DNA from: a virus
Strand: one strand, 5' to 3'
IMG/VR virus record: IMGVR_UViG_3300003876_000014
Location: 1 to 55,254 of that record
Length of the DNA: 55,254 nucleotides
In this document: in pieces, positions 1-55,254 of the stretch
Layout of the letters: each line of letters opens with the position of its first letter
Numbering within the stretch: the first letter of the stretch is position 1
Position numbers and translations under genes: made by a program
Notes under the pieces: model-generated
Told to the model about the DNA's origin: nothing
The model's database searches: none
Seen by the model: the letters and a program-made list of their open reading frames with translations, nothing else

Positions 1-276
1 ATATTTATTATCGCTTGTTTCAATTAATTTCCAAACAGAAGTATTGAACCCACTACCAATGTTGAATGAATTATCAACACTTCCATCTGTGTTTAATCTT
101 ATAATTCTATTTTTTACATTTCCATTATAATTAGTAAATTGACCACCAATTAAATATTTATTATCGCTTGTTTCAATTATACTTGAAAGACTAAAATCAA
201 ACCCACTACCAATGTTGAATGAATTATCAACACTTCCATCTGTGTTTAATCTTATAATTCTATTTTTTGCATTTCC
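1..276 (-). pseudogene. Delta-60 repeat fragment, continuation of the next gene in another frame; runs off the window
   Basis: Read on the minus strand, this stretch is open to the window edge and encodes two more copies of the repeat in the neighbouring gene, with cores such as RLNTDGSVDNSFNIGSGF and IGGQFTNYNG. This is the pattern of delta-60 (DUF5122-type) beta-propeller repeats. Two copies are 153 bases (51 codons) apart and almost identical in DNA. The next copy is only 86 bases further, so 67 bases are missing and the frame breaks near 277-285. It is most likely the C-terminal part of one repeat protein separated by a deletion or an assembly collapse. Confidence 0.6.
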
Positions 277-680
277 ACATCATTAAACCCACTACCAATG
301 TTGAATGAATTATCAACACTTCCATCTGTGTTTAATCTTACAATTCTATTTTTTGCATTTCCATTATAGTAAATGAAAGGACCTATTGAAAGATATTTAT
401 TATCACTTGTTTCAATAATATTATCAACATCAGTTGAAAAACCACTTCCAAAATTTGGTGGTGGTGTTAGTGTTGTGGTTAGATTTTTAGTTCCTGTTTT
501 TACCCCACTAGCAGTATCGTATATTGTTACACTATATTCACCAATATTAGATAAATTAGTAAACGAATAAATACCTTCCATATCATGTACTTGATTATCA
601 ATAACAGCACCATTCAATGCAAGTTCAACACCAAATGGTGGGTATGAACCTATTATTTTATATGTTATTGTTTGTGCCAT
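252..680 (-). CDS. Tail or adhesion protein with delta-60 beta-propeller repeats, truncated by a frameshift
   Basis: The 142-residue open frame begins with an Ig-like beta-rich module (about residues 1-70; YSVTIYDTASG). It continues with one and a half delta-60-type repeats containing IIETSDNKYLSIG and RLNTDGSVDNSFNIGSGF. It then leaves the repeat register and stops 12 residues later (NDVEMQKIEL). The repeat coding continues in another frame to the window edge, so the intact protein is probably much longer. Delta-60 repeats form propellers in secreted and surface proteins. Its place at the end of the tail gene run suggests a virion appendage; the exact role is unknown. Confidence 0.6.
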   Translation of the reverse strand: MAQTITYKIIGSYPPFGVELALNGAVIDNQVHDMEGIYSFTNLSNIGEYSVTIYDTASGVKTGTKNLTTTLTPPPNFGSGFSTDVDNIIETSDNKYLSIGPFIYYNGNAKNRIVRLNTDGSVDNSFNIGSGFNDVEMQKIEL

Positions 681-691
681 AATATTTCATT

Positions 692-1744
692 TTAACATGG
701 TGCTGATTGTTGACCTTGATTTATATAAAAACTAAAACTATCAACTTGATTACCATTATAATGTAATAATAAGGTAATTAATGCTTTAGATTGACTACTA
801 CCATTACCATTAATAAATTTAAATGAATTATTATTAAATAGACATCCATATCCACCATCAAAATTAACAGTATCATTATTAGATGCTAATGAATTTTGTC
901 CAACACCTAAAATTATATATTCACCATCAACAAAAAACCCACCAGTATTATATTCTACACCAATTTGATTATCTAATGTTGTTGCAACTTCTATATAAAA
1001 TTGTGCAGGGAAAGAACCATTTACACCACTATTACCTTTTACATCTACACTAATTTCTACCCCAGAAGGGAATGGGTCGTTAAAACCACCTGTAAGACCA
1101 CCAATACTACCAGATTGATTTGTAAAATCCATATTAAATTCAATTGGATCTTGTGTTATTGTTATACTGCCTTGAGCAGTACAACCCTCAACAATTCCAT
1201 TAGGTGTAATACCTTCAATAAGAATACTATATGTTGTTGGTTGAGACCCTACAAGTGCAGGTTTTGTGTAAGAACCATCACCAGATCCTATTGTTGGTAA
1301 TCCAATAGGGTTACCTAATTGATTATATAATGTATATGTAAAATCTTCACCCTGTGTACCAATTACATCGAACACCAAATAAGGAGGTATATGTGATAAA
1401 TTAAGCATTTGAAACCCTAAACAAGGATCAATTGTTGTGGTGGTGGTAGTAGTTGTGGTTGTTGTGGTTGTTGTGGGTGCTAACGTTGTTGTAGTTGTAG
1501 TGGTTGTGGGTACTAATGTAGTTGTTGTTGTAATACTATTACCAATAAAACTATTACTATAAAATCCCATTCCTGTATCATAAATCTCTAATTCATATAT
1601 TAATTCATCAGGAACAATAAATGAACCACCATCACCAGAATTAGATAATAAATTACTATCAATAACATCCCCATTGTTATCTTTTACTAAAACCATAAAA
1701 GGAGTAAAAGTACCATCAACAATATATTCTACAAGTTTCCCCAT
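692..1744 (-). CDS. Putative tail fibre or appendage protein with Thr-rich linker
   Basis: This is a 350-residue protein. Residues 1-65 resemble the N-terminal module of the next gene downstream (a beta-rich domain ending in ELEIYDTGMGF; compare VTIYDTASG). Residues about 70-104 are an almost pure Thr tract broken by LVP, LAP and IDP. The rest is beta-rich with two possible Ig-like domains; the second holds EFNMDFTNQSGSIGGL. Thr tracts of this kind act as extended, possibly glycosylated linkers between globular domains. It lies 11 bases upstream of the delta-60 gene on the same strand. Function is inferred only from composition and the tail-gene context. Confidence 0.55.
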   Translation of the reverse strand: MGKLVEYIVDGTFTPFMVLVKDNNGDVIDSNLLSNSGDGGSFIVPDELIYELEIYDTGMGFYSNSFIGNSITTTTTLVPTTTTTTTTLAPTTTTTTTTTTTTTTIDPCLGFQMLNLSHIPPYLVFDVIGTQGEDFTYTLYNQLGNPIGLPTIGSGDGSYTKPALVGSQPTTYSILIEGITPNGIVEGCTAQGSITITQDPIEFNMDFTNQSGSIGGLTGGFNDPFPSGVEISVDVKGNSGVNGSFPAQFYIEVATTLDNQIGVEYNTGGFFVDGEYIILGVGQNSLASNNDTVNFDGGYGCLFNNNSFKFINGNGSSQSKALITLLLHYNGNQVDSFSFYINQGQQSAPC

Positions 1745-1755
1745 TTAAATTTAAA

Positions 1756-3087
1756 TTATGGTAATATCATTATTTCAAGATCACTATCAGGACAAGATGA
1801 TGCATTGAACCCTGTATTAATTGGTGGTAGTGTCCAACTTCTATTTGATTTATATGACATTGCCTGAAGTAATTCTTGATCTTCAATTATGAATACTTTT
1901 AAATCATTAAATACTTTACCAACAACATTATCATATTGATCAACTAAATTAGCATATGATGTATTTAATTCAGGTAACTGACCTAGACTAGTAAAATCAC
2001 CACTAAGTGTTATCCCAATCGTACCACTAGTGTTTTTATGCCACATAATTGTTGGTAGATCAATAGTTGGTGTTGTTGTATTTGTTAAAACAAACCCTTC
2101 ACCATAATTATTTGAGGGTGAATTATTACTATAATGTATTAATCCAATATTTTTAACTTTTGGGCTTATTTTTTCTAGATATTGTATTAATCCACCAAAA
2201 GCAACGCTTGGATTCGCACTAATATTTCTCATTGGTGGTATAATATTACCACCAGTACCAATAACATCTTCAGTATATACAATTGACATATTCCAAACTG
2301 GTACATCAATTGTTGGTATATCATAATTTTCAATGAATGCAAGCATTGATTCAGATACAAAATCAGTTACAAAGGGCGATCCATAATAGTTTTGAATTGA
2401 GTCACCTGAAAAATGTCTACCATTATTATTTGGATATATTAATGCACCACTATCAAAACCAACGATTCCATTAAAATCAGGAATATTACGATCAACCGTA
2501 ACTTGTAAATTATTATTGGTTAATGAACCTGTGATTGCTATTATTTTATACCATAAATATGGTATTGCTTTATCAACATCAAACCCAACAGTATGACCAA
2601 CAACCTGATTTGCCCATCTAACAACCACATAATCACCAATTTCTGGTTCTGTTAAATTTGATGATGTTGCTGCCAATTTTAAAATATTCCCACCATCAAC
2701 ATTAGCACCAACAATTTTACAATTAGGTTGTTTTACATGAACAACATCATTAAAAATAGTTTTTGTTCCACCAGTAACATTAAACATACCCTTTTGCTGT
2801 ATTGTATTTGTAATAATAGAAGTATTAGATACTACCGTTGGTAGATTAACTAAAGAATCTCCACTCACTACTTGAGTTATAAAACTAACAATTTCAGGAT
2901 TTTTATCAACAGGTTTAAATATTGCAACATTAAAAGGGTCTAATGATACTTCATTATTATATTCATAATCTATTTCACTATCACCAATAGCAAATTTTTT
3001 AAATCTAAGTTCACCTCTAGATAATAGTTCTCTACCTTTATCTGTTAATTTTATTTGTAATACTGTTTGATCTACTGAAAATGCCAT
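1756..3087 (-). CDS. Putative tail-associated structural protein
   Basis: The 443-residue protein opens with MAFSVDQTVLQIKLTDKGRE and continues with LRFKKFAIGDSEIDYEY. This start resembles the N-terminal module of several tail-fibre or collar-type proteins, in which a short helix containing T-x-x-G is followed by a phrase ending in AIGD. The remainder is beta-rich with no recognised catalytic motif. A GTATTTATA element lies 15 bases upstream of the start. The gene follows a glycosyltransferase and precedes the Thr-rich fibre protein in one direction of transcription. Placement in the tail module is inferred from the N-terminus and the neighbours. Confidence 0.5.
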   Translation of the reverse strand: MAFSVDQTVLQIKLTDKGRELLSRGELRFKKFAIGDSEIDYEYNNEVSLDPFNVAIFKPVDKNPEIVSFITQVVSGDSLVNLPTVVSNTSIITNTIQQKGMFNVTGGTKTIFNDVVHVKQPNCKIVGANVDGGNILKLAATSSNLTEPEIGDYVVVRWANQVVGHTVGFDVDKAIPYLWYKIIAITGSLTNNNLQVTVDRNIPDFNGIVGFDSGALIYPNNNGRHFSGDSIQNYYGSPFVTDFVSESMLAFIENYDIPTIDVPVWNMSIVYTEDVIGTGGNIIPPMRNISANPSVAFGGLIQYLEKISPKVKNIGLIHYSNNSPSNNYGEGFVLTNTTTPTIDLPTIMWHKNTSGTIGITLSGDFTSLGQLPELNTSYANLVDQYDNVVGKVFNDLKVFIIEDQELLQAMSYKSNRSWTLPPINTGFNASSCPDSDLEIMILP

Positions 3088-3102
3088 TTAAATAATCTTT
3101 AA

Positions 3103-3111
3103 TATAAATAC
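3103..3111 (-). promoter_or_regulatory. GTATTTATA element upstream of the tail-associated protein
   Basis: The minus strand reads GTATTTATA here, 15 bases before the ATG at 3087. The element recurs before many genes of this window and is taken as a candidate phage promoter. It lies inside the 25-base gap after the glycosyltransferase stop. Confidence 0.5.
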
Positions 3112-3112
3112 A

Positions 3113-4150
3113 TTATAATTTTTTTATTAATTCATTGAAATTCCTTTTAGTATTTTGAATTTCTTCAACATATTTTATTGAACCACGTTCCTTATTAACA
3201 TATGAAAAATCTTCATTAAATGGATGATTTTTAACATATTGTGTTTTATTAAATAAATATTTTTGATCAAACACACCTGCATTATGAAATATGTTTGTTT
3301 TATAATATTCACTTAAATTCCCCGTTGCCCATGAAAAATCCATATCATTATGTATTACTGTTATATGTCCTAATTTCCATGCATTCCATATTACTGCCCA
3401 CATATCCGCTGTCCATGATTGTATTGGGTGTTTTGGATTAAATTTATGTATAGTACTTGTCATTAATTCATATAGGTTCTCAGAATCACTTTCAACATTT
3501 TCCCAAAATTCAGCATCAGCATTTTTCATTATATATTGTGCACCACCAGCATTACCATCCATATTTACAACTAATTCTGGATCAATATTCACAGTTTTAC
3601 ACATTAAATTAAATAATTCAGTACTTTTACTTTTAATATATGTTGAATTTAAATATGATTTCGTATTACTAACAAACCAATCAGGAGTTAAATAGATATA
3701 ATCATCATATGTTGGTTTTTCTCTAAATAGTACATCTGGGTCTAAATAATAAAACATTCTAGACTCGTCTGGAAATTTAATAAAATGTTTTTTTAATATA
3801 TGTGGTCTAATAGATGAGGAATACCTAGATTTTTCTCTTTCGTCTTTATATGTGAAAATTTTAACACCAGTTTCTTTTTGAATGTAATTTAACTTTGGAC
3901 TTCTTCTATTTTTTATAGAAATCACATAACTTAAATCATCTAAAATTCCTAGTCTTTTAAAATTATTAATTTGAACCAACATTTGCCATCTAAAATATGG
4001 GGTATCTGAAGTTGCCACAACATATTTCATATTACATATTTTATTTGTTGAATAATTATATTGTGTTAGTGTTGATTTAACATCAACACTATATTCTTCA
4101 ATATATTCAGGTGGTATTGTTGTTAGTTTTTTAGTTAAAAAAAATGACAT
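3113..4150 (-). CDS. Putative glycosyltransferase with DxD-type motif
   Basis: The 345-residue protein has a nucleotide-sugar transferase layout. Residues 41-50 (MKYVVATSDT) are a first beta strand, and residues 133-140 read MFYYLDPDV with an acidic DPD where GT-A enzymes bind the metal and the sugar nucleotide. A C-terminal half follows with conserved-looking Trp and His (SWTADMWAVIWNAWKLG, HNDMDFSWATG). The pattern resembles Golgi hydroxyproline arabinosyltransferase-like and GT8-like proteins. It probably decorates phage virion proteins or a host glycan; the acceptor is unknown. It sits between the gp7/gpI-like baseplate gene and a tail protein, and is one of several glycan-modifying genes in the tail regions. 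Confidence 0.6.
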   Translation of the reverse strand: MSFFLTKKLTTIPPEYIEEYSVDVKSTLTQYNYSTNKICNMKYVVATSDTPYFRWQMLVQINNFKRLGILDDLSYVISIKNRRSPKLNYIQKETGVKIFTYKDEREKSRYSSSIRPHILKKHFIKFPDESRMFYYLDPDVLFREKPTYDDYIYLTPDWFVSNTKSYLNSTYIKSKSTELFNLMCKTVNIDPELVVNMDGNAGGAQYIMKNADAEFWENVESDSENLYELMTSTIHKFNPKHPIQSWTADMWAVIWNAWKLGHITVIHNDMDFSWATGNLSEYYKTNIFHNAGVFDQKYLFNKTQYVKNHPFNEDFSYVNKERGSIKYVEEIQNTKRNFNELIKKL

Positions 4151-4172
4151 AATTTATATGAAAGTAATGTTA

Positions 4173-7100
4173 TTATTTTTCTATTAACACACCACCATCA
4201 AATGTTTTATATAACCATTGTTTTTGTGATGAAAGATTATATGTTGTTGCCCACCAAGTATTTTCATCAAGAATATATGGTCTACCTGCTTGATTTATTT
4301 CAGGGTCAATACCTATTGGTAATTCATGTATTGTCCAAGTATCACCACCATCATTTGTTATTGCAACAGATGCAGGGTCGTTAGTATATGAGGATATTAT
4401 ACCAAGATCTGCGTTTGCAAAATATATTGATCTTGTAAAAAATGGTACAGTTACATCAAACCAAGTAGCACCACCATCTGTTGATTTTTTTAAATCAACT
4501 TGTGTTGAATATATTGTATTACTATCTCCAATAGATATTGCTGGTGATGTTACTTGAGTTGTTGGTGCATATAATGATGTTCTATCAACCCATGTAGCAC
4601 CACCATCATTTGATATAAACATCCCTAATGGTTGATTAAACTGTGCAACAACTAAATCACCTAATGCATCAACAGCAATTACACCACCAAACCCAGTAAA
4701 AGGTATATCTGTTGTTGTTCTATTAAATGTAGCACCACCATCTGTTGATTTATATAAAAACCAAACATGAGAACTACTAATATTACCAACATATATGTTA
4801 TTAACATCTTTAGTCGACATAACACCAAAACTTTCATTAAATGATAATGCAGTACCAAATGTTGGTTCTGTCCATGTTGCACCAGCATCTGTTGATCTTC
4901 TTACATGTGAATCAACACCATTTATTAATCCATCTGAAGTTCTTACAGCAACAATTGTATTTGTATTTACAGCAATCACACCATAACTACCAATATTTGG
5001 GTCATCTAATGTCCATGTTTCACCACCATCATTACTAAAAGTATTTGAAGTATCACCATTAATAAAACCAAATGTTGTTGTAGGTGCTGCCGTAGTTGTT
5101 GTGGTTGTGGTTGTTGTAGGTGCTATCGTAGTAGTTGTTGGTGCTGTGGTAGTCGTAGTTGTAGTTGTTGTAATTTGAACACATGCAGGTGTGTCAAATG
5201 TTGATAATAACAATAAATTATCTCTTTCTAATTGTGTTGACACACCAATGTAAATTAAAAAATCACTAACTCTTGTTGCATATGCAGAATCCGATAACCC
5301 ACCTAAAGAAGTAAGTGATATTGCAGAATATGAAGAAAACGTATCATTAATATAATATATATTAGTTGTTACTATTGTTGAATTTCCACTTGGTTGTAAT
5401 TCATTACACTTTAATTCGTGTCTTCTTGCATTAGTTGATGTTATTGTTGATACACAAATTAAATTAATTGACCATTCATATGTTGTTTGTGGTTGTACAA
5501 CAATAAATGTACTTCCATCATCCCCTAAATATTCTAAGTTTGAATCAAAATTTACACCTCTAGGATATCTAAATTTTTGTCTAGTAAATGCAGTATTTCT
5601 AATCAATATACCACCCTTACCTAAAATTATTGTTGCTGGTAATAATTCATTTACAAATCTATTAAAGAATGCATTATATTGATTTATAAATGAATATAAA
5701 TTACCGAAATTATAACCATTACTTTGTAATGGGTTACCATTGGGAAGAAAACTTCTTTTTAAATATTCATCATAAATATGTTGTACTGTTGGATAATATC
5801 CACCAGTATTATCAGTAATCGTTTTTCTTCTAGGTACATTAATTAATCTTCTAGTAATTAATTCAAGATATTCTAAGAAACTCATATCACCAATGTCAGG
5901 GAATGTTGAGTCTACAGGTAATAATGGTGGTACATAACTACCATCATCAATAATATAGTATGCACCAATAATAAAACCTAAATTTATTGATGATGGTAAG
6001 TATACTTGTTTTTTATTTAGTGGATTTAATGTAAAATCTGTTCCATTTTGCAACGTAATACCATTAACAGTTATTTTAATTGAGTCAAGATTAAATGCCG
6101 TAAAATCTAAAACATAGATATATTTATTAATACCTGCATTATAATAGAATTTAGATGAACTAAATGAATCCACTCTAAACGCTTCTGATCTTTTTTCAGC
6201 ATTAGAAGGTAAACTACCATCTTTAATATACCATGTTCTAATAACTGGATTTGTTAATAAATATGCTTTTAAGTCGTTATTTTGTATAATTAATTTAGTG
6301 CGATCTAGAGTATCAATCATAAAATCACCACTAAATAATGTTGTACCTTTAGTCATTGTTATACCGTTAATAACTAATTGAACATCACCTTTAGGTTCTT
6401 CAGGAAGTTGAAGAACAGCACCAGCAGATAATACCGTAGGTGCTTGAACCAAATATTCTACTTGTGTATATCCAGTATTCCCAAGTCTATTATATAAATA
6501 TGTTACAGTTATCACATCTTGACCTGTTGTTGCACTAACGGCAGTTGCAGGATTAATAGTAACAGTACCAAGGTTATTATCAAAATTATAATCTGTTGTT
6601 GGTGTTAATGTTACCCCATTATAATTCATTTGAATGGCACTCCCACTCATAGGTATTTCAGGTAAATTAAATGTTGTAGGATCATCTACTTCCAATTCCA
6701 TATTAATATAGATATATGGACTTGTTGTACCTGTTGAAGTAATTGGTGAATCAATAAATTTATTATAACAAAATACGTCATATTCAATTCCACGTGCAGT
6801 ATCTAATGTTACATCAACTTCCTTAGTATTTATAATTAATTTACTATCTTCCTGATAATAATTAGGTGTTGATGGATGAATCCTTTCAATAAATCCACCT
6901 TCTACCCATGATTTTTTATTATCAATAGTTCTATTTACATCAAATCCCATGTTTCTAAAATTATCGATATATGCTTGTCCATTATCACTATTACCAGATA
7001 TTTGAAAATAGAAATCATCAGTTTCTACTGGTGCAATAGGATATCCATCCCCATCAAATGGAAATGATGCTGAAGGTATGTCTTCCAATGACAATTCTAC

Positions 7101-8552
7101 ATCATTAGGATTTATTTTACCATCAACAGTATAAACATATTCAGTAATATTAATAAATGGTTCAGGAATACCAATTAATTGAAACATCGATTTTATTGCA
7201 TGTCTAGTACCTTTAGACTTCCAATAATAATTAGTATTAATTAAAATTCTTCTCCAAAGTTCAATATCGATTTCAGCAGGAAGTAAATCGTTTTCACCAA
7301 ATTCTTTTTCAGATGAAAAGAATGCTTCGGTTACATCTTGTTCTGTTACTAAATCAAAAACATCCCAACCCATTGTTTTAGCTAAGTTTCTAACTAAAAT
7401 ATCTGGAATATTATTCTTTTTATCATATGTTGTTTTATTGATATTAACAATAGCATCAATAAATAATCTTAATTCATCAAATTCACGACCATATATTCTT
7501 AATAACTTAGTCATTTTACCTTCATCAGTAAGATCATAAAGTTTTAAAGAAGCTGGTGTTAAAAATCTTGCAATTAAATCGGTTTTTACTTTATCATATG
7601 AAGTACCAATACTTAATATTGTTGTTAAAAAGGTTTCAAATAGTGAACCTTGAATATTTGGATTATAATTATCTGTTGTATTCCATAATATATTTACATC
7701 ACCATAAAAAACACCACCAGTATCTAAAATAGTTACTTTTTTTAATTTTATTTGAAACCCACTATAATCTGCTAATCTATTAGATATGAAATATGTTTCC
7801 AATTGATTTGAGTTCTTTAAAAATTTATTATATTCTAAAACATTTGGTTTCATATGAAAATTAACTGAACCAGTTGTTGCACCTGATAATGTTGGAAATG
7901 GATTACCTTGTACTGTTAATTCAATCCAAGGTGTATTTACTGTGTCACCAGTAAAACCAAGAACATTATGTGTATTATTTTCAGGATCAGTACTTTGCCA
8001 AATAACAAAATTTTCATAACTTAAATTAAGATTTCTTAATTTATTATCTATTGGATTTGATAAGTTCCCATTATCAAATATTATTGTAAATGTGTTTGAA
8101 ACTACGGATGATAACATTCTAAAATTTGACGTATCAGTAAATGGATCATATGTAAAATTATAGAACGTATCAGTACCATTACCTTGTGAATCAAGATATA
8201 TACTTGCAGGATAATTTTTTATAATTTCATCTATGGTTACTCTAAAAAGTTCAGCAGCAGAACCGAATCTAACATATGATTTAATATCCGATTTATCGAA
8301 ATTTAATGTTACTGTATTTGTAAAATCAAATATATCTTGTGATTGATTATTATCAATACCTAATGTTTCTAATGTAATTGGATTTGAAAACGAACTTAAA
8401 GTATTTGAATAATCTCTAGTCTTTTTGCCTGTAAAATTTGACTTAACAACAAAATCACCCAATGAGAACACCGTTTCCGATGCTACATTAGTAAAATTTC
8501 CACCAATTAGGTCTTGATTCTGACCTTTATTTATAACCTTTTTTCTAGCCAC
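4173..8552 (-). CDS. Large baseplate/tail protein (gp7 or gpI-like) with Thr linker and C-terminal Asp-box propeller
   Basis: This is a 1459-residue protein starting with GTG. The middle (about residues 330-480) contains phrases typical of P2 gpI/T4 wedge-type tail proteins: a helical stretch with IRNLAKTMGWDVFDL-like sequence, then ELWRRILINTNYYWKSKGT and a following IGIPEP. Residues about 1127-1158 are a Thr/Ala/Pro tract. After it come repeated Asp boxes (RRSTDAGATW, KSTDGGATF, ISNDGGATW, KKSTDGGATW, ITNDGGDTW), giving a BNR/sialidase-fold propeller of about 300 residues. Such propellers occur in adhesins and glycan-active tail proteins. A terminator and a GTATTTATA element sit directly upstream. 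The gene order gp25-like, gp6-like, then this one matches the baseplate-wedge order of T4-like phages. Confidence 0.65.
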   Translation of the reverse strand: MARKKVINKGQNQDLIGGNFTNVASETVFSLGDFVVKSNFTGKKTRDYSNTLSSFSNPITLETLGIDNNQSQDIFDFTNTVTLNFDKSDIKSYVRFGSAAELFRVTIDEIIKNYPASIYLDSQGNGTDTFYNFTYDPFTDTSNFRMLSSVVSNTFTIIFDNGNLSNPIDNKLRNLNLSYENFVIWQSTDPENNTHNVLGFTGDTVNTPWIELTVQGNPFPTLSGATTGSVNFHMKPNVLEYNKFLKNSNQLETYFISNRLADYSGFQIKLKKVTILDTGGVFYGDVNILWNTTDNYNPNIQGSLFETFLTTILSIGTSYDKVKTDLIARFLTPASLKLYDLTDEGKMTKLLRIYGREFDELRLFIDAIVNINKTTYDKKNNIPDILVRNLAKTMGWDVFDLVTEQDVTEAFFSSEKEFGENDLLPAEIDIELWRRILINTNYYWKSKGTRHAIKSMFQLIGIPEPFINITEYVYTVDGKINPNDVELSLEDIPSASFPFDGDGYPIAPVETDDFYFQISGNSDNGQAYIDNFRNMGFDVNRTIDNKKSWVEGGFIERIHPSTPNYYQEDSKLIINTKEVDVTLDTARGIEYDVFCYNKFIDSPITSTGTTSPYIYINMELEVDDPTTFNLPEIPMSGSAIQMNYNGVTLTPTTDYNFDNNLGTVTINPATAVSATTGQDVITVTYLYNRLGNTGYTQVEYLVQAPTVLSAGAVLQLPEEPKGDVQLVINGITMTKGTTLFSGDFMIDTLDRTKLIIQNNDLKAYLLTNPVIRTWYIKDGSLPSNAEKRSEAFRVDSFSSSKFYYNAGINKYIYVLDFTAFNLDSIKITVNGITLQNGTDFTLNPLNKKQVYLPSSINLGFIIGAYYIIDDGSYVPPLLPVDSTFPDIGDMSFLEYLELITRRLINVPRRKTITDNTGGYYPTVQHIYDEYLKRSFLPNGNPLQSNGYNFGNLYSFINQYNAFFNRFVNELLPATIILGKGGILIRNTAFTRQKFRYPRGVNFDSNLEYLGDDGSTFIVVQPQTTYEWSINLICVSTITSTNARRHELKCNELQPSGNSTIVTTNIYYINDTFSSYSAISLTSLGGLSDSAYATRVSDFLIYIGVSTQLERDNLLLLSTFDTPACVQITTTTTTTTTAPTTTTIAPTTTTTTTTTAAPTTTFGFINGDTSNTFSNDGGETWTLDDPNIGSYGVIAVNTNTIVAVRTSDGLINGVDSHVRRSTDAGATWTEPTFGTALSFNESFGVMSTKDVNNIYVGNISSSHVWFLYKSTDGGATFNRTTTDIPFTGFGGVIAVDALGDLVVAQFNQPLGMFISNDGGATWVDRTSLYAPTTQVTSPAISIGDSNTIYSTQVDLKKSTDGGATWFDVTVPFFTRSIYFANADLGIISSYTNDPASVAITNDGGDTWTIHELPIGIDPEINQAGRPYILDENTWWATTYNLSSQKQWLYKTFDGGVLIEK

Positions 8553-8567
8553 TGATAATTTCTTTCA

Positions 8568-8576
8568 TATAAATAC
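8568..8576 (-). promoter_or_regulatory. GTATTTATA element upstream of the gp7/gpI-like gene
   Basis: The element lies 15 bases before the GTG start at 8552 and directly follows the T-run of the terminator at 8581-8612. Terminator then element suggests the end of one transcription unit and the start of the next. Confidence 0.6.
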
Positions 8577-8580
8577 AATT

Positions 8581-8612
8581 AAAGAAAAAACCCCAACATT
8601 TTTGTTAGGAAT
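8581..8612 (-). terminator. Intrinsic terminator
   Basis: On the minus strand, CCTAACA pairs with TGTTGGG (one G-T pair) around an A-rich loop, followed by TTTTTTCTTT. It would end the unit that includes the structural gene at 8877-9779. Confidence 0.75.
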
Positions 8613-8649
8613 TTTTTTAATTATAAATACTATAAAATTTTATAAAAAT

Positions 8650-8870
8650 TTATATTATAAGTAATTCTTTCTTTAAAACATTATTAATATCTTCATTATA
8701 TTTAATATGTAATAACTTAATATTATTATTTTTAGCAAATTCACCATGTGCAGGACATATAATTTTAACTTTAGTTTTTGATGTATTATATTCAACAAAT
8801 GAATAATAGTATTTATTTCCATGAATTTTTATTGATCTTTCAACATGTAAATATATACTAAGAAAATTTA
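8650..8870 (-). pseudogene. Remnant of a zinc-repeat EDxHD-type homing endonuclease with an internal deletion
   Basis: An open minus-strand frame without a good start codon reads IKIHGNKYYYSFVEY and then KVKIICPAHGEF. That is a repeat unit of the endonuclease at 18817-19761 (KIHGNRYDYSLVRY ... IICPEHGLF). It then passes directly to NNNIKLLHIKYNEDINNVL, which resembles that endonuclease's C-terminus (KNNIHLIRIPYYEYNSIEKIL), and stops with TAA. The catalytic core between the two parts is missing. This is the scar of an older endonuclease insertion between two structural genes, and it accounts for most of the 324-base gap between the neighbouring structural genes. Confidence 0.65.
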
Positions 8871-8876
8871 TAAAAC

Positions 8877-9779
8877 CTATCCAACTGAATCTATTATGAT
8901 ATTTATGTCTTGACTATTATCAATCACATTTCTTTTTTCTTTCACTTCAAATAATGCATCATCAGTAACATCATCATCAATTTCAAATAAATTAAATTGT
9001 TTAAGAATATTTCTATCAGTATCATAATTAGTAAGAATACCACGTTTAACATCTTTGATTTGTTCACCAGCTACAACATCAACAACAGTATCTATTGTAT
9101 TTTCAACAAATTCTACTTCAACAGTGAGGGGGTTTACATTTGTATTATACATTAAGATTGATTGATTAGGTTTTCCTATAAAGGGATTAACATTTGGTTT
9201 AACGTTTGAAGCCGAAGATGGTGTTAACTGTAAAAATATTAATGAACCAGAATCATCAAAACGATAACGTACTGCTGTTTGAGATGTGTTACCAATATTT
9301 TCTGTTACAGGAATTGCTCTATTAGATGTTACAACGTATCTTACAGTATTTCGTAGCTTAGTACCATCATCATTAATATATTCGATTCTATACCCATCTA
9401 AAGCACCGTTAGTGGTTAATTCAATAGGTAGTTGATTGGAGTCTAACACAATACCCTTTACTGTCGGTAAAGCCGATAGAACCCCACAATCTACAATTAC
9501 AGTTCTTAATTGTTTTGGTCTAATAAATAAAGTATAAAATCCTAATTGATTAAATATTGTTGCAGGTAAAATTAGATTATATAATCCACCAAGCAAATTA
9601 TCTTCACCACTAACTTGTTCGTCTGTTGGTGTAAGTATTGGTGCTAAGACTGAAGGTGCATCTAATCTAAATGTTTCATTTGAGTTATCTTCTCTTGATG
9701 GACTAAATGTATAGAATATATCCAAATCATTTACCGATATATCTGCTGCTCTTAAATTTCCATATGTTCCTATACTCAC
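8877..9779 (-). CDS. Putative baseplate/tail structural protein
   Basis: The 300-residue protein is soluble and mixed alpha/beta, with no enzyme motif that I recognise. It begins MSIGTYGNLRAADISVNDLD and contains a stretch NLILPATIFNQLGFYTLFIRP. It lies between the gp6-like and gp7/gpI-like baseplate genes in the same direction, a position that in T4-like phages is usually occupied by wedge or wedge-accessory proteins. It ends with TAG. The role is inferred from location only. Confidence 0.5.
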   Translation of the reverse strand: MSIGTYGNLRAADISVNDLDIFYTFSPSREDNSNETFRLDAPSVLAPILTPTDEQVSGEDNLLGGLYNLILPATIFNQLGFYTLFIRPKQLRTVIVDCGVLSALPTVKGIVLDSNQLPIELTTNGALDGYRIEYINDDGTKLRNTVRYVVTSNRAIPVTENIGNTSQTAVRYRFDDSGSLIFLQLTPSSASNVKPNVNPFIGKPNQSILMYNTNVNPLTVEVEFVENTIDTVVDVVAGEQIKDVKRGILTNYDTDRNILKQFNLFEIDDDVTDDALFEVKEKRNVIDNSQDINIIIDSVG

Positions 9780-9782
9780 TTT

Positions 9783-9995
9783 TTATTGTTTTACTTCTTT
9801 TAATTTATTATTTCTTTTATCAACAATCATAATTTTAACTAGTCTCACATTCTCATTAACCCACTCATTTTTTTTCATATTGTTTTGATAAATACTCAAT
9901 ATATATATTTTCACATATGTACCATTACATTTTTCTATTCCTAGAATTACTTAATTTTCTTTAATTTCAATATCACTAAAAATAGGTTTCTTCAT
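9783..9995 (-). pseudogene. Small gene with one in-frame stop codon
   Basis: ATG at 9995 overlaps the stop of the upstream gene as TAATG, the same coupling seen at several real gene pairs here. The frame reads MKKPIFSDIEIKEN, a TAA at 9951-9953, and then continues for 55 codons without a stop (VILGIEKCNGTYVKIYILSIYQ ... RLVKIMIVDKRNNKLKEVKQ). Together it would be a 70-residue protein. The second half has normal-looking protein composition and could also be translated from an internal ATG as 31 residues. It is most likely a small tail-region gene broken by a point change. It fills most of an otherwise gene-free 215-base gap. Confidence 0.45.
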
Positions 9996-10438
9996 TATGT
10001 GTTGTTTAATATATTAAATTTAGCACCACCAGCATATTTTTCCAATTCAGAAATATTTCTAATATCTTGTAATCTATAGACATTTTGAAAAACTGGTAAT
10101 GATTGTCTTATTATAAATACATTATTATCAATTTCTGGTTTATCAATAATATTTTGTTTTACTTCATCCTTAATAATTTTATAATCACTAAAATTATTCG
10201 GATCATCATATCCTAATGAATTAAACGAAAATGTTGTTGTTTTATTTATTACATCATCAACATAAGTAATTCCACCAATATAATATGTCCAAGTGGTGGG
10301 TGTTTGTGTTAATAATCCGTTAACACCATCATTTATATTTGGGTCAGTAGAAGTAAAATATAGTTCACTAAGCGTACCTGTAACTGTGAACTTTCTTAAT
10401 TCAGATAATCGAGATGAAGATGTTCCTGTAACTATCAT
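9995..10438 (-). CDS. Hypothetical protein of the baseplate cluster
   Basis: This 147-residue protein is not recognised. It is beta-rich in its first half (FTVTGTLSELYFTSTD, TWTYYIGGITY) and more helical towards the end. Its start overlaps the stop of the upstream glycosyltransferase-like gene as TAATG, and its own stop overlaps the next small gene in the same way, so the three appear to be translationally coupled. Its position between baseplate genes suggests a structural or assembly role. Confidence 0.5.
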   Translation of the reverse strand: MIVTGTSSSRLSELRKFTVTGTLSELYFTSTDPNINDGVNGLLTQTPTTWTYYIGGITYVDDVINKTTTFSFNSLGYDDPNNFSDYKIIKDEVKQNIIDKPEIDNNVFIIRQSLPVFQNVYRLQDIRNISELEKYAGGAKFNILNNT

Positions 10439-10968
10439 TATATTTTATTTAAATATTCAGATTCAAATTCTTTTATTATATGTGAATATTGTGGAAAAAA
10501 TTTATTAATTTTAAATTTAATTTTTTCAATAACAATATCTTTATATTTAGTATAACTCCATAAATGAGCATAACCGATTTCATCGGCAATTTGAAACCAA
10601 TTATAATTTCTTTTTTCAATCTCTTTAATGGGTATTATTTCAAACGGTTCTACATTATTTTCTTTTAAAATGTAATGTAAGAGTGATTGTTCCGCAATTA
10701 AAAACATACCTTCATATTTTTTTCGATTACTTTTAAAATCACCATTAGTTGAAATATCAACTAAAATTTCTTTTACTTTATTTGCATATATGTTTTTTAA
10801 TTTCATATCACTAAATCCAACAACCCCACAATTATATGCTGCTAAATTATATTTATTCCAATCAATTCCATGATTATTCATTTTATCAAATGGATTTTTT
10901 GATCTCGAATAAATATCATGAAAATGATTACCAATTGTTTTATCATTTTCAAGTGATTGAACAGCCAC
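10438..10968 (-). CDS. C-terminal part of a split glycosyltransferase-like protein
   Basis: The 176-residue frame is the second part of a protein whose first part is encoded at 10878-11282. Without insisting on a start codon, the frame extends upstream to read FRDIIGDNITSGRYK before VAVQSLENDKTIG. This joins well to the end of the real part of the first frame (FWIWGKINFY). One additional T in the run of Ts near 11007-11012 would fuse them into about 270 residues. The joined protein, with SIWSTP near the N-terminus and LAAYNCGVVGFSD in the middle, resembles phage glycosyltransferase-like proteins of the DUF6734 type. Whether the break is real cannot be told from this sequence. Confidence 0.5.
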   Translation of the reverse strand: MAVQSLENDKTIGNHFHDIYSRSKNPFDKMNNHGIDWNKYNLAAYNCGVVGFSDMKLKNIYANKVKEILVDISTNGDFKSNRKKYEGMFLIAEQSLLHYILKENNVEPFEIIPIKEIEKRNYNWFQIADEIGYAHLWSYTKYKDIVIEKIKFKINKFFPQYSHIIKEFESEYLNKI

Positions 10969-11282
10969 TTTATACCTTCCACTAGTAATATTATCACCAA
11001 TAATGTCTCGAAATAAAAGTTAATTTTTCCCCAAATCCAAAACTTACTACTAACCCCATCCGAATCAAAATCAACAATATGTATTTTATCATACGGTATC
11101 ATTGAATATAGATTATATGCATGTTTATCACAATATAATTCAATAACATATCCTAATTTTTTTATTAAAATTACACTCATTAAATAAGTGTAAAAGTTTT
11201 TATTTAAATATTTTATATCATAATCGTTATCAAAATTATCTTTTATTGATGGTGTTGACCATATTGAATGTATATATTTCAT
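10878..11282 (-). CDS. N-terminal part of the split glycosyltransferase-like protein
   Basis: The first 90 or so residues (MKYIHSIWSTPSIKDNF ... DKIHIVDFDSDG ... FWIWGKINFYF) look like the start of a GT-A-like fold, with a strand, a helix and an acidic loop DFDSD. The last 40 residues (from LLVIILLVEG) are an out-of-frame reading of the downstream gene and are not a membrane segment. It ends 90 bases inside the downstream frame, as expected for a one-base frameshift in a single gene. Confidence 0.5.
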   Translation of the reverse strand: MKYIHSIWSTPSIKDNFDNDYDIKYLNKNFYTYLMSVILIKKLGYVIELYCDKHAYNLYSMIPYDKIHIVDFDSDGVSSKFWIWGKINFYFETLLVIILLVEGIKWLFNHLKMIKQLVIIFMIFIRDQKIHLIK

Positions 11283-11291
11283 CCTTATTTA

Positions 11292-11534
11292 TTATATAAA
11301 ATTATCATCTAATAATAGTGATTCGCCAATACCCTGAGTAAACTCATCGTATTCACCATAGTACCCATAGGGTATTACAACATCGAAGAAACCAAAATCG
11401 ATGTCTCTTGCAGTTAACATTATTTTAAAATTATATAATATAGATAAATCGGGAATTTCAACATAACAATCTATACAACCAGTTGTAGAACCCGTTGTCA
11501 TAATTCTTTGTACTTGTTTTTTTATTAATTCCAT
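11292..11534 (-). CDS. Small hypothetical protein in the baseplate cluster
   Basis: This 80-residue protein is not recognised. It is beta-rich (CYVEIPDLSILYNFKIM, DIDFGFFDVVIPYGYYGE) with an acidic C-terminus. It follows the gp6-like gene with a gap of two bases, so it is probably co-translated with it. A small wedge or tail accessory subunit is plausible from the position. Confidence 0.5.
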   Translation of the reverse strand: MELIKKQVQRIMTTGSTTGCIDCYVEIPDLSILYNFKIMLTARDIDFGFFDVVIPYGYYGEYDEFTQGIGESLLLDDNFI

Positions 11535-11536
11535 TA

Positions 11537-13390
11537 TTAAACACCAAGATTAACCTTTTTACGTAAAATTACTTTAATATCTTTTTCGGGATATTTTATT
11601 TCAAACATACTATCTTCTGCGGAATATATTGTTTGATTTACAACTTCAATTTCACCAGTTATTGGATTACTAATTGTTTGTTCAATTGGATTTACAGAAT
11701 ATTGACCACCAATCTTATTAAATATTTTAACTGAAAGAATATTTACCACATTAGTAACATTATTTATAACCTCAACTAATGGTGTTATAAATATATCTTC
11801 ATTCATTTGATGATTATTAATATCAAAGTAATCTCTTACTGAAGTAATTACTGAATTAGCTATTTGATTATCATTATTTTCATTTACAAACAATTCAATA
11901 ATAAACCCTAAATTGAAAATTCTACCGTCACGAACTTCAATATAGTCATTAACCATTCTAAATTCAGTAAGATATTCGGTCATATTAGATTTTAATAAAC
12001 TATTAGAGGTGTTATTTAATTTACCATCAGAACCAACACCAAGAATTGGTATTATAATTTTATTATTTTCTCTAAATGCATTTGCTCTAAAAGGTGAACC
12101 AAATTTACCATCCATTTCAAATACTTGAAATAAATAATCATTTATTTGTACATTTCTTCTTTGTGATGAAAAATTATATTTAGTTAAATTTCTTATTTGT
12201 TCAATAGATAAACCATCATTTCCACCAATTGCTGGAATTGGGTTGTTTACGGTTAAACTTCTTTTTACTTGTTGATTAAAGTCTTGACGAGAACCGTTTA
12301 CATTAATTGTTACAGTACCTAATGATGTTAATGTATTTGCACCTAAATTTGATGCACTACCACCACCTGTTTTATATCTAACAAATAACGTGAAACCTGC
12401 TTTTAATTTCTCACCTAATGCGGTATTTTCAAGATAGTTATTTAAAAATTGTTGATTTGTAACACCTGCCTTTAAAAATCCTTCTTTAAAAGCATCTAAT
12501 TCACCATTACCCCCACCAAAAGTTAATTCACAAAAACCATCTGCTGTAAATTCTTTTATAAATTTTTGGGTTATGTCTATCCAAATACCTGCTTTTATTC
12601 CAGTATTTCCAATTGTTAAATTATTTGTACCACCATTAGGGTCTTCTACAAAAACTCTTTGTTGTGCTAACCAATCAACCTCTTCATATCTATTATCTTG
12701 ATTATTAAATTCTGCTTCGTTGGGGTTTCCAGAGAAATTAGTACCAGCTAATAATATTACATCAGACACTACTAATACATCCGGATCTGGAAGTCTTAAT
12801 ATATAAAAAGGAACTACTTCATTAGTAGTAATTGATTTTCTTAATATACTAGATGCACCATTAATTACAACCTCTCTTTTGGTTATTTGATAATTACGAA
12901 TAATACCATTAGAATCTAATTGTGGTATTATTGATCTATTTGGTGCTCCTAATGCTGAAAATGGGGATGCAAAATCAATTACTTCATCATTCTCAAATGT
13001 TTTACCACCACCAACTACTTGTGATTGTGGTGATATTGTTGGATAATAATCAGCATCTGGTTGGTCGCCTTTAACTGGTACAGTAACAATATAATCAACA
13101 ACAGTAACTGAAGGTCTTTTAGCTGGAATATTAAACCCCATATTTTTAGCAATTCCAAGTACTGATTCGGTTTGTTGTGCATATTCTAATTGAGTTTCTT
13201 GGAATGCACGATCTGTGTTGGTTGCTAAATTATTTGCAACACCTGCATTAAGATCAATAAGCATTGATCCCACATTAGAATCAGTAAAATCAGTAAGAAC
13301 TTCAGGATAGTATTCCTTAACTAATGTTATTAATTCTTCTTTTATTTCACTAAATGTTCTTTTTTGAAAATTTACTCTATTGTCTCCCAT
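11537..13390 (-). CDS. Baseplate wedge protein, gp6/gpJ-like
   Basis: The 617-residue protein has the typical start of the gpJ/gp6 family: a helical segment IKEELITLVKEYYPEVLTDF followed by a stretch with SNVGSMLIDLNAGVA. After that come beta domains and a C-terminal part with ADSVI-like helix and VVNILSVKIFNKIGG. In T4, gp6 dimers form the ring of the baseplate wedges (660 residues in T4). The gp25-like gene lies two bases upstream, a pairing found in most contractile injection systems. This is the strongest evidence for a contractile tail. Confidence 0.8.
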   Translation of the reverse strand: MGDNRVNFQKRTFSEIKEELITLVKEYYPEVLTDFTDSNVGSMLIDLNAGVANNLATNTDRAFQETQLEYAQQTESVLGIAKNMGFNIPAKRPSVTVVDYIVTVPVKGDQPDADYYPTISPQSQVVGGGKTFENDEVIDFASPFSALGAPNRSIIPQLDSNGIIRNYQITKREVVINGASSILRKSITTNEVVPFYILRLPDPDVLVVSDVILLAGTNFSGNPNEAEFNNQDNRYEEVDWLAQQRVFVEDPNGGTNNLTIGNTGIKAGIWIDITQKFIKEFTADGFCELTFGGGNGELDAFKEGFLKAGVTNQQFLNNYLENTALGEKLKAGFTLFVRYKTGGGSASNLGANTLTSLGTVTINVNGSRQDFNQQVKRSLTVNNPIPAIGGNDGLSIEQIRNLTKYNFSSQRRNVQINDYLFQVFEMDGKFGSPFRANAFRENNKIIIPILGVGSDGKLNNTSNSLLKSNMTEYLTEFRMVNDYIEVRDGRIFNLGFIIELFVNENNDNQIANSVITSVRDYFDINNHQMNEDIFITPLVEVINNVTNVVNILSVKIFNKIGGQYSVNPIEQTISNPITGEIEVVNQTIYSAEDSMFEIKYPEKDIKVILRKKVNLGV

Positions 13391-13392
13391 TT

Positions 13393-13791
13393 TTATATTG
13401 TTAACGTTATACTACCTGTTTCACTAAATACATCTTCTGAATATTTAAACTCTACAAGAATATTAATTTGATTATCACCAATATCATCACCAATATCATC
13501 AGTATCACTAAAAAATGTTACTTTTGATATTGTAAGTTGAGGTATAAACAATTTTACTGTTTCTCTTATTTCTTCTTCGATATCACTTTGTGTCACACCA
13601 TCTTTAGGTTCAAAAAGATATTTTCTAATATTAACCCCATACTCAGGTTCATAATATCTCTCACCCTTTTCAGTTAATAATAATAATATTAAATTTGAAG
13701 TTAGTGCTTCTTTTGTAATACTATTCATTTTAAATAATCTGTTAGTTACGTTATCATCCTCTAATGGAAATTTAATATTTATTGTATTCAT
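13393..13791 (-). CDS. Baseplate wedge protein, gp25-like (GPW/gp25 family)
   Basis: The 132-residue length equals that of T4 gp25. The family pattern is visible: an early INIKFPLED segment, a helix with LILLLLTEKGERYYEPEYGVNI containing the conserved E-R/Y and P-x-Y-G positions, then KYLFEP and a C-terminal beta part ILVEFKY. gp25 clamps the sheath to the baseplate wedge. The gene starts a unit: a terminator and a GTATTTATA element lie within 60 bases upstream, and gp6-like follows directly. Confidence 0.85.
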   Translation of the reverse strand: MNTINIKFPLEDDNVTNRLFKMNSITKEALTSNLILLLLTEKGERYYEPEYGVNIRKYLFEPKDGVTQSDIEEEIRETVKLFIPQLTISKVTFFSDTDDIGDDIGDNQINILVEFKYSEDVFSETGSITLTI

Positions 13792-13803
13792 CTTTTTGTT
13801 TTT

Positions 13804-13812
13804 TATAAATAC
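13804..13812 (-). promoter_or_regulatory. GTATTTATA element upstream of the gp25-like gene
   Basis: The element is 12 bases before the ATG at 13791 and about 9 bases after a strong terminator. It is one of the clearest terminator-then-element pairs in the window. Confidence 0.6.
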
Positions 13813-13820
13813 ATATAAAG

Positions 13821-13848
13821 AAAAAATCCGACTATTTAGGTCGGATTT
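13821..13848 (-). terminator. Intrinsic terminator
   Basis: The minus strand has AAATCCGAC and GTCGGATTT as a nine-pair stem around CTAAATA, followed by a T run. It would end the unit that closes with the small gene at 13869-13994. Confidence 0.85.
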
Positions 13849-13868
13849 ATAATAATATTTGTAGATTT

Positions 13869-13994
13869 TTATTCCATAATGACCATATATTCAAAATCAG
13901 ATTCAAAAGTTGTATTTATTTTTGTTAAATATAAATAATTATAACCAGTATCATCATATATAAACCCATTTTCAGGGTAATTATCCTTCTCCAT
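13869..13994 (-). CDS. Small hypothetical protein (41 residues)
   Basis: The frame starts with ATG inside the last codons of the coiled-coil gene at 13981-14394 (14-base overlap) and encodes MEKDNYPENGFIYDDTGYNY and a further 21 residues ending in EYMVIME. It is acidic and rich in Tyr. A strong terminator follows 20 bases after its stop. Overlap, composition and placement support a real small gene, but no function can be given. Confidence 0.45.
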   Translation of the reverse strand: MEKDNYPENGFIYDDTGYNYLYLTKINTTFESDFEYMVIME

Positions 13995-14394
13995 TTTCTT
14001 TTCTTTTTTTCTCTTCTTCCCCATCTTTATTATATTTTTCATTAAATTTATTTTTCATTTCTTCAATTAATTCCTCTTGTTTTTCAATAATTTCTAAATA
14101 TTGTTTACTAACATCTTTAAATTCTTTATTTAATTCTTTTAGTTCTGTTTCACCATTTTCTATGTTAGCAACTAATCTTAATTTATGATCCTCTTCTTCT
14201 AATTTTAACATTCTTTCTTTTGCTCTTAAATTAAGTTGTTTTGCATCATTACCATCCATAGTGGATGCCAATTTATGTATTTCATTTATTTTATTGATTG
14301 AATCAACACCTTTACTTGCATCGCCACTTTCAACAGCTTGTTTTAAATTTTCTAAAAAATTATTTTGTGTTCCTTCTTGTAATTTTTTTTTCAT
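13981..14394 (-). CDS. Hypothetical coiled-coil protein
   Basis: This 137-residue, very charged protein has long heptad-like stretches (residues about 70-130, KLEEEDHKLRLVANIE ... LEIIEKQEELIEEMKNKF). It starts as TAATG overlapping the stop of the upstream gene, so the two are probably translated together. It could be an assembly chaperone, scaffold-like or structural factor. It is not recognised as a named family. Confidence 0.5.
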   Translation of the reverse strand: MKKKLQEGTQNNFLENLKQAVESGDASKGVDSINKINEIHKLASTMDGNDAKQLNLRAKERMLKLEEEDHKLRLVANIENGETELKELNKEFKDVSKQYLEIIEKQEELIEEMKNKFNEKYNKDGEEEKKRKENGEG

Positions 14395-15380
14395 TATCCT
14401 ATTTTTTCTATTTTAGTTCCTCTTAATTTTACAACATGATATATTACTTGATCTTTATCTTTTGGGATACTTTCATCAAGTATTTCACTACGTTTATAAT
14501 AACTCCCTATTTTATATCCATATCGATTATCATATTCATCTTTAATCCATACTAAATCAATATCGATAAGTTCCTCAAATATGCTACTTTTTTCTGAATA
14601 TGTAAAGACTTTATATTTTGCAGGTATAAAAAATTCTAATATTTTATGACTATCATCAACTCTTTTAATATGAACATATTCAGCCAGTTGTTCAATCTTA
14701 TTAAAACATTCTTCATTTTTTCTTTTAACTGTTAGAGGATATTTTCTTAATTTAGATTTCTCATAACTATTTAATTCTCTAAATCCCAACGATAAATCTT
14801 CAACAACTTCATGATTATTTCCAATTCCAATATTTGGTGGTTTATTTGAAAACATAAATTCTATGGGATATTTATTATCATCATTGGTTGTTCTTTCATG
14901 TATTTCTTCAACCATAACCTCTCCCATTGTTTTTCCATAGTTTTTATTCTTAGGATCATAAAACCCAAAATGATCATATCTTCTACCCCACTTATCTTTT
15001 TTTGGTTTTTCATTTTGTTTCCGACCAACATTTTTAAATTCTTCATCTGTTTTACCAACAGACATTCCCCACTTATTAGCAGCCATTTCCATTTGTTCTG
15101 GTGTGGAATTACGTAAAAATTTATCTGCACTTTTTAAAACTTCATAATAATCTTGAACAAACTTCTGATCACGTTGACCTTGAAGCATTTTTTCTGCAAT
15201 ACGATTTTTATGTCTAACTCTTTGATTTTGATTATTTTTTTCATTTAATACATTTGGGTCAGCTTTAAGTGTTTCTACTTCCGCATTATATAAACCAATA
15301 CTAATTCGTATCATCAAAAGATGTAACGAAGTATATAACCACAATAAACCTAATTTAATATTATTCCAAATATATTTCAT
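14394..15380 (-). CDS. Hypothetical protein with N-terminal hydrophobic segment
   Basis: I choose the ATG at 15380 (MKYIWNNIKLGLLWLYTSLH), which gives 328 residues and avoids overlap with the upstream stop. A TTG start 18 bases earlier is possible. Residues about 10-30 are hydrophobic enough for a membrane or signal-anchor segment. The rest is charged, with KKDKWGRRYDHFGFYDPKN in the middle and a beta-rich end. It has the same length class and membrane-like start as its upstream neighbour, and both may act together. No family is recognised. Confidence 0.5.
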   Translation of the reverse strand: MKYIWNNIKLGLLWLYTSLHLLMIRISIGLYNAEVETLKADPNVLNEKNNQNQRVRHKNRIAEKMLQGQRDQKFVQDYYEVLKSADKFLRNSTPEQMEMAANKWGMSVGKTDEEFKNVGRKQNEKPKKDKWGRRYDHFGFYDPKNKNYGKTMGEVMVEEIHERTTNDDNKYPIEFMFSNKPPNIGIGNNHEVVEDLSLGFRELNSYEKSKLRKYPLTVKRKNEECFNKIEQLAEYVHIKRVDDSHKILEFFIPAKYKVFTYSEKSSIFEELIDIDLVWIKDEYDNRYGYKIGSYYKRSEILDESIPKDKDQVIYHVVKLRGTKIEKIG

Positions 15381-15387
15381 TAATATT

Positions 15388-15963
15388 CTAATAACCAATT
15401 TTTTCTAATCTTTTATATAATCTAACACCGTTATTAATAGATGCTGAAAAATCATTAAAAAGATGCGTTCCCTTATCATACCCATGTTTATTTATAAACA
15501 TTGATTTATTATTTTTAAATGCTTTTCTAACTTTAACTTCATCTTTTTTTCTATTTAAAGCATATGATAATTTAGTAAAAATTTTATATTCTGCAATTGC
15601 CCAATATTGAATTTCTCTACCAAATTCTTTCATTAATTCCCAGCTTTCTTTTATTTTTAATTTAATCTTTTTAAACCATAATTTAAATTTACAGGTTTTT
15701 TTTATTTCTAATGGATTTGAAGCAAACGGATTATCTTCATACTCATTAGTAATTAATTTACTCCAATTTAACACATTTGTTGGTGTTTTAGCATTTTCAT
15801 TAGCAATAGTATTTAATTCATCTACTTTACGTAGAACACTATTAAAATGTTTTTCATATGTTTCCTTATCTTTATTATATTGAATAGCATTCTTCAATCC
15901 TTTTAAAAAAACATTGTTTTTTCTTTTTTCTACCTTTTTAAAATTTCTTTTAAATATTTTCAT
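15388..15963 (-). CDS. Hypothetical basic protein
   Basis: This 191-residue Lys-rich protein is mostly helical (KLWFKKIKLKIKESWELMKEF) and ends with GVRLYKRLEKIGY. It precedes two other uncharacterised genes (14394-15380 and 13981-14394) in a close run that ends at a terminator before the gp25-like gene. The variant element CTATTTATA lies upstream. No recognised motif. Confidence 0.5.
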   Translation of the reverse strand: MKIFKRNFKKVEKRKNNVFLKGLKNAIQYNKDKETYEKHFNSVLRKVDELNTIANENAKTPTNVLNWSKLITNEYEDNPFASNPLEIKKTCKFKLWFKKIKLKIKESWELMKEFGREIQYWAIAEYKIFTKLSYALNRKKDEVKVRKAFKNNKSMFINKHGYDKGTHLFNDFSASINNGVRLYKRLEKIGY

Positions 15964-15996
15964 AATTATAAGTTTTTATATTTTATTATTATTAAC

Positions 15997-16005
15997 TATA
16001 AATAG
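15997..16005 (-). promoter_or_regulatory. Variant of the GTATTTATA element (CTATTTATA)
   Basis: It is located 33 bases upstream of the ATG at 15963, in the 67-base gap after the glycosyltransferase gene. It differs from the common form at the first base. Confidence 0.4.
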
Positions 16006-16030
16006 TCATAACTTCTGAAACTAGATTAAT

Positions 16031-17407
16031 TTAAAGTTGTAATTTTTTTTCTATCACACTTTCATAGAAATTTGCTCGATTATTTGTTACATTTTTTAAG
16101 TTGTATTTTACGCTGAATGTATCATATAATCCTTGACCAATTTTATTTCTATACTCTTCATCTAGAATTAATTTCTTTAATGCTTTGTACCAATACTTAT
16201 CTGTATTCTTTTTATTTGGAATTAATACACAATTCACACCATCAACACCATCAACATTATATGGTGGAATATCTGTTGTAACAACAGGTATTTTTCTACT
16301 CCAACATTCTACTTGTTTTAGATTAGACTTCATCTTATTAAACATATTATCTGCAAGTGGTGCAATTGATATATCTGTTTCATTTAAAACTTCAGCATAA
16401 ATATTAGCTTTTCTTGTCCAACGTCTAGCATATCTATCTTCGTTTGGATATGTATCTCTTTCAAATTTATCCAACCATTTAAGATATTCCTTATCAGTTA
16501 TAAGATAATGATTATTTGTTAATATTTTTTCATATTCAAGATATACAGATTCTACCGATTTAATATCTCTTTTATTACTATGAAATATATTATCTTTAAA
16601 TCTTTCAATTAAGTCAGCAGGTACATTAGGTATTTTATTAATATCACCACCACTTTTATTTATTGCTTTTACCATTTTACTATCCCAAAGTCTTCTTTTT
16701 TGAAGTTCTTTTCCAAAATCTTCATTAAACTTAACATCTGTTGTTGTTCCTTGGGTATCCCAACCAGCAACAATTATTTTAAATTTACCTTTAGTTTGTG
16801 AATCTGCTTCAAGCCTATTTATAGCACCAACTAATTGTTGAACATCATTCATGTGTGATGAACCAGCCATATAAGATATTCTAACAAGACCATCTGGATC
16901 TGGTTTTCTTTTATCTCTAAATTGTTTCATCCAAGTAGGATCAACAGAGTTAGGAAAAACCATAACATTATCTTTAGCTGTAATTTTTTTTATCTCACTA
17001 GCAAATAAATCACTTGTAGTGGTAACAAAATCAGCTAGTTTAATATTATCAACAATATCTTGATGTAATTTTTGATCGATTGATGCTCTATAAAATGGGT
17101 GTGTTTTATCTAAATGCCAGTAATCATCAATATCCATAACCATGATTACACCAGCAGCACTTAATTCATTTTTAAGTTTAATCATATTATCAACACCACC
17201 AATAAGTTGTCTATGATAATTAATTATATGAAAACCCTTTAAATATTCAACAACATTAGGGTCATTAAAATCTAAATCTGAATTTATTTCTACATGGAAT
17301 TTATCTGAGTGATCTCTTTCTAATTGAATTGCAGGGGTATTAGTTCTGAAATAATTAACACCAGCAGCATCTTTGTTGTGAAATAATATTTTAATTCTAT
17401 CATCCAT
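16031..17407 (-). CDS. Glycosyltransferase, GT4-like (GT-B fold)
   Basis: The 458-residue protein matches the phage GT4 pattern. Its start IKILFHNKDAAGVNYFRTNT is the glycine-containing first loop. The middle has MDIDDYWHLDKTHPFY and VMVFPNSVDP, and RISYMAGSSHMNDV precedes a Rossmann part (KIIVAGWDTQG). The C-terminal part has NDISIAPLADNMFNKMKSNLK and a segment ending VVTTDIPPYN, the E-x7-E-like donor site region. Such enzymes transfer sugars to phage or host glycans. A GTATTTATA element lies 24 bases upstream. Confidence 0.75.
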   Translation of the reverse strand: MDDRIKILFHNKDAAGVNYFRTNTPAIQLERDHSDKFHVEINSDLDFNDPNVVEYLKGFHIINYHRQLIGGVDNMIKLKNELSAAGVIMVMDIDDYWHLDKTHPFYRASIDQKLHQDIVDNIKLADFVTTTSDLFASEIKKITAKDNVMVFPNSVDPTWMKQFRDKRKPDPDGLVRISYMAGSSHMNDVQQLVGAINRLEADSQTKGKFKIIVAGWDTQGTTTDVKFNEDFGKELQKRRLWDSKMVKAINKSGGDINKIPNVPADLIERFKDNIFHSNKRDIKSVESVYLEYEKILTNNHYLITDKEYLKWLDKFERDTYPNEDRYARRWTRKANIYAEVLNETDISIAPLADNMFNKMKSNLKQVECWSRKIPVVTTDIPPYNVDGVDGVNCVLIPNKKNTDKYWYKALKKLILDEEYRNKIGQGLYDTFSVKYNLKNVTNNRANFYESVIEKKLQL

Positions 17408-17431
17408 ATTTTATAATTTTTTATAATTTAT

Positions 17432-17440
17432 TATAAATAC
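17432..17440 (-). promoter_or_regulatory. GTATTTATA element upstream of the GT4-like gene
   Basis: The element is 24 bases before the ATG at 17407, in the intergenic stretch that also contains the hairpin at 17501-17532. Confidence 0.5.
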
Positions 17441-17494
17441 GATGAAAATTTTAAAAATCACAATTTTTATCAAAAATAAATGATTTATTTTAAA

Positions 17495-17532
17495 ACAGCA
17501 AAACTCGGTACATATCTTGATGTATCGAGTTT
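17495..17532 (-). terminator. Probable intrinsic terminator
   Basis: The minus strand carries AAACTCG-A-TACAT and ATGTA-C-CGAGTTT, a 12-pair stem with one mismatch, followed by TTTTGCTGTTTT, an imperfect T tract. It lies 39 bases after the stop of the gene at 17571-17975. Confidence 0.65.
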
Positions 17533-17570
17533 CGAATCCTTTTCTTCCTTATATGGTAAGATAGAGAAAT

Positions 17571-17975
17571 TTATATTTCTTCTTTTACTGTTACAGTTGA
17601 TTCTGTTTTCTTTTTAGAAGTCATTTTCTTTTTTGGAACTGGTTCTGTTTTAATTTTAGTTGAAATATGTTTTTTTATTGGTTCACTTTTAATTTTAGTT
17701 GATATTGGCTTCTTTACTGGTTTCTTTGCACTAGGCTTTTGAAGTCTATTGAACTCATTTTCACTTATTTCAATAACATTAATTAATTGTTTTGCTCTTA
17801 GACTTTGAATTGAAACTGGTAATTTTCTACATGAAAGAACAATTTCATTATCAGCATTTAATTCATGATATTTTTTTTGAAAACCAACATGATATTCGAT
17901 TTTCACTTTCATATCTTTATTAATGTGTCTCTTAGGTAATTTACCTGTAACATTCTTTATTTTATAATATGACAT
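17571..17975 (-). CDS. Hypothetical protein with Lys/Pro-rich tail
   Basis: This 134-residue protein has a globular-looking first 85 residues and then a low-complexity tail of Lys, Pro, Ser and Thr. The tail contains repeated units (KPISTKIKSEP, KHISTKIKTEP). Such a basic tail can bind nucleic acid or another negatively charged partner. It lies 12 bases downstream of the ParB-like gene. No family is recognised. Confidence 0.45.
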   Translation of the reverse strand: MSYYKIKNVTGKLPKRHINKDMKVKIEYHVGFQKKYHELNADNEIVLSCRKLPVSIQSLRAKQLINVIEISENEFNRLQKPSAKKPVKKPISTKIKSEPIKKHISTKIKTEPVPKKKMTSKKKTESTVTVKEEI

Positions 17976-17987
17976 ATTTTTATATTT

Positions 17988-18839
17988 TTAATTTAAACCT
18001 TGTACCATAATATCACCATACTTAATACCATCATAACCCATCTGTTTTGCTTTTTCAGCAACAGCACGATTAATAATACTATCAGTACTTACATTATGAT
18101 TTTTTGAAATTTTATTAAAATCAATATTAGGAAACCAACTATTCGCTAATACTGAAACAGGATTAATATCACTTTTAAATGTTAAATCTAAATCATTTGT
18201 ATTGAGAATATTATCAAATTCCATTTCATATTTATTATATCCATCAACAGGTTTTAATGAAAAGAAGTTTCCAACCTTTGAAATTTCACTAATTTCATCT
18301 CTTCTATAACCTGTTATTTTCTTTGGTTTTTTACCAGATGTTTCATCGTGTAAAATTTCTTTATCATCATCTTCTAATTCACCTTCTAATGTTGTTAAAA
18401 AATCACCACCATCAGTACCTTCAGAATCAATATCATTCATTCCGTTAATTTGATCTTGTGCAACTACTTCCATTACACTTTCTTGATTTTCATATTCAAA
18501 AATGTCCTGTATTTTATTTAATAATCTTATGGCATCTTTTTGCGATAACATTATTTGAAGTGCTTTAATTGGGACTGCACGACTTAATGCAGCAACATAT
18601 CTATGATGCCCATCTAACACTTTCATTTCTTTTGATATCCAAATAGGTTGAACATTATCCATATCTATTTGAGATACTTTATCTTGTGCTACTATTCCTT
18701 GTGATGGTATTAATTCATCTGGATCAATTTGAAGATACTTATAATCAACACCTTCCTTATCTAACATATTTAATGTATAATTAAAAGGAGCGTTCACTTG
18801 GGGTAACCACATTGGTTTATAACGTAGGTCTATACTCAT
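17988..18839 (-). CDS. ParB-like nuclease-domain protein with C-terminal polyvalent-type module
   Basis: The 283-residue protein has the ParB/sulfiredoxin-like core with DGHHRYVAA at residues 76-84, preceded by WISKEMKVL and followed by an alpha/beta segment. The end, AEKAKQMGYDGIKYGDIMVQGL, resembles C-terminal parts of ADP-ribosyltransferase-like or lpd-type modules found in phage polyvalent proteins. The middle is acidic (GELEDDDKEIL) and may be flexible. It is likely a virion-delivered or DNA-associated factor; the ParB-like fold alone does not prove nuclease or partition activity. The start overlaps the end of the upstream homing endonuclease by 23 bases. Confidence 0.55.
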   Translation of the reverse strand: MSIDLRYKPMWLPQVNAPFNYTLNMLDKEGVDYKYLQIDPDELIPSQGIVAQDKVSQIDMDNVQPIWISKEMKVLDGHHRYVAALSRAVPIKALQIMLSQKDAIRLLNKIQDIFEYENQESVMEVVAQDQINGMNDIDSEGTDGGDFLTTLEGELEDDDKEILHDETSGKKPKKITGYRRDEISEISKVGNFFSLKPVDGYNKYEMEFDNILNTNDLDLTFKSDINPVSVLANSWFPNIDFNKISKNHNVSTDSIINRAVAEKAKQMGYDGIKYGDIMVQGLN

Positions 18840-19761
18840 TTTCTAATTTATTTTCTAATATTTTTTCAATGCTATTATATTCATAATATGGAATTCTAAT
18901 TAAATGAATATTATTTTTTATTGAAAATTCGTTTTTTAATTTATCATTTATTTGTCTTTCTTTAAATCCCTTAAAACCCCCAAATATTTTTACTACTTCA
19001 AAATGTTGTTTACCATCATATTCAATTAAAATATTTCTATTGGGTAAATAAAAATCAAACAATAAATTTGATTTATTTATACAACCGTCAAATTTTTTTT
19101 GACCATTAAATACAATACCTCTTTTTACTAAATACTCTCTAATTCGTTTTTCACCTTTAGATTCCCTACATGTTGGACATCCTTGACCAGATAAATGTGA
19201 ATTTGGTGTTTGTTTAAATATTCCATGTTTTAAACAAATAATTTCAACTTTTGTCATATAATTATAATATGACGAATTATCGTAATTATATTTATCACCA
19301 TGTACTTCCTTTGCTTTTTTAATGAATTCTTCTTTTGTTAATGAAAACTTATCACTTAAAATATCTTTACCACATTTTAAACAACCATGTCTCATATGAT
19401 TATTAGGTGTTTGTTTAAACATTCCATGTTCTAAACATATTATATTAACTTTCGTATTTGAGTTGATGTATTCAACTAAGGTATAATCATATTTATCACC
19501 ATGTACTTCCTTTCCTTTTTTAATAAATTCTTCTTTTGTTAATGAAAATTTTTTTGATAAAATTTCGTTTCTACATTTAGAACAATTACTTCCTGTGTAA
19601 TGATTCTTAGGATAAACACTAAATAATCCATGTTCTGGACATATAATATCAATCTTAGTACTAATATTAATATATCTAACTAAAGAATAGTCATATCTAT
19701 TACCATGTATTTTTTTTGATTTTTCTATAAACTTTTCATTAGTAAGTCTTTTCACTATCAT
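18817..19761 (-). CDS. Homing endonuclease with zinc-binding repeats and EDxHD-like nuclease domain
   Basis: The 314-residue protein has three repeats of about 63 residues, each with KIHGNRYDYSLVRY-like and IICPEHGLF-like parts followed by a C-x2-C pair. Each repeat therefore has a Cys/His set suited to one zinc. The C-terminal part reads LLFDFYLPNRNILIEYDGKQHF, the E-x-D-G-x-x-H pattern of the EDxHD/Vsr-like nucleases, with downstream Lys/Asp (ERQINDKLKNEF). It is a selfish element inserted at the 5' end of the ParB-like gene, which it overlaps. A GTATTTATG variant of the promoter element overlaps its ATG, which could give a leaderless message. Confidence 0.75.
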   Translation of the reverse strand: MIVKRLTNEKFIEKSKKIHGNRYDYSLVRYINISTKIDIICPEHGLFSVYPKNHYTGSNCSKCRNEILSKKFSLTKEEFIKKGKEVHGDKYDYTLVEYINSNTKVNIICLEHGMFKQTPNNHMRHGCLKCGKDILSDKFSLTKEEFIKKAKEVHGDKYNYDNSSYYNYMTKVEIICLKHGIFKQTPNSHLSGQGCPTCRESKGEKRIREYLVKRGIVFNGQKKFDGCINKSNLLFDFYLPNRNILIEYDGKQHFEVVKIFGGFKGFKERQINDKLKNEFSIKNNIHLIRIPYYEYNSIEKILENKLENEYRPTL

Positions 19762-19767
19762 AAATAC
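19759..19767 (-). promoter_or_regulatory. GTATTTATG, variant of the promoter element overlapping the start codon
   Basis: The last three bases of the element are the ATG of the endonuclease gene. The overlap may be coincidence, or the annotated start may be too early. Confidence 0.35.
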
Positions 19768-19813
19768 TCACTAATTGTTTTTTATTTAAACACTTTTGAT
19801 TATATCTCATAAA

Positions 19814-20671
19814 TTATCCAGTACTATCAATAAAATTGATATCTTTAATGGAAATTTTTTCAGGTGATTTATATGATTTGCTTCTTGCTCTATGAGTATA
19901 AACGAAGAATCCATTTTTATCCGCACCTAAACTAACCCCATCAATTTTTTGTGTTTTATTTTTTAATTCTTCTGATTTAATTAATCCATGAAGATAACCA
20001 CCTTCCTTATATTTACTACCAGATGAAATATATGGTAATATCTTTTCTTTCATTTCTTTTGAAATTGATTTTGAACGTTTTAATGATTCTTTTGGGTTTA
20101 CTTTAGATTCATTAATTAATATTTTCAACTCTTCAGAAATTATTTTATTTAACTTATTATTAGATTCTACTAATGCAAAACTACCATCAGTAACACGATA
20201 AACATTAATCTGATATAGGTCACCTAGTTCTTCTTTCATTTTTGCGAAAACTACCATTTCCTTTTCTCTATCATCATAAACATTTATCGTATCTACATCT
20301 GGATATCGATTAAGATATTGTCTTATTCGATCATCTTTCTCACCCCCACCTTGTTTTAAAGATAATTCATCAAACACAATATTGTGTGATTGTAATATCT
20401 TTTCTATTTCAGGTTGTAGTTTTTTTAGTCGTGAAGTGAGCATAATTGTTTTGGTGTCACTCTTAGTCGTATCACTTCTAAATTGGTTTAAAACACTTGG
20501 GATTGGGTTTATCTTAAATACTTTCATATTTAAGCTGTCAGGTCTACCCCACCATCCAACATGTGGATAATCTTTACCTGTTTTTGTTTTCCATAATTTC
20601 TTACCTTCATCAGGCATTGGTGTATCCATAAGAGTACCATCAAAATCATAAAAGGATAATGTTGTTATCAT
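19814..20671 (-). CDS. HAD-family phosphatase, polynucleotide 3'-phosphatase-like
   Basis: The 285-residue protein has HAD motif I as YDFDGTL (D9, D11), motif II as MLTSR (T79 or S80) and motif IV as VYDDRE (D133, D134). KDDRIRQYL lies before motif IV. The spacing and the set DGTL, S-R, K-D-D and DDR are similar to the 3'-phosphatase half of T4 Pnkp (DVDGTL, SGR, KDD, DDR). The last 110 residues (from ISEELKILINES) are a separate basic domain with no known match. The gene lies immediately downstream of a 2H phosphoesterase gene. The substrate is not proven; nucleotides or RNA ends are the leading options. Confidence 0.6.
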   Translation of the reverse strand: MITTLSFYDFDGTLMDTPMPDEGKKLWKTKTGKDYPHVGWWGRPDSLNMKVFKINPIPSVLNQFRSDTTKSDTKTIMLTSRLKKLQPEIEKILQSHNIVFDELSLKQGGGEKDDRIRQYLNRYPDVDTINVYDDREKEMVVFAKMKEELGDLYQINVYRVTDGSFALVESNNKLNKIISEELKILINESKVNPKESLKRSKSISKEMKEKILPYISSGSKYKEGGYLHGLIKSEELKNKTQKIDGVSLGADKNGFFVYTHRARSKSYKSPEKISIKDINFIDSTG

Positions 20672-20681
20672 AATTCTTTAT

Positions 20682-21062
20682 TTAAAGGTAACCAACTTCT
20701 GCAACTTTTCCACTTAATTCGATTGCGAATTGAATTGGTTTCCAATTAGTTATTTTATTTGACATAAAAGGTTTTCCACCTTCTTTTCTATTAACAGCTA
20801 TTGTTATGTGTGGTATTACATTATCAGTAGGTACAATGGTTTCTACCATAGCTGCCATTGCTAAATCAGACATACCTATCTTAACAACTCTTAGTTGTGC
20901 TGTCATACCTAAATATTTTTCATATTCTTCTTTAATTTCACCCATGTTAAGTGTCATATGGTGTGCCACATTTTCCCAACCTTCAGGAATTTCAGAATAT
21001 TGTAATAGCTTTGTTCTAGATGGTTCATCTAAAACCAATGCAGTATATGAAACCTTACCCAT
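20682..21062 (-). CDS. 2H-phosphoesterase-like protein
   Basis: This 126-residue protein has two H-x-T/S motifs, HMTL at residue 35 and HITI at residue 85, the signature pair of 2H phosphoesterases. Members open 2',3'-cyclic phosphate ends or act on 2',5'-linked oligonucleotides, for example the anti-2-5A enzymes of some viruses. The start overlaps the stop of the upstream gene as TAATG, and the HAD gene follows 10 bases later. The adjacent HAD phosphatase and the nearby CCA-adding enzyme suggest RNA end processing; no ligase is visible. Confidence 0.6.
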   Translation of the reverse strand: MGKVSYTALVLDEPSRTKLLQYSEIPEGWENVAHHMTLNMGEIKEEYEKYLGMTAQLRVVKIGMSDLAMAAMVETIVPTDNVIPHITIAVNRKEGGKPFMSNKITNWKPIQFAIELSGKVAEVGYL

Positions 21063-22171
21063 TATTTTATTTCGTTATATTTAACAATTCGTACTCTTTC
21101 GTTACCAACAACATCAATTACCTTAATTTTTAATTCTTGGTCTGTAATATCAATGAAAAATGGTTTTGTATATTCTTTAAATTTATCAACATTATTTAGT
21201 TGAACCATTATTTTACTTACACCTGATTTATTATCTATTGCAGTTAATGTTATTTTTCTCAAATTTGTTAATTCGTTTTTTATGATTTCTTCATTAACAA
21301 AAATTTCTGGTGGTATTGCATCTAAATAAAATTCAAATATATTTTCATTTTCTTTATTATTAATCCAATCATTAGAAAAATACCACAATATATGTTCACC
21401 ATCATTTAGTTTATTTAATTTTATCGGTTCAATATATTTTATAAATTCTGTACTATCAAAATTATAATATGTTGAATTTACACCAACACCATCAATATCT
21501 TCACTAATTAAATTTATCACATCATTAGGTGATAGTAATATATTAACATCCCCTATATATGTTTTTGGTGGTGAATTGTCAATCCCAAAATTAAAATTAT
21601 TATTATCATAGTCATACGATAATTCACTAATTTTTTCTACATTACCAACATTATCAACACTATAAAACTTTAAATCAATATCAATACCAGCCTCAAATAT
21701 AATAAAATTTTCATATAATGTAAAGTTTTTTCCATTAATTGAGTAATAAATTTTATCAACACCAGATAATTCATCTTCTCCAACTAATTCAATTTTTAAA
21801 TCATCACCATAATATCTTTTACCTCTAAAAACATATGTTTCTTTAGAAATAAAATTTACCTTTGTTTTTGGTGCTTTACTATCTGCATATATTTTCCATA
21901 TTTGTTCTCCAAATGGATAAACATATTTACCTGTTGAATCCATTTCCCATTTAGTTCTTAAATAGTTTATTCCTTCGGTATCTAAATAAAAGGGTTTTTT
22001 TAACATTACACCATCTAAATTTGGTGATGATAATGTAATATATATGGGGAGTTTTTTATTCCAAAATATCTTTTCCCCATCAACATATGATTTTTCTATT
22101 TCTGTATGTTGTATTTGTGCTAAACCTATATTAGATAATAGTAAAAATATAATAAATAATATATATTTCAT
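21062..22171 (-). CDS. Secreted protein with OmpL47-like beta repeats
   Basis: The 369-residue protein begins with a Sec-type signal peptide (MKYILFIIFLLLSNIGLAQ, likely cut after A or Q). The rest has three Ig-like modules with the phrases IDKIYYSINGK, KFYSVDNVGNVEKI and IKVIDVVGNE, matching the OmpL47/Big-like pattern in which a conserved D-x-x-G-N ends each repeat. The SPPKTYIGD and IPPEIFVNE stretches are module boundaries. A secreted, phage-encoded Ig-repeat protein could act in the host periplasm or on the cell surface. It starts as TAATG at the stop of the lipoprotein gene, and ends as TAATG before the 2H gene. Confidence 0.6.
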   Translation of the reverse strand: MKYILFIIFLLLSNIGLAQIQHTEIEKSYVDGEKIFWNKKLPIYITLSSPNLDGVMLKKPFYLDTEGINYLRTKWEMDSTGKYVYPFGEQIWKIYADSKAPKTKVNFISKETYVFRGKRYYGDDLKIELVGEDELSGVDKIYYSINGKNFTLYENFIIFEAGIDIDLKFYSVDNVGNVEKISELSYDYDNNNFNFGIDNSPPKTYIGDVNILLSPNDVINLISEDIDGVGVNSTYYNFDSTEFIKYIEPIKLNKLNDGEHILWYFSNDWINNKENENIFEFYLDAIPPEIFVNEEIIKNELTNLRKITLTAIDNKSGVSKIMVQLNNVDKFKEYTKPFFIDITDQELKIKVIDVVGNERVRIVKYNEIK

Positions 22172-22848
22172 TAATTAAACTCTTTTTTTATTTTCTTTTT
22201 TATTTGCTCCAATTCTTTTTTTAATCTTGGATTTAAATTTTTTCCACCTTTGATTACTGTTATTGAATCAAGTCTTGGCTGTCCAATTATAACTTCACCG
22301 TTTTCTCTTACATATATAGAAATAAGATTATATTTATCTAATCTAGTAATGTAATTACCTGCTGGTAAATTTTCAAAAGTTGATGCTTCTATTGGTACTT
22401 TTACTTCTGGAACTGAAGTTTTGTCTTTTTTTACTATTTCATCACTTTCGCCTGATAATTTTCGTATTCTATCCAATTCTTTTTTTATACGATCAATTTC
22501 CGAAAGTAACTTTTTTTTTAGTTTATCGTTTTCTTTTTTTTTATATTCATAAGCAAGACTTTCCATCTTATCTGCTCTTTCATCTAATGAATCTAATTTA
22601 GATATTAAAGATAATTTTGTTAATAATATTTTATCTAAAATACTATTAACATTTTCCTTATTTTCATCAAAATCAATATTTAAATCTCTTGCTAATTGAA
22701 TTATTGAATCTTCCTTTGTTAAAATACCACTAGAAAATTCAACATTTCTATCCTCATTAACCACTTCTGGTGATTTATCACAAGATATTAGTATAATAAG
22801 AAGACTATTTACTAAGAAGTATTTCCAGAACTTTATCAACTCTTTCAT
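22171..22848 (-). CDS. Putative lipoprotein with coiled coil (possible o-spanin)
   Basis: This 225-residue protein has a signal peptide ending in a lipobox (LIIL-ISC, Cys23 with D after it), so it is a likely lipoprotein of the outer or inner leaflet. Residues about 60-130 are a long coiled coil (KLKKKLLSEIDRIKKELDRI). Its 5' end overlaps the upstream small membrane protein by 44 bases in another frame, the layout of many Rz/Rz1 spanin pairs. A lipoprotein of this length is longer than typical o-spanins, so other periplasmic roles are possible. Confidence 0.5.
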   Translation of the reverse strand: MKELIKFWKYFLVNSLLIILISCDKSPEVVNEDRNVEFSSGILTKEDSIIQLARDLNIDFDENKENVNSILDKILLTKLSLISKLDSLDERADKMESLAYEYKKKENDKLKKKLLSEIDRIKKELDRIRKLSGESDEIVKKDKTSVPEVKVPIEASTFENLPAGNYITRLDKYNLISIYVRENGEVIIGQPRLDSITVIKGGKNLNPRLKKELEQIKKKIKKEFN

Positions 22849-23122
22849 TAGTTTTATCTATTTTATCATTTAATTTAGTATTGGCATCTTGAATATTTTC
22901 TAATTGTTGTAAAAGCAACTCATAGTTTACCCCTTCAAGATTTTTAACCCTTCCATTTAGTTCAGCATAATTTTTATCATGTTCATCATGACGATAATTA
23001 CTAACCATGTAATTACCAATACCAGTTCCTATAACAGCAACAATAAGTATTACATTATACCAATTTCCAATCTTATTGAACATACCTTTTACACCGCTAT
23101 TTATCTTTTCTGTCATTATCAA
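22805..23122 (-). CDS. Membrane-anchored coiled-coil protein (possible i-spanin)
   Basis: The 105-residue protein has a charged N-terminus, one transmembrane segment (residues about 19-39, NWYNVILIVAVIGTGIGNYM) and a coiled coil to the end (YELLLQQLENIQDANTKLND). This N-in membrane anchor with a periplasmic coiled coil fits an i-spanin, and the overlapping lipoprotein gene downstream would be its partner. Holin or other membrane proteins are not excluded. A GTATTTATA element lies about 31 bases upstream. Confidence 0.5.
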   Translation of the reverse strand: MIMTEKINSGVKGMFNKIGNWYNVILIVAVIGTGIGNYMVSNYRHDEHDKNYAELNGRVKNLEGVNYELLLQQLENIQDANTKLNDKIDKTNERVDKVLEILLSK

Positions 23123-23153
23123 ATATTTAATTAAGAATAATATTATATTCTAA

Positions 23154-23162
23154 TATAAATAC
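23154..23162 (-). promoter_or_regulatory. GTATTTATA element upstream of the membrane/coiled-coil gene
   Basis: The element lies 31 bases upstream of the ATG at 23122 and two bases after the stop of the CCA-enzyme C-terminal fragment. Confidence 0.5.
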
Positions 23163-23164
23163 CT

Positions 23165-23593
23165 TTATGATTTAGGATTATTCAATAAATTAAGTAAATC
23201 TTCTCTATTATTTTTTATTTTATCACCATAAACATTTATTAATGCTGACCTAAGACCATCACCAATTTCTTTACCTTTAAGACCCATCTCCATTAAATCA
23301 TTACCATTAACAGCTAACTCTCCAATTGATTTAGGGTATAAACCCGAATCTAAATCTACAATACCTCTTTTCAATTTTTCTGGAAGAATTTGACTATTAA
23401 GTGATTCTGGTGATTTAGTAAACATGTTATGTGCAACTACACGATTTTTTACATTATCATTACTTACATTAGTGAATCCATTTGATAAGGCTTCAATCTC
23501 TTTAACTGTTGGTATATCACCTTTCAATGTTTTTCTAAATACTTCTGCTGGATTATCTAATTGTCTTGTTAATAAGTAAATAAATTCACCCAT
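23165..23593 (-). CDS. C-terminal domain of a CCA tRNA nucleotidyltransferase, split from the N-terminal part
   Basis: The 142-residue frame matches the C-terminal (tail) part of class II CCA-adding enzymes: ELAVNGNDLMEMGLKGKEIG followed by a helix with the pattern L-x-x-A-L-x-x-V (GLRSALINVYGDKI) and a terminal NREDLLNLL. Read upstream without a start, the frame continues as KIIDESPFNKVNT. It joins the N-terminal part if the A6 run at about 23630-23635 were A5. The ATG used here is an internal Met of the original protein. Confidence 0.7.
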   Translation of the reverse strand: MGEFIYLLTRQLDNPAEVFRKTLKGDIPTVKEIEALSNGFTNVSNDNVKNRVVAHNMFTKSPESLNSQILPEKLKRGIVDLDSGLYPKSIGELAVNGNDLMEMGLKGKEIGDGLRSALINVYGDKIKNNREDLLNLLNNPKS

Positions 23594-23621
23594 TGTATTT
23601 ACTTTATTAAATGGACTTTCA

Positions 23622-24785
23622 TCAATTATTTTTTAATAATTGTGCTCCAACCTTTTTATCACCCTTAGTTACAATTTTTTCTAATTCAATAAACATTCTT
23701 TCACCTGCAATTTCTTTAATCTTAGGTGCGTTTTGTTTAATTAAATCCATTGTATGTGGTTCGATTGTGAAACCAAACCTAGATGCGAATTGAACACCTC
23801 TAAGCATTCTAAGAGGATCATCAGCAAATGCTTCTGGATTAACAACTCTAATAATTTTATTTCTTAAATCATCCTGACCGTTATATGGGTCAATTAAATT
23901 ACCGTTAACATCTTTTGCAATTGCATTAATTGTAAAATCTCTTCTTTTTAAATCATCTTCAATAGGTAATTCGTGATCTGATTTTACATCAAATCCTTTA
24001 TGTCCATCACCAACCTTTTGTTCTGTTCTAGGAATTGCAATATCAATATCATCGGTTGCACCTTTAGGTACAAACTTAATAACACCAAATGACTTACCTA
24101 CTGCATCTACTTTACCGTATTTAGTTAATAGTCTTTCTAGTTTATCCATAGGTATTCCAGTAATAAGAATATCTAAATCTTTAGAATCTTTTCCTAAAAA
24201 TTTATCTCTTACTGCACCACCTACTGAAAATATTTTACCACCAAGTTTTTCAATTTCTTGTTTGAATGGTAAATCTTCTAAAGACATTATATTTGCTTCT
24301 TTAATCATATTTTTCTTATACGTACTATTCGACTCTTGGGTTACACTATTTACTTGTTCCCATATACATCTATGAAACTTATCATAATCCATGTTACTTA
24401 ATTTAAGTGTAGGATTAACCTTTATTGTTAAATTCATATTTAAAGGTTTATTAAGTATTTTTGCTGCATAATATCTATGATGTCCATCTTGGATATAAAA
24501 CCCTTCACTCCAACCATTAGGTTTATCATAATCAACTTCAATTGGTTCTGACAAATCAACAGATTGTGCATATTCGATATCTGATAAACCCTTTTGTTCT
24601 ATTTCCCATTTAACATTTTCCAAATCATTTCTCCATCTAACCTTTAATTCATTTGGCATTATGGTATTTTTTTCTTGAGTGAATCCAAATGCCCATTGAT
24701 CAAATAAATCATCAGGTAATCCACCGCTTCTTAATAGATACGTAATCAGGTATTTCAAGTTTTTCACATTCATTATTTTCTTCAT
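23622..24785 (-). CDS. ParB-like domain fused to the catalytic part of a CCA tRNA nucleotidyltransferase
   Basis: Residues about 90-115 carry a ParB-like core (IQDGHHRYYAAKI). Residues about 165-387 are the CCA/poly(A) polymerase class II catalytic part. It has GGAVRD with the following DLDI, then DIDIAI, RRDFTINAIA, DPYNGQDDLR, DPLRMLRGVQFASRFGF and ERMFIELEKI. These motifs hold the metal-binding acids and the nucleotide-selecting Arg/Asp. The enzyme repairs or completes tRNA 3' ends. The frame ends in an A6 run, 29 bases before the domain at 23165-23593. The N-terminus may also be part of the gene upstream (see finding), so this start is uncertain. Confidence 0.75.
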   Translation of the reverse strand: MKKIMNVKNLKYLITYLLRSGGLPDDLFDQWAFGFTQEKNTIMPNELKVRWRNDLENVKWEIEQKGLSDIEYAQSVDLSEPIEVDYDKPNGWSEGFYIQDGHHRYYAAKILNKPLNMNLTIKVNPTLKLSNMDYDKFHRCIWEQVNSVTQESNSTYKKNMIKEANIMSLEDLPFKQEIEKLGGKIFSVGGAVRDKFLGKDSKDLDILITGIPMDKLERLLTKYGKVDAVGKSFGVIKFVPKGATDDIDIAIPRTEQKVGDGHKGFDVKSDHELPIEDDLKRRDFTINAIAKDVNGNLIDPYNGQDDLRNKIIRVVNPEAFADDPLRMLRGVQFASRFGFTIEPHTMDLIKQNAPKIKEIAGERMFIELEKIVTKGDKKVGAQLLKNN

Positions 24786-24841
24786 TTATAGTATTTTCAT
24801 ATAAACTACTTCCTGAATCAGTTACATCTTCTCTTGTATGA

Positions 24842-27463
24842 TTAGCAGGATATGTATTTTTTACCATTTTGATCTATTATATTAAGACCTGCTTCTTGTG
24901 CTACTTTTAATACCGTATTAGTATTATGATCTTCAGCAATTTCTTTTAATCGTTGTTTAGTTATAATCTCTTCATTAATAATATTTTTAATTAAGAATAT
25001 TGATTCATCTAACATTTTATGTCTATCATTTACTGCTTTTTCAAAAGTATCTTCTAACCATTTCCAAGCAGATTTTTTATCTGCATCAGTAATTTTAATA
25101 TCTTTTTCATCAATACCTACATCATTTATTGATTCATCTTGCCATGCAAAATATTTATATTTACCAGAATCACTTTCACCTTCAGTATATTTATTTCCAG
25201 CTTCTACTGGTGGAATCATTACATATTTATGATTCCAAGCTAAATTACCTTTAATATCCCAAGGATATTCAGGTTCTTTTTTTGCTTCTTTTTCTTTATC
25301 AGATAATTTCAACCCATAATCATGTGTTATTTCAACTTTAAAATACATAACGGGATATTCCCAATCACCACCAGCTTCCCATAGTTCAGCATTAATTTCA
25401 TATTTTATTGGTTGGTTTTTACGTAAATCTTTATTAAAGTAAAAAGTTTTCTTTTGTTTAGTACTATCATTATTTTCTAAATCAAAATTAACTTTATAGA
25501 ATTCTTGACCTTGTTTTATTGGATCACTCCATGCATCATTTATTATACTACTATAATCAAAAATTTCATCCTTTTCTTTTCTATTAATTATAGATTCAGT
25601 TAAATCATTTATTGTTTCGTTAATTTTTCTATCTATGTCTTGAAAATAATGTCTTTCTTTAACATCATCTTCAGCTACATTTGTAGTGTTTGCTTTTCTA
25701 CGATGTTGATTATCATCATTAATATCTGTTAATACAACATTATTTATGTCTCCTTGATTACATGCTTTTGATGTTCCATTACCATTTCCACCTAATTGAC
25801 ATTCTTTTTTTATTGTAACTGCTTTAGATTTTGGCATCCAACTTGTTATTCTTTCGGTAATTATATTTGCAGTAATATCTAAAAACATTTCATTTAAATC
25901 CCAAATATCATCTTCTGCATTAACAGTACCTTGTGCATTAGTATATAATGAAGTCCCATCTTCATTTATACCTTGTCCACCTAACTTATATTTATCAGAT
26001 TCTGAATCTGCACTACCATCAACACCCCAATATACTAAATCTTCCTTAATTAAGCCAACCCTTTTAAAGAATTTTTGAATCTTCATTAAATTATTAAAAA
26101 ATTTAACATTATTATTAGATATTTTTAATGAGTTTTCAATATTTTGTGAACCAATTAAATAATTTTTCAATAATTTAGAAACCATTTCGCCTGTTGGTTT
26201 ATAAATATTACCATGTGCTTCTATAAAATCGGTTGATTGTTTTAAATCCTCTGAAGAAATATCTCTATAATCTTCATATGCATATTCATTTAAGTCATCA
26301 CCAACCAATTCATTAGATGATGTGAATGCATTACCACCATACCCACCATCTTTTATATTAGCATCTTCAGCAGCATTATCTAAAAAATCTTGCATTTGAA
26401 ATTGTACTTCATTAATACTATCTTCTTTATTTTCAATCCCTTCTCTTTGTCTACTTTTATTATAATATGTATTATAAACATCATGAGATAAACCATAATC
26501 AATTACAACAATCTGAGGTTGACCATCCCTATTAACCTCACCGTATGATGATATTCTATCTAAATCACCAGCACTTTGAGCAAAATTAGCAATCATTTCA
26601 CCTAAACTAGAGGTAAACTCATTTTCCCACATATCTTCTTCAATGGATTTATCTAATTCAGCACCATAATATTGACCACGACCATTTGCCTTATGATCAT
26701 ATAGTTTTAGAAATGCACCAACATCTTCAACACGATAACCCGTTAATTCTTTAAATCTGTTTTTACCTACTTTTTTTGCTCTTTCAGATTCAATCCATAA
26801 ATCATTTGGATGACTATCAATAACTTTAGTAATTACATCATCATTCCATCCTTGTGTTGATACTGAAGTTTCTTCGGCATTTTGTGCTAAACCCTTTTGA
26901 TTAGCTGCTAGTTTTAATGCCATTTTATCATCAACAGCATATACGTGTCTACCACTTCCACTTGCAATTTTTTCTAAGTGTTCATCAGCATATCTTTTTC
27001 TAGCAGCAAATGATGTTAAACCTTTAAATTCGTCCATATTAAATGATACTGGATAATCTTCTTCTAAATTATCTTCATTCATAGTCCAAATTTCTCTACG
27101 AATTATTTCATCTAAATTTTCATCTATTTCTTTTTTTGGTTCTCTAAACATAAGTTCCATTGTTTCATAATCTTTGTTTCTGCCTTTATTCATGATAAAA
27201 CCTAGACTTTTATACCAATTAATTAGTTTATTTTTATTAGCACCAAAATCACTAGAAGGTGTTAACGCTAATATTTTACCTCTTTCGTTAGCATAATTTA
27301 TTATTTGCTCCATAGTTTCTTGAGCATAACCACTACCTCTAAAATCAGGGTTTATTCTGATTTGATTTAACACAAGAAATTTACCTCTATCTGTTAAATA
27401 GAATTTCCCAACTTCTTGTCCATTAAAAAATATTGTTTCTGAATTAAAATCTAGATTTACCAT
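24842..27463 (-). CDS. Polyvalent protein with GNAT acetyltransferase and kinase-like domains
   Basis: The 873-residue protein opens with a GNAT domain: FRGSGYAQETMEQIINYA is the acetyl-CoA loop R-x-x-G-x-A, followed by NKLINWYKSLGF. Residues about 150-340 look kinase-like: the glycine loop SGSGRHVYAV with MALKLA after it, and a late IDYGLSHDVY in the position of the DFG-type metal site. The rest is low similarity with acidic and charged parts; the end is helical with FLIKNIINEEI and GLNIIDQNGKKY. This mix of unrelated catalytic domains is typical of phage polyvalent proteins, many of which are injected with DNA. It ends at an A6 run, after which another frame stays open for about 34 codons. 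A hairpin leader precedes the ATG. Confidence 0.6.
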   Translation of the reverse strand: MVNLDFNSETIFFNGQEVGKFYLTDRGKFLVLNQIRINPDFRGSGYAQETMEQIINYANERGKILALTPSSDFGANKNKLINWYKSLGFIMNKGRNKDYETMELMFREPKKEIDENLDEIIRREIWTMNEDNLEEDYPVSFNMDEFKGLTSFAARKRYADEHLEKIASGSGRHVYAVDDKMALKLAANQKGLAQNAEETSVSTQGWNDDVITKVIDSHPNDLWIESERAKKVGKNRFKELTGYRVEDVGAFLKLYDHKANGRGQYYGAELDKSIEEDMWENEFTSSLGEMIANFAQSAGDLDRISSYGEVNRDGQPQIVVIDYGLSHDVYNTYYNKSRQREGIENKEDSINEVQFQMQDFLDNAAEDANIKDGGYGGNAFTSSNELVGDDLNEYAYEDYRDISSEDLKQSTDFIEAHGNIYKPTGEMVSKLLKNYLIGSQNIENSLKISNNNVKFFNNLMKIQKFFKRVGLIKEDLVYWGVDGSADSESDKYKLGGQGINEDGTSLYTNAQGTVNAEDDIWDLNEMFLDITANIITERITSWMPKSKAVTIKKECQLGGNGNGTSKACNQGDINNVVLTDINDDNQHRRKANTTNVAEDDVKERHYFQDIDRKINETINDLTESIINRKEKDEIFDYSSIINDAWSDPIKQGQEFYKVNFDLENNDSTKQKKTFYFNKDLRKNQPIKYEINAELWEAGGDWEYPVMYFKVEITHDYGLKLSDKEKEAKKEPEYPWDIKGNLAWNHKYVMIPPVEAGNKYTEGESDSGKYKYFAWQDESINDVGIDEKDIKITDADKKSAWKWLEDTFEKAVNDRHKMLDESIFLIKNIINEEIITKQRLKEIAEDHNTNTVLKVAQEAGLNIIDQNGKKYISC

Positions 27464-27471
27464 AGTAATAT

Positions 27472-27500
27472 AAAAAACCCATAGCAGTAACTATGGGTTT
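27472..27500 (-). terminator. Terminator-like hairpin in the leader of the GNAT/kinase gene
   Basis: The minus strand has AAACCCATAG and CTATGGGTTT paired around TTACTG, followed by six T, ending 9 bases before the ATG at 27463. Unlike at other places, the GTATTTATA element lies upstream of the hairpin, so the hairpin would be in the transcribed leader. It could be an attenuator or simply the end of the previous unit. Confidence 0.65.
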
Positions 27501-27512
27501 ATTCTGCTTTCA

Positions 27513-27521
27513 TATAAATAC
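27513..27521 (-). promoter_or_regulatory. GTATTTATA element overlapping a stop codon
   Basis: The element starts at the G of the TAG stop of the gene at 27521-28270, 49 bases before the next ATG, with a terminator hairpin between. Confidence 0.4.
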
Positions 27522-28270
27522 TATTGTTTTTTTGATTTATTAATTTTTTGTAAATCGATAATTGTTTCACGTACAATTTGTTCAATTACTGTACGATTTT
27601 CCTCTAATGCCTCTTTAATTACTTCTGCTTTATATGATTCAATGATTGAATTTTTCATTGCTTCAGCAAATAAATGTCCAAAATTTTCATTTAATAATTG
27701 TGTTGCAACATTATTAACTTGTTCGATAATTAATTGTGGTGGTGCACCAACAGCCATTTGATTTTGCATCATTTGCTGTTCATTTAAGATTCCACCTTGA
27801 TTTCCCATAGGTGTTCCTACATGTCCCATTTGTTGATATTGTGATATTGCATCAGCAACACCAACAGTTGAAGTAGGTTGTCCCATTGGTTTGTTATAAT
27901 TAGTATTAGATTGTTCTCTAATTCTTTTAGCCTCATTCATTCTTGCAACTTCAGCAGCAGAAGGAATATGCCCATTTGTTTGTTGTGGTTGAATACTTTG
28001 TGTTGGTGCACTTGAAGTAACATGTTCCAATATTGAAGGGTCTACCGTTTTACCTGCTAATTTCGCTTCAGCTACTTGATTTACTGTTTTTACTTTAACA
28101 CTAGCACCTGTTTGTTCACCTGTTTGTCTTGTATGTACCAATTCTCTTAAAAATTGATCACCACTTACTGGAATGATTGTACTTTCACCTAGTGCTGTTT
28201 TTCTAACATTTTGTTCCTGCTTTGTCTTATCTATTGTTTCTCTTAGTTTTTCTAAGTCTAATTTTGACAT
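27521..28270 (-). CDS. Hypothetical Gln/Asn-rich protein, possible scaffold or core protein
   Basis: This 249-residue protein has helical, charged ends and a flexible Gln/Asn/Met/Gly-rich middle (ISQYQQMGHVGTPMGNQGG, NEQQMMQNQMAVG). The C-terminal 70 residues are amphipathic helix (EAMKNSIIESYKAEVIKEA). This shape is common among internal head, scaffold and tail assembly proteins. No catalytic motif. A GTATTTATA element lies 30 bases upstream of the ATG. The function is not known. Confidence 0.5.
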   Translation of the reverse strand: MSKLDLEKLRETIDKTKQEQNVRKTALGESTIIPVSGDQFLRELVHTRQTGEQTGASVKVKTVNQVAEAKLAGKTVDPSILEHVTSSAPTQSIQPQQTNGHIPSAAEVARMNEAKRIREQSNTNYNKPMGQPTSTVGVADAISQYQQMGHVGTPMGNQGGILNEQQMMQNQMAVGAPPQLIIEQVNNVATQLLNENFGHLFAEAMKNSIIESYKAEVIKEALEENRTVIEQIVRETIIDLQKINKSKKQ

Positions 28271-28300
28271 ATTCTATTTTTATAAAATTTTATTATTTTT

Positions 28301-28309
28301 TATAAATAC
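28301..28309 (-). promoter_or_regulatory. GTATTTATA element upstream of the Gln/Asn-rich protein
   Basis: The element lies 30 bases before the ATG at 28270, in the 57-base gap after the WYL-like gene. Confidence 0.5.
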
Positions 28310-28327
28310 TACAAAAAAGAAAAAAAT

Positions 28328-29236
28328 TTAACTATTTTGTAAATTTCTTTCAAATTCTACCTTTTGTTTATTAAAAAAGGTTTTATCTATTGGTTTACTA
28401 CGTTCACCACCTAGTAATGAACCAGAATTATTTAATTTATTTTGAAAATTTTCAAATGCACTTTGAGAAACCCTTTTGGTATCTTTAAGTCCTGCTACTT
28501 CTTTAAATAAATCATCTAAATTACCTACAATACTTTGAGAATCAAGCCTTACTTCCCAATTTTTAGTTTTATATTCTAATTGTCCATTAGGTTTTTGAAC
28601 TACAATATAGTTTGCAGGGTTTTGTTTTCTACTAAATTTAACCCTACCAAACAAATTTGTAAGTTCCTTTTTAAATTGAAAATCATTGGTATCATTAACA
28701 AAACTCTTTAAACTAGCAGCTTGATTATCAAATACCGAACCTTCTCTTGATTGGAAATTTGGTTCTTCTATTGAATCTTGTCCTTTCATATTATCTTGAG
28801 GGATTTCTTCATCAGTATATGCTGCAATTACGTTCAATGCACTATCATTAGGATTAAAATTAGGTCTTGGTGTTACTGCATTTTTAAATTTTTCATTTGT
28901 TGGCATAAATGATGATATACCTTCAACATTAAATAATCTCCAACCACCTTTATTTAAACCACCGCTATTCCATTTATCTGGTCTAGTACGTTTAGTATCA
29001 CTAGCACCTGCTTGTTGATACGATCTCAGCAATAAATTTCCTGTTGTTTTATGTGTTCCTAAGACATACGGTTCAATTGTACGATATCCACGATTAGTTG
29101 TATTATCACCTTGATAATATATATACATAACGTCTTTACCTTCAATAGCATCTACAATTGATTTTTGATCAACAGATTCTGTTAAAAGTCTAAGATTTTT
29201 AATATTATCCTTTATAAGGTGATTTTCATTTAACAT
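28328..29236 (-). CDS. Protein with N-terminal WYL-like domain
   Basis: Residues about 24-112 follow the WYL pattern: IEGKDVMYIYYQGDN, then RGYRTIEPYVLG, LLLRSYQ and WRLFNVEGISSFMP. Each element sits in the usual order (strand with hydrophobic pairs, R-x-I-E-P-Y, strand, W-x-L-F-x-x-x-x-I). WYL domains bind ligands or nucleic acid in transcription and CRISPR factors. The remaining 190 residues have no known match. In this position, among virion-associated genes, the domain may belong to an injected protein; that is inference. Confidence 0.55.
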   Translation of the reverse strand: MLNENHLIKDNIKNLRLLTESVDQKSIVDAIEGKDVMYIYYQGDNTTNRGYRTIEPYVLGTHKTTGNLLLRSYQQAGASDTKRTRPDKWNSGGLNKGGWRLFNVEGISSFMPTNEKFKNAVTPRPNFNPNDSALNVIAAYTDEEIPQDNMKGQDSIEEPNFQSREGSVFDNQAASLKSFVNDTNDFQFKKELTNLFGRVKFSRKQNPANYIVVQKPNGQLEYKTKNWEVRLDSQSIVGNLDDLFKEVAGLKDTKRVSQSAFENFQNKLNNSGSLLGGERSKPIDKTFFNKQKVEFERNLQNS

Positions 29237-29240
29237 GATT

Positions 29241-29477
29241 TTATGCTTTTGTTATATCATATGGGTCATTTTGAGTGAATTGGTTTTTTGCTTCCAATTG
29301 TTTTCTCTTTTTGATATCTGTTGCACTACCAATTGTTTCAGTTTCACCTTTACCATGTTCATCACCATCAGATAAAGCATTTTCATGTCCAACATTATAT
29401 TCATCATTGTTTGTAAACTCATTTTTTGCTAACAATGGATTTCTATATTGTGGTGAATTTTCTAATAATCTACTCAT
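29241..29477 (-). CDS. Small acidic protein with a repeated motif
   Basis: This 78-residue protein contains two related stretches, LAKNEFTNNDEYN and LEAKNQFTQNDPYD, around a hydrophilic GDEHGKGETETIG linker. It could be a small virion or chaperone-like protein that binds a partner twice. A GTATTTATA element lies 31 bases upstream. Confidence 0.45.
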   Translation of the reverse strand: MSRLLENSPQYRNPLLAKNEFTNNDEYNVGHENALSDGDEHGKGETETIGSATDIKKRKQLEAKNQFTQNDPYDITKA

Positions 29478-29508
29478 TTCTCTTTATTTATTTTTAAATG
29501 TTATTTCT

Positions 29509-29517
29509 TATAAATAC
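29509..29517 (-). promoter_or_regulatory. GTATTTATA element upstream of the small repeat protein
   Basis: The element is 31 bases before the ATG at 29477, and immediately follows the truncated GIY-YIG gene. Confidence 0.5.
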
Positions 29518-29526
29518 TTTTAAGTT

Positions 29527-29778
29527 TTAAATATGTTTCCATCTTTCTTTATCTACAATTGTAGATGATGATAGGTCTGATTCTAATATTCCATAAATAA
29601 ACGAAGATTCACCATATTTATTATATGATCTTTGTAGAAGATTATTATAATGTTTACCTCTTCTTAATTCTGCAAAATGTTTGTTGATTCTTTTATAAAT
29701 ATTTAAAGAACTACCAACATATATTTTTTTATTAACATTATTTTTAATTAAATAAACACCAGAAAATTTTCTATTCAT
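29527..29778 (-). CDS. Truncated GIY-YIG endonuclease
   Basis: The 83-residue protein has the GIY-YIG core: GVYLIKNNVNKKIYVGSS with the two Tyr, and RINKHFAELRRGKH with the Arg that follows. Only the catalytic N-terminal part remains; the DNA-binding C-terminus seen in the intact copy at 39978-40832 (NUMOD repeats) is missing. The start overlaps the stop of the Nudix gene. It is a degenerate homing endonuclease left in a gene border. Confidence 0.65.
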   Translation of the reverse strand: MNRKFSGVYLIKNNVNKKIYVGSSLNIYKRINKHFAELRRGKHYNNLLQRSYNKYGESSFIYGILESDLSSSTIVDKERWKHI

Positions 29779-30640
29779 ACTTTGTTAGTGCAATTTTAAC
29801 ATAATCCATAAGATTAGGTACTGTATCTAATTTATCTATTTCATCAATTGAATACCAACCATAATCTTGATGTTCATCATTCAATTCAACATCATCATTA
29901 TCACCATCATATTTTGCAATAAACATATGTTCCACACTGTCTTCATTTCTTTGTAAAACAAACTTCTCAATAAACTTATTAATATCAAGACCTGTCTCTT
30001 CTTTTATTTCTCTTTGAACCGCTTCTACTGGTTCTTCACCTTCTTCGACACCACCACCAACTAATGCTATTTTTTCAGGCATCCATTGCTCTTTATAAGA
30101 CGATCTCTGTAAGAGTAGTACTTCCATATCATTATTAAAAATAATCGCTAGAGCGTTCTTTGTGAGGTTATTATCAATTTCTTCACCTTCTAATATTTCA
30201 CCTTCAGGAATTTTTTTTCTTCCAATTCTATCCAACCAACCTTCATGATTATGTAAAAGTCTTTGTTCTGATTCTCTTAAATTAACTTCACCATTTTGTG
30301 CAGTTAAATCTAATGAATTAGCCATAACCATTGTTGGTTTTTTTATTTCTTTTGATTTAGCAGTTCTATCTCTTTCATTTCCTAATTGTTGATCGATAAA
30401 CATTTTCATTTCATTACCACCTGCATAATCAAGTTCATCTTTAGATGTTGTTTGTGCATTGAAATTATCGAAAAAGTTTTTTAACCTTTTCATTTGCTCA
30501 TACGATATATTACCGCTATTAACAAGACCCTTTGCTCTTTTTATTCCATTACCTGTTGGGCTAGTATATATTTTAGCATTAATCTTATTTAAAATTTCTT
30601 TTGGTATTGGATATGTATTACCATATAACTCCGAATTCAT
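29771..30640 (-). CDS. Nudix hydrolase domain fused to an uncharacterised N-terminal domain
   Basis: Residues about 195-218 hold a complete Nudix box: GGGVEEGEEPVEAVQREIKE and then ETGL, following the G-x5-E-x7-REUXEEXGU pattern with all catalytic acids. The first about 150 residues (MNSELYGNTYPIPKEI ... LLHNHEGWLDRIGRK) are a separate helical, charged domain. Nudix enzymes split nucleoside diphosphates linked to another group; phage members include mRNA-decapping-like and ADP-ribose-cleaving enzymes. The fusion and the neighbourhood suggest a virion-associated or early host-modifying protein. The substrate cannot be told. Confidence 0.7.
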   Translation of the reverse strand: MNSELYGNTYPIPKEILNKINAKIYTSPTGNGIKRAKGLVNSGNISYEQMKRLKNFFDNFNAQTTSKDELDYAGGNEMKMFIDQQLGNERDRTAKSKEIKKPTMVMANSLDLTAQNGEVNLRESEQRLLHNHEGWLDRIGRKKIPEGEILEGEEIDNNLTKNALAIIFNNDMEVLLLQRSSYKEQWMPEKIALVGGGVEEGEEPVEAVQREIKEETGLDINKFIEKFVLQRNEDSVEHMFIAKYDGDNDDVELNDEHQDYGWYSIDEIDKLDTVPNLMDYVKIALTKYE

Positions 30641-30641
30641 A

Positions 30642-31121
30642 TTATTTCTTTCTTTTTCCCTCCAATAGGTTAATTAATTTATCTAATTCTGCTTTAGGTA
30701 ATTTACCTAATAAATCAGCAACTTTATCTACATTACCACCAACTAAATCTTTATTTTTTTTTTCTGGTGGAATTAATTTATCTTCCTTTTTAGGTGATAT
30801 TTTATCTTCAACTACTTTACCCTCATTTATTGAACCATCTCCTTCAAATGCTTCTTCTAGGAATGGCTTAATGGTTTCCATAACAGCATTTGCTTTATCA
30901 CCAACAACAGGTTTATCAGAACTATCAGACTCATAAAAATAAAACCCAAAACGACCTAAAAAATCATTTTTAAAATTCTGACCATGAACTTTTGCATTAT
31001 AATCAGTTGTTTTAGTTGCTTGTGTTTCGTTATCTGGTGATGATTCAGGTCTATCTACACTACCAATAATATTACTTTCACTATCGATAATTTCTTGTAT
31101 TTTATCTTTTGTTATTTTCAT
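30642..31121 (-). CDS. Hypothetical acidic protein
   Basis: This 159-residue protein has a flexible Lys/Pro-rich middle (KISPKKEDKLIPPEKKN) and a helical end (ADLLGKLPKAELDKLINLL). I choose the ATG at 31121; a TTG two codons earlier is also in frame. The Nudix gene follows after one base. A GTATTTATA element lies 15 bases upstream, just after the terminator of the DNA polymerase gene. No known family. Confidence 0.45.
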   Translation of the reverse strand: MKITKDKIQEIIDSESNIIGSVDRPESSPDNETQATKTTDYNAKVHGQNFKNDFLGRFGFYFYESDSSDKPVVGDKANAVMETIKPFLEEAFEGDGSINEGKVVEDKISPKKEDKLIPPEKKNKDLVGGNVDKVADLLGKLPKAELDKLINLLEGKRKK

Positions 31122-31136
31122 ATTCAAATACTTTTA

Positions 31137-31145
31137 TATAAATAC
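31137..31145 (-). promoter_or_regulatory. GTATTTATA element between the polymerase unit and the virion-protein unit
   Basis: The element directly follows the terminator at 31151-31176 and is 15 bases before the ATG at 31121. Confidence 0.6.
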
Positions 31146-31150
31146 TAAGA

Positions 31151-31176
31151 AAAGGGGAATTATTATAAATCCCCTT
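31151..31176 (-). terminator. Terminator overlapping the DNA polymerase stop codon
   Basis: On the minus strand AAGGGGATTTATAATAATTC and the following CCCTT form a stem of about six or seven pairs (AAGGGGA with TCCCCTT and neighbouring A/T pairs) followed by TTCTTAG. The TAA stop of the polymerase gene lies in the loop. The T-run is short, so confidence is moderate. Confidence 0.6.
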
Positions 31177-34100
31177 CATCAAAATAAATATCAGGTTCGA
31201 AATCAGCTTCCTTTTCATTAACATAATCATCAAAAGCTAATTTCACATTTGGTACTTTTTCAAACAATTCATCCATATCATAATGTGGTGGTATGTTATT
31301 ATCTTTTACAAAAGACTTAAAATATTCAATTTTTTTCATTCTCTCTTTAACAATCTTCTCCTTTTGCACATTAATATAATTAACATCTTCCACTCTAAGT
31401 TTTTGTAATTCAGCTTCCTTTACCTTTTCAGCTTCTTCCCATTGATGTTCTGTTGGTGAAAGTGGTACTTTAACATCATCATACTTTTTCAATATTTCAA
31501 TGAATTCACCATTATTATACCCAATTGTATATTTATCTCTAACCCAATGATTACCATTTTTATAAACATATTTATTTTCAATTTTTGGTTTAGATGCATT
31601 AACTACTAAAGGAGTAATATCACCAACCTTTATAATATTTTTAATTAAAACATAATCACCACGAATCGTTTTATCATTAATAGATTTAATCCTAGACTTA
31701 CCAGACTTTTCCATTGCATCACTAAGATAGTTCAATGCATGATTATATATTTCATAATTAACTAATCCATATTTTTCAACATCTTTTGTTTTAAAACCAT
31801 CCCATATTAATCTTGGATCATAACCAGTTTTATTCCAAAAATCAACTTCCCTATCTTCAAGATACATAGAGTCTTCATAATCATCATGATTAAAGTTTTT
31901 TAAGACTAATTGATCTGATTTAAATTCTCCCTTTTTAAGATCGATTTGCTCAACCTTTGCACCTGATGCATCTTCAATTTTTTTTCTAACTATTTTAACT
32001 AAAATTTCATCTCTTATTTCAGCATCAAATCCATCAAGTAATACTTTAACACGTTTATTAAATGCTGCAAGATATTTTTCTACATTATAATCACCTGTTG
32101 TTTCAGGATTTTCTTCTAAATCTTTTTGGTTGATTAATCTAGCTTTAATAATAGTTTCACCTGTTTTAGAATCACTTTTAACATCACCATGAGACTTACG
32201 TGTACCTGTGTTAACATAATAAACAGTAGTATCTAATTCAGGTTCAGGTGGCATATATGTTTCAACCTTCTCTATTATTGTCATTATATCATAATCACCA
32301 ATTTCTCTATTATCATCATCTTTAAATTTTTCAAAATCATTTTCAAAGATTTTTCTAGCAATATTTTCACGTTCAGCAATAATAAGTTCCATATGTACTT
32401 GTTTTGCCTTTAATTTACCATTTTTATTTGTACCACGATTAAGATAATCATCTATTGAATTTTTAATTCTAGATTTAGATGCTATTTTTTTCAATGGTAT
32501 TTGTTTATAAAAAATTGTTTCAGAATAATTATAATAATATTCTATAAAACCTTCACCATTACCATCTAAAATTAATTTCATGCTTTCATCAATAAAATCT
32601 TCAATGAATTCAGGCATTGTTTTAGACTTAATTGTATTACCAGTAAATTTAATTTTTTTCTTATTAATAAAACACCCATTAAAGTTTGGATCAGGGACTT
32701 GTTTTGGTTTACCTGTTTCTTTATCTATATCGTCTGACATTAAAGCATAATTAATTCTAGATAAATTTAAACATGAGTCAAACTCACCATCATTATCTAC
32801 GGATAAATAAGAATTTTCACGACCTAACGAGGTATAATGATCTTTTAAATAATCATTGAACTTTTCTATCAATGCTGAAACACCTGTCTTATTATTATAT
32901 TCCCACATTTCTTCAATTACACCCTCACTTACTCCCTCACTTACACCCTCATTAGTAGCTCTAATTGTTGTAGTATCTGGAATGCTAAAGTTAATACCAT
33001 CTGTTACAGCAAGTAATGGAATTAATCCAAATTTATTAAACCAATCAATTGCTTGTCTTAAATATATTCTACCTGTTGTAGTAATTCTAGCAGCACATAT
33101 ATTATCTGACCAATTAAATGCATATCCTGAACCTAATGCACCAAATAATGAATTGTTAAGAATTTTAATAGGTAACTGCTTAACAATAAATATATTTATT
33201 TGTTCTTTAGTAAATTTACCACTAAAAAATATTTGATATGATTCATTATCGATTGTTTTTAATAATTCAATTTCATTATCTGTAAGTTTATCTTCATTTC
33301 CAAGTTTCTTATATATGTTACGAGTTGTTGTCATATAAGTAAGCATCTTCTTAATAACACCAGTAATATCAAACATAGGGAATACATCATGTGTCAACTG
33401 TATCATTGGATATAGTGATGCATAATCAATTTTAAGAAGTCTCTTAGTGTAACCTTTCTTATAACATCTTGCAAGACCACCTGAAAATCTTTCAACATCA
33501 TCAGGATGTGGAATTGCTAAATCATTTTCATAACTCCATGCTGTCATGAGTAAGTTCCAAACGGCAGCATTGCCCATTGTTGCAACACGACTATATATTG
33601 TTGGAACAATTTTAGCAAGTAAGAATGATGATTGGTTGTATAAATTATCTACTTGTTCTGTTTCCCATAAATCATCCAATAAATATCTTCTTAAAATATT
33701 CTTACCGTTTTCAAATTTAAAATCTATTGTTGTTGATGAAAACTTATCAGGATTTAATTTAATAATATTAGGTCTTAACCATTCAACAAATTCAGGGTTT
33801 GGTTTTAATAATTCATTTCTAGCTACCTTATATTCATCATCACTGATTTTATCTTTATTTTCTTGTAAAAAATATAATTCACTCGATACATTATAGAATT
33901 TAGCAGGAATTTCAATATAATCATTATTTTCACTATTTAAAATAAACATAGGATTTTTATGCCAAAATCTTCCAATATCCTTACCATCATGTATATACAT
34001 TCTATTAGGTTTGGCAATATCTTCATATTTACAAATATATTTTAATTTGTTATTTTTGATTTCACTATTAACTGCTGCTGTTTTTTTTACGGCATGTATA

Positions 34101-35098
34101 ATATCTAATATTGTAAAACCATAGGCTATTGTTTGATTATATTTTTCAGTACTATTACCAAATTTAACAGTACTACCCTTTTTTCTCCATAAATCTTCTT
34201 CAGGTATTAAGGTAGTTTGTATTCTATTTTTAGGTATATCTTCTTTTTTTCTTTTTCTAGGAAACCCATTTTTAGTATATTCTGATTCAACATCCATTCC
34301 TAATAATCTAGCTCTACCCAATATAAAGTCATAATCAAACATTTCAGAGTTATAACCTGAAATAATTGCAGGATTAATATATGTAATTAAATTAAAAAAA
34401 TCTTGTATTATTATTTTTTCTGATTCATCATCATCAGGTTTTTCAACTTCTAATACATGTTCAAATCCTTTATTATCTTTCATACCAATAGCAAAGATTC
34501 TTGAATGTTCGTATCTTAAACCAGTGGTTTCAATATCAAATGTTAATTTATGTACATCATTATATTCTTCAAATCCTTTAAATAATCTAATTCCTGTTGA
34601 TATGAAAAATTGTTCATTTAGTTTTGGAAGATAAAATAAATCTCTATATTTAGAAACACTAAAACCTCTATTATCTTTAAGTATTTTACCTCTATCATCA
34701 TAAATTTTTTGATATGGATTTAAACCAGCTTCTTCAAAAAATTTAATTAACATACTAAATGATTTAGTTGTAGATGCTTTATATGGATAACCATTTTCTA
34801 ATCTTGGATGGTTACCTGTTTTCATTTTTGTAATCGTTACATCATACTTTTGTAGGATTGCCTTATATTTATCAACATTACCATCAAAGAGTTTATACCC
34901 AACCTTTTTAAGGTCTTTAAAATAGATGAATGATGTAAATGGTATTCGAACAATTTGTTTGGTTTTATTTGGTTCATGAATTACACATGTTGCATATTCA
35001 TGATTATTGTCTGTTTCAACATTAACCAAATATTTTACATCATTATTTTTCCCTTCTAAAAATTCTTGAATTTCTTTAATAGTATTTTCAGTTGTCAT
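31163..35098 (-). CDS. DNA polymerase, family B
   Basis: The 1311-residue protein has the exonuclease motifs FDIETTGL (residue about 187) and YNSEMFDYDFILGRARL, then the polymerase motif A LLKIDYASLYPMIQ (about residue 553), motif B KILNNSLFGALGSG (about 646) and motif C VTDGINF (about 698). Motif C has one Asp in place of the usual D-T-D pair: V-T-D. It is longer than T4 gp43 (898 residues), with an extra C-terminal 350 residues rich in charged helices. It is the replicative enzyme of the phage. Its start overlaps the stop of the helicase C-terminal gene as ATGA; a terminator overlaps its stop. Confidence 0.9.
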   Translation of the reverse strand: MTTENTIKEIQEFLEGKNNDVKYLVNVETDNNHEYATCVIHEPNKTKQIVRIPFTSFIYFKDLKKVGYKLFDGNVDKYKAILQKYDVTITKMKTGNHPRLENGYPYKASTTKSFSMLIKFFEEAGLNPYQKIYDDRGKILKDNRGFSVSKYRDLFYLPKLNEQFFISTGIRLFKGFEEYNDVHKLTFDIETTGLRYEHSRIFAIGMKDNKGFEHVLEVEKPDDDESEKIIIQDFFNLITYINPAIISGYNSEMFDYDFILGRARLLGMDVESEYTKNGFPRKRKKEDIPKNRIQTTLIPEEDLWRKKGSTVKFGNSTEKYNQTIAYGFTILDIIHAVKKTAAVNSEIKNNKLKYICKYEDIAKPNRMYIHDGKDIGRFWHKNPMFILNSENNDYIEIPAKFYNVSSELYFLQENKDKISDDEYKVARNELLKPNPEFVEWLRPNIIKLNPDKFSSTTIDFKFENGKNILRRYLLDDLWETEQVDNLYNQSSFLLAKIVPTIYSRVATMGNAAVWNLLMTAWSYENDLAIPHPDDVERFSGGLARCYKKGYTKRLLKIDYASLYPMIQLTHDVFPMFDITGVIKKMLTYMTTTRNIYKKLGNEDKLTDNEIELLKTIDNESYQIFFSGKFTKEQINIFIVKQLPIKILNNSLFGALGSGYAFNWSDNICAARITTTGRIYLRQAIDWFNKFGLIPLLAVTDGINFSIPDTTTIRATNEGVSEGVSEGVIEEMWEYNNKTGVSALIEKFNDYLKDHYTSLGRENSYLSVDNDGEFDSCLNLSRINYALMSDDIDKETGKPKQVPDPNFNGCFINKKKIKFTGNTIKSKTMPEFIEDFIDESMKLILDGNGEGFIEYYYNYSETIFYKQIPLKKIASKSRIKNSIDDYLNRGTNKNGKLKAKQVHMELIIAERENIARKIFENDFEKFKDDDNREIGDYDIMTIIEKVETYMPPEPELDTTVYYVNTGTRKSHGDVKSDSKTGETIIKARLINQKDLEENPETTGDYNVEKYLAAFNKRVKVLLDGFDAEIRDEILVKIVRKKIEDASGAKVEQIDLKKGEFKSDQLVLKNFNHDDYEDSMYLEDREVDFWNKTGYDPRLIWDGFKTKDVEKYGLVNYEIYNHALNYLSDAMEKSGKSRIKSINDKTIRGDYVLIKNIIKVGDITPLVVNASKPKIENKYVYKNGNHWVRDKYTIGYNNGEFIEILKKYDDVKVPLSPTEHQWEEAEKVKEAELQKLRVEDVNYINVQKEKIVKERMKKIEYFKSFVKDNNIPPHYDMDELFEKVPNVKLAFDDYVNEKEADFEPDIYFDEGDL

Positions 35099-36180
35099 TC
35101 TTTGTATTTGTTTTTAAGTTTGTTGATAACATCTCTAAGTACAGATTCTGAAATATTACTTTCATAATCTTCGTTATCCAATGCTTTCATTATTTCTTTT
35201 CGTTTAGATTCTATAACATCAAAAACATACTCATCGAGAGTATCTCTAAATATGATAGGATAGATGTTAACTGTGTTTTTCTGTGAGATTCTATGAAGCC
35301 TATCTGCAACCTGATCATATTGACCAACAGAGAATGGGAGTGTAATAATAATCATTTTTGATGATGCTGTCAAGGTTAAACCATAATTAGCTGTCTGAAT
35401 TGATGCTAAAAATATTTTAACATTACTTTCAGGGTCTTGAAATTTAGCTACTAATGCTGCTCTATCTTCTACTGTTTGATCACCAGTATGTAATGCTGAA
35501 TTTTCTGGATAAAGATCATGAAGATCATATAATGATTGTTTAAACATATCAACAACAACAACTTTTTCACCTTGTTCTAATATATTATCAATGATTTCTC
35601 TAATATAGTTAACCTTAATTGATGAAGTATATTGACGTAATCTCAACATTATAGTTAATGGATTTGATGTTGGTTTCTCATATATCTCATTAACAACATC
35701 TTCCTCAATTTGATCATATAATTTATCTTCCTTAGTATTAAGTTCTAAAATAATTTTTTGATAAATTTTATCAGGTAAATCGGTTAATACTTCTTCCTTT
35801 TTCTTTCTATATACATATGATGCAATTTTATGAAATAGTTCTTCCAATTTTTGATGTTGTACGTTTGTTGACCAACCACCAAAACCATCCATATCATAGG
35901 ACATGCCACAATAATATTCATTAAAATGTTTTTTTGTTGCAAAATCAATCGGTGATATTTGATTTAGTACCGTATATAATTCATGTGCTCTATTTGGTGC
36001 AGGAGTACCTGAAAGAAATACTTTACTAACCTCTCCATTTTTGAATACCTTTTTATTAAATATTCTTTTGAAATTTTTGAATGTATTTGCTGAAGTATTT
36101 TTTAATGCTTGACAATTACTAACTAATATACTATTAGCAAAATAATTATGATTATCCGCTATTTCTAGATCATATACCAA
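35095..36180 (-). CDS. SNF2-type helicase, C-terminal half preceded by an intein C-terminal fragment
   Basis: The first 22 residues (start codon TTG) are MVYDLEIADNHNYFANSILV and then SN, the C-terminal blocks F and G of an intein ending in Asn. The host protein resumes at Cys23 (CQALKNTS). The remaining 339 residues are the rest of the SNF2 helicase: SGTPAPNRAHELYTVLN, a second RecA-like fold with motif V region (LTLTASSKMI) and motif VI QVADRLHRISQ. Frame 3 is closed by a TGA two codons before the TTG, so translation must start near it or reach it by frameshift. In a cis-acting intein this half would continue the frame of the gene at 36165-39149. Confidence 0.75.
   Translation of the reverse strand: MVYDLEIADNHNYFANSILVSNCQALKNTSANTFKNFKRIFNKKVFKNGEVSKVFLSGTPAPNRAHELYTVLNQISPIDFATKKHFNEYYCGMSYDMDGFGGWSTNVQHQKLEELFHKIASYVYRKKKEEVLTDLPDKIYQKIILELNTKEDKLYDQIEEDVVNEIYEKPTSNPLTIMLRLRQYTSSIKVNYIREIIDNILEQGEKVVVVDMFKQSLYDLHDLYPENSALHTGDQTVEDRAALVAKFQDPESNVKIFLASIQTANYGLTLTASSKMIIITLPFSVGQYDQVADRLHRISQKNTVNIYPIIFRDTLDEYVFDVIESKRKEIMKALDNEDYESNISESVLRDVINKLKNKYKE
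36115..36180 (-). other. Intein C-terminal fragment (IntC) of the DEAD-box intein
   Basis: It contains the blocks VYDLEIADNHNYFANSILVS and the terminal N, followed by Cys as the +1 residue. The His-Asn pair HN in block F and the last Asn are the catalytic residues expected for splicing. It is shorter than usual split IntC fragments (about 35 residues), because no start is open further upstream. Confidence 0.65.
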
Positions 36181-39149
36181 ATCTCAATACTTTCCACCCA
36201 AACAATTTCAATATCTCTGTTTTCCTTTTGTCTAGAAATTTCCATTTTTTTGTTTTGTGAGATTTTCCATCTATTTCTATTGATAATTTTATTGATGTAA
36301 TTCCAATATCCACTTTGTAATGTGTTGGTGGAGATTTTATATTCGTAATACCCATTTCCTTTAATGGTTTCATTATTGGTATCACATGTTCCATTTCCAT
36401 AAATGTAATGCCTGAAATTTCTCCAAATAATATTAATTGTTGTTTTGTCAATTTTCCATTTCCACCCCTTGATAAAAACGTTCTCCCAATCATTTTTTTT
36501 CTCATTTTTTCTACTGTTATTGGGTTTGACATTGGATTGTTCAATTTCATCCTCTCCGATTGATTCTTTCTCATTTGAGGGTTCTTTTTGTAAAACTCTA
36601 TCATAGATAGACTCCTTTTTTTCGAAAGTTCCTTCATATATAATTTTTCTTTTATTTCTGGTAAAGACATTCTCCATTTTGCTGAACAACTTGTTGAACA
36701 AAATTTCTTTTTTCTTTTTTTCATTACTTGAAATTCCACGCCACATTGTTGACATATCCTTATCTCTCTCAATTGTAAATTGACTTCTTTTTTTCTTCCA
36801 GTGTATTTTGTTGAACATTTTCTTGAACAAAGTTTTTGTGTTCTTCTTTTCTGTTGAAATAGAGTGTTGCACTCTAGGCAATTTGTTTTTTTTATTAATT
36901 TTCCCTTTTCTTTCCATCTCTGCTTCATTGAACACGTTACAGTGCAACATTTCTTTTTCACATGTTCTTTTATTTGGAATTCTTTCTCGCAAAATTGGCA
37001 ATTTCGTGTTATTATTTTGCTTTGTTTTCTTTTTAATAAGTTTTTCCCCATATTTAAAATTTTTAATAGGTTTATATTTATTTTCAGTAATTGAATAAAA
37101 TTTGTGGTCTGGTGTACATTCGATTATTTCACCATTAGATAATTTTATTTTAATTACATCTTTATATCCGTTATATAAATACCTACTAATTGTTTTTGTT
37201 TCAATCTTTTTTAACGTATGATTATAGGATAAAACTTTTACATCTAATTTATCTTCAACAATTTTCCCAATTTTCATTTTCCCTTTATCAGTATCAATTA
37301 ATGTATTATATGTAAAACATTCGTCTGCAATTAATACATCTATTAAACCAATATTTAAATCTTTAAATTTTTTATCAACTTTTTTCTTATCTCTAGAATT
37401 AAAATATTCATAATTAACAATAATATATTTAGATTCTTCCATTGTATGTTTATTCTTAAATTTACTAGATTTAGGAACAATTATATGTGCTTTAGAATGT
37501 GTAAATTTTTCAACTTCATTAAAGAAATTAAATTTTAATGAGTTAGGTGTTATTACAAACACCCTTTTAAAATTATTCATCTCAACATATGCAATTGCAG
37601 AAAGTGTATTGTGAGTTAAAATACAATTATCTGTAACATATAAATGATCTTCTGCATCAACCATTATACATTGTGCTTCTTTTTTACCAACATAATTAAC
37701 TTCCTTTATTGCTCTATTAGGTAAATATTTTGTAGGTGATACATATCTTTCTATTTTACGTTTTAATTTGAAAGGTATTATATTGGGTGGTAATTTTATT
37801 GATAATCTATAATATGTTGGTTTTACTTCTATCTCTTCATACCATGAAGTTCTAGTTTTATACCTTGCAATACCACCTAATGATTGTACAATAAACTTTA
37901 CATCATCTATTAATTGTTTTGATGCTAATGTTAAATCAATATTCATACCATCAGAACTAATAGTTCCATCCGTATCCATAATTCCCCTTAAAATTTCTAA
38001 TCTATCTTCAATTGAAGAGAACATATAATCTTTAGGAATAAATTTTGTGTGTGAACCACACCCCTTTAAGTTATATTCTTTTAAATTTTGATTTATGTAA
38101 TTATTTTTACCATCTGCCGTTAGATAATAATCTTTTTTACTATTTCCAGATAAAACTAACTGATGATTTTGTGGTAATTTAGAGTCTATCTCGTTAATAA
38201 TTTCATTATCTATATTCGTAAAACTAACACCATATTTTGTTGTAATAGAGCCATCACCCAATAAACAACCTAAAATATATGGGTCTATTTTTAATTTTTT
38301 TTCTTTAAATTCAATTGGTTCAACAATGGGTATATAATGTTTATTATTACCATTATCAAACTGTAACCCCTCATTCATGATTTCTCTAAGTGTTTTTGTT
38401 TGATATGAATATTTTTTTATTCCTTTATTTGTTCTATGAATTCTAGTTGTTGAATTAACATTCCAAAGATGTTCATCACACGATCTTGCTGTTGTATTGT
38501 CATTAAATTTAATTTCATATATATCTTTTTTACCTTGAGGATAAACTCCAATAACTTTTGTTGATTTACCATTACTTCCAATCACATAATCACCAACTTT
38601 AACATCGCCCATTCTAATCCAACCATTAGGTGTAAGTAGTTTAGAATCTAAGTCTTGGCTTTTTCCTAAACCCATTTCTAGTGCTAATAAAACACTTTTA
38701 ACTTCATCAATAAACATAGTACCAGCTATTTGATGTGGATATAATATTGTACCTTCTTTAAGATTTTTATGTGTTAGTTCTCTATATTTTTCAAAATCCT
38801 TATCTAATTCATCTTTTAATCTAATCCAAAGATTTTTCTTTTGTACAAGTAATTTTAATTCTAAGATTTTTCTCGCATCATCTTCATCAATTTTTTTGAT
38901 TTGCTTAATAAATGCGTGTTTTTCTTCAACACCACCAAAATCAAATACGATTTTATTAGATTTACGATACCTCTTCATTAGTTCATAAAGACCTCTGGTA
39001 TTCATAATCCAACAATTTTCAACAGAATCCCATTTACGCCAATCTACGTTGATTTCCTTTATTCTAGAAACAACTTCTTTATGATAATCGAAAAATACTT
39101 TATATTTTGATTGTCGTAATATTCTATGACAGGATACTTTAAAGGGCAT
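36165..39149 (-). CDS. SNF2-type (SMARCAL1/HARP-like) helicase, N-terminal half with a complete intein and an intein N-terminal fragment
   Basis: Residues 1-75 resemble a HARP-type domain (YKVFFDYHKEVVSRIKEI, then WRKWDSVENCWIM). Helicase motif I is MGLGK plus T after removal of intein 1 (residues 164-514, between K163 and T515). The motif II segment ends as VLIADE, where intein 2 begins with Cys611. Residues 611-700 are its N-terminal fragment. From residue 701 to 994 the frame runs through the nested endonuclease gene and has no homology; it is best regarded as a non-coding or readthrough tail. After both inteins are removed, the helicase would be about 598 residues. It probably acts in replication fork or recombination work near the polymerase. 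Confidence 0.75.
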   Translation of the reverse strand: MPFKVSCHRILRQSKYKVFFDYHKEVVSRIKEINVDWRKWDSVENCWIMNTRGLYELMKRYRKSNKIVFDFGGVEEKHAFIKQIKKIDEDDARKILELKLLVQKKNLWIRLKDELDKDFEKYRELTHKNLKEGTILYPHQIAGTMFIDEVKSVLLALEMGLGKSQDLDSKLLTPNGWIRMGDVKVGDYVIGSNGKSTKVIGVYPQGKKDIYEIKFNDNTTARSCDEHLWNVNSTTRIHRTNKGIKKYSYQTKTLREIMNEGLQFDNGNNKHYIPIVEPIEFKEKKLKIDPYILGCLLGDGSITTKYGVSFTNIDNEIINEIDSKLPQNHQLVLSGNSKKDYYLTADGKNNYINQNLKEYNLKGCGSHTKFIPKDYMFSSIEDRLEILRGIMDTDGTISSDGMNIDLTLASKQLIDDVKFIVQSLGGIARYKTRTSWYEEIEVKPTYYRLSIKLPPNIIPFKLKRKIERYVSPTKYLPNRAIKEVNYVGKKEAQCIMVDAEDHLYVTDNCILTHNTLSAIAYVEMNNFKRVFVITPNSLKFNFFNEVEKFTHSKAHIIVPKSSKFKNKHTMEESKYIIVNYEYFNSRDKKKVDKKFKDLNIGLIDVLIADECFTYNTLIDTDKGKMKIGKIVEDKLDVKVLSYNHTLKKIETKTISRYLYNGYKDVIKIKLSNGEIIECTPDHKFYSITENKYKPIKNFKYGEKLIKKKTKQNNNTKLPILRERIPNKRTCEKEMLHCNVFNEAEMERKGKINKKNKLPRVQHSISTEKKNTKTLFKKMFNKIHWKKKRSQFTIERDKDMSTMWRGISSNEKKKKEILFNKLFSKMENVFTRNKRKIIYEGTFEKKESIYDRVLQKEPSNEKESIGEDEIEQSNVKPNNSRKNEKKNDWENVFIKGWKWKIDKTTINIIWRNFRHYIYGNGTCDTNNETIKGNGYYEYKISTNTLQSGYWNYINKIINRNRWKISQNKKMEISRQKENRDIEIVWVESIEIWYMI
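36170..37051 (-). CDS. EDxHD/Vsr-like homing endonuclease nested within the second intein
   Basis: The 293-residue protein has three treble-clef-like zinc modules (C-x2-C ... C-x3-C: CQFCEKEF and CCTVTCS, CLECNTLF and LCSRKCS, CQQCGVEF and FCSTSCS). A NUMOD-like linker follows (FLSRGGNGKLTKQQL), then the nuclease domain with KVDIGI, LSIEIDGKSH, a following D and GWKVLRF, the E-x-D-G-x-x-H-type signature. The start ATG lies in the intein's block B region in the +1 frame. The gene occupies the place of a homing domain, as in the fractured genes with split inteins first described in phage metagenomes. One-base changes at 37043-37046 (GGGG) and near the end could put it in frame. Confidence 0.8.
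   Translation of the reverse strand: MGKNLLKRKQSKIITRNCQFCEKEFQIKEHVKKKCCTVTCSMKQRWKEKGKLIKKTNCLECNTLFQQKRRTQKLCSRKCSTKYTGRKKEVNLQLREIRICQQCGVEFQVMKKRKKKFCSTSCSAKWRMSLPEIKEKLYMKELSKKRSLSMIEFYKKNPQMRKNQSERMKLNNPMSNPITVEKMRKKMIGRTFLSRGGNGKLTKQQLILFGEISGITFMEMEHVIPIMKPLKEMGITNIKSPPTHYKVDIGITSIKLSIEIDGKSHKTKKWKFLDKRKTEILKLFGWKVLRFGI
37050..37319 (-). other. Intein N-terminal fragment (IntN) of the DEAD-box intein
   Basis: It begins with Cys1 (CFTYNTLIDTDKGKMKIGKI), contains block B-like ECTPDHKFYS with the T-x-x-H, and covers about 90 residues, the normal length of an intein N-terminal part. The extein before it is VLIADE, so insertion is between the E of helicase motif II and the following Cys. 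Confidence 0.7.
37608..38660 (-). other. Complete intein with LAGLIDADG endonuclease, in the Walker A motif of the helicase
   Basis: The 351-residue insert starts at Ser1 (SQDLDSKLLTPNGW, block A) and ends LTHN before Thr+1. It contains two LAGLIDADG motifs (ILGCLLGDGSI and LRGIMDTDGTI) and the block F-like DAEDHLYVTDNCIL. It interrupts MGLGK and TLSAIAYVEM of the helicase. The catalytic first Ser, the penultimate His and last Asn are present, so it should splice and cut. Confidence 0.8.
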
Positions 39150-39182
39150 ATATTATTTTTAAATTTGTTTAATTATTAGTAG

Positions 39183-39857
39183 TTAAAAATCACGCTCAAT
39201 TTCCATTCTTTTGATACAATCTAGTGGTGTTTCGTTATCTAGTAATTTATAACTACACCCAATCGTTCCACCTTTCCAACTCCATTTCTTTTTCCCAACT
39301 TCTTTTGAAAAATGTATATCAATAGTTTTATTTACTAACGCAAATACTTTAGTCCACTTTAACCATTTAGGTCGCCATTCTCTTTCTTCCACATATATTT
39401 TTGTGGGGATGATTTCGCCATCATATTTATCTTTGTAATCATATTCCCATACTGCTTGTTTAATCTTCCAATTATCTTCATAAAAATTTTTATGATTTCC
39501 ATTTGTTTCGTGTTCCCAACTATTATTTTTTAATAAAATTGATGTTCTTATCCAATCTTTTGTAATAAATGGAATATCCCAAGTCCACCATTTACTACCA
39601 CCATCCATATTACCCTTACCCCCTTTATAAACCCAAAATGTATTATTGTGAATTGCAATTCCCCATTTAGGACAATCACATTCATTCGTCCATTTGTTTC
39701 TAAAAGGGAGTATAATTGTTAAATTAAAAAATATAAAATCTAAATTAATTCTTGGTCTATTATCAAAATATCCACATATTTCAAAACTAATATCAAAAAC
39801 TTTTGACCAATAAAATATTAACCATTTACTTTCATAAATCCATTTCTCTTTTTTCAT
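39183..39857 (-). CDS. Hypothetical Trp-rich phage protein
   Basis: This 224-residue protein is rich in Trp and Lys and has no recognised catalytic motif. Notable phrases are the internal CDCPKWGIAIHNNTFWVYKGG and the C-terminus KGGTIGCSYKLLDNETPLDC. Similar sequences occur in other phage genomes as conserved unknowns. It lies just upstream of the helicase gene on the same strand. Function unknown. Confidence 0.5.
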   Translation of the reverse strand: MKKEKWIYESKWLIFYWSKVFDISFEICGYFDNRPRINLDFIFFNLTIILPFRNKWTNECDCPKWGIAIHNNTFWVYKGGKGNMDGGSKWWTWDIPFITKDWIRTSILLKNNSWEHETNGNHKNFYEDNWKIKQAVWEYDYKDKYDGEIIPTKIYVEEREWRPKWLKWTKVFALVNKTIDIHFSKEVGKKKWSWKGGTIGCSYKLLDNETPLDCIKRMEIERDF

Positions 39858-39965
39858 ATATTTATTTCTTAGTTCACAAAGATAATAATATTTCCATCAA
39901 AATGCAACCATATTAAAAACATATTCAAATTTACCACAATATTCATAAAGAAAATTAATTTTAAT

Positions 39966-39974
39966 GTATTTATA
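39966..39974 (+). promoter_or_regulatory. GTATTTATA element on the plus strand, before the only plus-strand gene
   Basis: The plus strand reads GTATTTATA, three bases before ATG at 39978. The orientation switches with the gene, which supports a strand-specific signal. The very short spacer would leave almost no leader. Confidence 0.6.
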
Positions 39975-39977
39975 TAC

Positions 39978-40832
39978 ATGGAATCTGGAATATATAAAAT
40001 ATTAAATAATATAAACGGTAAATTTTATATTGGTAGTACTAAAAATTTTAATAAAAGATGGGTATCACATAAATACCTATTGAGGTTAAATAAACATGAG
40101 AATAAACATTTACAATATGCATGGAATAAGTATGGTGAAGAACATTTTCAGTTTATTAAATTTCAAGATGTTAAAATAGAAAATCTAATAATTTGGGAAC
40201 AACATTATATTAATACGTTAGACGTATATAATAGAAATATTGGTTATAATTTATCACCAACAGCAAATAGTACATTGGGGTTTAAATTTAGTGAAGAATC
40301 TAAAATGAAAATGAGTCTAGCTAAAAAGGGTAAGCAATCATCAAGAAAAAATTATAAGCATTCAGAAGAAACTAAGAAAAAAATAGGTGAAAATAATAAA
40401 ATTAGTCAATTGGGTAGAATACATAGTGAAGGTACAAAAATAAAAATGAGTAAATGGCATACCAATAAAATTGTAAGTGATGAAACTAAGAAAAAAATAA
40501 GTAAATATCGAACAGGTAAATTATTATGTGAAGAAACTAAAATAAAAATTTCACAAAAGATGATGGGTAATAAATATGCTTTAGGGCATAAACATACTGA
40601 AGAAACAAAAAAGAAAATATCTGAAATACTAAAAGGTCATAATGATAATAATAAACCTAGAAATATAGGAGAATCTAATGGTATGTCAAAAACTAACGAA
40701 TTAGAAGTTTTATCAATTAGAGATGATTACAATAATAAAAATTTATCAATTAAAGAATTAATGGTAAAATATAATAAAAACTATCAGTTTATATATAAAA
40801 TAATTAAACGATTAAGATGGAATTGGTTATAA
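39978..40832 (+). CDS. GIY-YIG homing endonuclease with NUMOD3-type repeats
   Basis: The 284-residue protein starts with the GIY-YIG core (GIYKILNNINGKFYIGST, R at position 27, WEQHYIN with the Glu). Residues about 96-230 hold five or more NUMOD3-like repeats (KHSEETKKKIGENN, HSEGTKIKMS, VSDETKKKIS, CEETKIKIS, HTEETKKKISEILK) that bind DNA. A C-terminal helix-turn-helix follows (LSIKELMVKYNKNYQFIYKI). It is the only plus-strand gene of the window and its stop shares the palindrome TTATAA with the stop of the convergent gene at 40827. It is a free-standing mobile element. Confidence 0.85.
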   Translation: MESGIYKILNNINGKFYIGSTKNFNKRWVSHKYLLRLNKHENKHLQYAWNKYGEEHFQFIKFQDVKIENLIIWEQHYINTLDVYNRNIGYNLSPTANSTLGFKFSEESKMKMSLAKKGKQSSRKNYKHSEETKKKIGENNKISQLGRIHSEGTKIKMSKWHTNKIVSDETKKKISKYRTGKLLCEETKIKISQKMMGNKYALGHKHTEETKKKISEILKGHNDNNKPRNIGESNGMSKTNELEVLSIRDDYNNKNLSIKELMVKYNKNYQFIYKIIKRLRWNWL

Positions 40833-41216
40833 TACCGTTGTTTTGGTAATACTATCTCCGATAATAATCTGTATGGTATCATCAAGAGGTAATTTAATTT
40901 TTCCACATTCAGTTCCTAAAAAGTCGACCACAAATTCACCACTGTACAATCCATCTTTTTTAGTATCTTTTAATTTTAATCTTATTGCTAAAGTATAAAT
41001 TGATTCATCTAATTTTTCATAAATATTTTCAACAATAATTAATTTAGCTTCTCTATTGGCTACTCTATAATTACCAGTATTTGTATCTATCATTGAAAAT
41101 GTAACAGCTACATTCTTCATCATTTCATTGGAGATGTCTAATTTTTCCATCATCCATTGTTCTAATGGAAATTTAATTTCTGGAAGGGTACTATTTTTTT
41201 TTATAAAGATTGTCAT
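40827..41216 (-). CDS. Hypothetical structural protein of the tail-fibre region
   Basis: This 129-residue protein is beta-rich with an Ig-like look (VAVTFSMIDTNTGNYRVANR, YTLAIRLKLKDTKKDGLYSG). The start overlaps the stop of the upstream gene as TAATG; the end shares TTATAA with the convergent endonuclease gene. It may be a small tail or neck protein. No known family. Confidence 0.5.
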   Translation of the reverse strand: MTIFIKKNSTLPEIKFPLEQWMMEKLDISNEMMKNVAVTFSMIDTNTGNYRVANREAKLIIVENIYEKLDESIYTLAIRLKLKDTKKDGLYSGEFVVDFLGTECGKIKLPLDDTIQIIIGDSITKTTVL

Positions 41217-41875
41217 TATACATATATGTTATTTTCTTCGTAATTAATATTTACTTCATTATATAAATACTCTCTAACTTTTGTTCCTTGTGCGTTAATT
41301 GGTGAATCTAACCAAGTATAATTACTATTGGTCATTATTGAATTTTTTAATGGCTCTAAAATACCTTCAATATATAAACCAATATTTGAAGATATTTCTC
41401 CTAAGAATTGAAATCCACTTGCCTCTGCATTATCTCTTGTCATACCAACTGCTGCTTGTAATAAATATAACGTAGCAATTTTCATATTAGAAATAATACT
41501 TCTTCTTCTTTTTTCACCTGCCGCAATTGATTCTTCAGGTGTATAGTATTTTGTTACGTGATTTATAGCACCTATTGTGTCTCCACTCATTACAGTACCA
41601 CCACTATAATTAATATCACCATCACAATACCAATTAATAATCATCTCACGTCTATTAAGCATACGATTAACACGATAATAAGTTCTTGTTTCTTTAACTA
41701 TTAATTCAGAATATATAGTACCATCATATTCACCGTAATATTCAATTGTTTTTAATTCACCCTTTTCCTTATTTTTCTTTCTATGTAATCCTAATATTGT
41801 ATAATCAATATCAAATGGTGGATTATTAAAATCTATTGGATTACTGTTTTTTGTATAGTTGTATATTTTAAACAT
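41216..41875 (-). CDS. Hypothetical structural protein
   Basis: This 219-residue protein has no recognised motif. It contains a phrase WYCDGDINYSGGTVMSGD and a helical middle (AGEKRRRSIISNMKIATLYL). It stands between a fibre-like gene upstream (4-base gap) and the small beta-rich gene downstream (TAATG overlap). A tail or baseplate accessory function is inferred from the neighbours. Confidence 0.5.
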   Translation of the reverse strand: MFKIYNYTKNSNPIDFNNPPFDIDYTILGLHRKKNKEKGELKTIEYYGEYDGTIYSELIVKETRTYYRVNRMLNRREMIINWYCDGDINYSGGTVMSGDTIGAINHVTKYYTPEESIAAGEKRRRSIISNMKIATLYLLQAAVGMTRDNAEASGFQFLGEISSNIGLYIEGILEPLKNSIMTNSNYTWLDSPINAQGTKVREYLYNEVNINYEENNIYV

Positions 41876-41879
41876 AATG

Positions 41880-42962
41880 TTAATATCTAAATCCTGTTAT
41901 ATAATATGCTCCAGAACCTGCTTGTGGAAGTAGAAATGGTGTTAATATAATGTCATCAGCAGGATTATTTGAAATCCATGTGTATAATACTGTTTCATTA
42001 TCCCAGTCATTTTCATCGACTTCACATATGTGACATTCAGCACCATCACCACCAGAATTTTCAAATTTCAATTTATAAAATTTATTTACATCAAAACTTA
42101 TTGTTTTACCTATATTCTGATTCCAATTAGTAACATCACCACCACCATAAAATGTATTAACACTATTATTATTATTATACATACCAATTTCTTGTTTATA
42201 ATATGCGGAACTAATTGTTGAAATATCTAAAGATTTTGATGCTATACCTAGCATAAATAATACATCTGATGTTCTAGTAAAAATAATTTCAAATGTTATA
42301 TTTTCAGTTCTATTCCAAAAATATGAACCAAACTTAACACCTCTATTCCACGATGATGTAGAAGATGAAAATCTAAGTCCATTAGTTGTATCTTGTTCAA
42401 CATTTATTCCTGAAGTCATTTCTAATCCTAGATTAACTATTGGTTCACTTCTTAAATCAACAGTAATTTTAGTTTTTATTAAAATTTTATTGAATCCAGA
42501 TTCTTTTGATTGTAAATCTGCATTATAAACAATTATATTAAATAATCCTTCATTTGTACCTACCGTAATCTCTACCCTTAATTGTTTTGGTGAATCAAAA
42601 TAAACAGTATTTACGAAATTACCAACACCAGATATTTCAACGGTTGAAAATGGTGAAAAATTAATTCCCATTATTGATATTATTTTCGTAGCAGTTGGTT
42701 CAAAATCACTATTTACAATATTTTCAATATGTGGTTCTAAATCTAAACCACTTGCAGTTTCTTCATAGAATGTTCTAATTGTTTCTTCATCATTTATAAC
42801 CACATTCATACCATCCCATTTATAGAACATTAAAGGTTGTGAAGTGGGAAAATCATAATCTGTTTCTATTTCAATTTCATTTGCTAATAAATCAAGAAAT
42901 TTACCACCACTAATTTCAATGATTGTATTGTTTTTGTTAATATCTATTTTTATCCAATTCAT
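41880..42962 (-). CDS. Fibre-like protein with a fibre N-terminal module, IPT/TIG-like domain and C-terminal lectin-like domain
   Basis: The 360-residue protein starts with a module also seen in the two fibre genes upstream (compare DFPTSQPLMFYKWDG with DIPEIQPLYLYKES). Residues about 85-150 follow the IPT/TIG pattern (KIISIMGINFSPFSTVEISG). The C-terminal 200 residues have concanavalin-like strands (GLRFSSSTSSWNRGVKFGSY ... KLKFENSGGDGAECHICEVD). Such parts bind sugars. It is translationally coupled (TAATG) to the fibre gene upstream. Likely a receptor-binding accessory; inferred. Confidence 0.55.
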   Translation of the reverse strand: MNWIKIDINKNNTIIEISGGKFLDLLANEIEIETDYDFPTSQPLMFYKWDGMNVVINDEETIRTFYEETASGLDLEPHIENIVNSDFEPTATKIISIMGINFSPFSTVEISGVGNFVNTVYFDSPKQLRVEITVGTNEGLFNIIVYNADLQSKESGFNKILIKTKITVDLRSEPIVNLGLEMTSGINVEQDTTNGLRFSSSTSSWNRGVKFGSYFWNRTENITFEIIFTRTSDVLFMLGIASKSLDISTISSAYYKQEIGMYNNNNSVNTFYGGGDVTNWNQNIGKTISFDVNKFYKLKFENSGGDGAECHICEVDENDWDNETVLYTWISNNPADDIILTPFLLPQAGSGAYYITGFRY

Positions 42963-44413
42963 TATCCTAAATATTTAATTCTAACAAATGAAGCATTTGG
43001 TTTTGTTAAAGTACTATTATTATCACCTAATCTAAACAATATAACATCTAATGTATCATTAATATTAAATTGTATTGTTGTAGTGGGTAATGAATTATGG
43101 TTATCATCATTAGAACTATTTCTAGTATAATTTGCTGTTAATGTTTTATCAATCACAGTACCATTTTTTCTAATTTGTACACCCGTTGTTGATCTACCAT
43201 TTGTTTGATTATTAGAATTAACATTAAATGAGACTTCGTAGTAGCCACTCTTTAATATTGTGATAGTACTACCACTAATTATATGTGAATATGTTGTATT
43301 ATCAATAAATTCATGAGTATCCCATTTCATTGGAATTGGTATTACATTGGTTATTTCTTGCCCACCAACACCATCAATTAATTCACATAAACCATCTAAT
43401 GGATTAATAGATACTGGTGCTAATGATACTGTTGCTTTACCACCTGTATTATCTGTAACGGTAAAACCACTATCAAAATTAATTGTATCATGTGGTGTAT
43501 TTGGAACATTAATGTTATTTGATTGTAAATTAACTGAACCACTATTACCAGTTATTGCAGACAATGAAATATTTGTATTATCTAAATTACCACTACTATT
43601 AAATGTTCCAAGATTACCAATTGCACCTGTAACTTTATCTATTTTTTGATCTGTTGTTGCAGATATTGTGTTAACTTTAGTATCGTTTGCAACAGTATAA
43701 TCAATAAAAGATTGTAATGTCGCACCACCATCAACAAGATTACCACTTACATTAAACGTTCCTAAATTACCTGTTACACCAGTAACTATATTAATTTTAT
43801 TATCTACAGAAATAGGTACGCCAAATACACCAACACTGTGGTCTAAATCAACTAAAACGTCTGGCAATGTACCATTATCACCCTGACCAATTTCAACTCT
43901 AAATCCTGTTGTTGATACAATTGATATTTGTGTGTTAGTATCTGTTGTTGATCCAAATGGTTGTGCAAATACACCATAATTTATTGATGATGTTGGTTGG
44001 TTAAATGTATAATCATATCTTCCTACACTTGTTCTTGTAACTGTTAACCCAAATCCTTCTGTTTGTGTACCATTTCCTAATGTTTTAGAAAATGCATATA
44101 ATGCAGATTCAGAATTTAATCTATCTAATTCAGTTCTTGTTGTTGCAGTATATCCTGTAAATTGATTTTGATTAACATCATCCTCTCCAATTAATGGTTC
44201 TGTTGAATTTAAATAATTATTAATTGTTTGATCATCATTAACTATAATACTACCTGTTGATTCTTTATATAAATAAAGTGGCTGAATTTCAGGTATATCA
44301 AAATCAATAAATATTTCACCAGTATTAGGTGGTAGGGGAGCAAAACTATTTACACCCCTATCAATTAACGTATTATTAAAGTTTGTATCGTATAGAAAAT
44401 ATTCAAATGCCAT
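42962..44413 (-). CDS. Tail fibre with C1q/TNF-like head
   Basis: The 483-residue protein opens with MAFEYFLYDTNFNNTLIDRG, the same N-terminal module as the gene upstream. The middle has coiled-coil-like repeats (residues about 95-320). The last 120 residues are a jelly-roll-like domain of the C1q/TNF type, with ITILKSGYYEVSFNVNS, IRKNG and LDVILFRLG. It shares this head pattern with the next two fibre genes upstream. The protein likely trimerises and binds the host surface. Confidence 0.6.
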   Translation of the reverse strand: MAFEYFLYDTNFNNTLIDRGVNSFAPLPPNTGEIFIDFDIPEIQPLYLYKESTGSIIVNDDQTINNYLNSTEPLIGEDDVNQNQFTGYTATTRTELDRLNSESALYAFSKTLGNGTQTEGFGLTVTRTSVGRYDYTFNQPTSSINYGVFAQPFGSTTDTNTQISIVSTTGFRVEIGQGDNGTLPDVLVDLDHSVGVFGVPISVDNKINIVTGVTGNLGTFNVSGNLVDGGATLQSFIDYTVANDTKVNTISATTDQKIDKVTGAIGNLGTFNSSGNLDNTNISLSAITGNSGSVNLQSNNINVPNTPHDTINFDSGFTVTDNTGGKATVSLAPVSINPLDGLCELIDGVGGQEITNVIPIPMKWDTHEFIDNTTYSHIISGSTITILKSGYYEVSFNVNSNNQTNGRSTTGVQIRKNGTVIDKTLTANYTRNSSNDDNHNSLPTTTIQFNINDTLDVILFRLGDNNSTLTKPNASFVRIKYLG

Positions 44414-44442
44414 ATAATTTTACTGTTCACCATTTCAATATA

Positions 44443-46650
44443 TTATTGAAGTTTATCTTTTTTCTTTATTAATATGCTACCATTTGGTGATGTTATTGCA
44501 CTACCACTTCTAGCTGTTCTAAATCCAACCAAATCTAAACTATCACCTGCTGTTAAAGTAATTAATATTGTTGGTAAATTTATTGTACCAGCAGCGTTAT
44601 TCCTAGAAGTCCAACCTGCTGATGTAGCATTATCGATTGTTGTGGCATTATTTAATATTAAATTAGTACCAATTGATTTATCTGTATTATTACCAGATTG
44701 ATTAAATGGTATATTATAGTTAATTTCATAATCACCAGTATCATTAATTATTATTTGACTACCACCAGTCCATGAGTATGCTGAATCAATAATTACACTA
44801 CTATCCCATAATATTGGAGTTGCAATAATACTATTTAAATTAGTACCACCAGTATGTATTAAGAATAATTCATTTGATTGTGTACTTGCGGTATAACCCG
44901 TAAATATTATGGTATCTAATTTAGTATCTGTAATTCCAGATATATTTGTGATATCAATAGTGTTTTGTGTTGTTTCAGCAGATATTGCTAGTATATCTAT
45001 GATATTCTGATCTGTTTTTGCCGAAACAGCATCAATATCAATTCTCAATTGACCAGTATCAGCAGTTACAGTCGCTAACGTGTTTTCAATATTTGTTATT
45101 CTTGTATCGGTAATGGCACTATATGAGATAAATACACTTGTTTCCAACTTATTTGCTAACGCATCACCTAATGTATTTCCTGTTGAAATATCTATATTTA
45201 ATTGTGTACCGCTCCAACTTATACTCTCACCAGCAACATTAGCACCATCAAATGTGATAACACCACTAGTAATATCTATACCAACACCTGCTGTTAATAC
45301 ACCAGCTTCACTAAATTGTGTAAAGTTTAATTCATCAACACCAATATTAACAGGATCTATGGCAAGCAATACCCAACCAGAACCCCCGTATGTTGTACCT
45401 GTTTCAGTAAATGTAAATGCACCTGCTGTAACATTTGGATTATCAAAATCATTTGCTCTTGCAAATGTATTAACACCAGATGAATAAATATATATACCAT
45501 TATCAATTTTATTTGTTTGATCTTTAACTAATATTCTCCACCCATCTTGAATTGTAATACCATCAATAGAACCACCAAATGTACCTAATGTTAAGTCAAT
45601 ATTTGTGGTTGTTACAACTCTAACAGATTCTTTTAAATCTAAACCAGAACCTATTGCATCAACATATCCTTTATCTACTAATGATCTAACAGTAAAGTTT
45701 GTACTATAATCACCTCCATATTCAAGACCTTTTGCTAATATTCTTAAATCAGTAAACACAGCATTTGTACCACCAGTAACAGTAATATTCACATCACCAA
45801 CAGCAGTATATGCATTTAAATCTAATTCAATTATATCATTATTAGTTAATTGATTAGAATTAATACCAGCACCACCACTTAAAATATCTTGTTTATTTGC
45901 TGTTGTTGCAGACAATATTACAATATTTGATGTGTTTATATCTGTTTGACCACTAACTATTTGTATATTAGTAGTGTTTTGAATAACATCCCCACTAATA
46001 GTAATTATATCCCCTTCAATATTTGTTATTCTACTATTTGTTGTTGCAGTATATCCAGTAAATTCATTTTTTGTTATATTATTATTTGTTAATCCAGATA
46101 ATTCAATTGCAACATCTGATTCACCTTCGGTTCTTTGTAATTCTAATACTGTATTATTTAATGTACCACCAGACACATAAATATCAATAGGTGTTGACCC
46201 TGTTAAATCGGCAACACTATAACCACTATCAATTAAATTACCACTTACATCAAATTCACCAACATTACCAGTTGCACCTGTAACAATATTAATTTTATTA
46301 TCTAAATCTGTTTGAGTTTGTGCTGTATACCCACTAAAAATTGTAAAGCTAACTTTAGTATCTATATCTGTTTGAGTTTGTGCAGTATATCCTGTAAATA
46401 TATTATAATTAATTGAATCATCTGGCGATATAGGTGTAATATGATCTAACCAATTATTAATATTTTGGTCAGTATTTGGAACTACATCAGTACCCCCAGT
46501 TATTCTCCACAAATAAAGTGGTTGTATTTCAGGGATTACAAAATCACTAAATAATGATTGTTCAGTTCCACCTGTTGAATTATTAGTAGGGTTTTCTCTT
46601 ACTATTGTATTACCAAAATCGGTACGATAAATTAAATATCTAAATGCCAT
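44443..46650 (-). CDS. Large tail fibre with prophage-type fibre domain and C1q/TNF-like head
   Basis: The 735-residue protein has the shared N-terminal module (MAFRYLIYRTDFGNTIVREN). Repeats containing FTGYTAQTQTD follow. From about residue 300 there is the conserved phage fibre domain seen in many tail proteins (LVDKGYVDAIGSGLDLKESV, then ILVKDQTNKIDNGIYIYSSG). The same domain occurs in the YadA-type gene at 52086. The C-terminus is a C1q/TNF-like head (IIINDTGDYEINYNIPFNQS). Multi-domain trimeric fibre. Confidence 0.65.
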   Translation of the reverse strand: MAFRYLIYRTDFGNTIVRENPTNNSTGGTEQSLFSDFVIPEIQPLYLWRITGGTDVVPNTDQNINNWLDHITPISPDDSINYNIFTGYTAQTQTDIDTKVSFTIFSGYTAQTQTDLDNKINIVTGATGNVGEFDVSGNLIDSGYSVADLTGSTPIDIYVSGGTLNNTVLELQRTEGESDVAIELSGLTNNNITKNEFTGYTATTNSRITNIEGDIITISGDVIQNTTNIQIVSGQTDINTSNIVILSATTANKQDILSGGAGINSNQLTNNDIIELDLNAYTAVGDVNITVTGGTNAVFTDLRILAKGLEYGGDYSTNFTVRSLVDKGYVDAIGSGLDLKESVRVVTTTNIDLTLGTFGGSIDGITIQDGWRILVKDQTNKIDNGIYIYSSGVNTFARANDFDNPNVTAGAFTFTETGTTYGGSGWVLLAIDPVNIGVDELNFTQFSEAGVLTAGVGIDITSGVITFDGANVAGESISWSGTQLNIDISTGNTLGDALANKLETSVFISYSAITDTRITNIENTLATVTADTGQLRIDIDAVSAKTDQNIIDILAISAETTQNTIDITNISGITDTKLDTIIFTGYTASTQSNELFLIHTGGTNLNSIIATPILWDSSVIIDSAYSWTGGSQIIINDTGDYEINYNIPFNQSGNNTDKSIGTNLILNNATTIDNATSAGWTSRNNAAGTINLPTILITLTAGDSLDLVGFRTARSGSAITSPNGSILIKKKDKLQ

Positions 46651-46668
46651 TCCTTATATTATTTTTCT

Positions 46669-47697
46669 CTATATTATTTTCTCTATTTTAATCCATGATC
46701 CATCTGGGACTGTAAGTACACTACCAGATGACCCAATTCTAAATCCCATTAACTCAATGTAATTACCATTAATTAGGTCTACTTTATATTGAGGCATTGA
46801 ATTTGTTGATGTATCATTAACAGTATTTCTACTATATGATGCACTACTTAATGGTGTTATTTCATTAACCCCATTTTTTCTTATAACACTTCCTATTATT
46901 TTTCTTGAATTTGATTGATTTTCTAAATTTAATAAATATGAAATCTCATATGAAGCAGTTTCTTGTATATAAATACGAGAACCTCCAGTAAAATTTAACG
47001 ATGTTCCACTATATTCTTCTGTTGTCCAAATAATAGGTGTTTTAGCTATTGTATTTACTTCTGTATTACCTGAAATATCTTTTAATTGAAGCGAATCAGG
47101 TAGATTTATACTAATAGTATTACCGCTATCAATTAATATTCCTGAACCTGCAATTAATGTATCTTGCTTATTTTGAATTAGTGATAATGTTATACCACTA
47201 TATGTATTAAAATTAGATATACCTAAATATGTGTTTGGTGCTGTTGTTCCAGTATAGTCTTGAAATGCTGATAAATTTACTTTAGAATCTAAATCAGTTA
47301 AATATGCTATTGTACCAGATGCATCTTGAATAGTAAGTGTTCTTGTTGTTCCAGATGTTATTCCAGATGTTTGTACTTCAATCCCCTTTGTATCATCACT
47401 ACCATCATATATTTGAAAATTATCCGAATTTAAAAATGATGGTATATCACCTAATCTTCTCCAAACAATATTATTAGAATAATATAAACCAGCTTCTTTT
47501 CTATTTAAAACATATGAACCTGTTGATTGACGAACCAGATATGTTTTACCGTTATTACCAGCAGCACTTGGTAATTCTCCATACGTATTTACTTCAGGAT
47601 ATGTTGAACCTGAAGTTGTACCAGTATTACCACCACCAAAATCAGGAACAAATAAAAAAACGTTCCCTGAAATTAAATCTATTGCAAATGTTGCCAT
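46669..47697 (-). CDS. Tail fibre with C1q/TNF-like head
   Basis: The 342-residue protein has a different N-terminus (MATFAIDLISGNVFLFV) from its two neighbours downstream but a C-terminal head of the same type, with IYIQETASYEISYLLNLENQ, VIRKNG and a closing WIKIEKII. The middle includes YTGTTAPNTYLGISNFNTYS. It starts a unit after a terminator and a GTATTTATA element. It appears to be the simplest of the three head-bearing proteins. Confidence 0.6.
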   Translation of the reverse strand: MATFAIDLISGNVFLFVPDFGGGNTGTTSGSTYPEVNTYGELPSAAGNNGKTYLVRQSTGSYVLNRKEAGLYYSNNIVWRRLGDIPSFLNSDNFQIYDGSDDTKGIEVQTSGITSGTTRTLTIQDASGTIAYLTDLDSKVNLSAFQDYTGTTAPNTYLGISNFNTYSGITLSLIQNKQDTLIAGSGILIDSGNTISINLPDSLQLKDISGNTEVNTIAKTPIIWTTEEYSGTSLNFTGGSRIYIQETASYEISYLLNLENQSNSRKIIGSVIRKNGVNEITPLSSASYSRNTVNDTSTNSMPQYKVDLINGNYIELMGFRIGSSGSVLTVPDGSWIKIEKII

Positions 47698-47714
47698 TAA
47701 ATATTATTTTTTTA

Positions 47715-47723
47715 TATAAATAC
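47715..47723 (-). promoter_or_regulatory. GTATTTATA element upstream of the fibre gene cluster
   Basis: The element is 17 bases before the ATG at 47697 and about 25 bases after a strong terminator. Confidence 0.6.
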
Positions 47724-47743
47724 TTAATATTTTTTCTTAAAAA

Positions 47744-47770
47744 GAAAAAAGGTGATTAAAAATCACCTTT
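47744..47770 (-). terminator. Intrinsic terminator
   Basis: The minus strand has AAAGGTGATT and AATCACCTTT around a TTT loop, followed by TTTCTTTTT. It ends the unit of the two small genes at 47796-48456. Confidence 0.8.
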
Positions 47771-47795
47771 AATTAAATTATTAATATTTTTCCCT

Positions 47796-48125
47796 TTATA
47801 GATATGTTAATGTTGCCCTATCATCCCATACATGTCGATAAAATTCCTCACCATTTACATATTTTTGCTCCCATACAGTACCAACTTGTTGAATTCTTCT
47901 AATTTTCCATAATGGTTCGCTTTCAAGAGTAGACAATTCTGCCCAACCTAAATAAAATAAACTATCACTTACTTCATCAATTCTTGTAGGTATTTCAGGT
48001 CGTGCTAAAACGATTTCACGTCCATTAGCATCTGTACCTTCAGTATCAAACTTAATAGGTGCTGTGTTAGTACCTATCGGTCTTAGTACCGTTCCTTTAT
48101 TTCTACCAGTTGCATTTCTACTCAT
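47796..48125 (-). CDS. Hypothetical small structural protein
   Basis: This 109-residue protein is not recognised. It starts with basic residues (MSRNATGRNKGTVLRPIG) and contains RIDEVSDSLFYLGWAELSTL. Several Trp and Tyr suggest a compact fold. It may belong to the tail or neck, judged from its place between fibre genes. It is followed by a terminator. Confidence 0.45.
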   Translation of the reverse strand: MSRNATGRNKGTVLRPIGTNTAPIKFDTEGTDANGREIVLARPEIPTRIDEVSDSLFYLGWAELSTLESEPLWKIRRIQQVGTVWEQKYVNGEEFYRHVWDDRATLTYL

Positions 48126-48141
48126 ATGATTATATTTTTTA

Positions 48142-48456
48142 TTATGAATTAATCACAACAGTACCAATACCTAAAAACCCTTCTAAATAATCTTTAATAT
48201 GTTCATGTATTACTACTGGTGTTAAATTTACAAACTCTGAATCTGTTAATTGTTTATTATAATTCAATCTAGGTATTTCTACTAGATTAAGTGTTCTTAA
48301 ACCATTATTTTTTGCTGCTTGATCTCTCCAAACTGAAATATTAACATTATATTCACCACCTTGTGTTGGAAAATATACGTCAAATTGTGCAAATGAACCT
48401 GTTGTTACTGTACCACCATCATTTGTTGTTAAAGGTGTGTTAATAGTTAAACTCAT
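48142..48456 (-). CDS. Hypothetical small structural protein
   Basis: This 104-residue, beta-rich protein (SFAQFDVYFPTQGGEYNVNI) has no known match. It is the first gene of a two-gene unit starting at a GTATTTATA element about 21 bases upstream, and the next gene follows after 16 bases. A tail or connector role is inferred. Confidence 0.45.
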   Translation of the reverse strand: MSLTINTPLTTNDGGTVTTGSFAQFDVYFPTQGGEYNVNISVWRDQAAKNNGLRTLNLVEIPRLNYNKQLTDSEFVNLTPVVIHEHIKDYLEGFLGIGTVVINS

Positions 48457-48477
48457 AATTTTTTTCTTTTAATTTAT

Positions 48478-48486
48478 TATAAATAC
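48478..48486 (-). promoter_or_regulatory. GTATTTATA element before the two small structural genes
   Basis: The element is 21 bases before the ATG at 48456. Confidence 0.5.
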
Positions 48487-48505
48487 ATATTTTTATTAAA
48501 ATTAT

Positions 48506-50008
48506 TTATGAACTAGCAATTGTTGTTATAGTACCTGATGATCCAACAAATTTTAATGCACCATTTTCAACATATAATGTTCCACCTCCTGTTGGTGTTG
48601 ATGGTGTTGCACTTTGATTTATCATAAATACCGCACCTTCTAAATGTAATTTTTCTTGCCCTGTTTGTCCTGTGATTCCTGTTGCACCTGAACCTATAAT
48701 TAAATTTCCAGTACCATTAATAAATTGACTTGCAGTTTGTGCAAATCTTACTCTAGGTTCTACTGCACACCATCCAAAAGCAATTGAATTTGTAGTATTA
48801 TTTGTTACATATGTACCATCATTAATACCATTACCTATCATGAATGCACCTTGTGCACCTGCACATGCAAAATCACCTAATACTGTCGCATGTGTTCCAT
48901 TTGCATGAGTAACCGCACCAATTGCTACTGCAAAATTACCTTGTGAACATGCTTCTCTACCTATTGATATCGAACAAACACCTAATGCTGCTGCTAAATG
49001 ACCAATTGCCACACCACTAGATGTATTACTATATGATGAGACACCGACAACTGTTGAAGAATTACCATATGACCTATTTCCACTTCCAACACTTAATGAT
49101 GATGCGTTTGTTGATCGTGAAGCGAAACCAATTGCAACAGCACAATTACCTACATTTGTTGTACATGCACCATCACCAATTGCAATTGATGTATTTGCAC
49201 ATGCAATTGCTGCTACGCCAATTCCAATAGTATTTACTCCAATAGATTTAGATAAATTACCTATTGCAATACTACCACTACCAATTGCTTGATTTGTTGT
49301 ACTATAATTTGCTCTACGACCAATTGAAATGTTATTTATACCTGTTAACCCAGTCCCATTATTACCACTAAATATACCAATAGAAATAGATTCACTTGCA
49401 CCAACATAAGCACTATTACCTATTGCTATTGAAGATGTTGTTGCATTTTCACATGCATTACTACCGATTGCAATACCAGCAGAACCAAACGCATTAGCAC
49501 CTGAACCAAATGCATTAGCACCTGAACCTGTTGAATGTGCATTCCTACCCATTGCTAATGATGATGTGTTTGTTGCACATGAACTACTACCAATAACAAC
49601 CGAATAACTACCAGATGCGTGTGTATCTGCACCCAAAGCAACACTTCTACTTCCAGATGAAATTGCAACTGAACCCAATGAAACCGAACACGTTGCTAAT
49701 GCATCTGCTTGATAGCCTATTGCAAGTGATCTGTCACCAAATACTTGTGCAGAATGTCCTATTCCAACTGAACCTAACCCCCCATTTGTTGTTGTATTTT
49801 GACCTAGTTCTACCGAACTAAGTGTGTTATTACCTGCATTTAAAAATGAAGTACCACTAATTTGAAAACCAGAATCACTAGTTATTATTCCACCATTTTC
49901 TACTTGTAGTTCACCATGTACTTCTGTAATACCATTAAGTGTTAGTGTTTCTCCTGAAAATTGTTCAAATTTATCGTTACTTAAATTCGGTTTAGTATCG
50001 AATGCCAT
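48506..50008 (-). CDS. Repeat-rich fibre with YadA-head-like (Hep_Hag) repeats
   Basis: The 500-residue protein has a short N-terminus and then about 25 repeats of 14-16 residues with the core S-x-A-I-G or S-V-A-L-G (for example SLAIGYQADALATCSVSLGS and SISIGREACSQGNFAVAIGA). They follow the head repeats of YadA-type trimeric adhesins. A C-terminal stretch GAVFMINQSATPSTPTGG closes the protein. Such repeats form a left-handed trimeric beta roll. In a phage it is most likely the shaft or tip of a fibre. A second protein of the window has the same type of repeat. Confidence 0.7.
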   Translation of the reverse strand: MAFDTKPNLSNDKFEQFSGETLTLNGITEVHGELQVENGGIITSDSGFQISGTSFLNAGNNTLSSVELGQNTTTNGGLGSVGIGHSAQVFGDRSLAIGYQADALATCSVSLGSVAISSGSRSVALGADTHASGSYSVVIGSSSCATNTSSLAMGRNAHSTGSGANAFGSGANAFGSAGIAIGSNACENATTSSIAIGNSAYVGASESISIGIFSGNNGTGLTGINNISIGRRANYSTTNQAIGSGSIAIGNLSKSIGVNTIGIGVAAIACANTSIAIGDGACTTNVGNCAVAIGFASRSTNASSLSVGSGNRSYGNSSTVVGVSSYSNTSSGVAIGHLAAALGVCSISIGREACSQGNFAVAIGAVTHANGTHATVLGDFACAGAQGAFMIGNGINDGTYVTNNTTNSIAFGWCAVEPRVRFAQTASQFINGTGNLIIGSGATGITGQTGQEKLHLEGAVFMINQSATPSTPTGGGTLYVENGALKFVGSSGTITTIASS

Positions 50009-50069
50009 ATTATTTCTATTTTTTCTCTAAATTCTTATCAGATTAATAATACCTTTCATTAACCTTTTC

Positions 50070-50078
50070 TATAAATAC
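50070..50078 (-). promoter_or_regulatory. GTATTTATA element before the YadA-repeat fibre
   Basis: The element is 61 bases before the ATG at 50008 and about 20 bases after a terminator. Confidence 0.5.
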
Positions 50079-50097
50079 TTTTAAAGATTTTAGAAAT

Positions 50098-50132
50098 AAA
50101 AAAAGTCCCAAATAAATTACATTATTGGGACT
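50098..50132 (-). terminator. Intrinsic terminator
   Basis: The minus strand has AAGTCCCA and TGGGACTT paired around a 14-base A/T loop and followed by seven T. It ends the unit of the GT9-like gene, about 104 bases after its stop. Confidence 0.8.
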
Positions 50133-50235
50133 TATATTTGAAACATATTACTTTATTCCTTTTTTTAACGATTAAAAACATATTTTTTTTATAGATTTTT
50201 CACTATTTCTATCATTGTACTAACATATGTAAATT

Positions 50236-51141
50236 TTATTGTTTTTTCAATGATTCCATAATTTCATTAATATCAAATAAATTTATTGTATTATATGGAA
50301 ATTCTTGAATTGTTCCCGTAATATTATATTGCTCTAAAAATGAAAACTTATTCATTTCATAAATTTTATCAGCACTAGGTCTTATATTATCATGAATTTC
50401 ATAACCAAAAACTTTTGGATCATTTGAAATCCAACAAACTGTTGAAGGTAAATCTAATGCTGCTGCCACATGCTGCATAAATGAATCAATTAATAATCTC
50501 TTTTTAGAAAATGTCATTACTGCATATAATTCTCTATGTGGTAATGTTACTGCTTCAACATTTCTTAATGCTGGTTGTTCAGGTAATCTTATATGTAATA
50601 TTCTATAAGATTTTGAATAATAATCAGCCAATTTTTGTGCAATTTCAATCGGCATATCTCTTGCCCACGATTTTTTTGAATATTGACTATTTGGTAATCC
50701 ACCATGTGTTTGTAATATCATAATTGGTTTACCTTGTTCTGGTTTAATCTTATCTTTAGCTATTTCAATTTCTCTTGGATTTAAATATATTTTAGGCATC
50801 TCACCATTAAATGGGATATTAAACATATTTGCCCATATTTCATTTAAATGTTTTTCTCTCAATAAATAACTTTGCTCATGATAAGGGTCATGTTGAAAGA
50901 TTAAAACATCTTTATTATGAATATAATCATCATAAAAATAATTATTTAATTGATCAAATGTATAAAATCTATATATGTTTTTATTATTTCCATAAAAAGG
51001 ACCGTCCCAAGAAGAAATTACAATTATTTTTCTATCTGGATATTTTTTTTTCATTGCAGCAATTACTGCTGTACTCATGATACATTTACCATGTCCACCA
51101 GCCACGATTAGGCAAATGTACCTATCTTTTACTTCTTTCAT
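50236..51141 (-). CDS. Glycosyltransferase, GT9/heptosyltransferase-like
   Basis: The 301-residue protein has a GT-B-like layout. The first strand and Gly-rich loop ICLIVAGGHGKCIMSTAVIA resemble the start of heptosyltransferases. The second half has IMILQTHGGLPNSQYS and LLIDSFMQHVAAALDLPSTV, the phrase typical of GT9 (S-F-x-x-H-x-A-A-A-L). It may add a sugar to a phage fibre or alter host surface glycan. It follows the sulfotransferase fragments in the same direction. Confidence 0.65.
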   Translation of the reverse strand: MKEVKDRYICLIVAGGHGKCIMSTAVIAAMKKKYPDRKIIVISSWDGPFYGNNKNIYRFYTFDQLNNYFYDDYIHNKDVLIFQHDPYHEQSYLLREKHLNEIWANMFNIPFNGEMPKIYLNPREIEIAKDKIKPEQGKPIMILQTHGGLPNSQYSKKSWARDMPIEIAQKLADYYSKSYRILHIRLPEQPALRNVEAVTLPHRELYAVMTFSKKRLLIDSFMQHVAAALDLPSTVCWISNDPKVFGYEIHDNIRPSADKIYEMNKFSFLEQYNITGTIQEFPYNTINLFDINEIMESLKKQ

Positions 51142-51182
51142 AATTTTTAATTTTTCTCTAAAATAATAAGATTATAATCTAT

Positions 51183-51590
51183 TTATATAATTCCTTTTAC
51201 TATTGATATTTCATCAATAAAATTAGTAACATCTTGAAATCTTTCATTTTCAAGTTTTTCAATATAATCACCATTGAATACTGTTAAATCTCTTGTTCTA
51301 GGACGATCTAATTTACCTTCTCTTATAGTATGTAATGATTGTGGTGCAAACCCATGATGCATATCTTCTTCAAATAATGTTTGCTTAACATTTTCAAAAT
51401 CATGTTCATATCTAGGAAGTCCTAATTCATCATAAATTCTATTAAATGTTTCTGTTGGATATGTTAACATGTCGTTGTAAGGAACAAACACAATTCTATC
51501 TCTATGATTCCTATACATCATCTCTCTTAGCTTTAATATTGATAATCCAAACACACCATCATCTTTAACAAAATTTTCAGCACGACCCAC
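51183..51590 (-). CDS. C-terminal part of a split sulfotransferase
   Basis: The 135-residue frame begins at an internal codon; GTG is taken as start by default. Read upstream it continues as DNGNFLNEQTT. It contains the sulfotransferase motif region (MLTYPTETFNRIYDELGLP, with the PAPS-binding-type end). It joins the N-terminal part if the G4 run at 51625-51628 were G3, giving the expected FPIRD phrase. The protein therefore looks like one gene with a one-base indel. Confidence 0.6.
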   Translation of the reverse strand: MGRAENFVKDDGVFGLSILKLREMMYRNHRDRIVFVPYNDMLTYPTETFNRIYDELGLPRYEHDFENVKQTLFEEDMHHGFAPQSLHTIREGKLDRPRTRDLTVFNGDYIEKLENERFQDVTNFIDEISIVKGII

Positions 51591-51618
51591 CGTAGTCTGT
51601 TCATTTAAAAAATTACCA

Positions 51619-51981
51619 TTATCCCCTAATTGGAAATATTATTTTAACATCACACCCAAATACTTCATCAAGAAAATCTTCCATTCCAGCCCACGCTCTA
51701 TTTTTATCAATTGGTAACAACCCTTCTAATACTTCCTTTTCATAATACCCAATCATCATATTTTTGAGCATTGTTTTTATTTTAGGATATATATATTTTT
51801 CACCATTTGATTTATATATATCATTTACTCTCCAATTATCTCTAATTCCAATTACCGAACTAACTAATCCTGATGTTGGTGTTGGGGATAATTTGGGGTT
51901 TTGTGCTAAGATATTAGCTAATAATGTACTACCAGCTCTAGGAAATCCTGCCATGAACAATACTTTCTGTTTTTTATTCAT
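51619..51981 (-). CDS. N-terminal part of a split sulfotransferase
   Basis: The 120-residue frame starts with VLFMAGFPRAGSTLLANILA, the P-loop-like 5'-PSB motif (P-R-x-G-S-T-L-L) that binds the 5' phosphosulfate of PAPS. It ends with IIFPIRG, which is the start of the 3'-binding motif (FPIRD). Sulfotransferases move sulfate from PAPS to a sugar or protein. It starts after a terminator and a GTATTTATA element, and continues downstream in another frame. Confidence 0.65.
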   Translation of the reverse strand: MNKKQKVLFMAGFPRAGSTLLANILAQNPKLSPTPTSGLVSSVIGIRDNWRVNDIYKSNGEKYIYPKIKTMLKNMMIGYYEKEVLEGLLPIDKNRAWAGMEDFLDEVFGCDVKIIFPIRG

Positions 51982-52003
51982 ATTATATTTTTTTATAATT
52001 TAT

Positions 52004-52012
52004 TATAAATAC
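52004..52012 (-). promoter_or_regulatory. GTATTTATA element before the sulfotransferase
   Basis: The element is 22 bases before the ATG at 51981 and about 22 bases after a terminator. Confidence 0.6.
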
Positions 52013-52033
52013 TTATTTTAGTTAAAAAGACAT

Positions 52034-52062
52034 AAAAAAAGGGGTTTTCTTTCAAAAACCCC
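52034..52062 (-). terminator. Intrinsic terminator
   Basis: The minus strand has GGGGTTTT and AAAACCCC as an eight-pair stem with a short loop, followed by seven T. It lies 24 bases after the stop of the YadA-type fibre gene. Confidence 0.85.
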
Positions 52063-52085
52063 TCAATTTTATTTATTATTATTTA

Positions 52086-54617
52086 TTAGTTAATAAATGC
52101 TAAACTATACCATTCACTATCTATAAGACTATAAACAATTTCTAATGCACCATAATCAGTATTAATTGTAGCATTTGGTGCACCATCAATAATATTACCG
52201 TTACCATTAACAATAATATTATTAGTAAGAGCATTCCCCATATCCTTTATTTTATATGCTTGACCATTAATAGGTGAAGAAGGAAGTGTAATTGTTTGAG
52301 TTGTACCTGAAGTTTGAACTAATACCACATATTCAGCGGTGGTTAATGTTGAAGATGTTATTCCTGTTATATTATAAATATTATTAGCATCACCCAATTC
52401 AGAATTAGCAACAGTTTTCACAATACCAGTAGTTGGGTTTCTAACAAGTACACTATCTGATGTTGTACCAACAGAAGGAGTATCCCAGATTGCAACCGCA
52501 TTTATAATTAAATGATTTTGATAATTAGTACCACCAGTTGCTTTAATTCCTGTCCCTAATATAGTTGCACAATTGTTTGTTGCACCTAAATTATTATTAT
52601 ATCCAAACACTAAACCTGTGGAAACAGTGTTTTTTATATTTCTACCAAATGACACTGAAAAATCTTCAGTACTACAAACTTTTCGACCAAATGCTAATGA
52701 ACTTACACCACCTGCAAAAATATTATCATTTATTCCATCATCATATGTTGTATTACCCATTGCAAATGAACCAGAACCATTTGCACAAATTTTAGCACCA
52801 CCAACATAACCCATTGCAAATGAACCAGAACCACCTGCACAAATAGAACCACCGTTTGTATTATAATTAGCACTACCCATTGCAAGAGAACCTGTTGTAT
52901 ATGATACAATTGAACTACCTTGATATGCACTACCCATTGCAAGAGAACCTGAACCTCTAGAATATATAGTTGCATTATTATAATTAGCACTACCCATTGC
53001 AAGAGAACCAGCACCATTTGGATGGTTTTTTATTGTACCATATGAATAACCAAATGCAATAGAATTTTCACCCGCAATAACAGTACCACCATTATATCCA
53101 CATCCACCTGCAAATGAGTTATATGCATTTGAACAAGTATTTCCACCTATTGCTAACGAATTTTTACCAGTTGCTTTAGTATAACTACCAATCGCTAATG
53201 AGTTTGCACCACCTTCAAGTGTATTATAACCAATCCTTAAACTATGCGAATCGTTTGTACTAATTTCTGTGTTACCTGTTAATGTACCACCAAGCACTAT
53301 ATTATTACTTGTTTTTGTTAATCCATTAGAAGCTGTTGTAGGAACATTATCGAATTGTGATAAATCAACAGTTATATCACCACTAATTGTTCTAGATAAT
53401 TCTAATGTACTTGCATTCATTGTACCACCACTAACAACATCAGCAGCTAATACTCCTGATGATAATGTTAATGCTGTACCTGCAATTGTACTTCCTACTC
53501 TTAATCTACCAGAAGTTGAATTACTATCAAAATCTAATCCTGAATTAGTTGCTAATTCAATAGAAACTGATCTATTACCACCAACAATTGAAACTGTTGT
53601 ACCTGTACCCTCAACCAAGTCAAATAATTTACTAGCAATTGTAAAATTAATTTCTGTTATTCCTACTGTAATGGGATCTAGTGTTGTTACTAACCATGAT
53701 GTACTAGATAATGTATTACCAGTTACAATGAATGTAAATGAACCTTGTGATACTTCACCTACAGGATCACCATTAAAATCTCCTGATCTTGTGAATCCAG
53801 AAGCAGATGCTGAATAATCATATATTCCATTTTCAACAATATTACTTTGATTTTTTATTAACACTCTCCAACCATCTTGAACAACAATACCATCTAATGT
53901 TGTACCCGATACGAAAGTACCACCACTAATATCAATATTACCATCAGAAGCAGTTGTAGCAACTATTGATGCATCTTTTGGATCTAATCCAGATGCAATT
54001 GCATCAACATATGCTTTATCAACCAATGATCTATCTGTATAATCTAAAGAATAATCAGCTACATATTGTAAACCAGCAGCAGTTGCTCTATTATCAGTTA
54101 CTGAAAATAAATTTGAATTATAATCTAAATTAAATCCAACACCACTTGTAAAATCATCACCAGCTAAAGTACCTGATTGTGATTTAATTACTAATTGTGA
54201 ATTAGATTTAGCATTTAAATCTAATATTCCTGAAGCACCTGTTGTCGAAAGAGTACCATTAGTTAAATCATTAATTGCTAATGAATATCCACCAGCACCA
54301 ATTGTTGTATTACCACTTAATGTTCCACCTAATATTACATTACCATTTTCTACAGATAAACCATTAGTAGCACCAGTTACATTAGTAGATACACCACCAA
54401 TTTTAACAACAAGATCACCATCCGTGACACCATTTTCATACCAATATTCTTCATTGTTTATATTTACCGTTAAACCTTCAAATCTTAATCCTTCAACAAT
54501 CGTATTATTAACTTCAGTAACACTACTATATGGTATATTAAGTGTTGGATTTAAATATTTATTTTCAATTGGTTTCCCTAAGTTAGCTTGAATGTTATCA
54601 TTTAAAATAATTGCCAT
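52086..54617 (-). CDS. Large fibre with prophage-type fibre domain and YadA-head-like repeats
   Basis: The 843-residue protein has a beta-rich N-terminus (VEGLRFEGLTVNINNEEYWY). A conserved phage fibre domain follows (LVDKAYVDAIASGLDPKDAS, then VLIKNQSNIVENGIYDY), the same as in the gene at 44443. From about residue 460 there are YadA-head-like repeats (SLAIGSYTKATGKNSLAIGG, GSLAMGSANYNN). The end is a beta-rich cap (GQAYKIKDMGNALTNNIIVN). It combines modules of fibres and trimeric autotransporter heads. A terminator lies after its stop. Confidence 0.7.
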   Translation of the reverse strand: MAIILNDNIQANLGKPIENKYLNPTLNIPYSSVTEVNNTIVEGLRFEGLTVNINNEEYWYENGVTDGDLVVKIGGVSTNVTGATNGLSVENGNVILGGTLSGNTTIGAGGYSLAINDLTNGTLSTTGASGILDLNAKSNSQLVIKSQSGTLAGDDFTSGVGFNLDYNSNLFSVTDNRATAAGLQYVADYSLDYTDRSLVDKAYVDAIASGLDPKDASIVATTASDGNIDISGGTFVSGTTLDGIVVQDGWRVLIKNQSNIVENGIYDYSASASGFTRSGDFNGDPVGEVSQGSFTFIVTGNTLSSTSWLVTTLDPITVGITEINFTIASKLFDLVEGTGTTVSIVGGNRSVSIELATNSGLDFDSNSTSGRLRVGSTIAGTALTLSSGVLAADVVSGGTMNASTLELSRTISGDITVDLSQFDNVPTTASNGLTKTSNNIVLGGTLTGNTEISTNDSHSLRIGYNTLEGGANSLAIGSYTKATGKNSLAIGGNTCSNAYNSFAGGCGYNGGTVIAGENSIAFGYSYGTIKNHPNGAGSLAMGSANYNNATIYSRGSGSLAMGSAYQGSSIVSYTTGSLAMGSANYNTNGGSICAGGSGSFAMGYVGGAKICANGSGSFAMGNTTYDDGINDNIFAGGVSSLAFGRKVCSTEDFSVSFGRNIKNTVSTGLVFGYNNNLGATNNCATILGTGIKATGGTNYQNHLIINAVAIWDTPSVGTTSDSVLVRNPTTGIVKTVANSELGDANNIYNITGITSSTLTTAEYVVLVQTSGTTQTITLPSSPINGQAYKIKDMGNALTNNIIVNGNGNIIDGAPNATINTDYGALEIVYSLIDSEWYSLAFIN

Positions 54618-54648
54618 TTTCTCTATTTTTTATTTTTTCTTTTATTTA

Positions 54649-55254
54649 TTAACTATTTCTAAATTCCACATTTGTTTCAATGCTTTTAGCTTCTGAAATA
54701 TAAAATTTATAATTTATACCACCCCAAAGAGTTGTTGGTGAATTTACATTTACTGTTGAAGGTGCTGGATATTTATTACCACTAGGGTATACGCCACCAA
54801 TTATTCCATTTGATAATGCTGTTACATACCATATTACTTTTGTTGTTTCGCTTGCTGGATGTGCCATCCATGTCCATTCAGCACCTGAAGTATTAAAATT
54901 AGCATTTACAGTTCCACTTGAAGCTGCTACTACTTTAGTACCACTATCAATTAATGCTTGATTAGGTGTTGGTCTTGTTGCACCAGCATCTGTTCCATAA
55001 AACCAAGGGTATATACCTGTTACCGTTGTGTACCTGCTGCTAATGGTGTACTAAAATTACCACCAGCACTATCTAATGGTTGTTCACCAATATCATATGA
55101 TACTTAATGTTGAAGATGGTAAACCTGTACCAGTAAAATTATATGTATTTGGTAATCCACTTCTAAATCCTGATGTGCCATAAGCTGGTGTTATTAAACC
55201 CCTATCAAATGTTGCAGTGAAATTAATATTATCAGGTGCAACTAATGTTGGAAA
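54649..55254 (-). CDS. Putative tail fibre protein, partial and interrupted by two frameshifts
   Basis: The last 72 codons (MAHPASETTKVIWYVTALSN) are one reading frame, but it continues upstream without a start through EWTW, FNTSGAEW and GIYPWFYGTDAGATR to about 55030. Another frame then reads SAGGNFSTPLAAG and YDIGEQPLDS, and a further frame near 55110 reads GFRSGLPNTYNFTG to the window end. Two small indels (near 55030 and 55105) would join these into a single protein of over 195 residues. It is a beta-rich fibre-like protein whose true start is outside the window. Confidence 0.5.

What the first reader, a model, noticed from the sequence alone, without database searches (positions are those of the whole stretch)
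36115..37319. A helicase intein that is split around a nested EDxHD homing endonuclease
The motif II of an SNF2-type helicase is interrupted by an intein whose N-terminal 90 residues (37050-37319) end exactly where a 293-residue endonuclease gene begins in another frame. Its C-terminal blocks (36115-36180) open the downstream helicase half in a third frame. This matches the layout of fractured genes with split inteins and Vsr-like endonucleases first described from phage metagenomes. In such genes the two halves are made separately and joined by trans-splicing, which would rebuild the helicase. The visible IntC is only 22 residues, shorter than usual. This is the window's best candidate for an unusual molecular system.
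Basis: partly seen in the sequence, partly recalled or inferred. Interest (0 to 1): 0.9.

Follow-up and report, generated by a model that had tools for sequence, protein, structure and literature searches.

The report
Intein overprinted with homing endonuclease
A phage helicase carries a self-splicing insert whose middle also encodes, in a second reading frame, a complete DNA-cutting enzyme; the 'split' look in this window comes from 52 missing bases, but the two-proteins-in-one-DNA design is real, recurs in many phages, and may be one way split inteins arise.

Summary
The intein in helicase motif II and the EDxHD endonuclease in another frame are real; the split is not. The window record lacks 52 nt at 36178/36179, one of ten gaps against a contig that otherwise matches without substitution. 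With them, helicase and intein are one 1,368-aa frame, and a complete 312-aa endonuclease gene lies inside the intein in its +1 frame. This 'overprinted' layout is a family trait: of 91 endonuclease clusters 89 could be tested; in 85 the intein frame has no stop across the endonuclease core, where about 799 were expected; the third frame is not depleted. Three clusters are truly fractured, show the expected stops and form one clade. AlphaFold folds the intein ends into a Hint domain and leaves the shared middle largely unfolded; the same DNA in +1 folds as a nuclease. The offset is always +1, the one in which the genetic code never forces an intein-frame stop. HNH endonucleases show the same layout in two terminase inteins. 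Splicing, expression and cleavage are inferred. A possibly overlapping preprint could not be read.

The parts
36165..39149 (-). Intein-frame ORF as printed in the window: helicase N-part, intein 1, and intein 2 read through the whole endonuclease region up to the artefactual gap (994 aa)
   Evidence: Pfam Intein_splicing and LAGLIDADG_3
36115..37319 (-). Intein 2 (419 aa when the missing 52 nt are present), inserted after DE of motif II, followed by Cys
   Evidence: Intein_splicing 7.9e-11 over residues 11-419 of the intact copy
37020..37319 (-). N-terminal part of the splicing (Hint) domain, intein residues 1-100
   Evidence: AlphaFold block means 93-98
36170..37051 (-). EDxHD homing endonuclease gene in the +1 frame of the intein, cut short in the window (293 codons); 312 aa in the intact copy L002:5001-5939
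   Evidence: DUF559 1.3e-14 in the intact copy
36230..36277 (-). Endonuclease residues E259, D261, H265, D274 (numbering of the intact copy): D261, H265, D274 invariant in 79 of 79 aligned rows, E259 in at least 90%
36179..36212 (-). Stretch serving both proteins: intein beta strand (VESIEI) and nuclease motif (GWKVLRF) in two frames
   Evidence: strand at intein residues 370-381
36178..36179 (.). Position where 52 nt present in the 325,854-bp contig are missing from the window record; this makes the apparent split
36115..36180 (-). C-terminal intein blocks (VYDLEIADNHNYFANSILVSN), out of frame only because of the gap
35095..36114 (-). Helicase C-terminal part after the intein (begins Cys-Gln-Ala)
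   Evidence: SNF2-rel_dom and Helicase_C

Best explanation
A mobile, cis-splicing intein in which the spacer between the two halves of the splicing domain is the same DNA as a complete EDxHD homing endonuclease gene read in the +1 frame. Shown here: a continuous helicase-intein frame in an intact record; an intact endonuclease frame inside it; intein frames kept free of stops through the wobble bases of the endonuclease; a predicted Hint domain with a largely unfolded spacer, and a predicted folded nuclease from the same DNA; an occupied and an empty copy of the site in near-identical phages. Inferred: the precursor splices in cis; the endonuclease is made separately from an internal start; it cuts the empty motif II site and so spreads the element; where the intein frame is no longer kept open the gene becomes a fractured gene with a split intein. 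The split seen in this window is a record artefact.
For: Intact record: 52 nt restored, one 1,368-aa ORF and a 312-aa ORF inside it; ten gaps and no substitution between window ~300 and 55214, eight of ten spoil a long ORF. Family: 89 of 91 clusters tested, HEN in the +1 frame of an intein in all 89; 85 of 89 have 0 intein-frame stops, 799 expected in sum, third frame 1,459 seen vs 1,377 expected. 0 of 1,112 NNY codons end in T before AA/AG/GA, 67% elsewhere. Fractured controls: 58 stops seen, 60.7 expected. Intein residues C1, T69, H72, N419 invariant in 63 of 63 rows. Structures. Empty site. Isolates: 5 of 5 examined. Bacterial contigs: 5 of 7. Shine-Dalgarno-like match at 43 of 78 starts vs 25% in controls.
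Against: No expression, splicing or cleavage data. The window's own lineage has no Shine-Dalgarno match at its start, and 7 of 85 loci have no ATG candidate. Foldseek finds no nuclease match at E <= 0.001 (best 0.011). No reads were available to show directly that the 52-nt gap is an artefact. Some intein profile hits are weak (for example L090 and L134).
Confidence: 0.85

Rival explanations
1. One reading: a fractured helicase gene with a naturally split intein (about 90-aa IntN, 22-aa IntC) that splices in trans.
For: As printed, the three parts are in three frames. Related loci L105, L114 and L124 really are fractured.
Against: The identical contig has 52 more nt and one frame. The window has nine other gaps of the same kind. 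The gap also removes the end of the endonuclease, present in the other 8 rows, and a strand of the intein, present in the rows.
Confidence: 0.04
2. Same architecture, but the endonuclease is made by +1 ribosomal frameshifting from the intein frame, as a fusion to the intein N-part, rather than from an internal start.
For: The offset is +1 in all 89 tested clusters, as +1 frameshifting would need; 7 of 85 loci have no ATG candidate and the window's lineage has no Shine-Dalgarno match.
Against: Shine-Dalgarno-like matches are enriched at the starts (43 of 78 vs 25%). The code itself explains why +1 is the permissive offset. I did not search for conserved slippery sites.
Confidence: 0.1
3. The intein frame is open by chance, because of composition and lysine-rich sequence; the arrangement means nothing.
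For: AT-rich, lysine-rich genes can leave other frames open; for the single GC-rich Clown case the depletion is weak (0 vs 2.9, P 0.03).
Against: Permutation keeps protein and codon usage and predicts about 799 stops where 0 are seen; the third frame is not depleted; fractured relatives show the expected number. Holds for loci from 26% to 68% GC.
Confidence: 0.01

Closest known systems
Fractured genes with split inteins and EDxHD/Vsr-like endonucleases (Dassa et al. 2009, NAR 37:2560; content recalled, paper not held; citation seen)
   Same: Intein halves around an EDxHD endonuclease gene, in phage replication enzymes; three loci found here (L105, L114, L124) have that layout
   Different: Here the intein is not split: its frame runs unbroken through the endonuclease gene, which is read in +1
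[quoted passage not shown] abstract, passages and two sections read)
   Same: A homing endonuclease gene hidden out of frame inside a host gene whose frame stays open
   Different: That paper finds no splicing domain around it and proposes that the insert stays in the protein; here a Hint domain surrounds it, and the nuclease family is EDxHD
[quoted passage not shown] 2015 [author name recalled], PMC4422536; passages seen)
   Same: An out-of-frame endonuclease said to be intein-encoded: the nearest precedent in print that I found
   Different: HNH family, terminase host, one sentence without analysis of frames or splicing residues; not checked here (record not found)
Ordinary bifunctional inteins with an in-frame LAGLIDADG domain (such as intein 1 of this same gene)
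   Same: Cis intein plus homing endonuclease in one element
   Different: Ordinary: one polypeptide. Here two polypeptides from two frames of one DNA
EDxHD endonuclease I-Bth0305I (PDB 3r3p; review PMC3943268, passages)
   Same: Best structural match and a profile match at 0.0033
   Different: PDB calls it a mobile intron protein; not overlapped with an intein

Membership tests
Intein (cis-splicing) | Catalytic residues: Cys1, block B TxxH, C-terminal Asn, Cys at +1 | tested here: met
   C1, T69, H72, N419 invariant in 63 of 63 rows; Cys +1 in L002 and in all 14 rows; Ser instead of the usual His before the Asn in this lineage
Intein (cis-splicing) | Hint fold | tested here: met
   Residues 1-100 and the C-terminal strands predicted with high confidence; matches to DnaE, RecA, DnaB, NrdJ-1 and gp41-1 inteins
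Intein (cis-splicing) | Both halves in one frame with the exteins | tested here: met
   L002 1,368-aa ORF; not met in the window record as printed, which lacks 52 nt
Intein (cis-splicing) | Splicing activity | not testable with these tools
   needs expression
EDxHD homing endonuclease | Conserved E, D, H, D of the Vsr-like active site | tested here: met
   D261, H265, D274 in 79 of 79 rows, E259 in at least 90%; the mapping to the family name is from recall
EDxHD homing endonuclease | Fold of I-Bth0305I / Vsr | tested here: met
   3r3p first, 3hrl second, 1vsr fourth by Foldseek, E 0.011-0.061, none at 0.001; profile to 3hrl 3.1e-12 and 3r3p 0.0033
EDxHD homing endonuclease | Cleavage of the empty site and homing | not testable with these tools
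   Occupied/empty pair CP-T1 / vB_VchM-138 is consistent
Fractured gene with split intein | Intein halves on separate ORFs, intein frame interrupted | tested here: not met
   One ORF in L002; met in L105, L114, L124
ShiLan-type hidden endonuclease insert | Endonuclease out of frame inside an open host frame | tested here: met
ShiLan-type hidden endonuclease insert | No self-splicing domain around it | tested here: not met
   Intein_splicing 7.9e-11 and Hint fold
Overlapping (overprinted) gene pair | Both frames under constraint | tested here: met
   Endonuclease conserved; intein frame kept free of stops. The spacer's own sequence shows no special conservation

The most novel reading that the evidence does not exclude
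Overprinted inteins are a distinct, widespread class of mobile element: a homing endonuclease gene sits in an intein out of frame and is tolerated because +1 is the one offset in which the genetic code lets every outer-frame stop be removed silently. They are an immediate source of fractured genes: once the outer frame is lost, the intein must splice in trans. HNH endonucleases reached the same solution independently in terminase inteins.
Probability: 0.6. Interest if true: 0.88.

Novelty: new variant of a known kind. Interest (0 to 1): 0.8.

Why it matters
It shows how an endonuclease gene can live inside an intein without sharing its polypeptide, with two proteins of unrelated fold held in one stretch of DNA in phages from 26% to 68% GC. 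It offers a concrete path between cis inteins and split inteins, which are widely used tools. It gives a reason from the genetic code itself for the constant +1 offset. And it means that endonucleases in sequenced phages such as Vibrio CP-T1 and Corynebacterium phi673 are hidden under 'helicase'. The main claims can be tested with one plasmid reporter.

Tried and rejected
Split intein at this locus: rejected. Chance open frame: rejected by codon permutation, third frame and fractured controls. Conservation of the spacer for its own sequence: not supported; among seven loci the excess in the intein frame (0.369 vs 0.314 permuted) is like that in the third frame (0.393 vs 0.334), and an extein control gave 0.326 vs 0.295. 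'Stop in HEN core' printed for L062, L075 and L146: profile hits begin a few residues before the ORF opens, so this is not decay. Group I intron at L108: no Rfam match (with the permissive threshold). The window's 52-nt junction in other viral contigs: 0 matches. Recoded TAG as the reason for the single stop of L145: not supported, its other genes are open in the standard code. My first Shine-Dalgarno control compared single values with means of draws and was unfair; one search replaces it. Literature: ten completed searches listed no paper that I recognised as describing an EDxHD gene overprinted in an intein; only four papers were opened (PMC11855218, PMC3943268, PMC3229294, PMC4422536). The preprint 10.1101/2025.01.02.630785 on actinobacteriophage inteins with 'non-canonical architecture' (title seen in a reference list) was not held and may describe related cases. 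Dassa 2009 and Gorbalenya 1998 were not held.

Full report
What is in the window. On the minus strand lies an SNF2-type helicase gene with two inserts. Intein 1 (37608-38660) sits in the Walker A motif and carries an in-frame LAGLIDADG domain (coordinates). Intein 2 begins after DE of motif II at 37319 and ends at 36115. A 293-codon ORF (36170-37051) with a DUF559 / Vsr-like nuclease domain lies in the +1 frame of intein 2. As printed, the helicase C-half is in a third frame.

The split is an artefact. A stretch of a 325,854-bp contig (locus L002) is identical to window 31231-42051 except for 52 extra nt between 36178 and 36179. With them the helicase and both inteins are one 1,368-aa ORF, and the endonuclease is a 312-aa ORF lying wholly inside intein 2. 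Between about window 300 and 55214 there is no substitution against this contig, but the window lacks ten segments of 16-74 nt; by inspection of the printed joins they share at most 2 nt. The first ~280 nt align less cleanly, at 83-89%. Eight of the ten gaps interrupt or shorten the long ORF that the contig has there; the two of 24 and 69 nt do not. The nine rows all have the endonuclease end that the gap removes, and the 14 rows have the intein strand. I had no reads, so the artefact is an inference, though a strong one.

The architecture is a family trait. Scans with the endonuclease (the last capped at 80 of 95 loci), one with the helicase C-half and five annotated phage records gave 147 loci, of which 140 records hold the endonuclease. 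They fall into 91 clusters at 90% identity. Two clusters could not be tested: L078 has no N-part (its match starts at the locus end) and L108 has no intein. In the other 89 the endonuclease is in the +1 frame of an intein (a few intein hits, such as L090 and L134, are weak). In 85 of 89 the intein frame has no stop across the endonuclease core. Permuting synonymous codons within each gene predicts 799 stops for these 85. The third frame has 1,459 against 1,377 expected, so it is not depleted. The exceptions are L105 (15 seen, 17.6 expected), L114 (29, 28.8), L124 (14, 14.3) and L145 (1, 15.0). The clusters share ancestry, so they are not independent draws; but end branches are long (median 0.52 changes per column) and GC runs from 26% to 68%.

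Why +1. A stop in the intein frame needs a wobble T in the endonuclease followed by AA, AG or GA. NNT and NNC are always synonymous, so every such stop can be removed silently. Enumerating the code, no amino-acid pair forces an intein stop in this offset; in +2 five pairs do (Met before Ile, Met, Thr, Asn or Lys), and 84 of 85 endonuclease cores contain at least one, 3.4 on average. In the 85 clusters 0 of 1,112 NNY codons before AA/AG/GA end in T, against 67% elsewhere; in the three fractured clusters it is 76% in both settings. The zero follows from the absence of stops; the 67% shows its size. That the offset is constant for this reason is my inference.

Structure. For the 419-aa intein (63 rows) AlphaFold gives residues 1-100 block means of 93-98, 371-380 at 96 and the last 19 at 97-98. 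The blocks between 101 and 370 lie at 37-61 except one at 74, and 381-400 at 58-68. Foldseek matches DnaE, RecA, DnaB, NrdJ-1 and gp41-1 inteins. The endonuclease from the same DNA folds at mean pLDDT 87, with a weaker first 50 residues (79 rows). Its best match is I-Bth0305I (3r3p), then 3hrl, with Vsr fourth, at modest E-values of 0.011 to 0.061. The sequence profile reaches 3hrl at 3.1e-12 and 3r3p at 0.0033. One stretch serves both proteins: the intein strand VESIEI and the nuclease motif GWKVLRF share nucleotides, and in the 11 loci L002-L012 the codons of the intein's YDLE-like block hold the endonuclease's TAG.

Expression. In the 16 loci measured the chosen start lies 241-283 nt into the intein. 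At the best in-frame ATG, 43 of 78 loci have a Shine-Dalgarno-like match (duplex of -5 kcal/mol or lower) against 25% for matched control ATGs (binomial p about 3e-8, taking loci as independent, which they are not). It is 34% vs 19% in 32 AT-rich loci and 70% vs 30% in 46 others. The window's lineage has none, and 7 further loci have no ATG candidate.

Isolates and mobility. 40 phage records match the endonuclease. The five examined all have the layout, and each annotates only a helicase over it. In bacterial genome contigs 5 of 7 loci have it. Phage CP-T1 has the intein between GATGAG and TGC. vB_VchM-138, 96-97% identical around it, reads GATGAA GCT without interruption and is not among the 40. 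In ten loci chosen for a scan of the host protein five are SNF2-type helicases and five DnaX-like clamp loaders. The site follows DE directly in 77 of 85 clusters.

Link to split inteins. L105, L114 and L124 are fractured: the intein N-part ends in a stop at the start of the endonuclease, and the C-part reopens within its end. On a quick tree of 84 rows they form one clade (SH-aLRT 100), beside the overprinted L107 (87), among 78 overprinted rows; the root is not inferred. L145 has a single TAG where 15 stops are expected: a fracture at its start, or a sequencing error. L108 and L148 have the endonuclease free-standing just upstream of an intein-free helicase. A path from free-standing gene to overprinted intein to fractured gene fits these states but is not proven.

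Second origin. The terminase genes of Gordonia phage Clown and Synechococcus phage S-EIVl hold an intein with an HNH endonuclease in the +1 frame. For Clown the stop depletion is weak (0 vs 2.9, P 0.03); S-EIVl was judged from its translation and its match to Clown alone. By contrast, the helicases of phages Amona and ES have their nested gene at +2 and are fractured; it is annotated LAGLIDADG in Amona.

Prior work. Out-of-frame HNH genes without splicing domains are known from the ShiLan domain (PMC11855218; abstract, passages and two sections read). One sentence on brucellaphages mentions an intein-encoded HNH gene out of frame in the terminase (PMC4422536, passages). Fractured genes with EDxHD endonucleases are from Dassa 2009 (recalled). 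A preprint on actinobacteriophage inteins was not available. I therefore call this a new variant of a known kind.

Noticed in passing
window 4179, 11021, 23627, 24737, 30910, 43807, 51627, 55030, 55105: Nine further segments (16-74 nt) present in the contig of L002 are missing here; seven of the nine interrupt or shorten a long ORF, so other 'split' or frameshifted genes of this window may be artefacts.
   Followed up: yes
window 37608-38660: A second intein in the same helicase, in the Walker A motif (GLGK|S...N|T), with an ordinary in-frame LAGLIDADG domain and Ser as first residue.
   Followed up: partly
L148:3468-4079: Same endonuclease family free-standing just upstream of an intein-free helicase (motif II DESHH) in a contig filed as Spirochaetaceae.
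   Followed up: partly
L108:4406-4420: Free-standing endonuclease beside a helicase that has one extra base exactly at DE|xHH of motif II, the expected target site; it could be a repair scar or a sequencing error.
   Followed up: partly
L145:3611: Single TAG in the intein frame where 15 stops are expected; a downstream ATG could start the C-part. Possibly a fracture at its start.
   Followed up: partly
L161:1817-4576 and L164:1441-3981: Terminase inteins of Gordonia phage Clown and Synechococcus phage S-EIVl with an HNH endonuclease in the +1 frame, annotated only as terminase.
   Followed up: partly
L159:2075-5185 and L162:2057-5191: Pectobacterium phage Amona and Escherichia phage ES helicases look like fractured genes with a split intein and a nested gene (LAGLIDADG by annotation in Amona); in ES the N-part is annotated 'minor tail protein'.
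   Followed up: partly
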